Under the pieces are notes generated by a model. The model searched no databases, was not told the DNA's origin, and saw only the letters and a list, made by a program, of their open reading frames with translations. From assembly GCA_947038115.1 (NCBI GenBank), contig CAMQVF010000005.1:1-52476 (forward strand): DNA of 52,476 bases. The letters run 5' to 3'. Made by a program: the position numbers and the translations under genes. This DNA comes from an uncultured Spirochaetia bacterium (lineage in GTDB: Bacteria > Spirochaetota > Brachyspiria > Brachyspirales > Brachyspiraceae). Every line of letters begins with the position of its first letter. Position 1 is the stretch's first letter. Shown one piece after another: positions 1 through 52,476 of the stretch.

Positions 1-2
1 CT

Positions 3-1265
3 CGTGTTGTTGACCCTCTAACTGCTGCTAATTATAGCTATCAGATGGAGCCACTTAAAAATGCGAAGGCTATAACTGCGGGTGAAATGCCTATGAGTGA
101 GTTGGGAGTTAAGGCAATTGATGATAAAACTTTAGAGGTTACTCTTGAAGCACCTACTCCTTACTTTTTAGAGCTTATGGCTTATGCGGTTTATTATCCA
201 CTTAGAAAAGATATTGTTGAGGGTAATGCTGATAAATGGTCACTTAAGCCTGAAACTTATATTGGTAATGGACCTTATAAACTTGTTGAAAGAAAACTTG
301 ATGAAAAACTTATTATGGCTAAAAATGAAAACTATTGGAATGCTGATAGTATTATAGCTGAAAAAATTGTATTTTTATTAATGGATAATCCAATATCTTC
401 TGTTGCTGGTGTCAAAGAGGGTTCGATTCACTTTTCAAGTAAGTTGCCTGCACAAGATATTCCAGTTCTTCAAAAGGAAAATATTTTAGTTATCAAACCT
501 TATTTGGGAGTATACTATTATAATTTGAACTTCACTAATGAAACACTGAATGATCCACGTGTTCGTCGTGCATTATCACTTGCTATAAATAGAGAATATA
601 TAGTAGAAAATATTGCCAAAGGCGGACAAATTCCTGCTGCGGGTTTAATCCCTCCAGGTATAACTGATCTTAAAGGTGACTTTAGAGACAATGCTGGCGA
701 TCACTTCAGTTTAAAGTCTGAAGATTATGAAAAAAATGTTGCAGAGGCTAAAAAATTACTAGCTGAAGCAGGCTATCCAAATGGGAAAGGCATTCCTGTA
801 ATCGAGTTTAAGAGTAACCCTGGTGAGCATATTCCTTTGTTTGAAGCGGTTCAACAAATGTGGAAAGAAAACTTAAATATTGATTCTACAATTTCACAAG
901 AAGAGTGGGCAGTATTTCAGCAAACAAGACTTGAAGGAAATTTCGTTGTTGCTCGTAATGGATGGATTGGCGACTATGATGATCCTATGACGTTTTTAGG
1001 TTTATTTTTAAGTAGAAGTTCTCAAAATGTATCGAGATATAGTAATGCTCAATATGATGATGTTTTGATGCAGGCTATGTCTACAGGAAATCAAATCATC
1101 CGCATGCCTTTGCTACATAAAGCGGAAAATATTTTGATGGACGACATGGCTTTTATACCTATTTATTATTATACATTGCCTGTACTTGTAAATCCTAAAA
1201 TCAAGGGTGTTCAGTATGATATTTTAGGTAAGCACAAGTTCTTTTATACTTATTTAGAAGAATAG
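3..1265 (+). CDS. OppA-type peptide ABC transporter substrate-binding protein (5' truncated by window edge)
   Basis: Periplasmic or lipid-anchored oligopeptide-binding component of an ABC importer (SBP family 5). The frame is open from base 3, and its first residues (RVVDPLTAANYSYQM) align with residue 117 onward of the downstream paralogue (RRAVDPLVASEYSYQM). About 116 residues, including the signal peptide, therefore lie outside the window, and the first ATG at 45 is not the true start. Family hallmarks are visible: the AxKLLAEAGYPNGKG segment, the QQMWKENLNI stretch and the C-terminal ADMAFIPIYYY-like region. It is followed by a second full-length copy 130 bp downstream, which indicates a tandem duplication. 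Ligand preference cannot be told from sequence. Confidence 0.9.
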   Translation, partial: RVVDPLTAANYSYQMEPLKNAKAITAGEMPMSELGVKAIDDKTLEVTLEAPTPYFLELMAYAVYYPLRKDIVEGNADKWSLKPETYIGNGPYKLVERKLDEKLIMAKNENYWNADSIIAEKIVFLLMDNPISSVAGVKEGSIHFSSKLPAQDIPVLQKENILVIKPYLGVYYYNLNFTNETLNDPRVRRALSLAINREYIVENIAKGGQIPAAGLIPPGITDLKGDFRDNAGDHFSLKSEDYEKNVAEAKKLLAEAGYPNGKGIPVIEFKSNPGEHIPLFEAVQQMWKENLNIDSTISQEEWAVFQQTRLEGNFVVARNGWIGDYDDPMTFLGLFLSRSSQNVSRYSNAQYDDVLMQAMSTGNQIIRMPLLHKAENILMDDMAFIPIYYYTLPVLVNPKIKGVQYDILGKHKFFYTYLEE

Positions 1266-1297
1266 TTCTTCTTTAATATATTAGGTAATAATTTTTT

Positions 1298-1358
1298 AGT
1301 AAATCATATTTTTATATATACGCATGTGTGGAGCATATTTATATATATATGGTTTACT
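1298..1358 (+). terminator. Long AT-rich hairpin between the two oppA-like genes
   Basis: Arms AGTAAATCATAT (1298-1309) and ATATGGTTTACT (1347-1358) pair with one G-U, and the AT-rich inner parts extend the stem imperfectly. A T-rich stretch follows at about 1358-1371. It may be a partial terminator or an mRNA-stabilising element that sets different levels for the two binding proteins. The function is inference. Confidence 0.5.
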
Positions 1359-1395
1359 TTAAAATTTTTATAGATTAATTTTTTGGAGATATCTT

Positions 1396-3006
1396 ATGTT
1401 TAATCGGTTTTTGTTTGTATGTGTTTTGGTGTTAGCAAGTTTAACTTTTATGGCATGTGGCGACGCTTCAAGTGTTGATGAAAATGCTATTTTTGTTAAT
1501 GTTGGGCCTGAGCCTGAGACGCTTGATCCTACTCTTAATTCTTCTATAGATGGGTCAATTTATATTTCCCATGCTTTTGAAGGTCTTATTGCTAGAGATG
1601 AAAAGAATAAGGCTGTGGCTGGTATGGCTAAGAGCTGGGACGTGAGTGCTGACGGAATGAAATATACTTTTCATTTGAAAGATGATATTTTATGGTCAGA
1701 TGGCAAGCCTGTAGTTGCGGGTGATTTTGTTTATGCTTGGAGAAGGGCAGTTGATCCTTTGGTTGCAAGCGAATATAGTTATCAAATGGAAGTATTAAAA
1801 AATGCTAAGGCTATTATTGAAGGCGAAATGCCAATTGATGCTTTAGGTGTCGTTGCTATTGATGATAAGACTTTGGAAGTTTCTTTAGAATCTCCAACGG
1901 CTTATTTTTTAGAGCTCGCTTCTTCTATTACATATTTGCCTGTGCGAGAAGATATTGTAAATAAATATGGTTCGGATTGGACTTTAAACCCTGAAACTTA
2001 TATTTCGAATGGTGCTTTTATTATGTCTGAAAGACGAACTGATGATAAAATTGTAATGATTAAAAATACCAATTATTATGGTAAAGATTCTGTTGTGGCA
2101 GATAAAATTGTTTTTGTATTAATGGATAATGCGACTGGAAGTGTTGCTGGTGTAAAAGAAGGTTCACTTCATTTTGCTAAAAACCCACCTCCGCAAGATA
2201 TTCCTTTGCTACAAGAAGAGGGTATATTAAAAATAGCTCCTTATATTGGAACTTATTATTATTCACTTAATACTACAAATAAAACTATCGAAGATGCTCG
2301 TGTTCGTAAAGCTTTGTCACTAGCAATTGATAGAAATTATATAGTTGAAAAAGTAACTCAGTCGGGTCAAAAGCCTGCTGGCGCTTGGGTTCCTAATGGA
2401 ATTTCTGATGTTAAAAATGATTTTAGAGCTAATGGTGGTGATTATATTAGTGTTAATCAGGCAGATTATGAAAAGAATATTGAAGAGGCTAAAACTTTAA
2501 TGGCTGAAGCAGGTTATCCAAATGGTGAGGGTTTTCCTGTTATAGAATTTAAGTCTCAAGCGGGAAATCATTTAATTACTTTCGAGGCAATTCAACAAAT
2601 GTGGAAAGATGTTTTGAATATTGACTCTAGAGTTGTTACCGAGGAATCGGCAGTTTTTTCAATTAGTAAATATAGAAAAGATTTCACTATAGCTCATGGA
2701 CTTTGGGTTGGTGACTATAATGATCCTATGACTTTTATGGCTTTATTTACAAGTACAAGCCCACAAAACACAGCGGCTTATGCTAATCCTGAATATGATA
2801 AACTTATTGAGACTGCTTCTTTTAGTGGTGACAATAAACTTAGAATGAAGGCTATGCATGATGCTGAGGCTTTATTATTTAGAGATACTGTTTTGATTCC
2901 ACTTTACTTCTATACTGAAGCGATAGTGGTTAATCCGAAACTTAAAGATGTAGTATATGACGGACTTGCGACTCATAAATTTACTTATGCTTATATAGAA
3001 AAATAG
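1396..3006 (+). CDS. oppA: OppA-type peptide-binding lipoprotein
   Basis: Complete 536-residue solute-binding protein of the oligopeptide/dipeptide ABC family, expected to capture peptides outside the inner membrane and hand them to a permease. The N-terminus is hydrophobic and ends in LTFMAC, a relaxed spirochaetal-type lipobox with Cys21 as the lipidation site. The SBP_bac_5 body starts near residue 33 (VNVGPEPETLDPT), and the family's WDVSADGMKYTFHLKDD segment follows at about 81-97. A GGAG ribosome site precedes the ATG. It is closely related to the truncated copy upstream. No permease or ATPase genes (oppBCDF) are adjacent downstream; a terminator follows directly. Either the permease lies upstream of the window or these are satellite binding proteins. 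Confidence 0.93.
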   Translation: MFNRFLFVCVLVLASLTFMACGDASSVDENAIFVNVGPEPETLDPTLNSSIDGSIYISHAFEGLIARDEKNKAVAGMAKSWDVSADGMKYTFHLKDDILWSDGKPVVAGDFVYAWRRAVDPLVASEYSYQMEVLKNAKAIIEGEMPIDALGVVAIDDKTLEVSLESPTAYFLELASSITYLPVREDIVNKYGSDWTLNPETYISNGAFIMSERRTDDKIVMIKNTNYYGKDSVVADKIVFVLMDNATGSVAGVKEGSLHFAKNPPPQDIPLLQEEGILKIAPYIGTYYYSLNTTNKTIEDARVRKALSLAIDRNYIVEKVTQSGQKPAGAWVPNGISDVKNDFRANGGDYISVNQADYEKNIEEAKTLMAEAGYPNGEGFPVIEFKSQAGNHLITFEAIQQMWKDVLNIDSRVVTEESAVFSISKYRKDFTIAHGLWVGDYNDPMTFMALFTSTSPQNTAAYANPEYDKLIETASFSGDNKLRMKAMHDAEALLFRDTVLIPLYFYTEAIVVNPKLKDVVYDGLATHKFTYAYIEK

Positions 3007-3021
3007 TAGAATTTATACAAA

Positions 3022-3060
3022 AAAACGGGGCATTCTTAAAAATAAGGATGCTCCGTTTTA
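3022..3060 (+). terminator. Rho-independent terminator after oppA
   Basis: A 16-bp stem with G-U wobbles (3022-3037 with 3044-3059) around the loop AAAAAT, ending in TTTTA. It lies 15 bp after the oppA stop. It is also A/T-flanked on the other side and may stop leftward transcription from the tRNA. Confidence 0.8.
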
Positions 3061-3111
3061 ATATGTTTTCAAATTAATAATGATATTTCTACCTTATATT
3101 TGAAAAAACTT

Positions 3112-3185
3112 TGGGCCAACAGGGGCTCGAACCCCGGACCCGATGATTATGAGTCATCTGCTCTAACCGACTGAGCTATTGGCCC
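3112..3185 (-). tRNA. tRNA-Ile (anticodon CAU, lysidine type)
   Basis: A 74-nt cloverleaf on the minus strand. The acceptor GGGCCAA pairs with TTGGCCC, the discriminator is A, the D-arm is AGCTCAGTCGGTTAGAGC, and the anticodon loop is CTCATAA (CAU). The T-arm is GGTTCGAGCC, and CCA is not encoded. The acceptor carries C4-G69 and C5-G68, the pairs known to be recognised by TilS. The anticodon stem resembles bacterial tRNA-Ile2 rather than elongator Met. It is therefore most likely matured to read AUA. A generic scan would label it tRNA-Met. Confidence 0.8.
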
Positions 3186-3204
3186 TTCAAAGTTTACAAA
3201 AATC

Positions 3205-3232
3205 ATTATAACATTTTATCAAAAAAAGTCAA
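3205..3232 (-). promoter_or_regulatory. Promoter of tRNA-Ile(CAU)
   Basis: Minus-strand TTGACT (3227-3232), 16-bp spacer, TATAAT (3205-3210), 19 bp upstream of the mature tRNA 5' end. Confidence 0.75.
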
Positions 3233-3320
3233 GTATTATGTCTTTAGTTTTTTTATTTACTCAATTGAATTTGATATAAAAAAAATAGCTGAATATTTAC
3301 CATATATATAAATATACTAC

Positions 3321-3349
3321 TTGACAATTTTGCTAATCTTAATTATTAT
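3321..3349 (+). promoter_or_regulatory. Sigma-70 promoter of the hypothetical-Nudix pair
   Basis: TTGACA (3321-3326), 17-bp spacer, TATTAT (3344-3349). The downstream GGAGAG ribosome site at 3370-3375 precedes the ATG at 3383. Confidence 0.75.
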
Positions 3350-3382
3350 GAGTGGACTTAAGTAACATCGGAGAGATTTTTT

Positions 3383-4444
3383 ATGAAAGTTAATTATTTT
3401 TCAAAGAATCGCAAAAGAAAAACGATACTAGATAAATTAAAAGAAAAAAGATTGGTATATAACGGCTTTCAATATCCACTAGGTATTATGACTGAATTGG
3501 ATAATATTAATATAGTCACCGAGGGTTGTAAAGTAGAATATCATAATACTCAATTGGGTGATATGTATTTTTACACTGTTTCTATTTCTACGGAAAAATT
3601 ATCTAGCCTTTTATTAAAGGTGCTAAAAATTTTCCCTTCATATATTACTTTAATCATTGAGCGTTCTAGTGAAGATATTAATCGTGAATATGATATTTTA
3701 TTTAGTGATCCTGACATATCGATAAAAGAGGCTAAGGCTGTTTTTAGGCGTTATGAAGAACTTTGGACGGAATGCAGTTTTGTAGGTTTTGGTGTTTTAG
3801 ATGAGCTGTCTGGTTTTGAAATATTTATAAATGTTCATAAAGAAATTGAAATGACTGTTCCTCCTAAATATTCTGATACTATAGATAAAATTTTAAATAA
3901 ATTTTCTTTGCTCGATAATGAGAATGTAAAATTTTTGTCAGAAATGGAGCATTGGCATTATTCTCTTTCTTATCTTACTTCTAGTCAAACTGGGTCTGAA
4001 AAGTGTAATTATGCTTTTGATTATTATTATATTACAAATAATATGAAAAATAGATATGGATTTAAGATTATAAATTTACATGATGACGACATTCAAGTTG
4101 CCCCACGTTGGTGGTGTACGACAGTCAAGGGTTTGGGCAAATGCAAGAAAAGAATGTTTATAACTTCTTATTATATTTTAGCTGAAACTTTCGAGGAAAT
4201 GGAAACGCTAGTCGATTTGGAAATGTCGAAACACAAAGTTGACTATTATTATATTCATGACAATTTTAATATCGACCCTGAAAGTGAGCTTAATTCTTTT
4301 AATATTATAGAAAAAAATAAAGGCTTTAAGGATGCTACTTTTGGAATTTGGGCTGAATCGGATATATTTATTTCAGACGCCAAAAGCATAGTGCCTTATA
4401 TGATTAATAAACCTTATGCGACAACATATCAAAAATCAATTTAA
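3383..4444 (+). CDS. Hypothetical protein, 353 aa
   Basis: Not recognised. The protein is probably cytoplasmic, with no signal peptide or membrane segment. It is rich in Tyr, Phe and Ile, with a lysine/arginine-rich start (KNRKRKT). Residues 60-110 and 225-320 look like alternating alpha/beta segments, and WW at about 243-244 lies in a polar region (APRWWCTT). It has its own strong promoter and ribosome site, so it is a genuine gene. Its 3' end overlaps the start of a Nudix hydrolase by 29 bp in another frame, implying translational coupling. No catalytic motif is apparent. Confidence 0.75.
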   Translation: MKVNYFSKNRKRKTILDKLKEKRLVYNGFQYPLGIMTELDNINIVTEGCKVEYHNTQLGDMYFYTVSISTEKLSSLLLKVLKIFPSYITLIIERSSEDINREYDILFSDPDISIKEAKAVFRRYEELWTECSFVGFGVLDELSGFEIFINVHKEIEMTVPPKYSDTIDKILNKFSLLDNENVKFLSEMEHWHYSLSYLTSSQTGSEKCNYAFDYYYITNNMKNRYGFKIINLHDDDIQVAPRWWCTTVKGLGKCKKRMFITSYYILAETFEEMETLVDLEMSKHKVDYYYIHDNFNIDPESELNSFNIIEKNKGFKDATFGIWAESDIFISDAKSIVPYMINKPYATTYQKSI

Positions 4445-4937
4445 ATTCTGTCCATTTTGTGGCTCTAATGACTCGTTCATATTTGATGATTTCAAAGTAT
4501 TTAATTGTTCATCATGTAAGAGAAGTTATTTTGTGAATGCTGCTGCTGCTTGTGGTGCTATCATAGAAACGCCTCAAGGTATTTTATTTGTTTCAAGGAA
4601 GTATGATCCTAAAAAAGGTTTGCTAGATTTACCCGGCGGATTTATCGACTTGCATGAAAGAGTGGAGGTGGCAATTCGGCGTGAACTTCAAGAAGAATTG
4701 ATGTTTGTGCCAGACAACTTGGAGTTTTTTGCATCGTTTCCAAATGATTATGAATATGATGGGATAAATTATACCACACTTGATTTATATTTTTATTCGA
4801 AGATAGATTATATGCCAAATGCTACGGCATCTGATGATGCGAATGAAATTTTTTATGTGAAAAGAGAAGATATTGATGTAAACTCATTGGCGTTTAAGTC
4901 GTCAATTAATATTATCAATACGCTACTTGGAAATTAA
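4416..4937 (+). CDS. Nudix hydrolase with N-terminal zinc ribbon
   Basis: A 173-residue enzyme predicted to hydrolyse a nucleoside diphosphate linked to another moiety. Residues 12-35 hold two CxxC knuckles (CPFC and CSSC) forming a zinc ribbon, as in NudC-like or NADH-pyrophosphatase-type Nudix proteins. The Nudix box is complete: G(F)IDLHE, seven residues, then RELQEEL (about 75-97). The substrate cannot be assigned; NudC-type enzymes act on NADH or NAD-capped RNA, but this protein is shorter than E. coli NudC. The start overlaps the upstream gene and has no clear Shine-Dalgarno of its own, so it probably depends on coupling. Confidence 0.88.
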   Translation: MRQHIKNQFKFCPFCGSNDSFIFDDFKVFNCSSCKRSYFVNAAAACGAIIETPQGILFVSRKYDPKKGLLDLPGGFIDLHERVEVAIRRELQEELMFVPDNLEFFASFPNDYEYDGINYTTLDLYFYSKIDYMPNATASDDANEIFYVKREDIDVNSLAFKSSINIINTLLGN

Positions 4938-4941
4938 AAAA

Positions 4942-4983
4942 GCGAGAATGTTTCACTTGAAAACAAACTCGCCTTTATTTTTT
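4942..4983. terminator. Bidirectional terminator between the Nudix gene and ileS
   Basis: Arms at 4942-4953 and 4961-4972 pair (GCGAG/CTCGC plus TGTTT/AAACA, with a 2-nt internal mismatch). An A-run lies on the left and a T-run on the right, between convergent genes. Confidence 0.65.
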
Positions 4984-5001
4984 ATAATATGTTATTAAAT
5001 T

Positions 5002-7770
5002 TTATATAACAGCTTTGGCACAACGTTCGCAAAGTTCACTATGGCTAGCATTTTTACCCACAGTCTCATAATGTCCCCAACAACGAACACATTTTTCACT
5101 TTCTGCTTTTTGAGTTTTTACAAATGATACATTTCCTTCTGTAAATTCATCATCTTTGCTGTCGCTTAAACTAACTCCACTCACGATGAAAACCTCATTT
5201 AGAGATTGAGCATTTTTTTCTAAAATATTTTTAGTATCTTCTTCTTTTAATTTAATTACTACTGAAGCTTCAAGCGATTTTCCTATTGTGCTATTGTCTC
5301 TGGCACGCTCGAGTGATAATAATACATCGTCTCTTACTTTTAATAATTTTTCCCATTCTTTTTCAAGCTCTAAATCGATTAAAGAATTATCATACTTTGG
5401 GAAGTTCTCTAAATGAACAGACGTAGCATTTTCACCTTTAAAATATTTCCAAATTTCTTCAGCTGTAAAAGCTAAAAATGGAGCTAAAAGCCTTGTAAGA
5501 TTATCAAGCATATAATATAAAACAGTTTGTGCACTTCTTCTTGTTTGAGAGTCTTTTTTATCACAATATAGTCGATCTTTAATTATATCTAAATAAGTCG
5601 CCGACATATCAACAGATGAATAATTTATAAGCCTCTGATAAAATACATGATATTCATATGCATTAATTTTTTCTTCAGAGAATTTTATAAATGAGTGAAG
5701 ACGAGATAATGCATATCTATCAACTGGTGAAAGATTTTCAACTTCAACTTTATCTGTTTCATAATTAAAGTCGCATAAATTTCCAAGTAGATATCTAAAA
5801 GTATTTCTAATTTTTCTATAACTGTCAGATGCTGCCTGCATCATATTCTCACCTATTCTAAAGTTATGTGTGAAATCTTCAGTGATGCACCATAATCTTA
5901 AAATATCAGCACCGTATTTATTTACAATATCAAGTGGGTTTACAACATTGCCATCACTTTTATGCATAGCACGGCCTTTTTCGTCTAAAACCCATCCATG
6001 TGTTATAAGCGATTTATATGGAGGAATTCCTCTTAAAGCCATTGACGGCCAGATTGAAGATTGAAACCATCCTCTGTATTGATCGCCACCTTCAAGATAA
6101 ATATCGGCAGGAAAATCGATTACGCCAGCATGAGTTTTGTCTAATGTAAATGATGATATGCCTGAGTCAAACCAAACATCTAAAATATCATTTTCTTTTC
6201 CAAATTCATCGCCACCGCATGTCGCACATTTAGAGCCTTCAGCTAGTAATTCTTTAGCCTCTAAATCGAACCAAATATCTATTCCTTTTTCGCGGACAAT
6301 ATCAGCGACCATTTTAGTCGATTCTGGTGTTAGAAGTGTATCGCCACATTGTTTACAATAGAATGCAGGAATTGGCACTCCCCAAGCTCTCTGCCTAGAT
6401 AAACACCAATCGGGTCGGTCTTTAAGCATGCTTCTCATTCTCTCTTCTCCCCATGAAGGAGTCCACTTTAAACTGCTTAATGAGTTAATAGCTTTTTCTT
6501 CAAGGTTTTCATGTTTCATATTCATAAACCATTGTTCTGTCGCTCTGAATATTAATGCATTTTTACAACGCCAACAAATAGGGTAGCTATGTTTGATTTC
6601 TTCAGTGTAGAATAATAATCCTTTTTCTTCAAGAAGAGCAATAACTTGGGTATTTCCTTTTGCTATATGAACACCTTGCATCAAAGGGAATTCTTCTGTA
6701 TATCGTCCGTCACGTCCAACTGGAGAGAGTATTTCTAAATTATATCTCATGCCCGTATTATAGTCGTCGACACCATGCCCGGGTGCTGTGTGAACAATAC
6801 CAGTACCAGAACTGTCATCAACATAGTCGGCGAAGACAACGGCAGATTCTCTGTCTATAAAGGGATGAGAAATTTTTAATTGTTTAATTTCATCCATTGA
6901 TATATCTATTAAACTTGATTCATCAAAAGCCAAGTCCATTTTAGATAAAACAGTTTGAACCAATGATCTAGCCATTATAGAATATTCATCGCCAATTTTA
7001 ACAGCAACATATTCCATCTCTTCATTAAAAGCACAAGCCATATTTGCGGCTAATGTCCAAGGAGTTGTCGTCCATATCATCACATTTACATTTTTATCTA
7101 GTTTATCATTAATCTTATTTTTTATAGGAAAACGAACATAAATCGATTTCGAAGTATGATTTTCATTATATTCAATTTCAGCAGAAGCCAAAGCAGTTTC
7201 ACAAGTAGTGCACCAGTGAATAACTCTAAGCCCTTTATATATATAGCCTTTTTCAACTAGTTTAGCGAAAACAGAAACTATTTCAGCTTCATATTCTGGT
7301 GTCATTGTAAGATAAGGATTATCCCATTCTCCCATAACACCCAGTCTTTTAAATTGCTTTCTTTGATTGTCGATATGTTTAAATGCATATTTTCTACATT
7401 TTTTTCTCATTATATTTGTCGGTGTTTCTTTATATTTGTCACCCAAAGCTTCTTGAACTTTAAGCTCAATAGGCATTCCATGACAATCCCAGCCCGGAAT
7501 ATAGGGCGAGTTGAAACCCTGCGCTGTTTTGTAACGCACAATAATATCTTTTAATATTTTATTCAAAGCATGACCAACATGAATGTCGCCATTGGCATAG
7601 GGTGGGCCATCATGCAAAATGAAACTAGGAGAATCTTTTCTAAGTTCTCTCACTTGTTGATATAAGTTTTCTTTCTCCCAATTTTCAAGCATTTTAGGCT
7701 CTTTATCTTTTAAGCCTGCTTTCATCGGAAAACTTGTCTGTGGTAAATTGATAGTTGCTCGATAATCCAT
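5002..7770 (-). CDS. ileS: Isoleucyl-tRNA synthetase
   Basis: Class I synthetase that charges tRNA-Ile in the cytoplasm. At 922 residues it is typical of bacterial IleRS. The HIGH-type signature HVGH sits near residue 65 (NGDIHVGHALN). The KMSKS loop appears near residue 600 as AMHKSDGN, a variant in which M-S is replaced by M-H. The editing domain lies between these motifs. The C-terminus carries a zinc finger of four cysteines (CVRC and CERC, about 892-917). The ATG follows AAAGGA with good spacing. It lies 91 bp downstream of dapF on the same strand. Its product is the partner of the lysidine-type tRNA-Ile encoded at 3.1 kb. Confidence 0.97.
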   Translation of the reverse strand: MDYRATINLPQTSFPMKAGLKDKEPKMLENWEKENLYQQVRELRKDSPSFILHDGPPYANGDIHVGHALNKILKDIIVRYKTAQGFNSPYIPGWDCHGMPIELKVQEALGDKYKETPTNIMRKKCRKYAFKHIDNQRKQFKRLGVMGEWDNPYLTMTPEYEAEIVSVFAKLVEKGYIYKGLRVIHWCTTCETALASAEIEYNENHTSKSIYVRFPIKNKINDKLDKNVNVMIWTTTPWTLAANMACAFNEEMEYVAVKIGDEYSIMARSLVQTVLSKMDLAFDESSLIDISMDEIKQLKISHPFIDRESAVVFADYVDDSSGTGIVHTAPGHGVDDYNTGMRYNLEILSPVGRDGRYTEEFPLMQGVHIAKGNTQVIALLEEKGLLFYTEEIKHSYPICWRCKNALIFRATEQWFMNMKHENLEEKAINSLSSLKWTPSWGEERMRSMLKDRPDWCLSRQRAWGVPIPAFYCKQCGDTLLTPESTKMVADIVREKGIDIWFDLEAKELLAEGSKCATCGGDEFGKENDILDVWFDSGISSFTLDKTHAGVIDFPADIYLEGGDQYRGWFQSSIWPSMALRGIPPYKSLITHGWVLDEKGRAMHKSDGNVVNPLDIVNKYGADILRLWCITEDFTHNFRIGENMMQAASDSYRKIRNTFRYLLGNLCDFNYETDKVEVENLSPVDRYALSRLHSFIKFSEEKINAYEYHVFYQRLINYSSVDMSATYLDIIKDRLYCDKKDSQTRRSAQTVLYYMLDNLTRLLAPFLAFTAEEIWKYFKGENATSVHLENFPKYDNSLIDLELEKEWEKLLKVRDDVLLSLERARDNSTIGKSLEASVVIKLKEEDTKNILEKNAQSLNEVFIVSGVSLSDSKDDEFTEGNVSFVKTQKAESEKCVRCWGHYETVGKNASHSELCERCAKAVI

Positions 7771-7861
7771 TTTTTATAAATCCTTTCTATAAATAAAAAT
7801 AATTATATTTAGTTTGAAATATTTTACATTATGCGATTAATAATTACAATAGATTAGAGAT

Positions 7862-8713
7862 TTAAATAATTATGTTACCATGAAAAGAATAGTGGGCATC
7901 ACCACGCATGAAAACAGAATTTTTAATTTCGTCATATTTTAACTTTAAACTACCACCAAGTAAATTAGTTGTTATTGAATTTGAAGTTCGTCCAGAAATA
8001 AACCCAGCAACACAAACTGCGGAAGCTCCTGTCCCGCATGATAAAGTCTCGCCGCTGCCTCTTTCCCATGTTCTTTGATTTACTTCGTTTTTAGATATAA
8101 TTTCTACAAATTCAACCACAACTCTATTTGGAAAATATGGATGAACTTCTATTTTACTACCAACATTTTTAACATCAAATTCTTTAAGATTTTCAACATA
8201 TATAACAGCATGAGGATTGCCCATTGAAACGGATGTAAAATGATAGGTTATGCCGTCGATTTTTATAGGCTCATTAATTATAGTTTTTTTATCTATTGTT
8301 GTAGGAATTTTTAATCCTTCTAAAATAGGTGCACCCATATTAACAGTTGCATATTTTACAATGTCGTTTTCAGTTTCTAGTTCAACTTCAAGTATGCCTC
8401 TGCCAGTTTCTATGTTCAAAGGATTATTACAAGCTATTTTTTTATCATAAATATATTTTGCCACACAACGAATTCCATTGCCACACATTTCAGCCTCGCT
8501 TCCGTCGGCATTAAACATACGCATTTTTGCATGAGCAATATCGGAGGGCATTATTAGTATTATTCCATCAGACCCTATGCTAAAATTTCTATTACTAAAT
8601 ATTGGGGCATGTTTTTTGGCGTCATCCGCAGTAAAGTTTTCATCAAAACAATTTATATATATGTAGTCATTGCCTGTGCCGTGCATTTTTGTGAAGTTTA
8701 TATTTTTTGTCAT
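7862..8713 (-). CDS. dapF: Diaminopimelate epimerase
   Basis: Converts LL- to meso-diaminopimelate for lysine and peptidoglycan synthesis. The protein is 283 residues. N-terminal KMHGTGNDY is typical, the first catalytic Cys is in CGNGIRC (about 79), and the second is in GSGETLSCGTGA (about 227-236). The start chosen is the ATG at 8713, 7 nt behind AAAAGG. An in-frame TTG two codons upstream would sit too close to that site. The promoter is at 8740-8768. ileS follows on the same strand and may be partly cotranscribed. Confidence 0.96.
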   Translation of the reverse strand: MTKNINFTKMHGTGNDYIYINCFDENFTADDAKKHAPIFSNRNFSIGSDGIILIMPSDIAHAKMRMFNADGSEAEMCGNGIRCVAKYIYDKKIACNNPLNIETGRGILEVELETENDIVKYATVNMGAPILEGLKIPTTIDKKTIINEPIKIDGITYHFTSVSMGNPHAVIYVENLKEFDVKNVGSKIEVHPYFPNRVVVEFVEIISKNEVNQRTWERGSGETLSCGTGASAVCVAGFISGRTSNSITTNLLGGSLKLKYDEIKNSVFMRGDAHYSFHGNIII

Positions 8714-8739
8714 TTTCAATCCTTTTAGATTATCTGTTG

Positions 8740-8768
8740 ACTATAGTGTGAAATTCTTTGTTAGTCAA
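8740..8768 (-). promoter_or_regulatory. Promoter of dapF
   Basis: Minus-strand TTGACT (8763-8768), 17-bp spacer, TATAGT (8740-8745), 26 bp before the start codon. Confidence 0.7.
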
Positions 8769-8812
8769 GTAGCTTTTACTTATTTTAAAATAGAATAAAT
8801 ATCTTAAATATG

Positions 8813-8841
8813 TTGCTATCTATTAAATCTATTTGTATAAT
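8813..8841 (+). promoter_or_regulatory. Promoter of tpx
   Basis: TTGCTA (8813-8818), 17-bp spacer, perfect TATAAT (8836-8841). Transcription would begin about 30 nt before the tpx ATG. Confidence 0.65.
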
Positions 8842-8879
8842 ACAGATTGGATTATACTTTAAGTTACAGGGGTTATTTT

Positions 8880-9422
8880 ATGCTTATTTCTTTAAATGAT
8901 ATTACGTACACAGTGTCGGGTAAACAGTTGAATGTTGGCGATAGAATTTTAGATTTCGAAGCAACTACAAATATTAGAGATAATAAATCTATAGATAAAA
9001 CTAATGCTAAAAGTATATCTGCTATTAAAACTTGGAATTTGTCTGATGTTGGTGGAGCTAAAATTATATCGGTAATTCCATCAATTGATACGCCTGTATG
9101 TCAAATGCAAACAAGGCGTTTTAATAGAGAGGCTTCAACTTGGAAAAATGTTACTGTTATTACTATTTCATCCGATTTGCCTTTTACTCAGGCTCGTTGG
9201 TGTGGAATTGAAGGGATTAATAATATTCTAATTGTATCTGATTATTTGAATAGAGATTTTGGTAAAAAGACATCATTACTTATTGATGGAATACAAATTC
9301 TTAGTCGAGCTGTTTTTTTGCTTGATAGAACAAATAAGATTACTTATGTTGAATATGTACAAAACATCATCGACGAACCTAATTATGATGAACTAAAAAA
9401 AGCACTAGGGGCTTTAATCTAA
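8880..9422 (+). CDS. tpx: Thiol peroxidase (Tpx, atypical 2-Cys peroxiredoxin)
   Basis: Reduces hydrogen and alkyl peroxides using thioredoxin as electron donor, which would suit an oxygen-sensitive host-associated anaerobe. The 180-residue protein has the peroxidatic motif SIDTPVCQMQTRRF (TxxC, Cys near 73) and the resolving Cys in ARWCG (near 107), the spacing typical of Tpx. The start is set at the ATG at 8880 behind CAGGGG. An in-frame TTG 11 codons earlier lies between the -10 element and the ribosome site. The gene has its own promoter. Confidence 0.94.
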   Translation: MLISLNDITYTVSGKQLNVGDRILDFEATTNIRDNKSIDKTNAKSISAIKTWNLSDVGGAKIISVIPSIDTPVCQMQTRRFNREASTWKNVTVITISSDLPFTQARWCGIEGINNILIVSDYLNRDFGKKTSLLIDGIQILSRAVFLLDRTNKITYVEYVQNIIDEPNYDELKKALGALI

Positions 9423-9432
9423 CATAGTATTG

Positions 9433-9460
9433 TTGACTTATTTTTATAAATTAATATACT
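9433..9460 (+). promoter_or_regulatory. Promoter of the DUF2188-like gene
   Basis: TTGACT (9433-9438), 16-bp spacer, TATACT (9455-9460). AAGGA follows just before the ATG at 9491. Confidence 0.7.
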
Positions 9461-9490
9461 TATGGCAGTAATAAATTTAAGGATTTTAAT

Positions 9491-9661
9491 ATGTCTGATG
9501 CTATAAACTATGTGGTTGTTTTGAATGCGAAAAAAAAATGGTCGGTAAAAAAAGAGGGTAGCCGATGTGCTACAGCTACTTTTGACACTCAAGAAGAGGC
9601 AATGGCTAAAGCTACTGAACTTGCTTCTACTAGCGGTGGCGAAGCTAAATTATCTGAGTAA
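9491..9661 (+). CDS. Small DUF2188-like protein, 56 aa
   Basis: A short gene with its own promoter, an AAGGA ribosome site 7 nt before the ATG, and a terminator, so it is real despite its size. It starts MSDAINYVVVLN, has a KKWSVKKEGS segment with the conserved Trp, then RCATATFDTQEEAMAKATEL. This matches the DUF2188 pattern of a small beta-beta-alpha protein: a W-x-V strand, an RATxxFDTxxEA helix start, and a GGE tail. The molecular role of the family is not established. Cytoplasmic. Confidence 0.8.
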   Translation: MSDAINYVVVLNAKKKWSVKKEGSRCATATFDTQEEAMAKATELASTSGGEAKLSE

Positions 9662-9685
9662 TTTCGCTTTCTTTTGAATTTTAAG

Positions 9686-9718
9686 GCTCTATCTCTTTAC
9701 TAAGGATGGAGCTTTTTT
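9686..9718 (+). terminator. Terminator after the DUF2188-like gene
   Basis: Stem GCTCTATCT (9686-9694) with GGATGGAGC (9704-9712), two G-U pairs, 9-nt loop, then six T. Confidence 0.8.
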
Positions 9719-9748
9719 AATACTTACTTATAAAAAATAGATATTTGC

Positions 9749-10378
9749 ATGTATTATAAATATTTTAAAGAAAAGACTTTAGTTGAAAAAGTAGTATATA
9801 TCGAGTCCTCAAAAAAAGAATGTTATTTTAATCGATATTTATTCTATTCTATTTTTAAAATGCTCAAGAATATACGTAATTTGTTTTGTATTAAACTTGA
9901 AGAATTCTTAATTTTAGAGATTAAATCTAAAGCTTCGAAGGCTATTTTAATTAAATCTATAGATATAGTAGAAAAAGAGTTGAATGCAGTATGTTTTGAA
10001 TTGAATATTAATAATATGTTTTTACTAGATTTTGAAAAAAATTATATTTACAAAAAAATATATAGAAATATAGTAGATAAAATTAGTATTTTTTCAAATG
10101 CTAGCAAAAGCCGCATTGAAGATAAAAGAGTAATGACATTAGAATCTGACGCTATAATATTTGATTATAGTAAAAAAATATTATATTATGAAGAGGCTAA
10201 AGATCAATTTTTTGTAGATGCTAATAAAAATATAGAGCTAATTAGTGAAAATATTCTAGCCTATAATATCATTATCAGAGTTTATGAAACTTCGAATAGT
10301 GAAAAAATTATGGTTTACAAACAAAATAATACTCTATGGCAATGTAAAAATAGGATTATTCATTTTATTTTCGTTTGA
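9749..10378 (+). CDS. Hypothetical protein, 209 aa, extremely AT-rich
   Basis: Not recognised. It is composed largely of Lys, Ile, Asn, Phe and Tyr with scattered Cys, has no signal peptide, and is not clearly membrane-bound. No Shine-Dalgarno precedes the ATG, and no good promoter is seen beyond a TATAAA at 9729-9734. Base composition is more AT-biased than neighbouring genes, so it may be a fast-evolving or decaying gene or a recent arrival. The uninterrupted 210-codon frame argues for coding. Its stop overlaps the promoter region of the next gene. Confidence 0.5.
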   Translation: MYYKYFKEKTLVEKVVYIESSKKECYFNRYLFYSIFKMLKNIRNLFCIKLEEFLILEIKSKASKAILIKSIDIVEKELNAVCFELNINNMFLLDFEKNYIYKKIYRNIVDKISIFSNASKSRIEDKRVMTLESDAIIFDYSKKILYYEEAKDQFFVDANKNIELISENILAYNIIIRVYETSNSEKIMVYKQNNTLWQCKNRIIHFIFV

Positions 10379-10393
10379 TATCACTTTTACACC

Positions 10394-10422
10394 TTGAAAT
10401 AAATAATAACTTATTATATAAT
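10394..10422 (+). promoter_or_regulatory. Promoter of the tail-anchored protein gene
   Basis: TTGAAA (10394-10399), 17-bp spacer, TATAAT (10417-10422). It lies between the far-upstream in-frame TTG and the ATG at 10453, so it fixes the start. Confidence 0.75.
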
Positions 10423-10452
10423 ATGCCTTTGAAGTACAATTGGAGTTTTATT

Positions 10453-10863
10453 ATGGCTATAGTTAGAAGTGAAAAAGAATCAAATGTTTCTGACAGAGAT
10501 ATTGAACAAGTTCTAGAAAATTACTTTCTTAGAAAAATTAATCCTGCTCCGCAAAAAAACTATCAAAAATTCGAATATGATGCTCTTGATTTGGCTAAGC
10601 ATGTCGTTAAGAGTGCTGAACTTATTGATGAGTTTAAAACTGTATCTGACGAACATTCTAAATCTCAGAATGAACATTATAAATCTCAAAAAGAAGATTT
10701 TAGTAAATTCATAGAAAATATTGAGTATGACTTGAATGTCTTACAAAAAGAATTATATGAGACTAAAGATCATATAAAAACACTTAAAACAATTTCTATT
10801 ATAGGTTTTTCTTCGTTAACCTTCGTACTCATAACATTCATAATGTTATATATGATAGCTTAA
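10453..10863 (+). CDS. Hypothetical tail-anchored coiled-coil protein, 136 aa
   Basis: Not recognised. The N-terminal two-thirds is charged and helical. A polar repeat-like stretch (EHSKSQNEHYKSQKED, about 75-90) and a heptad-like segment (about 95-112) suggest a coiled coil. A single hydrophobic segment near 113-135 (IGFSSLTFVLITFIMLYMIA) ends the protein, giving a tail-anchored inner-membrane topology. The start is the ATG 8 nt behind TGGAG and downstream of a perfect -10. The gene precedes the major surface-protein gene but has its own promoter. Confidence 0.7.
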   Translation: MAIVRSEKESNVSDRDIEQVLENYFLRKINPAPQKNYQKFEYDALDLAKHVVKSAELIDEFKTVSDEHSKSQNEHYKSQKEDFSKFIENIEYDLNVLQKELYETKDHIKTLKTISIIGFSSLTFVLITFIMLYMIA

Positions 10864-10887
10864 ACTATTATATATATTCTTTTTTAG

Positions 10888-10914
10888 CTATACGGGAGAG
10901 CTCTATAGTTTTTT
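10888..10914 (+). terminator. Weak hairpin with T-run after the tail-anchored gene
   Basis: CTATA (10888-10892) and TATAG (10904-10908) pair around a GC-richer loop, followed by six T. Confidence 0.4.
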
Positions 10915-10968
10915 GTTGTCTTGGAAACTTCTTGCAACAATAAAAATAAAAGAAAGTAAAAGAAAATA

Positions 10969-10996
10969 TTGACATTTAAATTTTTATACATATACT
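10969..10996 (+). promoter_or_regulatory. Strong promoter of the surface-protein gene
   Basis: Perfect TTGACA (10969-10974), 16-bp spacer, TATACT (10991-10996). An AT-rich 5' leader of about 95 nt runs to the ATG and ends in AAAAGGAG. Confidence 0.8.
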
Positions 10997-11096
10997 GAAT
11001 AATAAGTGTGTATTTTTTTATAATAAGTATTACTTCTTATAGAAAAATAAATACAAAAAAAAATTATTTTATATTTAAAAAGGAGTGTAGAATAAA

Positions 11097-12350
11097 ATGA
11101 AAAAATTAGTTTTAAGTATTGCGGCTTTATTAGTCGTAAGCGTTAGTTCGGCTTTTGGTATCTATACGGCTACAGACACTATTGACTTTCTTGTTGATGG
11201 TGACATCTTTGAAGCACGTATCGACAGATTGGGTGCTAACTTCGGTACTGAAAATTACCGTTTTGCTGTTGGTTTGAAAGGTAATGGAATGGGTACATTT
11301 CTTGGTAATACCTTGAACATAGGTACATCTGAAGATCCAGATTTAATTTGGCACTTGAATCCTTCTGCATTTGTTGGCTTTGGTTATAAAGCAAATGAGA
11401 ATGCTTGGGGTGTTGGTGTTGGTTATGAATTTGGTTTCACTGAAGATGTAGTGAAAAGTGACTCTGGTGATAAAGCAGCTCGTAAGGGTACTTGGATGGC
11501 TCATACTCCAGTTCTTATGTTTAATGCGTTAAATGATAATTTGCGTATAACTGTCCCTTTCTCTATTGGTATAGGTAGTGCAGGTTATGAAGGTGATTCT
11601 GCAATGTCAACAGAAGTTCAGGTAAGATATTATACAGGAATGGATATCTTTACTGCTGTTCGTGCTTATATCGGATGGGGAATGATTAAAGAAGGAACAG
11701 AGCAGATTGGTGGAAATCCTGATGGTTCTGCGGCGTTATCGTATAAAGATAGAACTGAACAAGCATTTGACTTGGATCTACGTTTTTACTTCAATGTACC
11801 AACAGAAGGTCCTGTTGCTATAACACCTTTTGTTAAGTTAGTTTACCAAACAGCTTTGGGTGGAACTCAGAATGTTAATGGAGTATCACAGAAAACTGGT
11901 GGTTCAATAACTTCTATTGATGCTCGTGGGCATAATGGTATATTTAATGGTGGTAGAGATGGTGGTGATGATTATCAGCAAGCTGTATTTGTTTGGGCTC
12001 AAGCTGGTGCTCTTAACTTATTGTCTCCTGATATTTATGGTATTTCAGTTCCTCTTGGACTTGAAGCTAAATCAGACATAGTTACATTATATGTTGAGCC
12101 TACTCTTTCATTCGCTGTACTTAATGGAAGAACAGCAAATATGGGTGGTGATGACTTTGTTTCAAAAGATGTTACTTTAATGTCTTTTGGTTATGACGCT
12201 TATGCCGAGCTTTATATAACTCCTGTTGAACAACTTGAGCTTTATTTAGAACTTGGTATTGGTGGTGCTACTGGTGCTGGTCTTCCTGGAAGTGGTTCTG
12301 ATACTACTTACAGTATTGCTGCTAGCTCTGGTATTGCTTGGTATTTCTAG
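11097..12350 (+). CDS. Vsp-like major outer-membrane surface protein
   Basis: Exported protein of 417 residues. A clear signal peptide (MKKLVLSIAALL, cleavage after SSAFG) is followed by a Gly-, aromatic- and Asp-rich body of alternating beta strands, ending in Trp-Tyr-Phe (IAWYF). The C-terminal aromatic residue is typical of outer-membrane barrels. The layout and start resemble the variable surface proteins (Vsp) of Brachyspira; that assignment is from memory of the family and is not proven. The strong promoter, long leader, excellent ribosome site and codon choice suggest very high expression. Only one copy is in this window, although Vsp genes often occur in groups. Confidence 0.75.
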   Translation: MKKLVLSIAALLVVSVSSAFGIYTATDTIDFLVDGDIFEARIDRLGANFGTENYRFAVGLKGNGMGTFLGNTLNIGTSEDPDLIWHLNPSAFVGFGYKANENAWGVGVGYEFGFTEDVVKSDSGDKAARKGTWMAHTPVLMFNALNDNLRITVPFSIGIGSAGYEGDSAMSTEVQVRYYTGMDIFTAVRAYIGWGMIKEGTEQIGGNPDGSAALSYKDRTEQAFDLDLRFYFNVPTEGPVAITPFVKLVYQTALGGTQNVNGVSQKTGGSITSIDARGHNGIFNGGRDGGDDYQQAVFVWAQAGALNLLSPDIYGISVPLGLEAKSDIVTLYVEPTLSFAVLNGRTANMGGDDFVSKDVTLMSFGYDAYAELYITPVEQLELYLELGIGGATGAGLPGSGSDTTYSIAASSGIAWYF

Positions 12351-12389
12351 TAGACTATTTAGTAAATAATTAGTTTAATTTTTTGATAT

Positions 12390-12419
12390 AGGGGCTTCCT
12401 TCATTGGGAGCTCCTTTTT
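12390..12419 (+). terminator. Terminator after the surface-protein gene
   Basis: Ten-bp stem AGGGGCTTCC (12390-12399) with GGGAGCTCCT (12406-12415), loop TTCATT, then TTTT. The histidine-kinase ATG lies only 17 bp beyond it. Confidence 0.85.
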
Positions 12420-12436
12420 ATTTATACTTTATAATT

Positions 12437-13585
12437 ATGGAAAAAGACAGATTTTATACTCGAATTATTAAAACTTTTGATAAACTCGATGAGGCTGAAA
12501 AAAAAAGAATATTCACTTCATTAAGTGATTCATATAATTATATAAATATAGTATTTGAAAATTTAGAAGAGGGTGTAATAGCGCTTGATTCTGAAGATAC
12601 TATAAATATATTAAACAAGCAGGCTTCTTTCCTTCTTAATATACCGCAAAATAGTGTGGGTGCGAATATCAATGATGTACTAAAAGATGTAGGGTTTGAA
12701 GATATACTCTTTAGTGATGATAAAAAAAGATTTATTCATGATAAAAAAAATTCCCGATTTCTACAAATAGAAGAATTATCACTAGGTCAACACGGCTCTA
12801 TAATTGGAAAAGTTATAAAAATTTTAGATATAACGAAAATATACGAAAGAGAACAGCGTCTTAAACGTGCCGAACAATTGGCTTCACTTACAACATTGGC
12901 AGCTGGTGTCGCACATGAAATAAAAAATCCATTGGGTTCAATCTCAATTTATATACAGCTAATCGAAAAAGTTTTGTCCAAGTCATTTGAAGATAAAACT
13001 ACTAAAAATTATACAGAAATGAGAGAATATTGTGAAATAGTTAAAGAAGAAATTACACGTCTTGAAGATACTATCAACTCGTTTTTATTTTCAGTTAAGT
13101 CTATCAATTTAGAGAAAAAAAATATAGATATAATTCAATTAATACTTACTACATTGTCATTTTTGAAATATGAAATTGAAAATAATTCTATAGAAGTTGA
13201 TATTAATTTTGAATCAGACAGTCTTTTTCTCAATATTGACGAACGATATATAAAGCAAGCATTAATAAATATTATTCAAAACTCGGTTGATGCAATGTCT
13301 AAAACTACTAAAAATATACTTTATATAGGTGTTAAAAAAACTGAAAAATATGCTATTATTAGTATAAAAGATACTGGAAAAGGTCTTGAACTTGAGAATA
13401 TAAATAAAATATTTGAACCTTATTATACGACAAAAAAACATGGCACAGGCCTCGGGCTTACAAATGTGATACGAATTATAGAGGCACATAGTGGAAAAAT
13501 TGATGTGAATGTCGATAATGGAACAGAGTTCATAATAAAATTACCACTCACTTTTAAAACACAAAAATACTTAAACGAGTTCTAA
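12437..13585 (+). CDS. Soluble PAS-domain sensor histidine kinase (NtrB-like)
   Basis: Two-component sensor, 382 residues, with no membrane segment, so it senses an internal signal. A PAS domain spans about 35-125. The dimerisation/phosphoacceptor helix carries His160 in AHEIKNPLG. The ATPase domain shows the N box (NIIQNSVDAM), G1 (DTGKG), F box (FEPYYTTK) and G2 (GTGLGL). The ATG at 12437 is used; the longer in-frame TTG start at 12404 falls inside the preceding terminator. No ribosome site exists, and a TATACT at 12423-12428 ends 8 nt before the ATG, so the mRNA may be leaderless. The partner regulator starts 2 bp after the stop. Confidence 0.93.
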   Translation: MEKDRFYTRIIKTFDKLDEAEKKRIFTSLSDSYNYINIVFENLEEGVIALDSEDTINILNKQASFLLNIPQNSVGANINDVLKDVGFEDILFSDDKKRFIHDKKNSRFLQIEELSLGQHGSIIGKVIKILDITKIYEREQRLKRAEQLASLTTLAAGVAHEIKNPLGSISIYIQLIEKVLSKSFEDKTTKNYTEMREYCEIVKEEITRLEDTINSFLFSVKSINLEKKNIDIIQLILTTLSFLKYEIENNSIEVDINFESDSLFLNIDERYIKQALINIIQNSVDAMSKTTKNILYIGVKKTEKYAIISIKDTGKGLELENINKIFEPYYTTKKHGTGLGLTNVIRIIEAHSGKIDVNVDNGTEFIIKLPLTFKTQKYLNEF

Positions 13586-13587
13586 TC

Positions 13588-14916
13588 ATGTCCAAAATTA
13601 TAATTATCGATGATGAAAAAAATATCCGTGAAGGCATAAAAAAATCACTTGAATATGAAGGCTATGAAGTCTTAGCTTTTGATGACGGCAATAAAGCTAT
13701 AGAAAGAGTTTATAAAGGCGAAATTGATTTAGTTATAACCGATCTTAAAATGCCTGAAAAAAGTGGCGAAGAGGTTTTGGCTGATATTCTCGACTTTGAT
13801 AATAAACTTCCTGTAATAGTTCTAACTGGTCATGGAAATGTTGAGCGAGCAGTCGAAATGATGCGCTTGGGTGCTTATGACTTTCTCACCAAACCTTTTA
13901 ATTTAGATAAAATGTCTTTGATTATTGCACGTGCTTTGGAAAGTAGACGTATAAAAATTGAAAATGAAGTTTTTGAAAAAAGATTCGATTATAGCAAAAC
14001 ATTTTACGGTATGATTGGTCGAAGTAAAAAAATGATAAAGGTCTATGATTTTATAAAACAAGTTTCAAGGACAAATGCCACCGTTTTAATCGAGGGTGAA
14101 AGTGGCACAGGCAAAGAACTTATTGCATCAGCAATTCATCAAAATTCAAATAGAGTGAATGCTCCGTTTATAACTGTCAATTGTGCGGCTCTTTCCGAAG
14201 GTGTTTTGGAGAGCGAATTATTTGGGCATGAAAAGGGTTCTTTTACTGGTGCTTTCGATAAAAAAATTGGTCGATTTGAATCGGCTAACAAGGGAACTAT
14301 TTTTCTCGATGAGATTGGCGAAATTAATCAGAGTGTTCAAGTCAAACTTCTTCGTGTTTTAGAAGAGCGTGTCATTGAGAGGGTGGAGTCAAGCACTCCT
14401 ATTGAAGTTGACATTAGAGTAATTGCTGCGACAAATAAAAAACTCGCCGATGAAATAAAAATCGGTAATTTTAGAGAAGATTTATATTATAGACTTAATG
14501 TCATAAAAATCGAGTTGCCACCTTTGAGAGATAGAAAAGAAGATATTCCAGTTCTTATTGATTTTTTTGTTCATGAGTTTAGAGTTATGCATAGTATTAA
14601 TATTGAAAGTGTCGACAAGCAGGTTTATAAAATTTTGTCTTCGCTACCTTGGAATGGTAATGTTCGTGAGCTTCGAAATATTATCGAAACTATGATTGTT
14701 ATGTCTAAAGATACTGTTTTGAAAGTGGCAGATATTCCAGATTCTATCATGTCTAAATCTAGCGATAGTTTTGAGGTTGAAGATATTATATCATTACAAG
14801 AACTTGAAAGTCGATATATTCATTATGTTCTTGCCAAAAATAATTTTAATAAAGCACAAACAGCAAAAGCTCTGGGTATTGAGCGAGCAACTTTATACAG
14901 AAAAATTGAGGGATAA
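13588..14916 (+). CDS. NtrC-family sigma-54-dependent response regulator
   Basis: A 442-residue transcription activator. The receiver domain (1-120) has phospho-acceptor Asp52 (VITDLKMP), Thr80 and Lys102. The AAA+ domain (about 140-370) has Walker A GESGTGKE (170-177), the sigma-54-contact loop as GSFTGA (217-222, A to S versus the usual GAFTGA), Walker B IFLDE, and the arginine-finger region. A C-terminal Fis-type helix-turn-helix (QTAKALGIERATLYRKI) binds DNA. It sits 2 bp from its kinase, and the sigma-54 gene rpoN lies 13 kb away in the same window. Target genes are unknown. Confidence 0.95.
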   Translation: MSKIIIIDDEKNIREGIKKSLEYEGYEVLAFDDGNKAIERVYKGEIDLVITDLKMPEKSGEEVLADILDFDNKLPVIVLTGHGNVERAVEMMRLGAYDFLTKPFNLDKMSLIIARALESRRIKIENEVFEKRFDYSKTFYGMIGRSKKMIKVYDFIKQVSRTNATVLIEGESGTGKELIASAIHQNSNRVNAPFITVNCAALSEGVLESELFGHEKGSFTGAFDKKIGRFESANKGTIFLDEIGEINQSVQVKLLRVLEERVIERVESSTPIEVDIRVIAATNKKLADEIKIGNFREDLYYRLNVIKIELPPLRDRKEDIPVLIDFFVHEFRVMHSINIESVDKQVYKILSSLPWNGNVRELRNIIETMIVMSKDTVLKVADIPDSIMSKSSDSFEVEDIISLQELESRYIHYVLAKNNFNKAQTAKALGIERATLYRKIEG

Positions 14917-14949
14917 AAAAGCCCTGCCTATTATTATAGACAGAGCTTT
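14915..14949 (-). terminator. groEL terminator (strand-selective)
   Basis: Arms at 14918-14930 and 14937-14949. Read as minus-strand RNA all 13 pairs form, with two G-U, and a U-run follows (opposite 14915-14920). Read as plus-strand RNA the two G-U become C-A mismatches. The hairpin therefore favours termination of groEL over the convergent response regulator. Confidence 0.8.
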
Positions 14950-14977
14950 AATTATATAAATATCTAGTAATTTAATT

Positions 14978-16609
<1,632 letters not shown>

Positions 16610-16647
16610 TTAAATCCCCTTCGTAATTTTTTCTTAAAGTCTCAAAT

Positions 16648-16676
16648 ATTATAATTCATAGTTGTTTTTTTTTCAA
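16648..16676 (-). promoter_or_regulatory. Promoter of groEL
   Basis: Minus-strand TTGAAA (16671-16676), 17-bp spacer, perfect TATAAT (16648-16653). No CIRCE repeat overlaps it. Confidence 0.8.
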
Positions 16677-16712
16677 GAGATAATTATCTTAAAAGAATAA
16701 AATCTATAAATT

Positions 16713-16749
16713 AAAAAAAGCGTCAACACTGAGTAAGTGTCAACGCTTT
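16713..16749 (-). terminator. rpsU terminator
   Basis: AAAGCGT/ACGCTTT outer stem, ACACT/AGTGT inner stem with a CA-CA internal loop, and a U-run on the minus strand opposite 16713-16719. It lies 7 bp after the rpsU stop. Confidence 0.85.
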
Positions 16750-16755
16750 CACTAT

Positions 16756-16965
16756 CTAAAGCAAACCTAGTCTTTTTTCTTTTTTTATTTTACGCTTCAT
16801 TCTTTTAAGAGCTTTCTCTTTTTGAAGCTTCTTTTCTAAAGAAGGTTTTTTATAGAATTGCTTTTCTTTTAATTCTTGTAAAATACCCTCGTTTTCACAA
16901 GCACGGCGAAACCTCTTAACAACGCTGTCTACAGGCTCACCTTCGTTAGCAAATATTCTTACCAA
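16756..16965 (-). CDS. rpsU: 30S ribosomal protein S21
   Basis: Small basic ribosomal protein (69 residues with this start). It has the S21 signature VVKRFRRACENEGILQEL and the Lys/Arg-rich C-terminus. Start choice: a GTG at 16974 lies inside the Shine-Dalgarno itself (AAGGAAGGTGAT). The TTG at 16965 lies 8 nt from the AAGG core and gives (M)VRIFANEGEPVDS, the usual S21 beginning. A TTG start is therefore preferred. The gene follows tRNA-fMet and tRNA-Met on the same strand with no promoter between, so it is probably released from a shared precursor by tRNA processing. Confidence 0.92.
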   Translation of the reverse strand: MVRIFANEGEPVDSVVKRFRRACENEGILQELKEKQFYKKPSLEKKLQKEKALKRMKRKIKKEKRLGLL

Positions 16966-16992
16966 GTCAATCACCTTCCTTTTTGTACGAAT

Positions 16993-17066
16993 TAGCGGCG
17001 AAGGGACTTGAACCCCTGACCCTACGGATATGAGCCGTATGCTCTAACCACCTGAGCTACGCCGCC
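16993..17066 (-). tRNA. tRNA-Met (CAU), elongator
   Basis: A 74-nt cloverleaf on the minus strand. Acceptor GGCGGCG pairs with CGCCGCT (G1-U72 wobble), discriminator A, anticodon loop CTCATAT (CAU). It closely resembles the Bacillus-type elongator tRNA-Met. Acceptor positions 4 and 5 are G, so it lacks the TilS determinants of tRNA-Ile(CAU). CCA is not encoded. It lies 7 bp from tRNA-fMet. Confidence 0.85.
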
Positions 17067-17073
17067 CTTTAAT

Positions 17074-17146
<73 letters not shown>

Positions 17147-17158
17147 ATTTATCTCCGA

Positions 17159-17186
17159 ACTATACCATATATAATAATAATGTCAA
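17159..17186 (-). promoter_or_regulatory. Promoter of tRNA-fMet, tRNA-Met and rpsU
   Basis: Minus-strand TTGACA (17181-17186), 16-bp spacer, TATAGT (17159-17164), 12 bp before the mature tRNA-fMet. Confidence 0.8.
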
Positions 17187-17224
17187 GTCTTTAATATATT
17201 ATTATAAAACTTGTCTTTTTAATA

Positions 17225-17253
17225 TTGATTAAATGCTGTTTTAATTTTATAAT
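17225..17253 (+). promoter_or_regulatory. Promoter of the YhaO/YhaN-like pair
   Basis: TTGATT (17225-17230), 17-bp spacer, TATAAT (17248-17253). It lies 33 bp before the proposed AUU start at 17287. Confidence 0.65.
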
Positions 17254-17286
17254 AGCATAGTTATTCACAAAAATAGGAGTTCTATT

Positions 17287-18348
17287 ATTAACATATTATT
17301 CGCTTCTGACTTACATATTAGTAAAGATGAAAAGGATTATTCTTTATCGGTTTTAGAAGAGATAGTAAATATCGCTAAGGATTATAATTGTCTTATTTTT
17401 TTAGGCGACACTTTTAATACATTTGAAGATGTTCATGCCCTTAAAGATAGTTTTTCGAAAATAGTTTCAAAGTTAAATATACCTGTATTCTTGCTTAAAG
17501 GTAATCATGAAGATATTGAAAGTGCTGGCACAAAGTTTAGCCATGTTTCATTTGCAGAGAATATTAAGGTTTTAGATAAATATCCTTATGAAGTTATTAA
17601 TTTTGAGGATTTAGAAATTATAGCATTGCCGTATCAAAAGTCATTTAAAGGCAATATTGACTTTCCTATCAAAACTAAAAAGAGAGTTTTAATTGCTCAT
17701 GGAATAGTTGAGGGGACTATGTGGTCGCTTGAAGATGGTGAAGCTATGTCGAGTGTGCCTATTAATTTAATAAAAAAAATAAATCCTGACTTGTCATTTG
17801 TAGGGCATATTCATAAACATATGGAAATTAATTGCTCTGGGTTAAATATTATTTATGTTGGAAGTAGTAGGGTGTGGCGACGAAGTAAGTCTGAAATGGG
17901 TAAAAGAGTTTGCATGTCTTTGGATGTTTATGAGAATGAATTAAAGACTAAATCTATCGAACTTAAAAGTGCTTGCGAATATCGAGTTTATAATTTAATA
18001 ATTAATGATGAACTTTATCAAAACATCGAAGATCTTTCATCTAATTGGAATAAAAATGATGCTGTTGATATTTATTTAAGCGGTATACTTGAAGATGAAA
18101 ATGATTTAAAGCAAATTGCTGGTGATATAGGTTCGAAATATTCTCTATTAGTGAGGACTTTTAATGTTCGAAAAGGAAATACTATTTTACTTTCAAATGA
18201 AAAAAATGAAAATATTATAAATGATTTTTTAGAGATATGTAAAGAATATAGTTCGAATAAAATGGAAGAAGAAAAAAAAGAAATTCTTGATATGGCTTTA
18301 TTTATGGGGCTTGAGAGGATATCGAAATATTTAAAAAAGAAAATATAG
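17287..18348 (+). CDS. YhaO/SbcD-type (Mre11-like) metallophosphoesterase nuclease, AUU start
   Basis: Calcineurin-like DNA nuclease, predicted to work with the SMC-like ATPase encoded 7 bp downstream. The phosphoesterase motifs are in order: SDLH (residues 7-10), FLGD, KGNHE (71-75), AHG and GHIHKH. The first two motifs lie upstream of the first conventional start candidate (TTG at 17491), so the frame must begin earlier. No ATG, GTG or TTG exists between the ribosome site AGGAG (17275-17279) and the DLH motif. The ATT at 17287, 7 nt from AGGAG, gives (M)NILFASDLHIS, the exact family N-terminus. An AUU start is inferred; a sequence error is the alternative. Confidence 0.88.
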   Translation: MNILFASDLHISKDEKDYSLSVLEEIVNIAKDYNCLIFLGDTFNTFEDVHALKDSFSKIVSKLNIPVFLLKGNHEDIESAGTKFSHVSFAENIKVLDKYPYEVINFEDLEIIALPYQKSFKGNIDFPIKTKKRVLIAHGIVEGTMWSLEDGEAMSSVPINLIKKINPDLSFVGHIHKHMEINCSGLNIIYVGSSRVWRRSKSEMGKRVCMSLDVYENELKTKSIELKSACEYRVYNLIINDELYQNIEDLSSNWNKNDAVDIYLSGILEDENDLKQIAGDIGSKYSLLVRTFNVRKGNTILLSNEKNENIINDFLEICKEYSSNKMEEEKKEILDMALFMGLERISKYLKKKI

Positions 18349-18355
18349 GTTTTTT

Positions 18356-20569
18356 ATGATACTTAATCTCTTGAACTTTGGTAAATTTAAAAATAAAAAG
18401 TTTGATATATCAGAGAATATTACTCTCTTTTATGGAAAAAATGAAGCTGGGAAAACTACAATTTTCGACTCGCTTTTATTAGCATTTTCTATTAATGACA
18501 AAAAGTCGGCTGCACATATCAAAACTATAAAGGCAAGATATGGCGATGATGTTAATTTTAATACTATACCAGAAATTGATAAATCGATAAAAATGTATCC
18601 ACAGGCTTATCAAAATATTTATGCGATAAGGCAAAGCGAAATAATTTTTGATATTAATGATAGTAAAAAAACTGATAAAGATTGGCAACAAGCCATAAAA
18701 ATGAAAATGTTCTCGTCGGATATTGATATAAATAAACTCATCGATGATGTTCGTGGCGAGCATTCGGGGCGTGCCGAAAATAGCCAGCCGAAAATAATTG
18801 AGAGGCTTAAAAATAAATTTTATGAATTAGAGCTAGTTGTGAAAAATCTTTATACTAAAAGAGATTCTATTAAATATAAAATTGATGATTTAAGTGGATA
18901 TAAAAAAGAAATTGATGAATTAGAAAAAAAACTCGCTTCTATGCAAGCAAAACTTAAACAAAAAAAAGAAATTATAGATTTAGATAAAAATTCTTTAACT
19001 CTTAAAAGAGAGAAAAATATATTAAAAGATTTAGAGAAGTTTTTTAGACTAAAATCGAAGTCGGTATTATATGCTCCGTTTAAAGAAGATAAAACTCAAG
19101 AACTCAATTTGCTTGATGAACGTATTAAAGAAAGCGAAATAAGACTTGAATATTTAAGAGGTAAACTTGAGGGGAATGCTAAAAAAGATACTAAAAGCAG
19201 TATTGATTTTGAGAGTTTGAGAATTAGGCTTGAAAATTCTATTGATAAAATTGACAATAATACGAAAAACAATAATAAATCTCAAACAAGTAAATTACCA
19301 TTTGTAGTAATCACTCTTATGGTTACAGTTTTATCTTTGCTTCTAAGTTATTTATTCAAAACTTTTATATGGCTTTTTGCTATAATTCCTACATTGATAG
19401 TTCCAATTGTAGTTTTTATGATACCAAGCAAGAAAGAGTTTTCTGCAAAAGAAGAGACAGAATTTATAGATGAGATTAAAAAATCATTTCCTGAACTTAA
19501 AATAGAAGCGAATAATTTAAATAGATTAAGAGATATTTTACTTAAAGAGATTGGGAAAATTAGTGGCGAGTTAGAAGAAGATAATGATACTGAAGAAGAG
19601 AATGCATCTCTAAAATATGAAAATGAAATATCTGATACAAAAGATGTGCTTGCCGATTATAATTCTAGTCTAAAAGAAATATTGCTCGCATGCGATGTTT
19701 CAACAATTAATGAGTATATGCGTAAACGAGAAATTTATATATCTGAAACAAAAGAAATGGATATTATAGAAGAGAGTATTAAAAATTCGGCTCATCAAGC
19801 GAATATCTACGATTTGGATGAGTATTATGCTTATATAAAAAGAAGAATTGATGCACTTGAAAACGAATCAACCGTCAATAGAGAAGCCACAGATATTGAA
19901 ATTGCATTAAAAGAAAGAGAATATGATAATTTTTTATCAGAATATAATGCTGTAAAAGAAGAGTATTCGAATTGCAAATTGAGGCATTCAAAGACCGAAG
20001 GTGAAATTGAAAGCTCGAATGATTTACATGTAGACATCATAGAAAAAGAAAGTTTGCTTGCTGGCATAAAAATATCTATAAAAGATGAAGAGAATAAAAA
20101 AGAAGCTTTGATGCTTTTAGAAAATATTTTATTTAAACTTAATAAAAAAAATGATGAAGTTTTCGATAAACTTGCAAGTAATTCAAAAGTTTTATATTCT
20201 CATATCACTCAAAATAGCGAAGAAGATGATAGTGTGAGCATGACTGGTTTTAATAGCGATAAAATTTTTGTGAAAGATAAAGAAAATAGTTTACGATCTG
20301 TTGATAATTTATCATCGGCTACAAAAGATGCAATGTATTTATCGATGAGGCTTGCGGTTCTGCATGAAATTCATGAGGATGGACGAATAATTATTTTGGA
20401 TGACCCTTTTATCACTTTTGATAGAGACAGAGTTAATTATTCTATTTCGTTTTTACATGCATTTTCAATGAAAGAAAATATTCCAATAGTGCTTTTTACT
20501 AAAGATGAATATATTGTCGACATAATGAAAGATATTGATAATAGTAGTAAAATACATTATTTGCCATAA
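18356..20569 (+). CDS. YhaN/SbcC-type (Rad50-like) SMC ATPase with central membrane segment
   Basis: A 737-residue ABC/SMC-type ATPase. The N-terminus has Walker A GKNEAGKTT (27-35). Long charged coiled coils run about 140-310 and 365-620. The C-terminal signature LSSATKDAMYLSMRLA is followed by Walker B and D-loop IILDDPFITFDRD. Two hydrophobic helices near 315-355 split the coiled coil, as in Bacillus YhaN and unlike soluble SbcC. The complex would therefore be membrane-tethered. It forms an operon with the nuclease. The role is probably DNA-end processing, but the YhaO/YhaN substrate is not firmly known. Confidence 0.9.
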   Translation: MILNLLNFGKFKNKKFDISENITLFYGKNEAGKTTIFDSLLLAFSINDKKSAAHIKTIKARYGDDVNFNTIPEIDKSIKMYPQAYQNIYAIRQSEIIFDINDSKKTDKDWQQAIKMKMFSSDIDINKLIDDVRGEHSGRAENSQPKIIERLKNKFYELELVVKNLYTKRDSIKYKIDDLSGYKKEIDELEKKLASMQAKLKQKKEIIDLDKNSLTLKREKNILKDLEKFFRLKSKSVLYAPFKEDKTQELNLLDERIKESEIRLEYLRGKLEGNAKKDTKSSIDFESLRIRLENSIDKIDNNTKNNNKSQTSKLPFVVITLMVTVLSLLLSYLFKTFIWLFAIIPTLIVPIVVFMIPSKKEFSAKEETEFIDEIKKSFPELKIEANNLNRLRDILLKEIGKISGELEEDNDTEEENASLKYENEISDTKDVLADYNSSLKEILLACDVSTINEYMRKREIYISETKEMDIIEESIKNSAHQANIYDLDEYYAYIKRRIDALENESTVNREATDIEIALKEREYDNFLSEYNAVKEEYSNCKLRHSKTEGEIESSNDLHVDIIEKESLLAGIKISIKDEENKKEALMLLENILFKLNKKNDEVFDKLASNSKVLYSHITQNSEEDDSVSMTGFNSDKIFVKDKENSLRSVDNLSSATKDAMYLSMRLAVLHEIHEDGRIIILDDPFITFDRDRVNYSISFLHAFSMKENIPIVLFTKDEYIVDIMKDIDNSSKIHYLP

Positions 20570-20591
20570 AATGTACTAATTATTATCATAG

Positions 20592-20638
20592 GCTATATAT
20601 AGATTGTGATTTTTAACTATATATAGCTTGATTTTTTA
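20592..20638 (+). terminator. Terminator after the YhaN-like gene
   Basis: Perfect 11-bp stem GCTATATATAG (20592-20602) and CTATATATAGC (20617-20627), then TTGATTTTTT. The -35 of the next promoter overlaps its tail. Confidence 0.75.
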
Positions 20639-20655
20639 AGTAAATAGTATATAAT
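20628..20655 (+). promoter_or_regulatory. Promoter of the CarD-family gene
   Basis: TTGATT (20628-20633), 16-bp spacer, TATAAT (20650-20655). Confidence 0.6.
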
Positions 20656-20715
20656 CATGAATATGGTATGTATTTAAATAAGTTTAAAAATTATTAACAT
20701 ATTGTAAAGGTATAT

Positions 20716-21285
20716 ATGTATAAACAAAACTCGTATGTTGTCTATCCTATGTATGGTATTTGTAAGGTGATAGAAATAAGTGAAAGTAGAGTTGGAGACC
20801 ACTCGGTCGAATGTTATACACTTTATTGTGAAAGTGAAAATATTACTGTCAAAGTACCTGTGAGTCGTGTTGAAGATTATAAAATTAGAGAAATAATTTC
20901 TCTATCAGATGCGGATAGTTTTTTGGAATTACTGCAGTGTAAATCTGAAGATATAGAAAATAATTGGAAAGTTAGATCTCAGATCAACGAAGAGAAACTT
21001 AAAAGTGGCGAGATTCGTGATACTATAGAAGTAGCTCGAACTCTTTTTACTAGAAATCAATTAAAGGAGCTTTCTGCAAGCGAAAAACGTTTGTATGAGA
21101 AGGCTTATCTTTTTATAGTACATGAACTTAGTATCGCATTAAGTAAAGAGTTAGACGAAATAGAAGATATTGTTTCTAATGCTCTGGAAAAAAGTGCTAA
21201 AAAGTTTAGAGGCAAAAGTATCGACAAAAAAACTACTTCATCTAAGACGAAAAAAGATGACGACGATGATGATGACGACTTTTAA
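20716..21285 (+). CDS. CarD-family transcription regulator
   Basis: RNA polymerase-binding regulator of 189 residues. The N-terminal CarD_CdnL/TRCF-type Tudor-like domain (about 1-70: VVYPMYGICKVIEI ... YTLYCESENITVKVPV) contacts the RNAP beta subunit. The helical C-terminal domain (about 75-160) contains the family's SASEKRLYEKA helix. The end is a Lys-rich linker and a run of eight Asp before the final Phe, an unusual acidic tail. In known CarD proteins this factor stabilises open promoter complexes, notably at rRNA promoters. AAAGG precedes the ATG. It neighbours a PIN-TRAM gene, a pairing also known from Gram-positive bacteria. Confidence 0.9.
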   Translation: MYKQNSYVVYPMYGICKVIEISESRVGDHSVECYTLYCESENITVKVPVSRVEDYKIREIISLSDADSFLELLQCKSEDIENNWKVRSQINEEKLKSGEIRDTIEVARTLFTRNQLKELSASEKRLYEKAYLFIVHELSIALSKELDEIEDIVSNALEKSAKKFRGKSIDKKTTSSKTKKDDDDDDDDF

Positions 21286-21361
21286 TAATTTATTTCATAC
21301 TACCTGTAGTTATATGCACTACGCTAAAGCATAAATATTTTATTTCTGGGATTATTTTTTT

Positions 21362-22348
21362 ATGTGGAGATTTATCTATTTTTTGATTGCGCTTGTAATA
21401 TTTGTTAGTTCTATAAAATTTACAAATAATTTAAGTTCAATCTTTATATTTGCAGTTGGTCTTATCGTGTTATCATTATTCGATATGTTTGTAGTAAAAA
21501 AGAAGCCATCAAAGACTTTACTTGTCGCTGCTGTGTCTGTCGCTTTTACTGGTATTCTGTTTATAATAACATTTTTTGTTCTTAAAATATTGAATTCGGC
21601 AATTGTCGATAGTAGATATGCAATGTTATTTATTTTGTTAATAGAAGGCTATATTATGTTTTCTATATTCTCTTCTTTATTACCGTATCTGTCTAATATG
21701 CTTAAGATATCGAAGCCTGACAAGGGTAGTATTTCTAAAATACTCGATACTTCTGTAATTGTTGATGGTAGAATTTGTGATATTGCGGAGAAGAAATTTT
21801 TTGACGGGCTTTTAATTCTTCCAGAATTTGTCATTAAAGAAATTCAATTTTTGAGCGATTCTAGAGATTCTCAAAAGCGTATTCGTGGACGTAGAGCTTT
21901 AGAAATGCTAAATAGAATGAAATCGTCTAAAAATATAATGCTTTCTATAACCGATGTTGACTTTTTGGATATAAAAGAAGTGGACTTAAAACTTATAGAG
22001 CTTGCTAAAAAAATGGGTTCTAAGATTATAAGTAATGACTTTAATTTAATGAAAGTAGCTTCAATTCATGGTGTAGATATTCTTAATATCAATGATTTGG
22101 CTAATTCACTTAATGTTGTTGTTTTACCCGGCGAAACTATTACTGTAGACTTAATTCGTGAAGGAAAAGAGAAACAAGCTTTGGCATATCTTGAAGACGG
22201 CACTATGATAGTCGTTGATAATGCTAAACATTTGATAGGTAAAAGTGCTGAAATTGAAATTGATGCGGTGTTGCCGAAAGAAGCTGGACGTGTAATATTC
22301 GCTTTTATAGCTGGTTCAAGACAAAATTCAATTAGTAAAAAGAGATAG
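21362..22348 (+). CDS. YacL-like PIN-TRAM domain membrane protein
   Basis: A 328-residue protein with four hydrophobic segments in the first about 115 residues. A PIN nuclease domain follows (ILDTSVIVDGRICDI, starting near 128), with the acidic residues expected for a metal-dependent RNase (D130, the glutamate in PEFVIKE, D near SNDFN). A C-terminal TRAM RNA-binding domain lies near 255-315 (GETITVDLIREGKEKQALAYLEDGT region). This order is typical of Bacillus YacL. The predicted role is membrane-associated RNA cleavage or binding; the function is not well established. The ribosome site is weak (GGGA). Confidence 0.88.
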   Translation: MWRFIYFLIALVIFVSSIKFTNNLSSIFIFAVGLIVLSLFDMFVVKKKPSKTLLVAAVSVAFTGILFIITFFVLKILNSAIVDSRYAMLFILLIEGYIMFSIFSSLLPYLSNMLKISKPDKGSISKILDTSVIVDGRICDIAEKKFFDGLLILPEFVIKEIQFLSDSRDSQKRIRGRRALEMLNRMKSSKNIMLSITDVDFLDIKEVDLKLIELAKKMGSKIISNDFNLMKVASIHGVDILNINDLANSLNVVVLPGETITVDLIREGKEKQALAYLEDGTMIVVDNAKHLIGKSAEIEIDAVLPKEAGRVIFAFIAGSRQNSISKKR

Positions 22349-22362
22349 TTGGATATGTAAAT

Positions 22363-22386
22363 CCCCCCTTTTTGGGGGGTTTTTTA
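22363..22386. terminator. Bidirectional C6/G6 terminator
   Basis: CCCCCC (22363-22368), loop TTTTT, GGGGGG (22374-22379), then T-run. It serves the convergent YacL-like and CheY-like genes. Confidence 0.85.
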
Positions 22387-22812
22387 TAAGTAATCATCTC
22401 TTCCTATAATTCTTGCTATATGTTCTATTAATATTCTTCTTTCAATTGGTTTGACTACATAGCTATCTATACCAAGTCTTAAGAATTTTTCGAGAACTTG
22501 TTTTTCTGATATTGTTGAGACTACGACGACTTTAGAAGGACATTTCATAGCTTTAAGTTCTTCTAAAAACTCAAGCCCATTCATACGAGGCATCTCGTAA
22601 TCTAGGAAAATAAAATCAGGAATTATTCCAGTAACTTTTAATTTCGATAACGCATTCTTACCATTCTCAGATTCGAATATTACATCAAAATCTTCACTAG
22701 TTAAAACTTTTTTTACGGCAACCCTAACAGTGCTAGAATCATCCACTATCATAGCGGTATAAGTTTTTAGTGTTTCTACATTTCTTCCTAAAGGCAGATT
22801 AGTACTAGCCAT
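22384..22812 (-). CDS. Stand-alone CheY-like response regulator
   Basis: A single receiver domain of 142 residues with an extra N-terminal stretch of about 18. Conserved residues are visible: acidic pair in MIVDDSS, phospho-acceptor Asp in FIFLDYEMP (about 75), Ser/Thr in VVVST (about 100), and Lys in VVKP (about 122). There is no output domain, so it acts by protein contact, for example on a flagellar motor or a kinase relay. No chemotaxis genes are nearby. The start follows a strong AGGAGGG. The stop lies next to the shared terminator. Confidence 0.9.
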   Translation of the reverse strand: MASTNLPLGRNVETLKTYTAMIVDDSSTVRVAVKKVLTSEDFDVIFESENGKNALSKLKVTGIIPDFIFLDYEMPRMNGLEFLEELKAMKCPSKVVVVSTISEKQVLEKFLRLGIDSYVVKPIERRILIEHIARIIGRDDYL

Positions 22813-23027
22813 AAACCCTCCTTTTAGCGTAATACAAACTATTTCTTAGTTTATATTAAAAGTATAAAATAGTCAATATATTATTAAACAATAAATGCTA
22901 TCATTTCGTTTTATTTACTATCTAAGTAGTAATGTTTCTATATAAATACTTGTTGATTACTTAGTATAGAAATTAATTATTTATTACAACTGTATATAAG
23001 TTTTTATATTTAAATTTCTCCTAGTGC

Positions 23028-23055
23028 TTGACAAAAATTATTCATAAAGTAGAAT
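23028..23055 (+). promoter_or_regulatory. Promoter of cysS
   Basis: TTGACA (23028-23033), 16-bp spacer, TAGAAT (23050-23055), with AAAGGA and the ATG at 23082 downstream. Confidence 0.75.
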
Positions 23056-23081
23056 AAACTTTGTGGACTAAAGGAATATTT

Positions 23082-24491
23082 ATGATTAAAGAAATAAAAT
23101 TTTATAATTCTCTTACAAAACAAAAAGAAATTTTTATACCTATAGAAAAAAATAAAATAAGTATGTACTCATGTGGGCCGACTGTGTATAATTATGCACA
23201 TATTGGAAATTTTAGAGCTTATGTATTTAGCGATATACTTCATCGAATTTTAATTGATGCGGGTTATGATGTTAAATTTGTTATGAACCTCACAGATGTT
23301 GATGATAAAACAATAAGAGATTCGAAAGCTCAAAATATTCCTTTAGCCGAATACACTCAGAAATATAAAGACGCTTTTTTTGAAGATATTAAAACATTAA
23401 ACATTAAACCTGCTTTTTGTTATCCGTCAGCGACAGAAAATATTAAAGAGATGATAGACATAATTAAATTGCTTGAAGAAAAAGGGCATACTTATGAAGC
23501 GGAAGGTTCTATTTATTTTAAAATATCTACATTTGCAGAATATGGAAATTTAGCAGGACTTGATAAACAAATTCTTAGAAGTGGAGCTTCAGGTCGTATT
23601 CTAAGTGATGAATATGAAAAAGAAAATGCCAGCGATTTTGTTTTATGGAAGGCGTACACACCTGCAGATGGTGACGTGTATTGGGATTCTCCTTATGGCA
23701 AGGGTAGACCCGGTTGGCATATCGAGTGTTCTGCGATGAGTAGTAAATATTTATCGAAGCATTTTGATATTCACACTGGCGGTGTTGATAATAAATTTCC
23801 ACATCATGAAAATGAGATTGCTCAAAATGAATGTGCATTTAATGAAAAGTTTGTAAATTACTGGCTACACTGTGAGCATTTAATTGTTGATGGCGAAAAA
23901 ATGTCAAAATCGAAAGGTAATTTTTATACATTAAGAGACTTACTTAATAAAAACTTAACAGCTAAAGCGATTAGATATTCACTGATGACATCGCATTATA
24001 AAAAACAGCTTAATTTTACAATCGAAGGCATTGAACAATCCGATAATGCTATTGAGCGTGTTAATGATTTTGCTTTTAGAGTTGCTAATTGTGAGAATAC
24101 TCAAGGCGATGATGATTATATTAATGACTTAATAAAAAAAGCTGATGATGGGTTTTCGGATGGAATTTATGACGATATTAATATATCAGAGGCTTTAGGG
24201 CATTTATTTACTTTTATAAAAATATGTAATTCAAATTTCGATAAAATTACTATTAATAAAAAAGATGAAATTATAAACTTTTTAAATAGAGTTAATGGTA
24301 TCATCGATTGTTTCGACTTGGATACTAAAAATAATATTGTAGATGATGAGATTGAAAAACTTATTGAAAATAGAAATATTGCTCGTCAAAATAAGGACTA
24401 TAAAACTTCAGACGAGATTAGAGCTATTTTACTTCAAAAAGGTATAGAAATTTTAGATACCCCTAGTGGTGTTCAATGGAAAAGAAGATAA
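23082..24491 (+). CDS. cysS: Cysteinyl-tRNA synthetase
   Basis: Class I synthetase of 469 residues. The N-terminal zinc/catalytic segment SCGPTVYNYAHIGNFR holds the HIGH-type HIGN. GWHIECSAM is the conserved zinc-binding region, and KMSKSKGN is the second signature (about 267-274). The start is the ATG at 23082, 6 nt behind AAAGGA. An in-frame upstream GTG lies between promoter and ribosome site. The next gene begins 3 bp after the stop, so the two are cotranscribed. Confidence 0.97.
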   Translation: MIKEIKFYNSLTKQKEIFIPIEKNKISMYSCGPTVYNYAHIGNFRAYVFSDILHRILIDAGYDVKFVMNLTDVDDKTIRDSKAQNIPLAEYTQKYKDAFFEDIKTLNIKPAFCYPSATENIKEMIDIIKLLEEKGHTYEAEGSIYFKISTFAEYGNLAGLDKQILRSGASGRILSDEYEKENASDFVLWKAYTPADGDVYWDSPYGKGRPGWHIECSAMSSKYLSKHFDIHTGGVDNKFPHHENEIAQNECAFNEKFVNYWLHCEHLIVDGEKMSKSKGNFYTLRDLLNKNLTAKAIRYSLMTSHYKKQLNFTIEGIEQSDNAIERVNDFAFRVANCENTQGDDDYINDLIKKADDGFSDGIYDDINISEALGHLFTFIKICNSNFDKITINKKDEIINFLNRVNGIIDCFDLDTKNNIVDDEIEKLIENRNIARQNKDYKTSDEIRAILLQKGIEILDTPSGVQWKRR

Positions 24492-24494
24492 AAT

Positions 24495-25343
24495 ATGACT
24501 TTACTTGAAAAAACATACCAACATATAAAGGGTATTACCGAAAAAAGAGAGCAACAGCTTTGGAAACTTGGCGCTTTAGACTGGAAAACAGCATTGGAAT
24601 GTATGGATGGATATCGTATTGCCAAAGTTGCAAAAGAAAAGCTTATAAAAGAATTGCCGAAAACTATAAAACATTTTAATAAAAGAGAATATAATTATTT
24701 TTCATCTCATTTGCCTAGTAAAGAAATGTATAGACTTTACCCATATATGACTAAAAAAGTATTATTTCTCGATATCGAAACTACTGGTGTCAAACAATCA
24801 GAGGATCATTTAACTGTTATCGGTTGTTATGATGGCGAGGAAATTAAAGTATTTGTTCATGGTGAGAATGAGAAAGATTTTTTAGAATATATAAAAAGAT
24901 TTTCACTTGTAGTAACTTTTAATGGTAGTTGTTTTGATATGCCATTTTTAGAATATTATTTTGAAACTAAATTTGATATACCTCAAATAGATTTACGATT
25001 TGTACTTAAAGATTTAGGCTATACTGGTGGGCTTAAAAAAATAGAGCTTGAAGTTGGCATTAATCGAGGCGATGACATGGATGGGGTTAATGGATATACG
25101 GCAGTGCTTTTGTGGCGATACTACGAAGAGTCGCATGATAAAGCAGCACTTGATACGCTTATTCATTATAATTTGCATGACGCTATTAATTTAGAATCTT
25201 TACTTATACTTTCATATAATGAATATGCCAAAAAATATAGTGCCGATTTGATTGAAAAGAGAGTGCCTCCTACAATTACATATGAGCCTAATAAAGAGCT
25301 TGTGAAGTATTTACATAAAAACCGATACAAATACTTTCGATAA
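24495..25343 (+). CDS. YprB-like RNase H-fold exonuclease
   Basis: A 282-residue predicted 3'-5' exonuclease of the DEDD/RNase_H_2 group. Motif I is LFLDIETTG (about 90-98), motif II is TFNGSCFDMPFLEY (about 139-152), and motif III is HYNLHDAINLE (about 225-235). The N-terminal 80 residues are helical and may bind nucleic acid. Similar proteins (B. subtilis YprB) have no settled substrate. It is coupled to cysS by a 3-bp gap and lies 75 bp before the capsid-like gene. Confidence 0.85.
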   Translation: MTLLEKTYQHIKGITEKREQQLWKLGALDWKTALECMDGYRIAKVAKEKLIKELPKTIKHFNKREYNYFSSHLPSKEMYRLYPYMTKKVLFLDIETTGVKQSEDHLTVIGCYDGEEIKVFVHGENEKDFLEYIKRFSLVVTFNGSCFDMPFLEYYFETKFDIPQIDLRFVLKDLGYTGGLKKIELEVGINRGDDMDGVNGYTAVLLWRYYEESHDKAALDTLIHYNLHDAINLESLLILSYNEYAKKYSADLIEKRVPPTITYEPNKELVKYLHKNRYKYFR

Positions 25344-25418
25344 AATAAAATCTTAAATATTTTCTAATAATTTTTTCCTTAAGTTATATAAATCAATTTT
25401 AATTTTAAGGAGAAAAAT

Positions 25419-26444
25419 ATGTCTTATATAGAAATAGAAGATTCGATTGCTAGAGTGAGTAAAGGGCCTTTGTCGCTTAAAGAGTCTTATAATGTATTTA
25501 AAAAGGCTTTGCAAAACCCGAGCTATTCAAATAGAGTTCAAAATGCTATAGGCACAACTAGCTTTGATACTTTTTTACAAGGTAGCATCGAGGCTAGAGT
25601 GAAAATGAAAGTGGAATCGACAAAGAAAATTTCAGATATTATTTCTTATACAGAGAGAAGTTCTAGCCGTGAAGAACCTTTATTTAGAAGTGATGCATTG
25701 TCTGGAGTTTTCAAAGAAGTTAATGAAGGTGATGAATATCCAATCACAACATATATTCCAACTAATCAACGTGTTCGATGTGCTAAATATGGCGAAGTAA
25801 TTGAAGTAACTGAAGAGATGATTTATTTTGACCAAACGAGTGAGCTTAATAGAGCGGTTGATAAATTAGCTCAAAAAGCAATAAGAACAAAAGATGACTT
25901 AGTGCTCGAGGCTTTAATTGATGGTGAAAATATTAAAAATGCTACTGGCGGAATTTATACAAGTACAATTGGTAACTTGGGTAAAATCGCTTTAACTGAA
26001 GCTGCTTTATGTGATAGAATTAAATCATTTAGACTTAGAAAAGATGACTCTGGAAACGTAATTGATGTCGCACCTAATGTTTTGATTGTAACTCCTGAAA
26101 ATGAAGTTTTGGCAAGAAAGTTACTTAAAGATATCGATTATTATGGTGTAAAAGATAGCATTAATGTTGTGCCTGACATTATGGGAGCTTCGGAACTTAT
26201 TGTGTCGGCTCGTTTGTCAGAGCTTATAAAAAAGTATGATGCAACAGTTGCTAACAATTCATGGTTTTTAATGCGAGCAAAAGAAGCTATAGTATATTAT
26301 GAAGTGTGGCCTCTTGAAGTTTTTAGTGAGCAAGATGGTGACAGCGAAAGCGGGTTTATGAAAGATTCATTACGTTATAAGACTCGTTTTTACGGTGGTG
26401 CTGGGGTTTATTGTAAAGAGCTTTTAGATGCTAGTTTTCTTTAA
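25419..26444 (+). CDS. Lone phage-type (HK97-fold) major capsid-like protein
   Basis: A 341-residue protein of about 38 kDa whose central and C-terminal parts look like a tailed-phage coat protein of the Phage_capsid_4/Mu-gpT-like kind. Visible elements: the E-loop/P-domain-like stretch SGVFKEVNEGDEYPI to KYGEVIEVTEEMIYFDQ (about 92-145), the long spine helix that follows (NRAVDKLAQKAIRTKDDLVLEAL), NVLIVTPENEVLARKLL (A-domain, about 224-240), and YKTRFYGGAG at the end. The ribosome site is excellent (AAGGAG). No portal, protease, terminase or tail genes flank it; its neighbours are cysS, an exonuclease and a TM2 protein. It could be a detached gene-transfer-agent capsid gene (Brachyspira carries the VSH-1 agent with a 38-kDa head protein), a phage relic or an encapsulin-like compartment. 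The fold call is from pattern recognition. Confidence 0.72.
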   Translation: MSYIEIEDSIARVSKGPLSLKESYNVFKKALQNPSYSNRVQNAIGTTSFDTFLQGSIEARVKMKVESTKKISDIISYTERSSSREEPLFRSDALSGVFKEVNEGDEYPITTYIPTNQRVRCAKYGEVIEVTEEMIYFDQTSELNRAVDKLAQKAIRTKDDLVLEALIDGENIKNATGGIYTSTIGNLGKIALTEAALCDRIKSFRLRKDDSGNVIDVAPNVLIVTPENEVLARKLLKDIDYYGVKDSINVVPDIMGASELIVSARLSELIKKYDATVANNSWFLMRAKEAIVYYEVWPLEVFSEQDGDSESGFMKDSLRYKTRFYGGAGVYCKELLDASFL

Positions 26445-26482
26445 GTGTATTAACAAATAATCTTTAAATTCTTTTAACTTTT

Positions 26483-26519
26483 TTAAGCCTTTTTCTAGTA
26501 TTCTTAGATTAAGGCTTAA
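26483..26519. repeat. Inverted repeat TTAAGCCTT/AAGGCTTAA
   Basis: Perfect 9-bp arms at 26483-26491 and 26511-26519 with a further CTA/TAG inside the 19-nt loop. A T-run precedes it rather than follows it on the plus strand, so it is a poor rightward terminator. It may be a stem-loop at the 3' end of the capsid-like mRNA or an operator. Confidence 0.5.
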
Positions 26520-26638
26520 ATCTATTCTTAATAATTCATTTAATTCATCCTATAAGTTATTTAAGCTTATTGCTATAAAATATAATTAATGCTATTCTTT
26601 GACGACTATTTGGTATAAAAATTGTAAGGATAATATTA

Positions 26639-26839
26639 ATGATGAAAAGCAAATTAACAACTTTACTTCTTTGTATATTTTTAGGTTATTTAGGTATACA
26701 TCGATTTTATTTAGGCAAATGGTTTACAGGTATATTATATTTATGCACAGGCGGATTCGCATTTGTCGGTGTTATAATCGATTTAATACTTATAATAACT
26801 GGGGCTATGAGAGATGTCGATGGGCGTGATTTAATATAG
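26639..26839 (+). CDS. TM2 domain protein, 66 aa
   Basis: Small inner-membrane protein with two transmembrane helices joined by a short turn. The N-terminal helix (LLLCIFLGYLGIHRFYLGK) carries the TM2 signature GxxGxHRFYLG, and the second helix runs about 31-56 (GVIIDLILIITG). AAGGA sits 8 nt before the ATG. TM2 proteins are widespread, with no defined biochemical role. It precedes the periplasmic folding factor by 26 bp and is probably cotranscribed with it. Confidence 0.85.
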   Translation: MMKSKLTTLLLCIFLGYLGIHRFYLGKWFTGILYLCTGGFAFVGVIIDLILIITGAMRDVDGRDLI

Positions 26840-26865
26840 TATTTTAATTTTAAGGGTTTGTGTCA

Positions 26866-27828
26866 ATGAAAAGATTTTGTTTTATTTCTATAATTGTCTT
26901 GCTGCAATTTTCAAATATATTTGGAGCTGTAGTTAATGATGTTGTCGCTGTTGTTGGTAGTGAGCCTATAACAAGAGATGAGTTTATGAGCCGTAAAAAA
27001 TTTTTATTACTTCAGGCGAGGTCTGCAGGTCAAAAGCTTACAGATGCAGATGTCTATAAAGATTTAGTTGAAGAACGTATAATGATACTAAAACTAAAAG
27101 AGCTTGATTATGAAATTGAAGATAGTGATATAGAAAAAAGACTTACTAAAGTGGCTGAACAATATAAACTTACTTTGGATGAGTTTAGAAAACAAATTGA
27201 GCGAGATGGTGTTCAATTTAAAGAATATAAAGCAATAATGAAAAAGCAAATTGCTATGGAAAGTCTTTATGGGACTGTCATTACTCCGCCTGAAATTACT
27301 GATGCTGAGGCTGATGAGTTCTACCTGACTACCAAAAATAAAGAACAATTTGAGGGTGATACTGTCGCTAGACTTTCATGGATTTTCTTAAAGGCTAGTA
27401 CATTTAAGGAGAAAGGTGAAAAAAAAGAGTTAGCGAATAAAATAAAAACTGATTTAAACAGAGGTGTAGATTTTGCTAAACTCGCTTCCATTTACAGTGA
27501 TGATACTGCGACTAAATCGAATGGTGGTGATTTGGGTTATAATTTGTTGGTCGATTTGAATCTTAATAAAAAAATGCCTTCTCATGTTAAGTATGGACTC
27601 GACTTGGTGAAAAAAGGATCGAAAAGTGGCACTGTAAGCCGTGTTCGTGAAACGGTTGGACGTGGGTTTTGGATTGTTAAAATTACAGATATACAAAAAG
27701 ATCAAAATAGTATCAGAAGTCGTGTGAAGTCATATTTGCTTGAAAAAAGATCTCAAGAGTCATTTATTGAATGGCTTGACCTTGAAATAAAAAAAATGTC
27801 TGTGACTATCTATCCAACTATGAAATAA
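26866..27828 (+). CDS. SurA-like periplasmic chaperone/peptidyl-prolyl isomerase
   Basis: A 320-residue exported protein. The signal peptide MKRFCFISIIVLLQF is cleaved after IFGA. A SurA-N chaperone domain follows (VVNDVVAVVGSEPITRDEF onward, about 20-150), then one parvulin-type PPIase domain (about 160-265, ARLSWIFLKAS to GRGFWIVKI, with YSDDTATKSNGGDLGY). It should help fold outer-membrane barrels such as the Vsp-like or PorV-like proteins. The ATG at 26866 lies 9 nt from AAGGG; the in-frame GTG two codons earlier is too close to it. Confidence 0.87.
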   Translation: MKRFCFISIIVLLQFSNIFGAVVNDVVAVVGSEPITRDEFMSRKKFLLLQARSAGQKLTDADVYKDLVEERIMILKLKELDYEIEDSDIEKRLTKVAEQYKLTLDEFRKQIERDGVQFKEYKAIMKKQIAMESLYGTVITPPEITDAEADEFYLTTKNKEQFEGDTVARLSWIFLKASTFKEKGEKKELANKIKTDLNRGVDFAKLASIYSDDTATKSNGGDLGYNLLVDLNLNKKMPSHVKYGLDLVKKGSKSGTVSRVRETVGRGFWIVKITDIQKDQNSIRSRVKSYLLEKRSQESFIEWLDLEIKKMSVTIYPTMK

Positions 27829-27838
27829 GAATTTAAAC

Positions 27839-27866
27839 TTGTTTTACTACAGATTTTGACTATACT
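27839..27866 (+). promoter_or_regulatory. Promoter of rpoN (predicted leaderless)
   Basis: TTGTTT (27839-27844), 16-bp spacer, TATACT (27861-27866). The -10 ends 7 nt before the ATG, so transcription should start at or next to the start codon. No ribosome site is present. Confidence 0.6.
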
Positions 27867-27873
27867 TTAAAGT

Positions 27874-29154
27874 ATGGCTACAATGAAAACCTCGATACAA
27901 ACATCTATAAGGCAATCTCTTCGGCTTAATCAAACTACTAAGGTGTGGCTTGATATTATATCAATTTCTGCTTTGGACCTAAAAGAAAGAGTTAGAGATG
28001 CATTAGATAATAATCCATTTCTCACTAGCGATTTAAACAATACTTCATATTCAAAGAATTTTTCATCTGATAGTGATAATATTTTAGAAGAGACTTTGCA
28101 TGGGAAGACTGAGAGTTTATTCGAGCATTTGCAAACTCAAATTAATATAACATTTTCAAATAAAAAAGATATAATCACTGCTGAAGGTATTATAAGTTTT
28201 ATCGATAAAGATGGGCTTATAACCACGCCTTTAAGTGAGATATCAATGACTTTAAATATTGATGAGAAGAAAATTGAAGAGATACTTTCAGTGATAAAAA
28301 CATTTGATCCTTTGGGAGTATGTGCTGCGAGTTTGTCAGAATGTTTATATATTCAGCTCAAAAATATAAATGAAAATAAAGTTAGAGATTTAGCAATGAA
28401 AGTTGTTTATTATCTTGACTTGCTTTCTAAAAGACAATATAGTGTTATAGCAAAAGAGCTTGATGTTAAAGTTGATGATATAAAAGAGGCATTAAATTTA
28501 ATTCAAACATTAGAACCTTTTCCTGCAAGAGATTATGACACAACGCCTCTTAATTATATAATTCCAGAGTTGTTTATAGAAAAAGAAAGCGGTGTGTGGG
28601 TTGTAAGCACGAACAAAGGCTTTATAGAACCCTTGCAAATTAGTAAAAAATATATTAAACTAATAGCAGAGGCCACTGATGAAGCGACTATTAAATACTT
28701 AAAAGATAAGTTGATGGAAGCTAAGTCTTTAGTGCATGCGATAGAAGAACGAAAGAAAACTTTAGAGAAGGTTGGACTTGCTTTGCTTGAATATCAATAT
28801 GATTTTTTCGAGCATGGACGTGAGTATATGAAACCTTTGGCATTAAAAGATATTGCAAATAATGAAAATGTTTTATTAAGCGAGTCGACAATAAGTCGGA
28901 TATCGAATAATAAATACTTAAAGACTTCATGGGGAACATTTGCTATTAAATATTTTTTCTCTTCGAAAGTTAATGACAAGTTAGGCTCAAGGGCTGTGAA
29001 AGAAATTATTAAACGAATTATTAATGATTCTGAAGTAAAGATTAGTGATGAGAAATTGCGATTGATACTTAAGTCGACAGGAATTGACATATCAAGGCGT
29101 ACGGTTGCTAAGTATAGAAATAGTATGAATATATTTTCATCTAGGTATAGATAA
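27874..29154 (+). CDS. rpoN: RNA polymerase sigma-54 factor
   Basis: Alternative sigma factor of 426 residues. The Gln/Leu-containing region I is at the N-terminus (SIRQSLRLNQ). The core-binding domain is central, and an HTH-type domain lies near 320-370. The C-terminal RpoN box, SRRTVAKYRN, recognises the -24 promoter element. Transcription at sigma-54 promoters needs an activator such as the NtrC-type regulator at 13.6 kb. It heads the classic rpoN-hpf-ptsN-hprK order. It lacks a Shine-Dalgarno and may be translated from a leaderless end. Confidence 0.95.
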   Translation: MATMKTSIQTSIRQSLRLNQTTKVWLDIISISALDLKERVRDALDNNPFLTSDLNNTSYSKNFSSDSDNILEETLHGKTESLFEHLQTQINITFSNKKDIITAEGIISFIDKDGLITTPLSEISMTLNIDEKKIEEILSVIKTFDPLGVCAASLSECLYIQLKNINENKVRDLAMKVVYYLDLLSKRQYSVIAKELDVKVDDIKEALNLIQTLEPFPARDYDTTPLNYIIPELFIEKESGVWVVSTNKGFIEPLQISKKYIKLIAEATDEATIKYLKDKLMEAKSLVHAIEERKKTLEKVGLALLEYQYDFFEHGREYMKPLALKDIANNENVLLSESTISRISNNKYLKTSWGTFAIKYFFSSKVNDKLGSRAVKEIIKRIINDSEVKISDEKLRLILKSTGIDISRRTVAKYRNSMNIFSSRYR

Positions 29155-29173
29155 TAAACTTTAGGGAGTATTT

Positions 29174-30004
29174 ATGCATCAGAATATTCAGGGTAAAAAT
29201 GTTAGAATAACAGACAATGTTAGAGATTATATTTCAGATAAAACTAAAAAATTGAAAGTTCATAGTGATACTATAATAGAATCGAGTGTTCTATGTGAGC
29301 TTTTGCATGAGGTTTATTCTGTTGATACTACGATTAGTTTCGGTAGACGAGTATTTCACTCACATGATAAAGATAAAGATTTATATGTAGCAATTGATTC
29401 TGTTTTTCATAAAATAGAACGTGAAATAATTAAATTTAAAGAAAAAAATATTGATAAAAGCCAGCGTGCGATTAAAGATAAATCACAAGACGCTATTATC
29501 GAACTTCAAGAAGAAAAAAAAGAGGGTGAGTATCATATAGTTTCATTTGGCTTATATGAGAAACCTATATCTACTTATGATGCCTTGTTTACATTTAGTA
29601 ATAGTAAAAAGCATTATTTTTCTTATTTACCAACAAAACAAAGCGATGATTTGTACTCTATAAAAGTGGGGCATTATCCTGAGTTTTTATTTAGACTAGA
29701 TGACGGCACTTGTTTGTCTATCTCTGTCGATGAAGACGCTAACTTTGCTAAAGGTTTTGTAAAATTAGAAAATGCTATTTGGTCTATTCAAGAATTATCG
29801 TTATCGAATAATAATTCTTCTGTTGAATCAAAGTCTAAAAAAGAATATAGAATTAATGAATATAATGTTGGGGACGCTGTTAAACATTTAATGAATTCAG
29901 ATGAAAAATATATTGTTTATATTAATGTTATAACAGATAAACCAGAGGCTTTATATAGAGAGCATGAACATACTTTTGTTTTGCTACGATTATTCGATAT
30001 TTAA
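29174..30004 (+). CDS. hpf: Long ribosome hibernation factor HPF with apparently duplicated C-terminal domain
   Basis: Binds the 30S decoding centre and dimerises ribosomes in stationary phase. Residues 1-95 form the S30AE domain, with the typical helix DLYVAIDSVFHKIEREIIKFK. Residues 225-276 match the dimerising C-terminal domain of long HPF (YNVGDAVKHLMNSDEKYIVY ... EALYREHEHTFVLLRL). Between them, 120-175 shows a second, weaker copy of the same pattern (PISTYDALFTFSNSKKHYFS ... EFLFRLDDG). The total of 276 residues is about 85 more than usual long HPFs. AGGGAG precedes the ATG, and the gene lies in the rpoN operon. Confidence 0.88.
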   Translation: MHQNIQGKNVRITDNVRDYISDKTKKLKVHSDTIIESSVLCELLHEVYSVDTTISFGRRVFHSHDKDKDLYVAIDSVFHKIEREIIKFKEKNIDKSQRAIKDKSQDAIIELQEEKKEGEYHIVSFGLYEKPISTYDALFTFSNSKKHYFSYLPTKQSDDLYSIKVGHYPEFLFRLDDGTCLSISVDEDANFAKGFVKLENAIWSIQELSLSNNNSSVESKSKKEYRINEYNVGDAVKHLMNSDEKYIVYINVITDKPEALYREHEHTFVLLRLFDI

Positions 30005-30025
30005 GTTTTATATCTAGGGGGGAGT

Positions 30026-30490
30026 ATGAGCTTAATTGATTTTATAGATAGTCAGGCTATTATGCTTGATGTTCAAGAAACTGATAAAGAAAAACTTTTG
30101 TCTAAAATGGTCGAGCGACTTAATAGTTGTGGCTTGATACTTGATTTGACAGAGGCTGAAAATGCAATCATGGCACGTGAGCAACTTATGAGCACGGGCG
30201 TTGGTAATGGCATAGCTATACCTCATGCGAAGACCGATTCGGTAAAAGGGATAACGCTTAGTATAGCCACGATAAAAAACGGTATAAACTATAAGTCGGT
30301 TGATAAGAAAAAAGTTTTTGTAATCTTTATGCTTTTAGCACCTAAAGATGCGGCGAGTGAGAATCTTAAAGTTCTTACAAGTATAGCTAAAATATTAAGA
30401 GATAATCCTCATTTTATAGAAAAGCTTATTAATTCTGATTCGCCTAGTGACCTTGTAGAACTTATTGCTAAAGAAGAAATGAAAATATAG
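30026..30490 (+). CDS. ptsN: PTS EIIA-type nitrogen regulatory protein
   Basis: A 154-residue EIIA-Ntr-like phosphocarrier of the fructose/mannitol family. The phospho-accepting His67 lies in GVGNGIAIPHAKT. It carries no transporter domain, so its role is regulatory, reporting PTS phosphorylation state to targets. It sits between hpf and hprK with a very strong ribosome site (AGGGGGGAG). A second EIIA with the active His also at residue 67 occurs at 41.1-42.0 kb, fused to a zinc ribbon. Confidence 0.92.
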   Translation: MSLIDFIDSQAIMLDVQETDKEKLLSKMVERLNSCGLILDLTEAENAIMAREQLMSTGVGNGIAIPHAKTDSVKGITLSIATIKNGINYKSVDKKKVFVIFMLLAPKDAASENLKVLTSIAKILRDNPHFIEKLINSDSPSDLVELIAKEEMKI

Positions 30491-30512
30491 TATTCTAAGA
30501 GGTTAGTTGTTA

Positions 30513-31472
30513 ATGGCGAAAATTAGTGTAAAAAAGTTTCTTGATATAAATGATAATAAAAATAATCCTCTAAAACTTCGTAGGCTCACAGGGCTTGCTG
30601 GTTTGGAGGATAATTTTATTACAAGCCATGAGATTAATAGACCGGGTATGGTTTTATTCGGTTATTATGAGGACTTTGCTTTTGATAGAATTCAAATATT
30701 CGGTCGTGGCGAAGGTAATTATGCTATTAAACTCGAAGAAGAAAATAAAATTGATTTAATAGAGAAGTTTTTTTCTTATGACATTCCAGTATCAATTTTT
30801 TCTCATGGTATTATGCCCGGAGAATTAATTATAAAAGCGTCACTTGATGCAGCTAAACCTTTATTATTTAGTGAATTACCTAGTGGTGTTCTTATTAGGC
30901 GTATTTCTAGTATATTTGGAGAAGAGTTCTCGGCGGTGAGTGTGCTACATGGCGTTTTTATTGACGTTTTTGGAGTGGGCATTTTAATTAAAGGTCGTAG
31001 TGGTGTAGGAAAAAGTGAGGCTACTTTGGAGCTTCTTTCGAGAGGACATCGACTTGTTGCTGATGATAGTGTTGAACTTAGAAGGCTTAATGATGACCTT
31101 ATCATAGGTAAAACTAGTAAAACACTTGCTCATTATATGGAAGTACGAGGTATTGGAGTTGTTGACATTTCGAGACTCTCTGGTATGTCTGCTATTCGTG
31201 ATAGAAAAAGGCTTGATTTAATAGTTGAGCTTGTGGATTGGGATGAAAGTGCGGATTATGACCGTACAGGACTTGATGATAAAAGAGAAGATGTTATGGG
31301 TGTCGATATTTCATATCTTAAAATTCCTATAAGATCTGGGCGTAATGTTTCGGTATTAATAGAAACAGCGTCTAAAAATCATAGACTTAAAACTTTGGGT
31401 TATAATAGTGCTAAAGAACTTAATAATAATATGATAAAGTCTTTACAAGATGGAGCTAACAATAATTTATGA
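30513..31472 (+). CDS. hprK: HPr kinase/phosphorylase
   Basis: A 319-residue bifunctional enzyme that phosphorylates HPr on serine and reverses it, coupling carbon status to regulation. Walker A GRSGVGKS lies near 160-167, followed by the catalytic-loop region HRLVADDSVEL. The HPrK signature MEVRGIGVVDISRL is near 210. The ATG at 30513 is preferred; the in-frame TTG two codons earlier is too near AAGAGG. Its stop overlaps the ATG of mnmA (ATGA), indicating coupled translation. Confidence 0.95.
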   Translation: MAKISVKKFLDINDNKNNPLKLRRLTGLAGLEDNFITSHEINRPGMVLFGYYEDFAFDRIQIFGRGEGNYAIKLEEENKIDLIEKFFSYDIPVSIFSHGIMPGELIIKASLDAAKPLLFSELPSGVLIRRISSIFGEEFSAVSVLHGVFIDVFGVGILIKGRSGVGKSEATLELLSRGHRLVADDSVELRRLNDDLIIGKTSKTLAHYMEVRGIGVVDISRLSGMSAIRDRKRLDLIVELVDWDESADYDRTGLDDKREDVMGVDISYLKIPIRSGRNVSVLIETASKNHRLKTLGYNSAKELNNNMIKSLQDGANNNL

Positions 31473-32527
31473 AAATCGCTGTAGGAATGAGTGCTGGTGT
31501 TGATTCTACGACAACGGCTAAACTGCTGAAAGAGCAGGGGCATGATGTTTTTGGTGTTACGATGAAACTTTGGAATAATGATGCAAGAGCGCCTAAGGCG
31601 GGTTCTTGTTACGGGCCTTATCAAGATGTTGTTGTGTCTGAATGTAGGCGATATGCGGATATTATAGGTATCGATTATTACTCGATTGATGTCAGTGAAT
31701 ATTTTGAGAAATATGTTATTGATTATGTCATAAATTCATACAAAAATGCTTTAACGCCGAATCCTTGTATTCAATGTAATTCACTGATTAAATTTGGTGC
31801 TTTATTCGAAGGTATAAAATCACTTAATATAGAATTTGATAAATTTGCTACTGGTCATTATGCAGGCATAGAATATAATGATGACACTAAAAGATATATG
31901 CTTTTGGTGGCAAATGATTTATCGAAAGATCAGTCTTATTTTTTATATAAACTTACTCAAGAACAATTATCAAAAATAATGTTTCCTATGTATAAGAATA
32001 CAAAAGAGGACACGAGAAAACTTGCACATTCTTATGAGCTTGATGTTGCTGATAAAAGTGAGAGTCAAGATTTTTTTGCAGGAGAGTATCATAGACTTTT
32101 TGAAGATAATCCTCTCAAAGGGGAAATAGTTTTACTAGATACCGAGCAAGTTTTAGGTTTTCATAATGGTATATTTAATTACACAATTGGTCAGCGTAAG
32201 GGGCTTAATGTTTATTACAAAGAAGCTTTATATGTTGTGGCAATCGATAAAGATAGCAATCGAGTTTATGTTTCCACTAAAGAAAAAACTCTAATTAAAG
32301 AATGCAATGCTTATCATATTAACTGGGTTTCTATAGCTAAAACTGATAAATCTTTCAGAGCTTTGGTTAAAACTAGAAGTGCTGGACATGGTAATTATGC
32401 GACAGTTACACCAAAAGATGACATGTTGCATATTGAATTTGATGAGCCTGCAACAATTGTAGCGAAGGGGCAATCGGCTGTATGTTATAAAGACAACATG
32501 GTTTTATGTGGCGGTATTATATATTAA
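31469..32527 (+). CDS. mnmA: tRNA-specific 2-thiouridylase MnmA (Fe-S-type cysteine pattern)
   Basis: Introduces sulfur at U34 of tRNA-Lys, -Glu and -Gln. The PP-loop is GMSAGVDSTTT (6-16). The usual catalytic pair of E. coli MnmA (DxxC and a later Cys in a CFI context) is absent. Here Asp is replaced to give CIQC (Cys100, Cys103), and the later position reads ESQDFFAGEY without Cys. Extra cysteines occur at 47 (GSCYGP) and 59. This matches a sub-group thought to hold an iron-sulfur cluster; that mechanism is inference. Start is coupled to hprK; the 3' end overlaps neuB by 4 bp tail to tail. Confidence 0.93.
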   Translation: MKIAVGMSAGVDSTTTAKLLKEQGHDVFGVTMKLWNNDARAPKAGSCYGPYQDVVVSECRRYADIIGIDYYSIDVSEYFEKYVIDYVINSYKNALTPNPCIQCNSLIKFGALFEGIKSLNIEFDKFATGHYAGIEYNDDTKRYMLLVANDLSKDQSYFLYKLTQEQLSKIMFPMYKNTKEDTRKLAHSYELDVADKSESQDFFAGEYHRLFEDNPLKGEIVLLDTEQVLGFHNGIFNYTIGQRKGLNVYYKEALYVVAIDKDSNRVYVSTKEKTLIKECNAYHINWVSIAKTDKSFRALVKTRSAGHGNYATVTPKDDMLHIEFDEPATIVAKGQSAVCYKDNMVLCGGIIY

Positions 32528-33546
32528 TTAAAGTCTCTTTCACTTAATTTTTCAAATGCTTTTTTATCGACTCTAAGTTTTTTACCAATAAGCTTTTCCC
32601 ATTTGCTCACACTTATTCCAGTATTTGGACGCAATGCTATCATATCGCTTTCATTTATTATAGAACCAGCTTGTATGTCGTTTCTTAGATAAATCGATCT
32701 TTTAGCATAAATAAGTTCTTTCTTTTCTTTTTTAGTAAATATCTTTTCTTTTTTATTTTTTATTCCAAGCATAGATATAGTATTATTAATGCTTTCAATT
32801 ATTTTCTTTAAGTTTTCGCTATCAAGGCTTATGATGTGATCTCCCTCTTGTTTTTCAGGCGTCATAGTGAAATGTTTTTCTATTATTTTCGCACCCTTAG
32901 AAACAGCAACAATAGCAGCATCAGAACCAATTGTGTGGTCAGAATAGCCAATAATTTGTTTCTTAAATAGTTGATGTAGAACACTAATTCTGTTAAGATT
33001 AATATCTTCAAAAGGGGCAGGATATTCGACGCAACAGTGAAGAAGTGCGACTTCATTATTTTTAAGAATTTTTAATGCTTCTTTTATTTCTTTATTAGTG
33101 GCAAGTCCTGTAGAAAGAATCACGCTTTTTTTTGTAGTAGCTATTCTTTTAAGTAGTGGAATATTATTGATGTCGCATGATGCAATTTTATACATTTCTA
33201 TATCATATGTTTCCATGTCATCAACGGCTTCAACCGAAAATGGTGTACTTAAAAATATTATTTTATTTTTTTTACACTCTTCCATTATGATAGGATACCA
33301 TTCACGTTTAAATGTTATGGCATGAACAGTGTCTAATGCATTGTCTGGAAGATTAAGTGCTTTACAATATTCGTCGTCGGCAAATAATAATTCTCTTGTA
33401 AATGCTTGAAATTTTATAGCATGAGCATTAGCCTTTTTAGCTTCTCTAACCATTTCTAATGCAACGTTAATATCACCTTCATGATTACTGCCAGCTTCGG
33501 CTATAACAAAAATATTATTTTTTTTGATAATTTTATTTAAATTCAT
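32524..33546 (-). CDS. neuB: NeuB-family sialic/nonulosonic acid synthase
   Basis: Condenses phosphoenolpyruvate with an N-acetylated hexosamine to make a nonulosonic acid (sialic, legionaminic or pseudaminic type). The 340-residue protein has the TIM-barrel core (IAEAGSNHEGD near 14-24, AIKFQAF, KIASCDINN, STGLAT, GYSDHT, EKHFT). A C-terminal SAF/antifreeze-like domain runs about 278-340 (RSIYLRNDIQAGSII ... RPNTGI). AGGAA precedes the ATG. No other sugar-biosynthesis genes are nearby, so it is an orphan here; the two-domain glycosyltransferase at 38 kb may be functionally related. Confidence 0.9.
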   Translation of the reverse strand: MNLNKIIKKNNIFVIAEAGSNHEGDINVALEMVREAKKANAHAIKFQAFTRELLFADDEYCKALNLPDNALDTVHAITFKREWYPIIMEECKKNKIIFLSTPFSVEAVDDMETYDIEMYKIASCDINNIPLLKRIATTKKSVILSTGLATNKEIKEALKILKNNEVALLHCCVEYPAPFEDINLNRISVLHQLFKKQIIGYSDHTIGSDAAIVAVSKGAKIIEKHFTMTPEKQEGDHIISLDSENLKKIIESINNTISMLGIKNKKEKIFTKKEKKELIYAKRSIYLRNDIQAGSIINESDMIALRPNTGISVSKWEKLIGKKLRVDKKAFEKLSERDFN

Positions 33547-33579
33547 AATTAATATTCCTAAAAAAGATAGTTGTCTCTA

Positions 33580-33608
33580 ATAATATAATAATTCATTTTA
33601 ATTTGCAA
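33580..33608 (-). promoter_or_regulatory. Candidate promoter of neuB
   Basis: Minus-strand TTGCAA (33603-33608), 17-bp spacer, TATTAT (33580-33585), 33 bp before the ATG. Confidence 0.45.
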
Positions 33609-33708
33609 TTCACTATAATTTGATTATGTAAATATTTTATTATATAAATACTACTCATAGTTTATTTAATCTACTTTATTTTTAAAAAGTGATTTTTTTT
33701 AGTAGATA

Positions 33709-33737
33709 TTGTAAAATAAATTGTTTCGATATAAAAT
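33709..33737 (+). promoter_or_regulatory. Candidate promoter of leuS
   Basis: TTGTAA (33709-33714), 17-bp spacer, TAAAAT (33732-33737), about 33 bp before the leuS ATG. Confidence 0.5.
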
Positions 33738-33770
33738 ACAAGCTTAAAAATGTATGGATGGAGACATTTA

Positions 33771-36344
33771 ATGATTGAATATAATTTTTCGGAAATAGAA
33801 AAAAAGTGGCGAAAGTATTGGAAAGAAAACAATTCTTTTAAGGCTACAAATGATAAAAATGAAAACAAAGAGAAATATTATGTTCTCGAGATGTTTCCAT
33901 ATCCTTCTGGTAAAATGCATATGGGGCATGTGTCGAATTATACAATATCTGACTGTATATCTCGTTATCATATGCTAAATAATTTTGAAGTTCTTCACCC
34001 TATGGGTTGGGATGCTTTTGGTATGCCTGCTGAAAATGCGGCTATTGAACATAAAATTCACCCAGCTAAATGGACACTTGATAATATTGCGAGAATGAAG
34101 GATCAACTTAATTTACTTGGATATTCCTATGACTGGGATAGAGAAGTTACAACTTGTTTGCCCGATTATTATAAGTGGGGACAGTGGTTCTTTTTGAAGA
34201 TGTATGAGCGTGGGCTTTTATATAAAAAATTGGGTGATGTTAATTGGTGCGATACTTGTAATACAGTGCTTGCTAATGAGCAGGTTACTAAAGAAGGAAC
34301 TTGTTGGCGTTGTGATTCCTTAGCGACTAAAAAAGAATTGGAGCAGTGGTTTATTAAAATTACCGATTATGCTTGTGAGCTTGACGGGGATTTGGAAAAA
34401 CTTCAAGGTCTATGGCCTGATAATGTTATTTCCATGCAGAAAAACTGGATTGGAAAGTCAATCGGTGCTAATATAACTTTTAAACTTGATGACGGCAGCG
34501 ATTTCCCAATATTCACAACACGCCCAGACACAATTTATGGCGTTACTTATATGGCTATAGGTTGGAATCATAAAACACTTATGAGTATAACTACTGATGA
34601 TAAAAAAACAGAAGTTGAAGAATTTATAAGAAGGTCGGCTAAAATTGACCAAAAATCAGACTATGAAAAAGAAGGTGTATTTACAGGACGTTATGTTGTA
34701 AATCCGTTTAATTCAACCAAAGTTCCATTATATGCTGCCAATTTTGTTTTGGCTGAATATGGAAGTGGAGCTGTTATGGCTGTTCCTGCTCATGACCAGA
34801 GGGATTTTGAGTTTGCTAAAAAATATAATTTAGATATTAAAGTCGTTGTTCAAAATGAAGACAATTCGGTTGATGCTTCGACTATGGATAAGGCTTTTGT
34901 CGATGATGGTGTTATTATTTGCTCTGAAGTTTTGAATGGGCTTCAAAGTGAGGCTGCAATAGAAAAAGCAATTGAATATGCTGAGGCTAATGGTTTTGGC
35001 GAAAAGAAAATTCAATATAGATTAAGAGATTGGCTTGTTTCAAGACAGCGTTATTGGGGAAATCCAATGCCGTTTATATATTGCGAAAAATGTGGTTTAG
35101 TGCCTGTGCCTGAAAAAGATTTGCCTGTCACTTTGCCTTTTGATATTGAATTCACAGTTGGTGAAAATCCATTGACTCACTCAAAAGAATTTATGAATGT
35201 TTCATGTCCTAGTTGCGGTGGGCATGCTCGTCGTGAAACTGATACTATGGATACATTTATTTGTAGTTCATGGTATTTTTCTCGATATACTGATGCTCTA
35301 AATGAGAATGAGCCTTTTTCTAAAGCGGCGGCTGAAAAGTGGCTTCCTGTTGATCAATATATTGGTGGTGTTGAGCATGCTTGTATGCATTTACTTTATG
35401 CCCGTTTTTGGAATAAGTTTATGCGTGATATTGGCATGACTAAAAATGATGAGCCTTTTACGCGTCTACTTACTCAAGGTATGGTTTTGGCTAATTCATA
35501 TCATGCAAAAGATTTAAAAAAGTATTATTCTGAAGAAGATTATGAAAATAATATTTATTTAAAAGACGGTGTTAATAAAGATAATATTATAATAAGAATG
35601 GAGAAGATGTCTAAGTCTAAAGCTAATGGCGTTGATCCTACAGAAATTATAGACTGTTTTGGGGCAGATGCTGTGCGTATATTTATAATGTTCGCATCAC
35701 CGCCTGAACGTGATATGGAGTGGAGTGATGATGGAATGCGTGGAGCTTCGAGATATTTACAAAGAGTTTGGAATGCTTTATTAAAATATCAAGATAATGA
35801 TTTAATTAAAAACAGTACTCAATCTTTTGATTATGATAAACTTTCGGATGATGCTAAGTCATTGTATAAAAAATATCATCAAACAATAAAGAAAGTAACT
35901 ATCGATATTAAAGATAGATTTCATTTTAACACTGCAATTGCCGCACTTATGGAATTGTTAAATTCATTCACTAGTTGTACGGCTAAAAATGATGATGATA
36001 TTTTAATGATTAAGTCGATTATTCAAGGTTATTTAATTTTACTAAACCCAATAGCTCCACATATAACAGAGGAACTTTGGAGTTTATTATCATTCGAGAA
36101 AACTGTACTTGACCAAAAATGGATTTCTTATGATGAAGCTTTCTGTAAAGAGTCAACATTCGAGCTTGTTTTTCAAATTAATGGCAAACTTAGAGATAGA
36201 ATAGATGCTGAAATTGGTATATCTGAAGAAGATGCTAAAGAGAAAGCATTGGCAAATGAAAAAGTTTTAGCTTTTACAAAAGATAAACAAATACTTAAAG
36301 TTGTCTATGTGAAAAATAAACTTGTAAATATTGTAGTAAAATAG
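33771..36344 (+). CDS. leuS: Leucyl-tRNA synthetase
   Basis: Class I synthetase, 857 residues, charging tRNA-Leu. The HIGH-type motif is SGKMHMGHVSNY (about 48-59). The CP1 editing domain runs about 220-400 (with TTRPDTIYG). The KMSKS motif is EKMSKSKANG (about 611-620), and the anticodon-binding and C-terminal domains follow. The ATG at 33771 stands 7 nt behind GGATGGAG; the in-frame ATG seven codons earlier is upstream of that site. No tandem T-box-like leader is seen. Confidence 0.97.
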   Translation: MIEYNFSEIEKKWRKYWKENNSFKATNDKNENKEKYYVLEMFPYPSGKMHMGHVSNYTISDCISRYHMLNNFEVLHPMGWDAFGMPAENAAIEHKIHPAKWTLDNIARMKDQLNLLGYSYDWDREVTTCLPDYYKWGQWFFLKMYERGLLYKKLGDVNWCDTCNTVLANEQVTKEGTCWRCDSLATKKELEQWFIKITDYACELDGDLEKLQGLWPDNVISMQKNWIGKSIGANITFKLDDGSDFPIFTTRPDTIYGVTYMAIGWNHKTLMSITTDDKKTEVEEFIRRSAKIDQKSDYEKEGVFTGRYVVNPFNSTKVPLYAANFVLAEYGSGAVMAVPAHDQRDFEFAKKYNLDIKVVVQNEDNSVDASTMDKAFVDDGVIICSEVLNGLQSEAAIEKAIEYAEANGFGEKKIQYRLRDWLVSRQRYWGNPMPFIYCEKCGLVPVPEKDLPVTLPFDIEFTVGENPLTHSKEFMNVSCPSCGGHARRETDTMDTFICSSWYFSRYTDALNENEPFSKAAAEKWLPVDQYIGGVEHACMHLLYARFWNKFMRDIGMTKNDEPFTRLLTQGMVLANSYHAKDLKKYYSEEDYENNIYLKDGVNKDNIIIRMEKMSKSKANGVDPTEIIDCFGADAVRIFIMFASPPERDMEWSDDGMRGASRYLQRVWNALLKYQDNDLIKNSTQSFDYDKLSDDAKSLYKKYHQTIKKVTIDIKDRFHFNTAIAALMELLNSFTSCTAKNDDDILMIKSIIQGYLILLNPIAPHITEELWSLLSFEKTVLDQKWISYDEAFCKESTFELVFQINGKLRDRIDAEIGISEEDAKEKALANEKVLAFTKDKQILKVVYVKNKLVNIVVK

Positions 36345-36364
36345 TACTTAAATTAAAAGTATTT

Positions 36365-36393
36365 TTGACAAAAAGACTATTCTATAGTAGAAT
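36365..36393 (+). promoter_or_regulatory. Promoter of the membrane protein-glycosyltransferase pair
   Basis: Perfect TTGACA (36365-36370), 17-bp spacer, TAGAAT (36388-36393). Confidence 0.78.
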
Positions 36394-36425
36394 GTACAAA
36401 ATCATTATGGAGTGTTCTACTTTTT

Positions 36426-38060
36426 ATGTTGAGTATTCGTAGAGAAAGGCAAGTTAAGCTATTTATCATATTAGCTAGTGTATTCTTAGTGTTATTTATA
36501 GCAACTATGATTATAGGTTTTTTCCCGTATGGATTGCATAAAAAGAGCATGAAGAATGTGGCGATTCCAAAAGATGCCTTGCTTTATATGAGTGTTGAAA
36601 ACTCTAGTGAGAGCATTGGCAAAATTATAGAATCTATTTACGCTTATAGAATTTCACATGATCAATCGATGTTTGAGTTTTCTTTAATTCTTAAAAATAT
36701 TGATTCATTTGTAAATAAGATGCAAAATGATAAAAGTTTTTATACAAGAACTTTTAGTAAATATGTTTACTCGAGAAATGCTAGTATTTTATTTTGGTCT
36801 CTTGCTGAAAATAATATTAATGATTCAGAAATTTATTTTATTTTTGATATAGGTAGATTGCCTAGTCTCATGTTTAATATATTTATGAATGTTGACAATT
36901 TTAATATTGAGTCAGATAATTATAAAATCAAGAGGGTTAAATATAATAATATCGTAATAAATTCTGTAACTAAAAATAATAATAATAATGTTATATTTTT
37001 TACTACTTTTGATGGGCTTTTAATTTTCGCTAAAGAATATAATCATGTTGTGAAACTTATAGAATTCTTGAAGTCGAAAGCATCTAACTTGAATGAAGTC
37101 GAAATACTTAAAAAGGCTGAAGAAGATTATAAGCCTGATATGTCTTTATATATAAATAAAAAGCGTTATGATATTTTGAAGGGCAAGGATAATATTCTTT
37201 TCACCCCACTTAAATATATCGGCGAAGAGGCTTCTAGTTTATATTTATATACGAAGTTACATGATGATAGGGGCTTTGTTGATATCTATGTTGACTATGA
37301 ATATGGCGGCAGTGACAGAGCTATACTTTACTCGCTTGGTGGAATAACAAATACTCCGAGTTTATTGTCGAAAGAAGACACTGTGTTTTTTCTTTCTCTT
37401 AAGGCGCAACTACCAAGTCTTTATCCATTACTTTTTAATGACATGAAAAAATTGAGTAATACAAATGTTTTAGCTCTTAATGCATATGAGTCATTACAGA
37501 GAATAAACAATGAATATATTTTAAGTGATATGATTAGAGAGCTTAAGGGTGAGGCTTCAGCGATATTATTAAATGATAAATCTTTGAATGTAAATTATCC
37601 TATAATATCTTTTGAAGTAAAAAATGAGTCTTATTTAATTCCATTTTTCGAAGAGTCTTTAATTAAAAAATATGGGAAAATCGATAAATTTGAAAGAAAT
37701 TATAAAAATAACTTTATCTATTTATATAATATTCCCAATTCAAAAAGCCTTTATTATACATCAAAAAATAATGTACTATTTATGTCTGAAAACGAGAAGG
37801 CACTAGAAATTTTAATTAGTGGTTTTAACAAAAAAAATAATATTTCTAATTATATAAAAAAGAATGCGAATACTATAGTTAATTCTGATTATTTGCTTAC
37901 ATTCGATTTTGCAAATGCACAAAATCTTATAAAAACTTTAGATCTTCCATTCAAAACTTGGACTTATCCTACAAGCGTTATAGCGGGTTCGACGGTAGGA
38001 AGTAATTATACACATGTTAAGATATTATTTTTTGCCAATTTAGAAAGTAAAAATAATTAA
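36426..38060 (+). CDS. Hypothetical membrane-anchored protein, 544 aa
   Basis: Not firmly recognised. One N-terminal transmembrane helix (about 12-33, IILASVFLVLFIATMIIGFF) anchors a large extracytoplasmic domain that begins AIPKDALLYMSVENSS. That opening and the repeated beta/alpha units recall DUF3352-like proteins, but only loosely. The body is rich in Asn, Lys, Ser and Tyr and has no catalytic motif. GGAG lies 13 nt before the ATG, rather far. The glycosyltransferase gene follows after 9 bp, so a shared role at the envelope is likely, for example in surface glycan handling. Confidence 0.7.
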   Translation: MLSIRRERQVKLFIILASVFLVLFIATMIIGFFPYGLHKKSMKNVAIPKDALLYMSVENSSESIGKIIESIYAYRISHDQSMFEFSLILKNIDSFVNKMQNDKSFYTRTFSKYVYSRNASILFWSLAENNINDSEIYFIFDIGRLPSLMFNIFMNVDNFNIESDNYKIKRVKYNNIVINSVTKNNNNNVIFFTTFDGLLIFAKEYNHVVKLIEFLKSKASNLNEVEILKKAEEDYKPDMSLYINKKRYDILKGKDNILFTPLKYIGEEASSLYLYTKLHDDRGFVDIYVDYEYGGSDRAILYSLGGITNTPSLLSKEDTVFFLSLKAQLPSLYPLLFNDMKKLSNTNVLALNAYESLQRINNEYILSDMIRELKGEASAILLNDKSLNVNYPIISFEVKNESYLIPFFEESLIKKYGKIDKFERNYKNNFIYLYNIPNSKSLYYTSKNNVLFMSENEKALEILISGFNKKNNISNYIKKNANTIVNSDYLLTFDFANAQNLIKTLDLPFKTWTYPTSVIAGSTVGSNYTHVKILFFANLESKNN

Positions 38061-38069
38061 AGCGGTCTT

Positions 38070-39815
38070 ATGACTTCAAATAAAATAAAAGAAAAAGTTT
38101 CTATATTAGTACCAATTTATAATATAGAGAGTACTATTTATAAAAATATTCAATATTTAATTGAGGTTTTATCTAGCTTTTTAGATAACTTTGAAATTAT
38201 TTTGTCAAATGACGGTTCAAGCGATAATAGTTTGTCTGAAATGTTTAAGCTTGAAACTAAATATGACAATGTGAAAATATTTAATTCATCAAAAAATTGT
38301 GGAAAAGGCCATGCACTTAAAAGAGCTTTAGAGCTTGCTTCTGGTGATTATATTATTTTTTGCGATGCCGATATGGAGCTTAATCCTTATTCTATTAAAA
38401 ACTTTTTTGAAATTTTAGAAAATGAAAATGCTGATATTGTTATAGGATCAAAAAGACATAAAGATTCTATCGTAAATTATTCTAATATAAGAAAGACAAT
38501 CTCATTTATTTATTTTATTTTTGTGAAATTATTTTTTAGACTTCCTATAAAAGATACGCAAACAGGGCTTAAACTTTTCAAAAGAAGTGCCATTATAGGG
38601 TCATTTCCTCGTGTGCTTGTTCGCCGATTCGCTTATGATTTGGAACTTTTGGCTTGTTGTCATTTAAATGGGCAAAAAATAGTTTCAGCGCCAATCGAAC
38701 TTAATGCCAATAGACATTTTGGTATTATTCCTTTGAGTATTTTATTTAGTACATTCGTCGATACTTTGGCTGTTTTTTATCGGCTTAGAATATTGAAGTT
38801 TTATGATAATTTATTCGGAGATAATAGAGGCATAGAATCTGAAAATAAACTTGTAAGTATTATTATTCCACTAAAAAAAATAAATAATTATGTTATCGAG
38901 TCGAGTGTGCATATTGTAAATCAAACATATAAAAATTTTGAAATTATAATATTACCTGATGTTTTTTCTGATGATGATATTAAACATGAAATTTTTGAAG
39001 ATAAAAGACTTATAATTAATGCTACAGGAAATAAACCTCCTGCTACGAAAAGACATGAAGGCGTTTTAATATCAAAAGGTGAAATTATAGCATTTTTAGA
39101 TGATGACACTTATCCTGAAATTAACTGGCTTGAAAATGCATTACGAGCTATGCAAAGTGAGAATGTCGAAGCGCTTGGAGGGCCTGCAGTTAATGCTTTG
39201 AATGATGATTTTTTTCAGGCTATAAGTGGATATATTTATTCAAGTGTGCTCATGTCGGGTAAAATGGTTGCACGTTATGTGCCTGCCAAAGTTCAATATG
39301 TTGATGATTTTCCAAGTTGCAATTTCATTATAACAAGAAATCTTTATGATAAAGTTGGTGGATTTGATTCGAATTTTTGGCCGGGTGAAGATACTATTTT
39401 GTGCAATAATATAATAAAAGAAAATGAAAAAATATTATATACCCCAGAGGCTTTGGTTTATCATCATAGGAGGAGTATATTTTTTGGACATTTTAAGCAA
39501 TTAAGTTCTTATGCATGGCATAGAGGATGTTTTATTCGTAATATCGGTGGGAATTCGCTTCACATCGCTTATTTTATACCTTCGCTATTTTGTTTATATT
39601 TAATTTCTATTGCAGCTATTTTTAGTGTGGGTGTCGATTATAGGCTTAAATATTTATCGTTAATACCACTTGCATTATATGGGCTCATGCTTATAGGTTC
39701 TGCACTTTCAACTTTTTCATTGACGAGAGGTTTGTTCAAAGCCTTTGGGATATTTTTCTCACATATAACTTATGGAATATTTTTTGTGAAAGGTCTTCTT
39801 AAAAATAATAATTAA
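38070..39815 (+). CDS. Double GT2 glycosyltransferase with C-terminal membrane helices
   Basis: A 581-residue fusion of two family-2 glycosyltransferase domains. The first (1-240) is DPM1/GtrB-like: SILVPIYNIE, SNDGSSD, the DxD-type CDADMELN and the family motif DTQTGLKLFKRSA. The second (about 262-510) has SIIIPLKK, the DDD motif in AFLDDDTYPE, SCNFIITRNLYDKVGGF and the WPGEDTILC catalytic-base region. Three to four hydrophobic helices follow (about 510-575). The enzyme would work at the cytoplasmic membrane, probably with lipid-linked sugars. The acceptor is unknown. Its 3' end overlaps the convergent PorV-like gene by 17 bp. Confidence 0.88.
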   Translation: MTSNKIKEKVSILVPIYNIESTIYKNIQYLIEVLSSFLDNFEIILSNDGSSDNSLSEMFKLETKYDNVKIFNSSKNCGKGHALKRALELASGDYIIFCDADMELNPYSIKNFFEILENENADIVIGSKRHKDSIVNYSNIRKTISFIYFIFVKLFFRLPIKDTQTGLKLFKRSAIIGSFPRVLVRRFAYDLELLACCHLNGQKIVSAPIELNANRHFGIIPLSILFSTFVDTLAVFYRLRILKFYDNLFGDNRGIESENKLVSIIIPLKKINNYVIESSVHIVNQTYKNFEIIILPDVFSDDDIKHEIFEDKRLIINATGNKPPATKRHEGVLISKGEIIAFLDDDTYPEINWLENALRAMQSENVEALGGPAVNALNDDFFQAISGYIYSSVLMSGKMVARYVPAKVQYVDDFPSCNFIITRNLYDKVGGFDSNFWPGEDTILCNNIIKENEKILYTPEALVYHHRRSIFFGHFKQLSSYAWHRGCFIRNIGGNSLHIAYFIPSLFCLYLISIAAIFSVGVDYRLKYLSLIPLALYGLMLIGSALSTFSLTRGLFKAFGIFFSHITYGIFFVKGLLKNNN

Positions 39816-40752
39816 CACCTAAGCTGTGGCTCATTTTTGATATTGAAAACTCATCGAATTCTAGTGAATAGTCGAGTCTAAAGTCATAAATATTAAAACC
39901 TAGCCCGAGGGATATTTCGTCGGTTGTTATTCCAAATCGAATTGACATTCCACTTAAAGATTTACGGCTTAGATAACTTGGGTCATCCAAAGCCCACTCG
40001 GGTATGTCATCTAAGTTATTTTTTTTATTGTTTATCGCATTAAACGGAATCACCATGATGTCGAAGGCGGCACCGATGTGATGAGTTAAAGACGGCAAGT
40101 CGATGCTATATTCGGTTGTTACACTTAAAGTTCCTTGATCATTTTTATAACCGATGGCAGCAATTACTTTTGTGTCAATTATTCCAAATGTGTTTTGATA
40201 AAATCCTAAGTTTTTTATTCCTAAACCAATTCTTAAATTAGGCAAAAATATCGAACGCATATAAGAAATATCGATGAAGCCACCTGCGTCTATTTTATTA
40301 TCTTCAAATGTATTTACCACGGCTTTTAAATTTATAGATAAGTAAGAGTCGGATATTTTTATAGCCCCTGAAATGACTGCTAAATAAGAGCCATGCAAAA
40401 AGCTCCCCTCATTTTCACCATTAAAATTATATTTATTTATTTCTTTTAAATTAAAAGCTGTTCCAATACCAAATGCTAAATTATTTTTTGTGTATGAATA
40501 TGAAATATTAGCATTGTTTTCAAGTTGAGGATTGAGAGTGTAGCTAGCTTGTAGGCTCGATTTTTGCAATGTGAGCAACATGCTTGCATTATTAAATATT
40601 GCAGAAGAGTCGGACGAAGTGAGAAAACTTAAACCAGCCATAGATTTATCTCTTGTGCTGTTTTCACCCAATATAGAAATTGTTTTTGAATATATTGAAA
40701 AAGATAATGTTAGAAATATTATTAAATTAAAAAGGATTATTCTATTTTTCAT
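39799..40752 (-). CDS. PorV/UPF0164-like outer-membrane beta-barrel protein
   Basis: A 317-residue exported protein. The signal peptide spans about 1-22 (IIFLTLSFSIYS). The mature N-terminus (GENSTRDKSMAGLSFLTSSD, then SSAIFNNASMLL) follows the UPF0164/PorV pattern in which Asn-Pro-like or Asn-Ala residues mark an inward helix. Amphipathic strands follow, ending GVNYYF with a terminal Phe, as expected for a barrel. Such FadL-like proteins act as transport channels or, in Bacteroidota, as secretion-linked shuttle partners. It starts at the base next to the stop of the FlgD-Ig-like lipoprotein gene, implying coupled synthesis. Confidence 0.75.
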   Translation of the reverse strand: MKNRIILFNLIIFLTLSFSIYSKTISILGENSTRDKSMAGLSFLTSSDSSAIFNNASMLLTLQKSSLQASYTLNPQLENNANISYSYTKNNLAFGIGTAFNLKEINKYNFNGENEGSFLHGSYLAVISGAIKISDSYLSINLKAVVNTFEDNKIDAGGFIDISYMRSIFLPNLRIGLGIKNLGFYQNTFGIIDTKVIAAIGYKNDQGTLSVTTEYSIDLPSLTHHIGAAFDIMVIPFNAINNKKNNLDDIPEWALDDPSYLSRKSLSGMSIRFGITTDEISLGLGFNIYDFRLDYSLEFDEFSISKMSHSLGVNYYF

Positions 40753-41136
40753 TTATTTTAATAGAGTTTTTATTTCTTTAACTTCTATAAATCCATTTGA
40801 ATCTGTAATATTAAGGCGAGCAAAATATACACCACTCGCTAAATATTTTCCGTCATCGTCTAGTCCACGCCAATTCACTTGAGCTTGTGATTTATTAGTT
40901 TCGTTTATTAATAGAAGAAGACGAGAGACTAAACTCCCATCTTCTTCAAATATACTGACTTCCGCTTTTATAATTTCTGTTGATTTTAATTTAACTTGAT
41001 ATGTAGTAAACTCGTTTCTTGAGTCGAACGGGTTAGGGTAGTTAATAAAACTATCAACCACGCTACTCGGTCTTAAACTACTGCAAGCTAGAATATTTAC
41101 AAAAACAAAAAGCAGAAGTATCAATAATTGCTTCAT
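40753..41136 (-). CDS. Lipoprotein with FlgD-type Ig-like domain
   Basis: A 127-residue predicted lipoprotein. The signal peptide MKQLLILLLFVFVNILAC ends in a lipobox with Cys18. The body starts with NYPNPFD, a phrase typical of FlgD Ig-like (C-terminal sorting-like) domains, and closes with DGKYLASGVYFARL, the other conserved half. The start is the ATG at 41136; a longer reading would add 27 residues that overlap the upstream gene. It lies between the EIIA-zinc ribbon gene (10-bp gap) and the PorV-like gene (no gap), so all three form one operon. Confidence 0.8.
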   Translation of the reverse strand: MKQLLILLLFVFVNILACSSLRPSSVVDSFINYPNPFDSRNEFTTYQVKLKSTEIIKAEVSIFEEDGSLVSRLLLLINETNKSQAQVNWRGLDDDGKYLASGVYFARLNITDSNGFIEVKEIKTLLK

Positions 41137-41146
41137 TGATTTAAGA

Positions 41147-41965
41147 TCAATCTGTAGCAAATAAAATTTTTCCACAGTGAAAACAAAGAATAATTTGATT
41201 TTGTCTTCGAACTTCATTTACAGTCATTTTAGGTATAGCAACATTACAAGCACTACACTTACAATCTGTTATCTTAGAAAGTGCATCACCCTTACTGTTT
41301 TTAATTCGAGTATATGTTTCAAGTACATTCATATCAATTTTAGCACTCAAAGTTTCTTTATATTTTTTATACTCATCAAGAACCGCATCTGATTTTTGTT
41401 TAGAATGAGTAGCACTATAAAGCTCATAAGCACGAATTTGTATATCTGCTCTTTCAAGCTCAATTAAAAACTTGATTTGCTTTTCTACTTCATACTTCTC
41501 ATCCATAGCCTTAACATTTTTTAAAGCTTCCTCAAGTTGGACATATGTAGTAGAATGCATAATTTTATCAAGAATATCTTTTTGATTTACTAAAAAGAAA
41601 AGTTGAGAAAGATTAAGTAAATAATCTTTTGGATCATCTTCATCGGATAAAATTGCAAATATAATTTTTACTGGAGTATGTTCGTCTGAATCAGAGTCAT
41701 AATTTATAGCGGCATTAAGAAAAGCTACAAAAATATCTGTTCGACCATATCCTTTGATTCTACCATGAGGAACAGCTACACCATTACCAATATTGGTAGT
41801 GTATTCATCTTCACGTTTATGAAGCGCATCTGATATAGCAGTAGCATCTTGTGAGCTTGCTGCAGATATTTTCGCACTTAACGCTTGAAAAAGTGATTCC
41901 TTGTCTGTAACGTCTAAATTTTCAAAAACATGTTCTTTTTGAATTTTGTCAATTATTTTGAGCAT
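41147..41965 (-). CDS. PTS EIIA domain fused to coiled coil and C4 zinc ribbon
   Basis: A 272-residue fusion. Residues 1-148 form an EIIA (fructose/Ntr type) domain with the active His67 in IGNGVAVPHGRIK. Residues 155-225 are charged helices that probably form a coiled coil. Residues 235-268 form a C4 zinc ribbon (CSAC at 237-240, CFHC at 261-264) with the sequence pattern of the zf-RING_7/CT398-type ribbon (KMTVNEVRRQNQIILC). It has no transporter domains, so it is a regulatory phosphocarrier that may bind a nucleic acid or protein through the ribbon. GGAG precedes the ATG. The operon continues into envelope genes. Confidence 0.85.
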   Translation of the reverse strand: MLKIIDKIQKEHVFENLDVTDKESLFQALSAKISAASSQDATAISDALHKREDEYTTNIGNGVAVPHGRIKGYGRTDIFVAFLNAAINYDSDSDEHTPVKIIFAILSDEDDPKDYLLNLSQLFFLVNQKDILDKIMHSTTYVQLEEALKNVKAMDEKYEVEKQIKFLIELERADIQIRAYELYSATHSKQKSDAVLDEYKKYKETLSAKIDMNVLETYTRIKNSKGDALSKITDCKCSACNVAIPKMTVNEVRRQNQIILCFHCGKILFATD

Positions 41966-41998
41966 ATATTCTCCTATTTTTATTAAACAATATCGACT

Positions 41999-42027
41999 AT
42001 TATAATATGTTAAGCAAAAATATGCAA
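41999..42027 (-). promoter_or_regulatory. Promoter of the EIIA-zinc ribbon operon
   Basis: Minus-strand TTGCAT (42022-42027), 17-bp spacer, perfect TATAAT (41999-42004). Its -35 lies inside the terminator hairpin of the upstream gene. Confidence 0.65.
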
Positions 42028-42048
42028 GATTAGCACACTTCTTGCATA
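42016..42048 (-). terminator. Terminator of the EF-G-like gene
   Basis: Perfect 9-bp stem TATGCAAGA/TCTTGCATA (42021-42029 and 42040-42048), 10-nt loop, and U-run on the minus strand opposite 42016-42020. Confidence 0.8.
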
Positions 42049-42058
42049 CAATAAATTT

Positions 42059-44146
42059 TTATTGCATAACCTCTAAAGCCTTATTACGTTGTTCTATAAT
42101 CTTATTCACGAGAGCATCTGAAAGTTCATTATAATGTGAGTGTTCCATATCAAACATTCCTTTACCTGAAGTTAGTGCTTTCATGTCGATAGAATAAGTC
42201 ATCATGTCAGCCAAAGGAACTTGCGCTTTAATCATTTGAGTCGTATTTGATACTTGTTCTATGCCAAGAATTTTTCCTCTTTTTCCAGTGAGGTCATTCA
42301 TTATCGCACCAGTATGACTATCTGGAACATAAACATTTACATTCATTATAGGCTCAAGCAATACAGGGTTCGCAGTTTTAATCGCTTCACGCATAGCCAT
42401 AGCACCCGCTATTTTGAAAGATATTTCATTAGAGTCGACATCATGATACTTGCCGTCATAAAGTCTAACTTTAATATCAACTATAGGGTATTTGCCAATA
42501 GAGCCCGCTGTCAACGCTTCATGTACTCCTTTCTCAACTCCGGGTATATATTGTTTTGGTATAGAACCGCCAAAAATATCATTTACAAATTCGAAACCTG
42601 CATCTCTTTGTAGAGGCTCAATTTCTATATGAACTTCTCCAAATTGTCCGCTTCCACCCGATTGCTTTTTATGTCTATATTGTGCTTGAACTTTTTTTCT
42701 TATTGTTTCGCGATAGGCAACACTTGGCACCATTTGTTCTATTTCTGCTTTCGTCATTTTTATGACTCTTTCTAAATGCAATTTTACTTGCAAATCACCC
42801 ATAGCTTTTATTACAGTTTCTTTAGTTTCGCTATCATATTCTACATGAAATGTAAGATCCTCTTGTGCTATTTGCTCAAGAAGCTCAAGGGCTTTTACAT
42901 CATTTTTAGTAATTTTTATGGCTGTAAAATATATAGGTTGATGGATTTTTATAGGCTCGAAAGCAAAAGGATCTGCAGGATCACTTATGGTGTCGCATGT
43001 TTTTAAGTCGGGTATTTTAGCAAGAATACCAATATCACCCGCTGTAATTTTATCGACTTCTACTTGTTTTTTACCACGTGCCATATAAATATGAGATACT
43101 TTATCTTTTTTTCCAGTTCTCGAATTATATATTTCGTCACCTGTTGATAATTCTCCAGAACGTATTTTGAAAAAAGATATTTTACCTGCGTATTGATCAA
43201 TAGTCGTTTTAAATACAAAAGCAGCAAAAGTTTTATCTGTTTCTATACATCGAACCGACTCCTCACTAGTCAAAGGATTTTTACCCTTAGCTTCAGGTAT
43301 ATAAGAAGGTGAAGGCATATACTTAAGTACGACATCAAGTAATGATTCTACCCCTATATTTTTTTGTGCACTACCAAATAGCATTGGAACAACTTTATAC
43401 TGCAATATAGATTTAGTTAAAGCTTCCATAATTTCTTCATCAGTGAAATGCTCACCTGCTAAAAAACGTTCAGTCAGTGAGTTGTCGACTTCACATATAA
43501 GCTCTTTAAGTCTATCTCTTGTCGCTCTATATTCAGCAAAATACTCTTCAGGTATCTCAGTTTCTTTGTATTCACCATTCTCATCTATTATATGTGCTTT
43601 ATGATGAATAACATCGATAATGCCCTTAAAATTAGAACCTTCCCCTATCGGCAATTGAATAGGCACAACTGGTGGCTCTTTAAAATTATTTTCAATTTTT
43701 TCGATAAGGCTAGTATGTTCAACACCTTCCTTATCTATCTTATTAACAAAAATGAGTCTTGGTCTTTTAAACTCATTAGCGACATACCAATTCTTTTCAG
43801 TTTCAGTTTGAATACCCATCTCGGCATCAATGACTACAACTGCAGATTCAGCCACTCTAATTGAAGGCCTGACCTCACCGCTAAAATCGCCAGAACCCGG
43901 TGTGTCAATAATATTTATTTTGTGTTCTTTCCATTCGAGAAAACTTGCCGATGAATGAATTGACATTTTATGTTTTATCTCTTCATCGGTATAATCGCTT
44001 GTAGTGCTACCCTTATCAATATCACCTTTTTTATCTATTGCTTTGGCTGTAAATAGCAAGGATTCATTTAGTGTGCTTTTTCCACAACCAACATGACCTA
44101 TCAAAGCAATATTTCGGATATTCTCGGGCATATATACTTTTCGCAT
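42059..44146 (-). CDS. EF-G-like translational GTPase (paralogue lineage)
   Basis: A 695-residue GTPase with the five-domain EF-G layout. G1 is GHVGCGKST (17-25), G3 is DTPGSGDF (about 80-87) and G4 is NKID. Canonical EF-G has DTPGHVDF; here the catalytic switch II His is replaced, as in the EF-G-like/EF-G2 paralogue group. It is therefore probably not the main translocase; roles proposed for this group include ribosome recycling or unknown rescue functions. Start: the ATG at 44146 stands 7 nt behind AAGGAG; a TTG two codons upstream is less likely. No str-operon genes (rpsL, rpsG, tuf) are nearby, which also fits a paralogue. Confidence 0.9.
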   Translation of the reverse strand: MRKVYMPENIRNIALIGHVGCGKSTLNESLLFTAKAIDKKGDIDKGSTTSDYTDEEIKHKMSIHSSASFLEWKEHKINIIDTPGSGDFSGEVRPSIRVAESAVVVIDAEMGIQTETEKNWYVANEFKRPRLIFVNKIDKEGVEHTSLIEKIENNFKEPPVVPIQLPIGEGSNFKGIIDVIHHKAHIIDENGEYKETEIPEEYFAEYRATRDRLKELICEVDNSLTERFLAGEHFTDEEIMEALTKSILQYKVVPMLFGSAQKNIGVESLLDVVLKYMPSPSYIPEAKGKNPLTSEESVRCIETDKTFAAFVFKTTIDQYAGKISFFKIRSGELSTGDEIYNSRTGKKDKVSHIYMARGKKQVEVDKITAGDIGILAKIPDLKTCDTISDPADPFAFEPIKIHQPIYFTAIKITKNDVKALELLEQIAQEDLTFHVEYDSETKETVIKAMGDLQVKLHLERVIKMTKAEIEQMVPSVAYRETIRKKVQAQYRHKKQSGGSGQFGEVHIEIEPLQRDAGFEFVNDIFGGSIPKQYIPGVEKGVHEALTAGSIGKYPIVDIKVRLYDGKYHDVDSNEISFKIAGAMAMREAIKTANPVLLEPIMNVNVYVPDSHTGAIMNDLTGKRGKILGIEQVSNTTQMIKAQVPLADMMTYSIDMKALTSGKGMFDMEHSHYNELSDALVNKIIEQRNKALEVMQ

Positions 44147-44294
44147 AGGCAAACTCCTTAAAAATGATTTTTACTAATGATAAGCCTTGAAATTGCTTTT
44201 GTATAATAACGTAGGTGTTTGGAAAATTTAATTTCCCATGAAGGTTGATATTAGAGTAAAGCAATTAAGTGCCGCATCTATTTTAAAGTATAGT

Positions 44295-44308
44295 AAAAAA
44301 AAAAAAAA
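44295..44308. repeat. A14 homopolymer
   Basis: Fourteen consecutive A in the 268-bp gap between the divergent EF-G-like gene and dxs. It could stiffen the DNA or vary in length. The rest of the gap is AT-rich with no gene visible. Confidence 0.9.
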
Positions 44309-44414
44309 ATTCAAATGAAAATCCAATAAATAGTACATTTTTCTACTTTTTTATCTTTCAAGTATTGCAAAAAAGTTCTTTATTTTTTTTGGTTTTTATG
44401 TAGAATGCATAATT

Positions 44415-46262
44415 ATGATAGAAAAAATTAACAACCCATCAGATTTGAAAAAATTAAGTAAAGAAGACTTACCAGTTTTAGCGGAAGAGATTCGATCGTT
44501 TATAATAGAAACAGTTTCTAAGACAGGCGGTCATTTGGCTAGCAACTTGGGAGTGGTTGAGCTTACATTAGTCTTGCACTATTTGTTCGATTCGCCAAAA
44601 GATAGTTTTATTTTCGATGTGGGGCATCAATCTTATATTCATAAAATTCTCACAGGCAGACGAGATAAATTTAATACACTAAGACAATTTAATGGAATTT
44701 CAGGCTTTCCAAAACGGGAAGAGTCTGAGCATGACATTGCAGAAACTGGACATGCAGGAACTTCGATATCGTATGCATTAGGGCTTTCTATAGCGAGAAA
44801 ATTGCAAGGCGTTGATGGTGAAGTTATAGCTATTATTGGTGATGGTGCTATGACTAGCGGAATGGCTTTGGAGGCTATGAATAATATATCGAATGTTAAT
44901 AATGATTTAATCGTTATTGTAAATAATAATGACATGTCTATTGGTAATAATATTGGTGTTATTTCAAAAGCACTCAATACGGCATTTAATGAAAAGCTTG
45001 CTCAAGATGTTTCAAAAAAAATAAAAGATATACTCTCGGTGCTTCCATTTTTTGGTAAGATGGCTAATGATATTATTTATAGGCTTGAAAGTTCTATTAG
45101 AAGTTTTGTTACGCCTAGTATTATATTTAGAGAATTTGGTTTCAAATATTTTGGTCCTATTGATGGGCATAATTATGATGAACTTTTTAATGTTTTTGAG
45201 AATATAAAAAATATTAAAGGCCCTAGACTTATTCATATTAATACTGTTAAGGGTAAGGGTTATGAAATTGCCGAAAAAAATCCTGCTAAATTTCATGGGA
45301 TAAGCCCTTTCGATGTTGAAACTGGGGCATTAAAGTCGCCATCTTCAAGGATATTTTCAAATTTGGCTGGTGAATGTATTATAAAAGCTGCACATGAAAA
45401 TGAGTCGATTATTGCGATAACAGCGGCAATGGAGTCTGGAACTGGTTTGGGAGATTATTCTAAAATTTTTCCAAATAGATTTTTCGATGTAGGAATTGCT
45501 GAAGAGCATGCAACAACATTTGCATCAGGTGCATCATCGAGTGGAATGACACCTTGCGTGTTTATATATTCTACTTTTATGCAAAGAGCATTTGATCAAG
45601 TTATGCATGATGTAGCACTTATGAATGCCAATGTCAAGTTTATGATTGACCGTGCTGGTTTGGTGCCTGATGACGGCGATACTCATCAAGGTATTTATGA
45701 TGTTGCATTTCTGAAAATAATTCCTAATATGACGATATTTGCCCCAGTGTGTGAAAATGATTTTCGTCAAATGTTTGAGCTTTCTATTAGTATAAAAACT
45801 CCGACAGCTCTACGTTATCCTAAAGATGCATTGCCTGCAGTGAATGAAAAATTAATACCTGAAAAAGTTGAAATTGGAAAATGTCATATTGTTGATGAAG
45901 GTAGCGATTTCGTTATAATAAGCTATGGAGTTATATTAAATACTATTTACGATGTTAGCTTGAAATCTGACAAAAATATAAGCATAATAAATTTATGTAC
46001 AGTGAAACCACTTGACGAGCTGGGTATTGTTAATGCTTGTAAAAAAGCAAAAAAAGTGCTTGTCATAGAAGAATCTGTCATCGAAGGTGGAGTGGGTGAG
46101 TCAATTGCAAGTATTTTCACTAAACATGATTTATCTAGCAAGTTGAAAATACATGGAATAGAAAATAAATTCTTGGAAGTTGGCACTCGTAAAAAGCTTT
46201 TAGAAATTTATAAATTCGATTTCGATGGAATAACTTCTATAGTTGAAGAGTTTTTTTCTTAA
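44415..46262 (+). CDS. dxs: 1-deoxy-D-xylulose-5-phosphate synthase
   Basis: Thiamine-diphosphate enzyme joining pyruvate and glyceraldehyde 3-phosphate, the first step of the MEP isoprenoid pathway. It has 615 residues. SKTGGHLASNLGVVELT marks the N-terminus, and the ThDP motif runs GDGAMTSGMALEAMNN (about 141-156) to NNNDMSI. The second transketolase domain has DVGIAEEHA (about 360-368). No ribosome site precedes the ATG; TAGAAT (44401-44406) ends 8 nt before it, suggesting a leaderless transcript. The stop lies 2 bp from the convergent dsbD stop. Confidence 0.96.
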   Translation: MIEKINNPSDLKKLSKEDLPVLAEEIRSFIIETVSKTGGHLASNLGVVELTLVLHYLFDSPKDSFIFDVGHQSYIHKILTGRRDKFNTLRQFNGISGFPKREESEHDIAETGHAGTSISYALGLSIARKLQGVDGEVIAIIGDGAMTSGMALEAMNNISNVNNDLIVIVNNNDMSIGNNIGVISKALNTAFNEKLAQDVSKKIKDILSVLPFFGKMANDIIYRLESSIRSFVTPSIIFREFGFKYFGPIDGHNYDELFNVFENIKNIKGPRLIHINTVKGKGYEIAEKNPAKFHGISPFDVETGALKSPSSRIFSNLAGECIIKAAHENESIIAITAAMESGTGLGDYSKIFPNRFFDVGIAEEHATTFASGASSSGMTPCVFIYSTFMQRAFDQVMHDVALMNANVKFMIDRAGLVPDDGDTHQGIYDVAFLKIIPNMTIFAPVCENDFRQMFELSISIKTPTALRYPKDALPAVNEKLIPEKVEIGKCHIVDEGSDFVIISYGVILNTIYDVSLKSDKNISIINLCTVKPLDELGIVNACKKAKKVLVIEESVIEGGVGESIASIFTKHDLSSKLKIHGIENKFLEVGTRKKLLEIYKFDFDGITSIVEEFFS

Positions 46263-46264
46263 AT

Positions 46265-48013
46265 TTATTTGATATTTAGTAAATCTTCCTTAATTTCTAA
46301 GGCCGTTTTTTTATCGAAACTTTCGAATATATTTTTTGTATATATAACATTCAAGTCACTATCGACTACAATTACCCATGGAATCCAACGTACATTAAAT
46401 TTACTTGCGAGTTCTTTATTTTTATCTATGTCGACTTCTAAAAATATAAAATTATCTTCGAATATTTCTTCTAAAGTGGTACTATGCAAAACATTTTCTT
46501 TAAGTTTATAGCAATTCTCACACCAAATGGCTGAAAAGTCTATAAATATTTTTTTGCCAGTTTCTCGAGATAAGGCTTGAGCTTCTTCTATTGAATATAC
46601 TTCTGGTGTGTGGTTATGAGCACTAATTTCTCGATTAAAATTATATATGCCTGAACCTATTGTGCCAACGATTAGAACCGCTAAAAATATTTTTAATTCT
46701 TTTTTAGTCAATGGGCTTTTTTGTTTTGTTATTAAATATGCAATTAATGCGAATAAAAAAATTGTAACTATTGCCATGATGACACTTAGTTTTTCAAAAT
46801 TCATAGTTTTAAATAGAATTTGTGCATAGTAAAAAGAAACTAAAAGCATGACGAGTGTGAATGCATATCGAATATAAATTGTCCATGAACCTGCTTTTGG
46901 TAATTTCGACATATTTGATACAAAAACACCAAGAATAAAAAGCACACTAGAAAATCCTAATGCATAAGTCGCCATATAAATAATACTATTTCTTGGGTTT
47001 AGCAAACTCACTTCGAGTATTAATGCAACCGCAGGAGCAGCACAAGGAGTTGCGACCACCCCAGTAATAAGCCCCATAATATATTTAGTGACAACAGAGT
47101 TTTTATTGTTTGAGTATGCTTTTGCTTTTAGGTTATGCAAAGAATTTGGAATGCTGAAGTCATAAAAGCCTGCCATTGAGAATGTGAAATATAAAAAGAA
47201 TAAAACGATTATCGATAGCACTATCGGGTTATAACCAAGACTTCCAAATTGTATAGTTTTTTGAAATAAACTTCCTGCAAGTGCGACTATGCTACCTAAA
47301 AGTGTGTATGTTGTCATTATGCCGAGTGCGAAGAATAGTGAGTATAAAATATTTTTTTTCATCATTATTTTCTCGTCGTTCTTTTTTACGGGTGATAATA
47401 ATGATATTGTTACAGATATGAGTGGATAGGTGCATGGGAGTAGAGTTGATGCGAAACCTGCTAAAAATATTAAAATTAATGTTATAGCCATATTATGTGA
47501 GTTCATTATTTTACCCACGATGCTATCTTCTTTTGAGGCTTCATTTAAGAATGACGAATTGATGGGTTTTATATCGCTAAAGTTTTCACTGTTGGCAGAA
47601 AAAATTATAGTTTCATATACTGGGGGTAGGCATATATTATCTTCTTTAATACAAAGCTGATATAATATGTTAATCTGATAATCTTTATTTTCTATAGGCT
47701 TCGTCGTTTGTAGAGTAATTGTTTGTTTGCCAAATAGAACTTCGCTACCTTCAATTTTTTCACCTTTTGGATATAATGTTTTTATGTTTAGTGAATCGTT
47801 TGAAAAACTTATTGGAAATGCAATATCGGACTTTATATATGTATAGTGGCCTTCAGGAATATCGATATTTATTTTTATTATGTTTTCGCTATATTCTTCG
47901 ATTGAAAAATCTATTTTAGCTGAAGACTTATTTATATCTAAAAAGCTTGTTTGTAGTTGTGGAAAAACCTGAATGCTTAGAATGGCAAATATCAAAATAT
48001 ATTTAAATAACAT
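46265..48013 (-). CDS. dsbD: DsbD-type thiol:disulfide interchange protein
   Basis: A 582-residue membrane protein passing electrons from cytoplasmic thioredoxin to the periplasm. The order is signal peptide (about 1-18), N-terminal alpha domain with the Cys pair in CIKEDNICLPP (about 127-135), eight-helix CcdA-like core (about 175-455, with LLPCTYPL and ATPCAAP carrying the membrane cysteines), then a C-terminal thioredoxin-like domain with WCENC (about 496-500) and a cis-Pro loop (RWIPWVIV). TAGGAA precedes the ATG. It lies 99 bp downstream of the PilZ gene on the same strand. Confidence 0.93.
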   Translation of the reverse strand: MLFKYILIFAILSIQVFPQLQTSFLDINKSSAKIDFSIEEYSENIIKINIDIPEGHYTYIKSDIAFPISFSNDSLNIKTLYPKGEKIEGSEVLFGKQTITLQTTKPIENKDYQINILYQLCIKEDNICLPPVYETIIFSANSENFSDIKPINSSFLNEASKEDSIVGKIMNSHNMAITLILIFLAGFASTLLPCTYPLISVTISLLSPVKKNDEKIMMKKNILYSLFFALGIMTTYTLLGSIVALAGSLFQKTIQFGSLGYNPIVLSIIVLFFLYFTFSMAGFYDFSIPNSLHNLKAKAYSNNKNSVVTKYIMGLITGVVATPCAAPAVALILEVSLLNPRNSIIYMATYALGFSSVLFILGVFVSNMSKLPKAGSWTIYIRYAFTLVMLLVSFYYAQILFKTMNFEKLSVIMAIVTIFLFALIAYLITKQKSPLTKKELKIFLAVLIVGTIGSGIYNFNREISAHNHTPEVYSIEEAQALSRETGKKIFIDFSAIWCENCYKLKENVLHSTTLEEIFEDNFIFLEVDIDKNKELASKFNVRWIPWVIVVDSDLNVIYTKNIFESFDKKTALEIKEDLLNIK

Positions 48014-48112
48014 AATCTTTAATTCCTATAAAAAAATTTAGAAGTTAATTAGATAATGAAATTAAAATTATTTCAAGTGTTTTATATCTCTAACTTATTA
48101 AAATAGTGAATA

Positions 48113-48862
48113 TTATTCAATTTTGACTAAAATATCTTGTAATATTTTATCTTTTATAATTTCGTCAATTATTTTCTGAGATATTAAACTCATATCTCTA
48201 AAATCTACAGCAAAACCACGACTAAAGCTTGGCTTCTGATTTGCATCATTAGTCCATACAACATATGATTCTGTGAATAGTTTGAAATTCTTAAACGAAA
48301 TTGTGAGCCCTAATCTTGTTGCCTTAGCAGGTATTTCATCTTCATGAGATATATATGCGCCATTCGCACTTATAGACAAAACATTACTATCGAAGCTTTG
48401 TTTTTCTTTATCATCTAAAAAAGAAACTTTTACATTTAAAGGCCAATTTACACGAGAATATTTTCTTTTAGGAGCATCTTCAGGTAATAAATTAGATTGT
48501 ATACGGCTTATTAAAGTGTCGCTATCTTCAGTATCAGATACTGTAATGATATTATATTTTTTTATTATGTCACTGAATTGAGATTGTATTGCGTCATTTG
48601 TTTCTATCGCCACTATTTTTATAAATGGATTTATGCTATTAATATTTTCTAAAAATGATAAAATAACTTTAGATGTATCTGAAGATAATTTAATAACAGC
48701 AAATGAAATATTTATATTATTATCGACTAGATATGTAAGAGATGCTGGAATGCTATCGAAGTATTCTATAGTGAATTTTCTTTGCAACTGGTCTTGATAT
48801 TTAGACTTTATATGATTATCTTTTTCTATAAATATACCAATATTTTTTTGACCATCTTTCAT
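48113..48862 (-). CDS. PilZ-domain protein with degenerate receiver-like N-terminus
   Basis: A 249-residue cytoplasmic protein. Residues 1-125 fold like a response-regulator receiver in outline but lack the acidic pocket and phospho-Asp (FAVIKLSS at the usual site), so phosphorylation is unlikely. Residues 130-249 form a PilZ domain. The first c-di-GMP motif RxxxR is intact (RKYSR, 133-137), while the second is SISANG (163-168) instead of (D/N)xSxxG. Binding of c-di-GMP is therefore uncertain. It may regulate motility or surface functions. AGGAG precedes the ATG. Confidence 0.87.
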   Translation of the reverse strand: MKDGQKNIGIFIEKDNHIKSKYQDQLQRKFTIEYFDSIPASLTYLVDNNINISFAVIKLSSDTSKVILSFLENINSINPFIKIVAIETNDAIQSQFSDIIKKYNIITVSDTEDSDTLISRIQSNLLPEDAPKRKYSRVNWPLNVKVSFLDDKEKQSFDSNVLSISANGAYISHEDEIPAKATRLGLTISFKNFKLFTESYVVWTNDANQKPSFSRGFAVDFRDMSLISQKIIDEIIKDKILQDILVKIE

Positions 48863-49083
48863 AAAATAAACTCCTAAATATATTTATTCAAAGCAAAAAC
48901 TAATAATAAAACAGAGACTTTTTAGATGATATCATATTTTGTTATTATGGCAATAGTGGAGAGTATAAAATACTCATAAAAGATTTTCTTAATTCTTTCT
49001 TTAACATTGTGAAACTAGTAAAGTAATATATATATTTTTTAGATTATTATATACAACATATTTATTGCTCGAGAATATAATTA

Positions 49084-49106
49084 AATTGCATTCAATTATT
49101 GCAATT
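49084..49106. promoter_or_regulatory. Operator-like inverted repeat AATTGCA-N9-TGCAATT
   Basis: Perfect 7-bp arms at 49084-49090 and 49100-49106. The right arm contains the -35 element of the ABC ATPase promoter, so a dimeric repressor bound here would block transcription. The regulator is unknown. Confidence 0.55.
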
Positions 49107-49126
49107 GTAGAAATTATGCGTATAAT
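49099..49126 (+). promoter_or_regulatory. Promoter of the ABC ATPase gene
   Basis: TTGCAA (49099-49104), 16-bp spacer, perfect TATAAT (49121-49126). AAGGTGA and the ATG at 49175 follow. Confidence 0.7.
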
Positions 49127-49174
49127 GTTTTTCTGTACTGTTTAGATAATTGTTTTATTTTAAGGTGAATATCA

Positions 49175-50308
49175 ATGGCTAATATTGAATTGAAAAATAT
49201 CGTTAAGTCGTATGAAAATGCTACCCCAGTTGTAAATGGTATTAATTTGAAAGTGAATAATGGCGAATTTATGGTTTTGGTTGGGCCTTCTGGTTGCGGT
49301 AAATCGACAACATTAAGAATGATAGCAGGGCTTGAAGAGATTACATCTGGTGAGCTTAGAATAGATGAAAAAATTGTAAATGATGTCTCTCCAAAAAATA
49401 GAAATATTGCTATGGTGTTTCAAAATTATGCGCTTTATCCTCATATGACAGTATATGAAAACATAGCTTTTGGGCTTAAGATAGCGAAATTACCTAAAAA
49501 AGAAATAGATGACCGTGTTCGAGAAGTAGCTAAAAATCTTGAAATCGATTACTTGCTTGATCGTAAACCTAAAGACATGAGTGGTGGTCAAAGGCAGAGA
49601 GTCGCCTTGGGACGTGCCATTGCTCGCCGTGCTTCTGTTTATTTATTCGATGAGCCTCTTTCTAACTTAGATGCTAAATTGCGTGTGTCTATGCGTGTTC
49701 GTCTGGCACAGCTTCATGCCGACTTGGGAAGTCAAGGTTTGGATAATACGATGATATATGTTACGCATGACCAAGTTGAGGCGATGACTTTGGGGCATAG
49801 AATTTGTGTTATGGAGAGTGGATATATTCGTCAGTTGGATACTCCTCTTAATTTATATAATTTTCCTGTTAATAAATTTGTTGCCGAGTTTATAGGTTCA
49901 CCTTCAATGAATTTTACTAGCGGTGTTTTAGAAAAGAAAGCTGATGATTATAAAATTAAAATGGGGGATTATACTTGTTCAATTCCACAAAGTAAGACTC
50001 ATAAACTTGAAAGTTATATAGACAAAGAAGTTATTGTTGGTGTACGTGCCGAGGATATTTTCTTCAAACTAGATGATGATAGCTTTGGACATTTCGTCGA
50101 TATTTCTGTTATTGAGTGTTTGGGTAGTGAAGAATTTATTTATTTTAATTTTAATGATTCGATTTTTGTTGGAAGGTCTCAAGAGCATTTAAATATAAAT
50201 GTGGGTTCAAAAAATTGTCGTTTCAAATTTAATTGTAAAAATATACATATTTTCGATGCTCAAACAAAAGAGAATATTTCACTTCCTGAAGATAGATATT
50301 TAAGCTAA
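49175..50308 (+). CDS. MalK/UgpC/MsmX-type ABC transporter ATPase (orphan)
   Basis: Energises carbohydrate ABC importers of the CUT1 class. The 377-residue protein has Walker A GPSGCGKST (38-46), Q-loop VFQNYALYPHMTV, signature MSGGQRQRVALGRA, Walker B VYLFDEPLSNLD and H-loop THD. A C-terminal MalK-type regulatory OB domain (TOBE, about 250-360) follows. No permease or binding-protein gene is adjacent, so it probably serves several sugar transporters, as MsmX does in Bacillus. Its 3' end overlaps mgtE by 9 bp tail to tail. Confidence 0.94.
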   Translation: MANIELKNIVKSYENATPVVNGINLKVNNGEFMVLVGPSGCGKSTTLRMIAGLEEITSGELRIDEKIVNDVSPKNRNIAMVFQNYALYPHMTVYENIAFGLKIAKLPKKEIDDRVREVAKNLEIDYLLDRKPKDMSGGQRQRVALGRAIARRASVYLFDEPLSNLDAKLRVSMRVRLAQLHADLGSQGLDNTMIYVTHDQVEAMTLGHRICVMESGYIRQLDTPLNLYNFPVNKFVAEFIGSPSMNFTSGVLEKKADDYKIKMGDYTCSIPQSKTHKLESYIDKEVIVGVRAEDIFFKLDDDSFGHFVDISVIECLGSEEFIYFNFNDSIFVGRSQEHLNINVGSKNCRFKFNCKNIHIFDAQTKENISLPEDRYLS

Positions 50309-51661
50309 TATGCTAAATATTATATTTGCTGTAATAAAATAAATAGCCGTTCCAATTATGTCACATATTGATGTAAGAATTGGAGCACCACTAGTCGCAG
50401 GGTCAATCTTAAACTTTGTTAGAACAAAAGGAATACTCGTGCCGATTATACAACCTGTGAAAACTGTAGAAAACATTGATATTCCGACAATTAATGCTAT
50501 GTCTGCATTTGTCCTTATAAGCCCCAAGAGTGAAGCAATTAACGCCATACTAACACCCAAAGCGGTTGAAACTAGGATTTCTTTTAAAAGCATTTTCGAC
50601 CAGTCAGACATATGAATGTCGCCTATTGAAAGTGAACGAATAATCAGTATTGCCGATTGACTTCCTGCATTTCCACCAACAGCTATAAGTAGTGGCAAGA
50701 ATATTACTAAAATAATATTTTTTTCTATTGTGCCTTGAAAAAGACTAATGATAGCACCCGACACAATATTAATGCAAACCAAAATTAGAAGCCAAGGAAT
50801 ACGTCTTTTATAAAGTAGAATTAGTGGAGAATGTTTTATGTCTTCATCAAATTTATCATTTGTAGAATTGATGGCAGCCATTTTGTGAAAGTCTTCTGTG
50901 TATTCTTCTTGAGCCACATCTAAAATGTCATCGACTGTAACAATACCAAGCATGTTATTAGTGTGATCGACAACGGCTAGCTCATTTATATTATACTTTT
51001 TAAATATATCAATAGCTTTTTCTTGATCATCATAAGCGGTTATAGAAGGGCATGATTTATCTAAAACATTTGATAGTAAAATATTTTTATCACTAAAAAA
51101 TAATATTCTAAGTGAGATTGAACCTAAAAGTCTTTTATCATCATCGAGAATAAATATTGTTGTGTATGTTTCAGCCTCTTCGATATTTTCTCTGATATAT
51201 TCAAATGCTTTGCTCACAGTGTAGTTTTGGTTTATACTTATATATTCAGGTGTCATTAATCGGCCGACACTATATTCTGGGAAACCTAAAAGCCAATAAG
51301 CTATATTTCTGTCTTCATCTTTAAGCAGTGGAAGAATCTTCGATGAGTCTTTAAGTGGTAATTCTTCAAGCAGAGCCGTTCTATCATCTGGAGTTAAATC
51401 ATATAATATGGAGCTTATTTTTTTGTCGTCCATATTTTTAATCAATAATTCTTGATCAAGTAAAGATAGTTCAGAAAACACATCGACAGAATATTCATGG
51501 GGCAAAATATTAAATAGAGTGCTTTTATATTTATTTTCTATTGAACATATCAAGTCGGCTGTTTCGACTTCTTGCCACATCATAACAATTTCTCTGACGC
51601 TATCAAGCTCATTTTCGGCGAGAAGTTCTTTTATTTCAGGTTCTAAAAGTTCTTTTAACAT
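50300..51661 (-). CDS. mgtE: Magnesium transporter MgtE
   Basis: A 453-residue inner-membrane Mg2+ channel. The helical N domain (about 1-130) senses Mg2+, followed by two CBS repeats (about 135-255, YSVGRLMTPEYISI ... AVVDHTNNMLGIVTVDDIL) and the plug helix. Five transmembrane helices (about 283-452) carry the pore motifs VGGNAGSQS and PATSGAPILTSICDIIG, the latter with the conserved ion-coordinating Asp. There is no ribosome site; the -10 TATATT ends 7 nt before the ATG, so the mRNA looks leaderless and cannot carry an upstream Mg2+ riboswitch. Confidence 0.95.
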   Translation of the reverse strand: MLKELLEPEIKELLAENELDSVREIVMMWQEVETADLICSIENKYKSTLFNILPHEYSVDVFSELSLLDQELLIKNMDDKKISSILYDLTPDDRTALLEELPLKDSSKILPLLKDEDRNIAYWLLGFPEYSVGRLMTPEYISINQNYTVSKAFEYIRENIEEAETYTTIFILDDDKRLLGSISLRILFFSDKNILLSNVLDKSCPSITAYDDQEKAIDIFKKYNINELAVVDHTNNMLGIVTVDDILDVAQEEYTEDFHKMAAINSTNDKFDEDIKHSPLILLYKRRIPWLLILVCINIVSGAIISLFQGTIEKNIILVIFLPLLIAVGGNAGSQSAILIIRSLSIGDIHMSDWSKMLLKEILVSTALGVSMALIASLLGLIRTNADIALIVGISMFSTVFTGCIIGTSIPFVLTKFKIDPATSGAPILTSICDIIGTAIYFITANIIFSILA

Positions 51662-51668
51662 GTAGTTT

Positions 51669-51697
51669 AATATACAGTAAATATGTTATATTATCAA
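51669..51697 (-). promoter_or_regulatory. Promoter of mgtE (predicted leaderless)
   Basis: Minus-strand TTGATA (51692-51697), 17-bp spacer, TATATT (51669-51674). Only 7 nt separate the -10 from the ATG. Confidence 0.65.
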
Positions 51698-51743
51698 GAT
51701 TTATAAATTCCTGCCTAAGTGGGAGAGGATATAATATTGTTTC

Positions 51744-51773
51744 AAAAAAAAGGGCACTTAATTAAAAGCACCC
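51744..51773 (-). terminator. Terminator of the BspA-like gene
   Basis: On the minus strand GGGTGCTT and AAGTGCCC (positions 51766-51773 and 51752-51759) pair with two G-U, then a U-run opposite 51744-51751. It lies 21 bp after the stop. Confidence 0.75.
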
Positions 51774-51794
51774 ATTCAAATTATTAATTTTTAT

Positions 51795-52476
51795 TTACGG
51801 TTTAAGAGTAATCTTTTCAGCAGTAAAACCCCTCGCTATTAGCAGATTCTTATTCGCAGTACTACCAGTAGTAACTGTAATATTCGCTGTAGTAACGTTA
51901 ACAAATGCAGTAACATCTAAAGTTTCTAGAGTTGACTTGGTCGCAATTTCCATAGTAGTCAAAGCAGCGCATTTATAAAACGCATTCTCTCCAATAGTTG
52001 TAGCCACTGGAAAACTAACATCAGTCAAAGCAGGGCAGTTATAAAACGCATATTTTCCAATAGTTGTAGCCATAGGAATGTCAACAGTAGTCAAAGCAGT
52101 GCAGTCCTTAAACGCATTCTCTCCAATACTTGTAGCCATAGGAAAACTAGCAGTAGTCAAAGCTTTGCAGCCATAAAACGCACTATTTTGAATAGTTGTA
52201 GCTTTTGGAATGTCAACAGTAGTCAAAGCAGTGCATTGAGTAAACGCCCACTCTCCAATACTTGTAGCCACTGGAAAATTAGCAGTAGTTAAAGCAGTGC
52301 AGTTCCTAAACGCATTATTTCCAATACTTGTAGCCATAGGAAAAGTAGCAGTAGTCAAAGCAGTGCAGCTATCAAACGCAAAATCTCCAATAGTTAAAGC
52401 TTTTGGGGCAGACACCTCTTTAATAGTTTTAACTCCAACTCTACTACCAGCATCATAAAACGCCTCGGCAGGAATT
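51795..52476 (-). CDS. BspA-like leucine-rich repeat protein (5' end beyond window)
   Basis: Surface-type repeat protein of the LRR_5/TpLRR class found in Treponema, Brachyspira and gut bacteria. The frame stays open to the window edge (reading IPAEAFYDAGSRVGVK), so the GTG near 52415 is not the start and the N-terminus is missing. Seven tandem 22-residue units (51930-52391) follow the pattern IGxxAFxxCxALTTxxFPxAT, with alternating FPMATS/IPKATT endings. A 43-residue C-terminal cap (NVTTANITVTTGSTANKN ...) closes it. Such proteins are linked to adhesion in other species. Its ligand is unknown. Confidence 0.88.
   Translation of the reverse strand, partial: IPAEAFYDAGSRVGVKTIKEVSAPKALTIGDFAFDSCTALTTATFPMATSIGNNAFRNCTALTTANFPVATSIGEWAFTQCTALTTVDIPKATTIQNSAFYGCKALTTASFPMATSIGENAFKDCTALTTVDIPMATTIGKYAFYNCPALTDVSFPVATTIGENAFYKCAALTTMEIATKSTLETLDVTAFVNVTTANITVTTGSTANKNLLIARGFTAEKITLKP
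51930..52391 (-). repeat. Seven tandem 66-bp repeats encoding LRR units
   Basis: Coding repeats, one per 22-residue LRR, with long near-identical cores (TAGTCAAAGCAGTGCAG on the plus strand). They are substrates for recombination that changes repeat number. Confidence 0.88.

Follow-up and report, generated by a model that had tools for sequence, protein, structure and literature searches.

A single-copy phage capsid gene among housekeeping genes of a Brachyspiraceae bacterium, probably part of a dispersed gene transfer agent-like particle

Our analysis of a draft genome from an uncultured Brachyspiraceae bacterium indicates that a lone phage major capsid gene is probably one component of a phage-derived particle that resembles a gene transfer agent (GTA) and is distinct from VSH-1. 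The genes of this particle are dispersed, with at least four and probably five locations in the genome. The window that we analyzed, 52,476 bp in length, makes up all of contig C5 in a draft genome of 1.77 Mb and 111 contigs (completeness, 99%; estimated contamination, 0.15%), and profile searches of the entire genome were combined with gene-by-gene reading of about 44% of it. As assigned by sequence families, the capsid, the portal, the large terminase subunit (TerL), and one neck protein are encoded at separate positions. These phage loci occupy four places on three contigs (C5, C9, C9, and C17) among host genes, and a fifth candidate is present on C6 (Table 1).

Table 1 Positions of the phage-related features and of the host genes flanking the capsid gene
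Feature	Position	Strand	Size	Description	Basis
Shine-Dalgarno (AAGGAG)	C5:25407-25412	+		6-nt spacing to capsid ATG	Sequence inspection
Capsid ORF	C5:25419-26444	+	341 aa	Intact; ATG start; major capsid protein, putatively HK97-type	Pfam and PHROG profiles
RNase_H_2 exonuclease	C5:24495-25343	+		Left host neighbor; adjoins cysS in G001 and Brachyspira too; outside the phage set	
TM2 protein	C5:26639-26839	+		Right host neighbor of capsid	
SurA-like chaperone	C5:26860-27828	+		Host gene ending the block syntenic with G001	
Portal	C9:27051-28403		450 aa	Lone; flanked by a 128-aa host gene and by PTS EIIA	Profile search
Connector/tail mini-cluster	C9:20352-23554		Seven short ORFs	Opposite strand to portal, about 3.5 kb away; downstream of fliN	
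TerL	C17:10094-11329		411 aa	Intact; lone	Terminase profile search
Tape-measure candidate	C6:38683-39630		315 aa	Resembles a short tape measure	By eye; without family match

The capsid protein is a member of the phage major capsid protein family PF25209 (Phage_capsid_4), as the curated cut-off was exceeded over most of the profile (E = 3.6e-21; score, 77.1 bits; cut-off, 27 bits; alignment to positions 8-251 of the 262-position profile). Matches were also obtained to PHROG 133 (4.9e-23), to three further head-protein PHROGs (all below 1e-9), and to the Mu-like gpT family PF10124 (8.6e-8), and NCBIfam models of protease/MCP fusions matched at 7e-21, yet scored under their own cut-offs. By tblastn, we detected matches in Methanoculleus virus Blf4, Gifsy-2, and lambdoid mEp213, and relatives among IMG/VR contigs and GenBank phages share only 20-29% identity with the capsid. 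A PDB profile search gave no significant match, and AF2 models built from two alignments reached pLDDT values of 37 and 43, too poor for the HK97 fold to be assessed. The gene is present as a single copy (one match in its own genome). Thus, sequence homology far above chance identifies 25419-26444 as encoding an intact phage major capsid protein amid housekeeping genes; the tailed-phage-type coat protein proposed in an earlier note is borne out by PF25209 and PHROG 133, and the full-length frame with a strong ribosome site that it described is intact, with the AAGGAG motif in place.

Around the capsid gene we identified CarD, PIN/TRAM, response regulator, cysS, RNase_H_2 exonuclease, TM2, SurA-like, sigma-54, HPF, PTS EIIA, HPr kinase, and MnmA genes, ten of the nearby genes being housekeeping by Pfam. 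No phage gene was among these neighbors, consistent with the earlier description of housekeeping surroundings with no phage gene near. The suggestion that the adjacent exonuclease and TM2 protein are partners of the capsid did not hold, because both occur in the capsid-less genome G001 (TM2 as a broken copy), the only same-genus genome compared, and because the exonuclease is conserved in Brachyspira. Elsewhere in the window, two tandem tRNA-Met genes are present at 16993-17147 and a third tRNA-Met gene at 3112-3185.

A portal profile yielded a single weak match in the whole genome (0.0016), and this ORF matched the portal family phrog_10963 at 5.5e-24 and phage portals by hhalign (97.6%). Phages with portal homologues largely bear capsid homologues as well, and relatives of both proteins share the viral contigs L003, L085, L087, L089, and L090. 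Searches of viral contigs with the portal and with the tail tube gave no relatives. L003 also encodes a phage MuF-like head protein with a topoisomerase IB catalytic domain in the same chain (3507-5582; PF01028, 1.3e-26), and a MuF-like protein on L002 carries an apparent intein-like insertion, judged by eye only (707-2167).

In the connector/tail mini-cluster, an HK97-gp10-like neck ORF (phrog_5, 2.5e-12; PF04883, 5.5e-7) and an adaptor ORF matching an uncharacterized phage family (phrog_1732, 2.1e-11) were recognized by profile, whereas no significant homologue was found for the ORFs assigned as tube, terminator, closure, chaperone, and tape measure. From their position and size and from weak profile signals, the seven ORFs are probably, in sequence, adaptor, closure, neck, terminator, tube, and chaperone G/T. 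Viral contig L084, which encodes a sibling capsid too, has its genes in this same order. When every ORF was compared with every family by hhalign, the adaptor and the neck each scored highest in their row with the matching family, but at low probabilities (13% and 5%). The final pair of ORFs overlaps in the -1 frame, and an in-phase GGGAAAA would give a 117-codon -1 extension and a 324-aa fusion (in-phase GGGAAAR occurs 19 times in the 681 kb of genes read). We take this overlap with a slippery GGGAAAA at putative tail-chaperone ORFs to resemble the lambda G/GT arrangement. The ORF on C6 is a candidate tape measure only, as it has no family match.

Other weak matches in the genome stretches read turned out to be of host origin, NusG and a lipoprotein among them. 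A search for a prohead protease/scaffold of the sibling-phage type, run without a positive control, gave no match in the genome. Genes for a small terminase, a tail tip, or lysis were likewise not recognized in the genome, about 44% of which was read gene by gene. A separate stretch, L158 (G000:C16, 159-5827), carries integrase, ParA-like, FtsK/SpoIIIE-like, and DNA-polymerase-processivity-factor-like genes and is probably a mobile element without recognized structural genes.

TerL, the one match to the terminase profile in the whole genome, lies among ABC-transporter and LysM/M23 genes and matched phrog_2 at 6.7e-52 and G20c/P74-26-type terminase structures in the PDB at 9.4e-21, being about 28% identical to TerL of Thermus phage P23-45/P74-26. 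It keeps the Walker A and B residues as well as the nuclease aspartates: G41-K42-S43, D130-E131, D252, and D258 are identical in 20 of 20 aligned sequences. Apart from one marginal partial match, TerL was found only in this genome among the 31 searched. The closest phages differ between components, with TerL pointing one way and the capsid/portal pair another.

Comparison with G001 revealed how these genes are placed. At the portal site, fliN-fliM-fliL, a 126-aa gene, EIIA, LutC, and KdsB are colinear in G001, which lacks the portal alone and has 80 bp between its neighbors. Likewise, acylphosphatase, LysM/M23, ABC permease, and ATPase genes are colinear at the TerL site without TerL alone (60 bp from LysM to permease). 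At the capsid site, G001 carries cysS, the exonuclease, a TM2 remnant, an M20 peptidase gene, and surA. The remnant (L027, G001:C6 11927-12070) has lost its first ~26 codons up to the exonuclease stop codon and is probably frameshifted, and the interval deleted is where the capsid gene sits in the present genome. This scar fits loss of a capsid-bearing interval from G001, short of proving that a capsid gene was formerly there. At none of the three sites (capsid, portal, and TerL) did short direct repeats exceed those of shuffled sequences.

Of 61 genomes searched, only the present one has the capsid; the 60 relatives that lack it include G001 as well as 26 members of genus g3 (a genus of the same family taken here as Brachyspira). 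No relatives of the capsid or TerL were found in the genome contigs searched, and the whole set is carried by one genome only. GC content and codon usage of the longer phage genes fall inside the host spread; the short closure and terminator ORFs are GC outliers, among the most AT-rich genes, yet have a high host codon preference score. The lack of a composition shift noted previously stands for the capsid, whose GC content and codon usage are host-like. By this measure, the phage set is no recent foreign DNA, though genes from a phage that infects a similar host could show the same pattern.

These observations bear on whether the genes are decaying prophage relics that were split by genome rearrangement and stay open by chance with no joint function. 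The presence of the set in a single genome is in keeping with such decay, as is its incompleteness as read (protease, small-terminase, tail-tip, and lysis genes went unrecognized). We nevertheless regard relics as unlikely, though worth keeping in mind, because intact ORFs occupy clean single-gene sites: the reading frames of the capsid, portal, TerL, and every mini-cluster gene are uninterrupted, with the TerL motifs and the frameshift site kept, and the portal and TerL are clean additions between genes adjacent in G001, unlike rearrangement breakpoints. The empty sites in G001 thus argue against fragmentation by rearrangement, and the longer genes are host-like in composition and therefore not recent.

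A dispersed particle with a role other than DNA transfer, e.g., a tailocin-like killing device, appears improbable; the tail module is present and no tail fiber or receptor gene is known, but a portal, a capsid, and a TerL with ATPase and nuclease residues would be pointless in a tail-only device. More doubtful still is a domesticated nanocompartment, in which the capsid protein alone would form an encapsulin-like shell: the gene is lone at its locus and has a strong ribosome site, yet the protein belongs to the phage family PF25209, no encapsulin model appeared among its Pfam or NCBIfam matches, portal and terminase genes are present in the same genome, and its neighbors, among which an encapsulin would be expected to have a cargo gene, are conserved without the capsid. 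Equally remote is an assembly or binning artifact that joined phage reads into the bacterial genome, for although the draft comprises 111 contigs, separate contigs show intact phage genes between host genes adjacent in G001, which argues against misassembly, and codon usage is host-like at a contamination estimate of 0.15%. Among the three options raised by the earlier note, a split-off GTA capsid locus is therefore the best, because unlinked portal, TerL, and connector/tail genes occur in the genome, and the nanocompartment and the ordinary relic are disfavored.

GTAs are defined as Caudoviricete-derived, tailed-phage-like particles with an endogenized genome, mostly vertical inheritance, and co-diversification with their hosts, which package mostly random host DNA, cannot package their whole own genome, and deliver DNA to recipients (PMC9662315). 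The loci described here are fully endogenized and lie at multiple places, as GTA genomes often do (PMC9662315), and sequence similarity to Caudoviricete proteins is seen for the capsid, portal, TerL, and neck. An ordinary prophage would form a contiguous phage block, whereas here the capsid, TerL, and portal are single and the connector/tail genes form one short block. Under the dispersed GTA-like reading, and by analogy with GTAs, the scattered units would be switched on together, and the products of the capsid (C5), portal (C9), TerL (C17), connector/tail (C9), and probably tape-measure (C6) genes would form a small siphovirus-like particle. The capsid would assemble on the portal, and TerL would use the portal to load the head with chromosomal DNA; the tail would join via the connectors, the particle would exit by lysis, and the tail would deliver DNA to sister cells, to the benefit of the host. 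Dispersal would make co-packaging of all loci implausible. We give somewhat less than an even chance to the fuller proposal of a working GTA, of spirochete origin independent of VSH-1, with capsid, portal, and terminase each uncoupled into separate housekeeping neighborhoods, invisible to prophage finders, and with no packaged fragment holding the whole set.

Dispersal of GTA genes is already known; the literature searched yielded no independent case among spirochetes that descends from other phages. If the present reading is true, GTA-like domestication has occurred at least twice in the Brachyspiraceae from unrelated phages, and its end state is a set of genes merged piecemeal into the chromosome of the host. 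Prophage detectors look for clusters and would therefore miss such a scattered set, and lone capsid, portal, or terminase genes would deserve a genome-wide partner check before being labeled relics. The empty sites in G001 offer a good case for how GTA loci scatter, gain in the present genome and loss in G001 both being possible.

Among the closest known systems is VSH-1/BhGTA of Brachyspira, from the same bacterial family, with which the present set shares spirochete particle genes and a terL apart from the structural genes. The BhGTA structural genes form a 16.3-kb cluster (Brachygtaviriformidae; PMC9662315, PMC2897892), with terL outside it and a BhGTA that is probably dispersed (PMC9662315), whereas here the head genes are single and only the connector/tail genes are grouped. 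The earlier idea that the capsid is a locus split off from VSH-1 was rejected because of the TerL type and because the capsid family is missing from the Brachyspira genomes searched: none of the 18 Brachyspira-genus genomes examined with PF25209 gave a match, the capsid is absent from 26 of 26, and TerL has no significant similarity to Brachyspira TerL, to which the G001 TerL is 52.6% identical. Since nothing found in Brachyspira is related to its terminase or its capsid, the putative particle is best read as distinct from VSH-1, the capsid contrast being drawn from the lack of homologues in the Brachyspira genomes searched rather than from the Hvp38 sequence. A capsid-like ORF of G001 was dropped as a VSH-1 marker, being found only in G001. 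The Brachyspira-type TerL of G001 (L056, G001:C9 9893-14983) directly precedes an ORF with weak resemblance to the Mu portal and others that look structural, a linkage unlike the unlinked terL reported for Brachyspira.

Beyond the spirochetes, Wolbachia and other Rickettsiales carry scattered RcGTA-like genes of unproven activity (PMC9203015; Orientia, PMC10732058), among them genes for an HK97-like capsid, a portal, and a terminase, which occupy separate chromosomal places rather than one cluster, as here. Those genes are RcGTA-like and alphaproteobacterial, whereas in the present spirochete set the capsid belongs to PF25209, the portal is lambda-family-like, and TerL is of the P74-26 type, a distinction drawn between families rather than by direct protein comparison. 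RcGTA of Rhodobacter capsulatus likewise occupies several loci, five in number, and keeps a 17-gene head-tail cluster (PMC11409702, PMC9662315), whereas capsid, portal, and TerL are all separate in our genome. Sibling capsids (20-29% identical) occur in Methanoculleus virus Blf4/L4768 and in the IMG/VR contigs L003, L084, L085, L087, and L090, most of which have portal homologues; unlike the present set, these are phage genomes, or pieces of them, in which the genes lie together and include protease/scaffold and additional structural genes.
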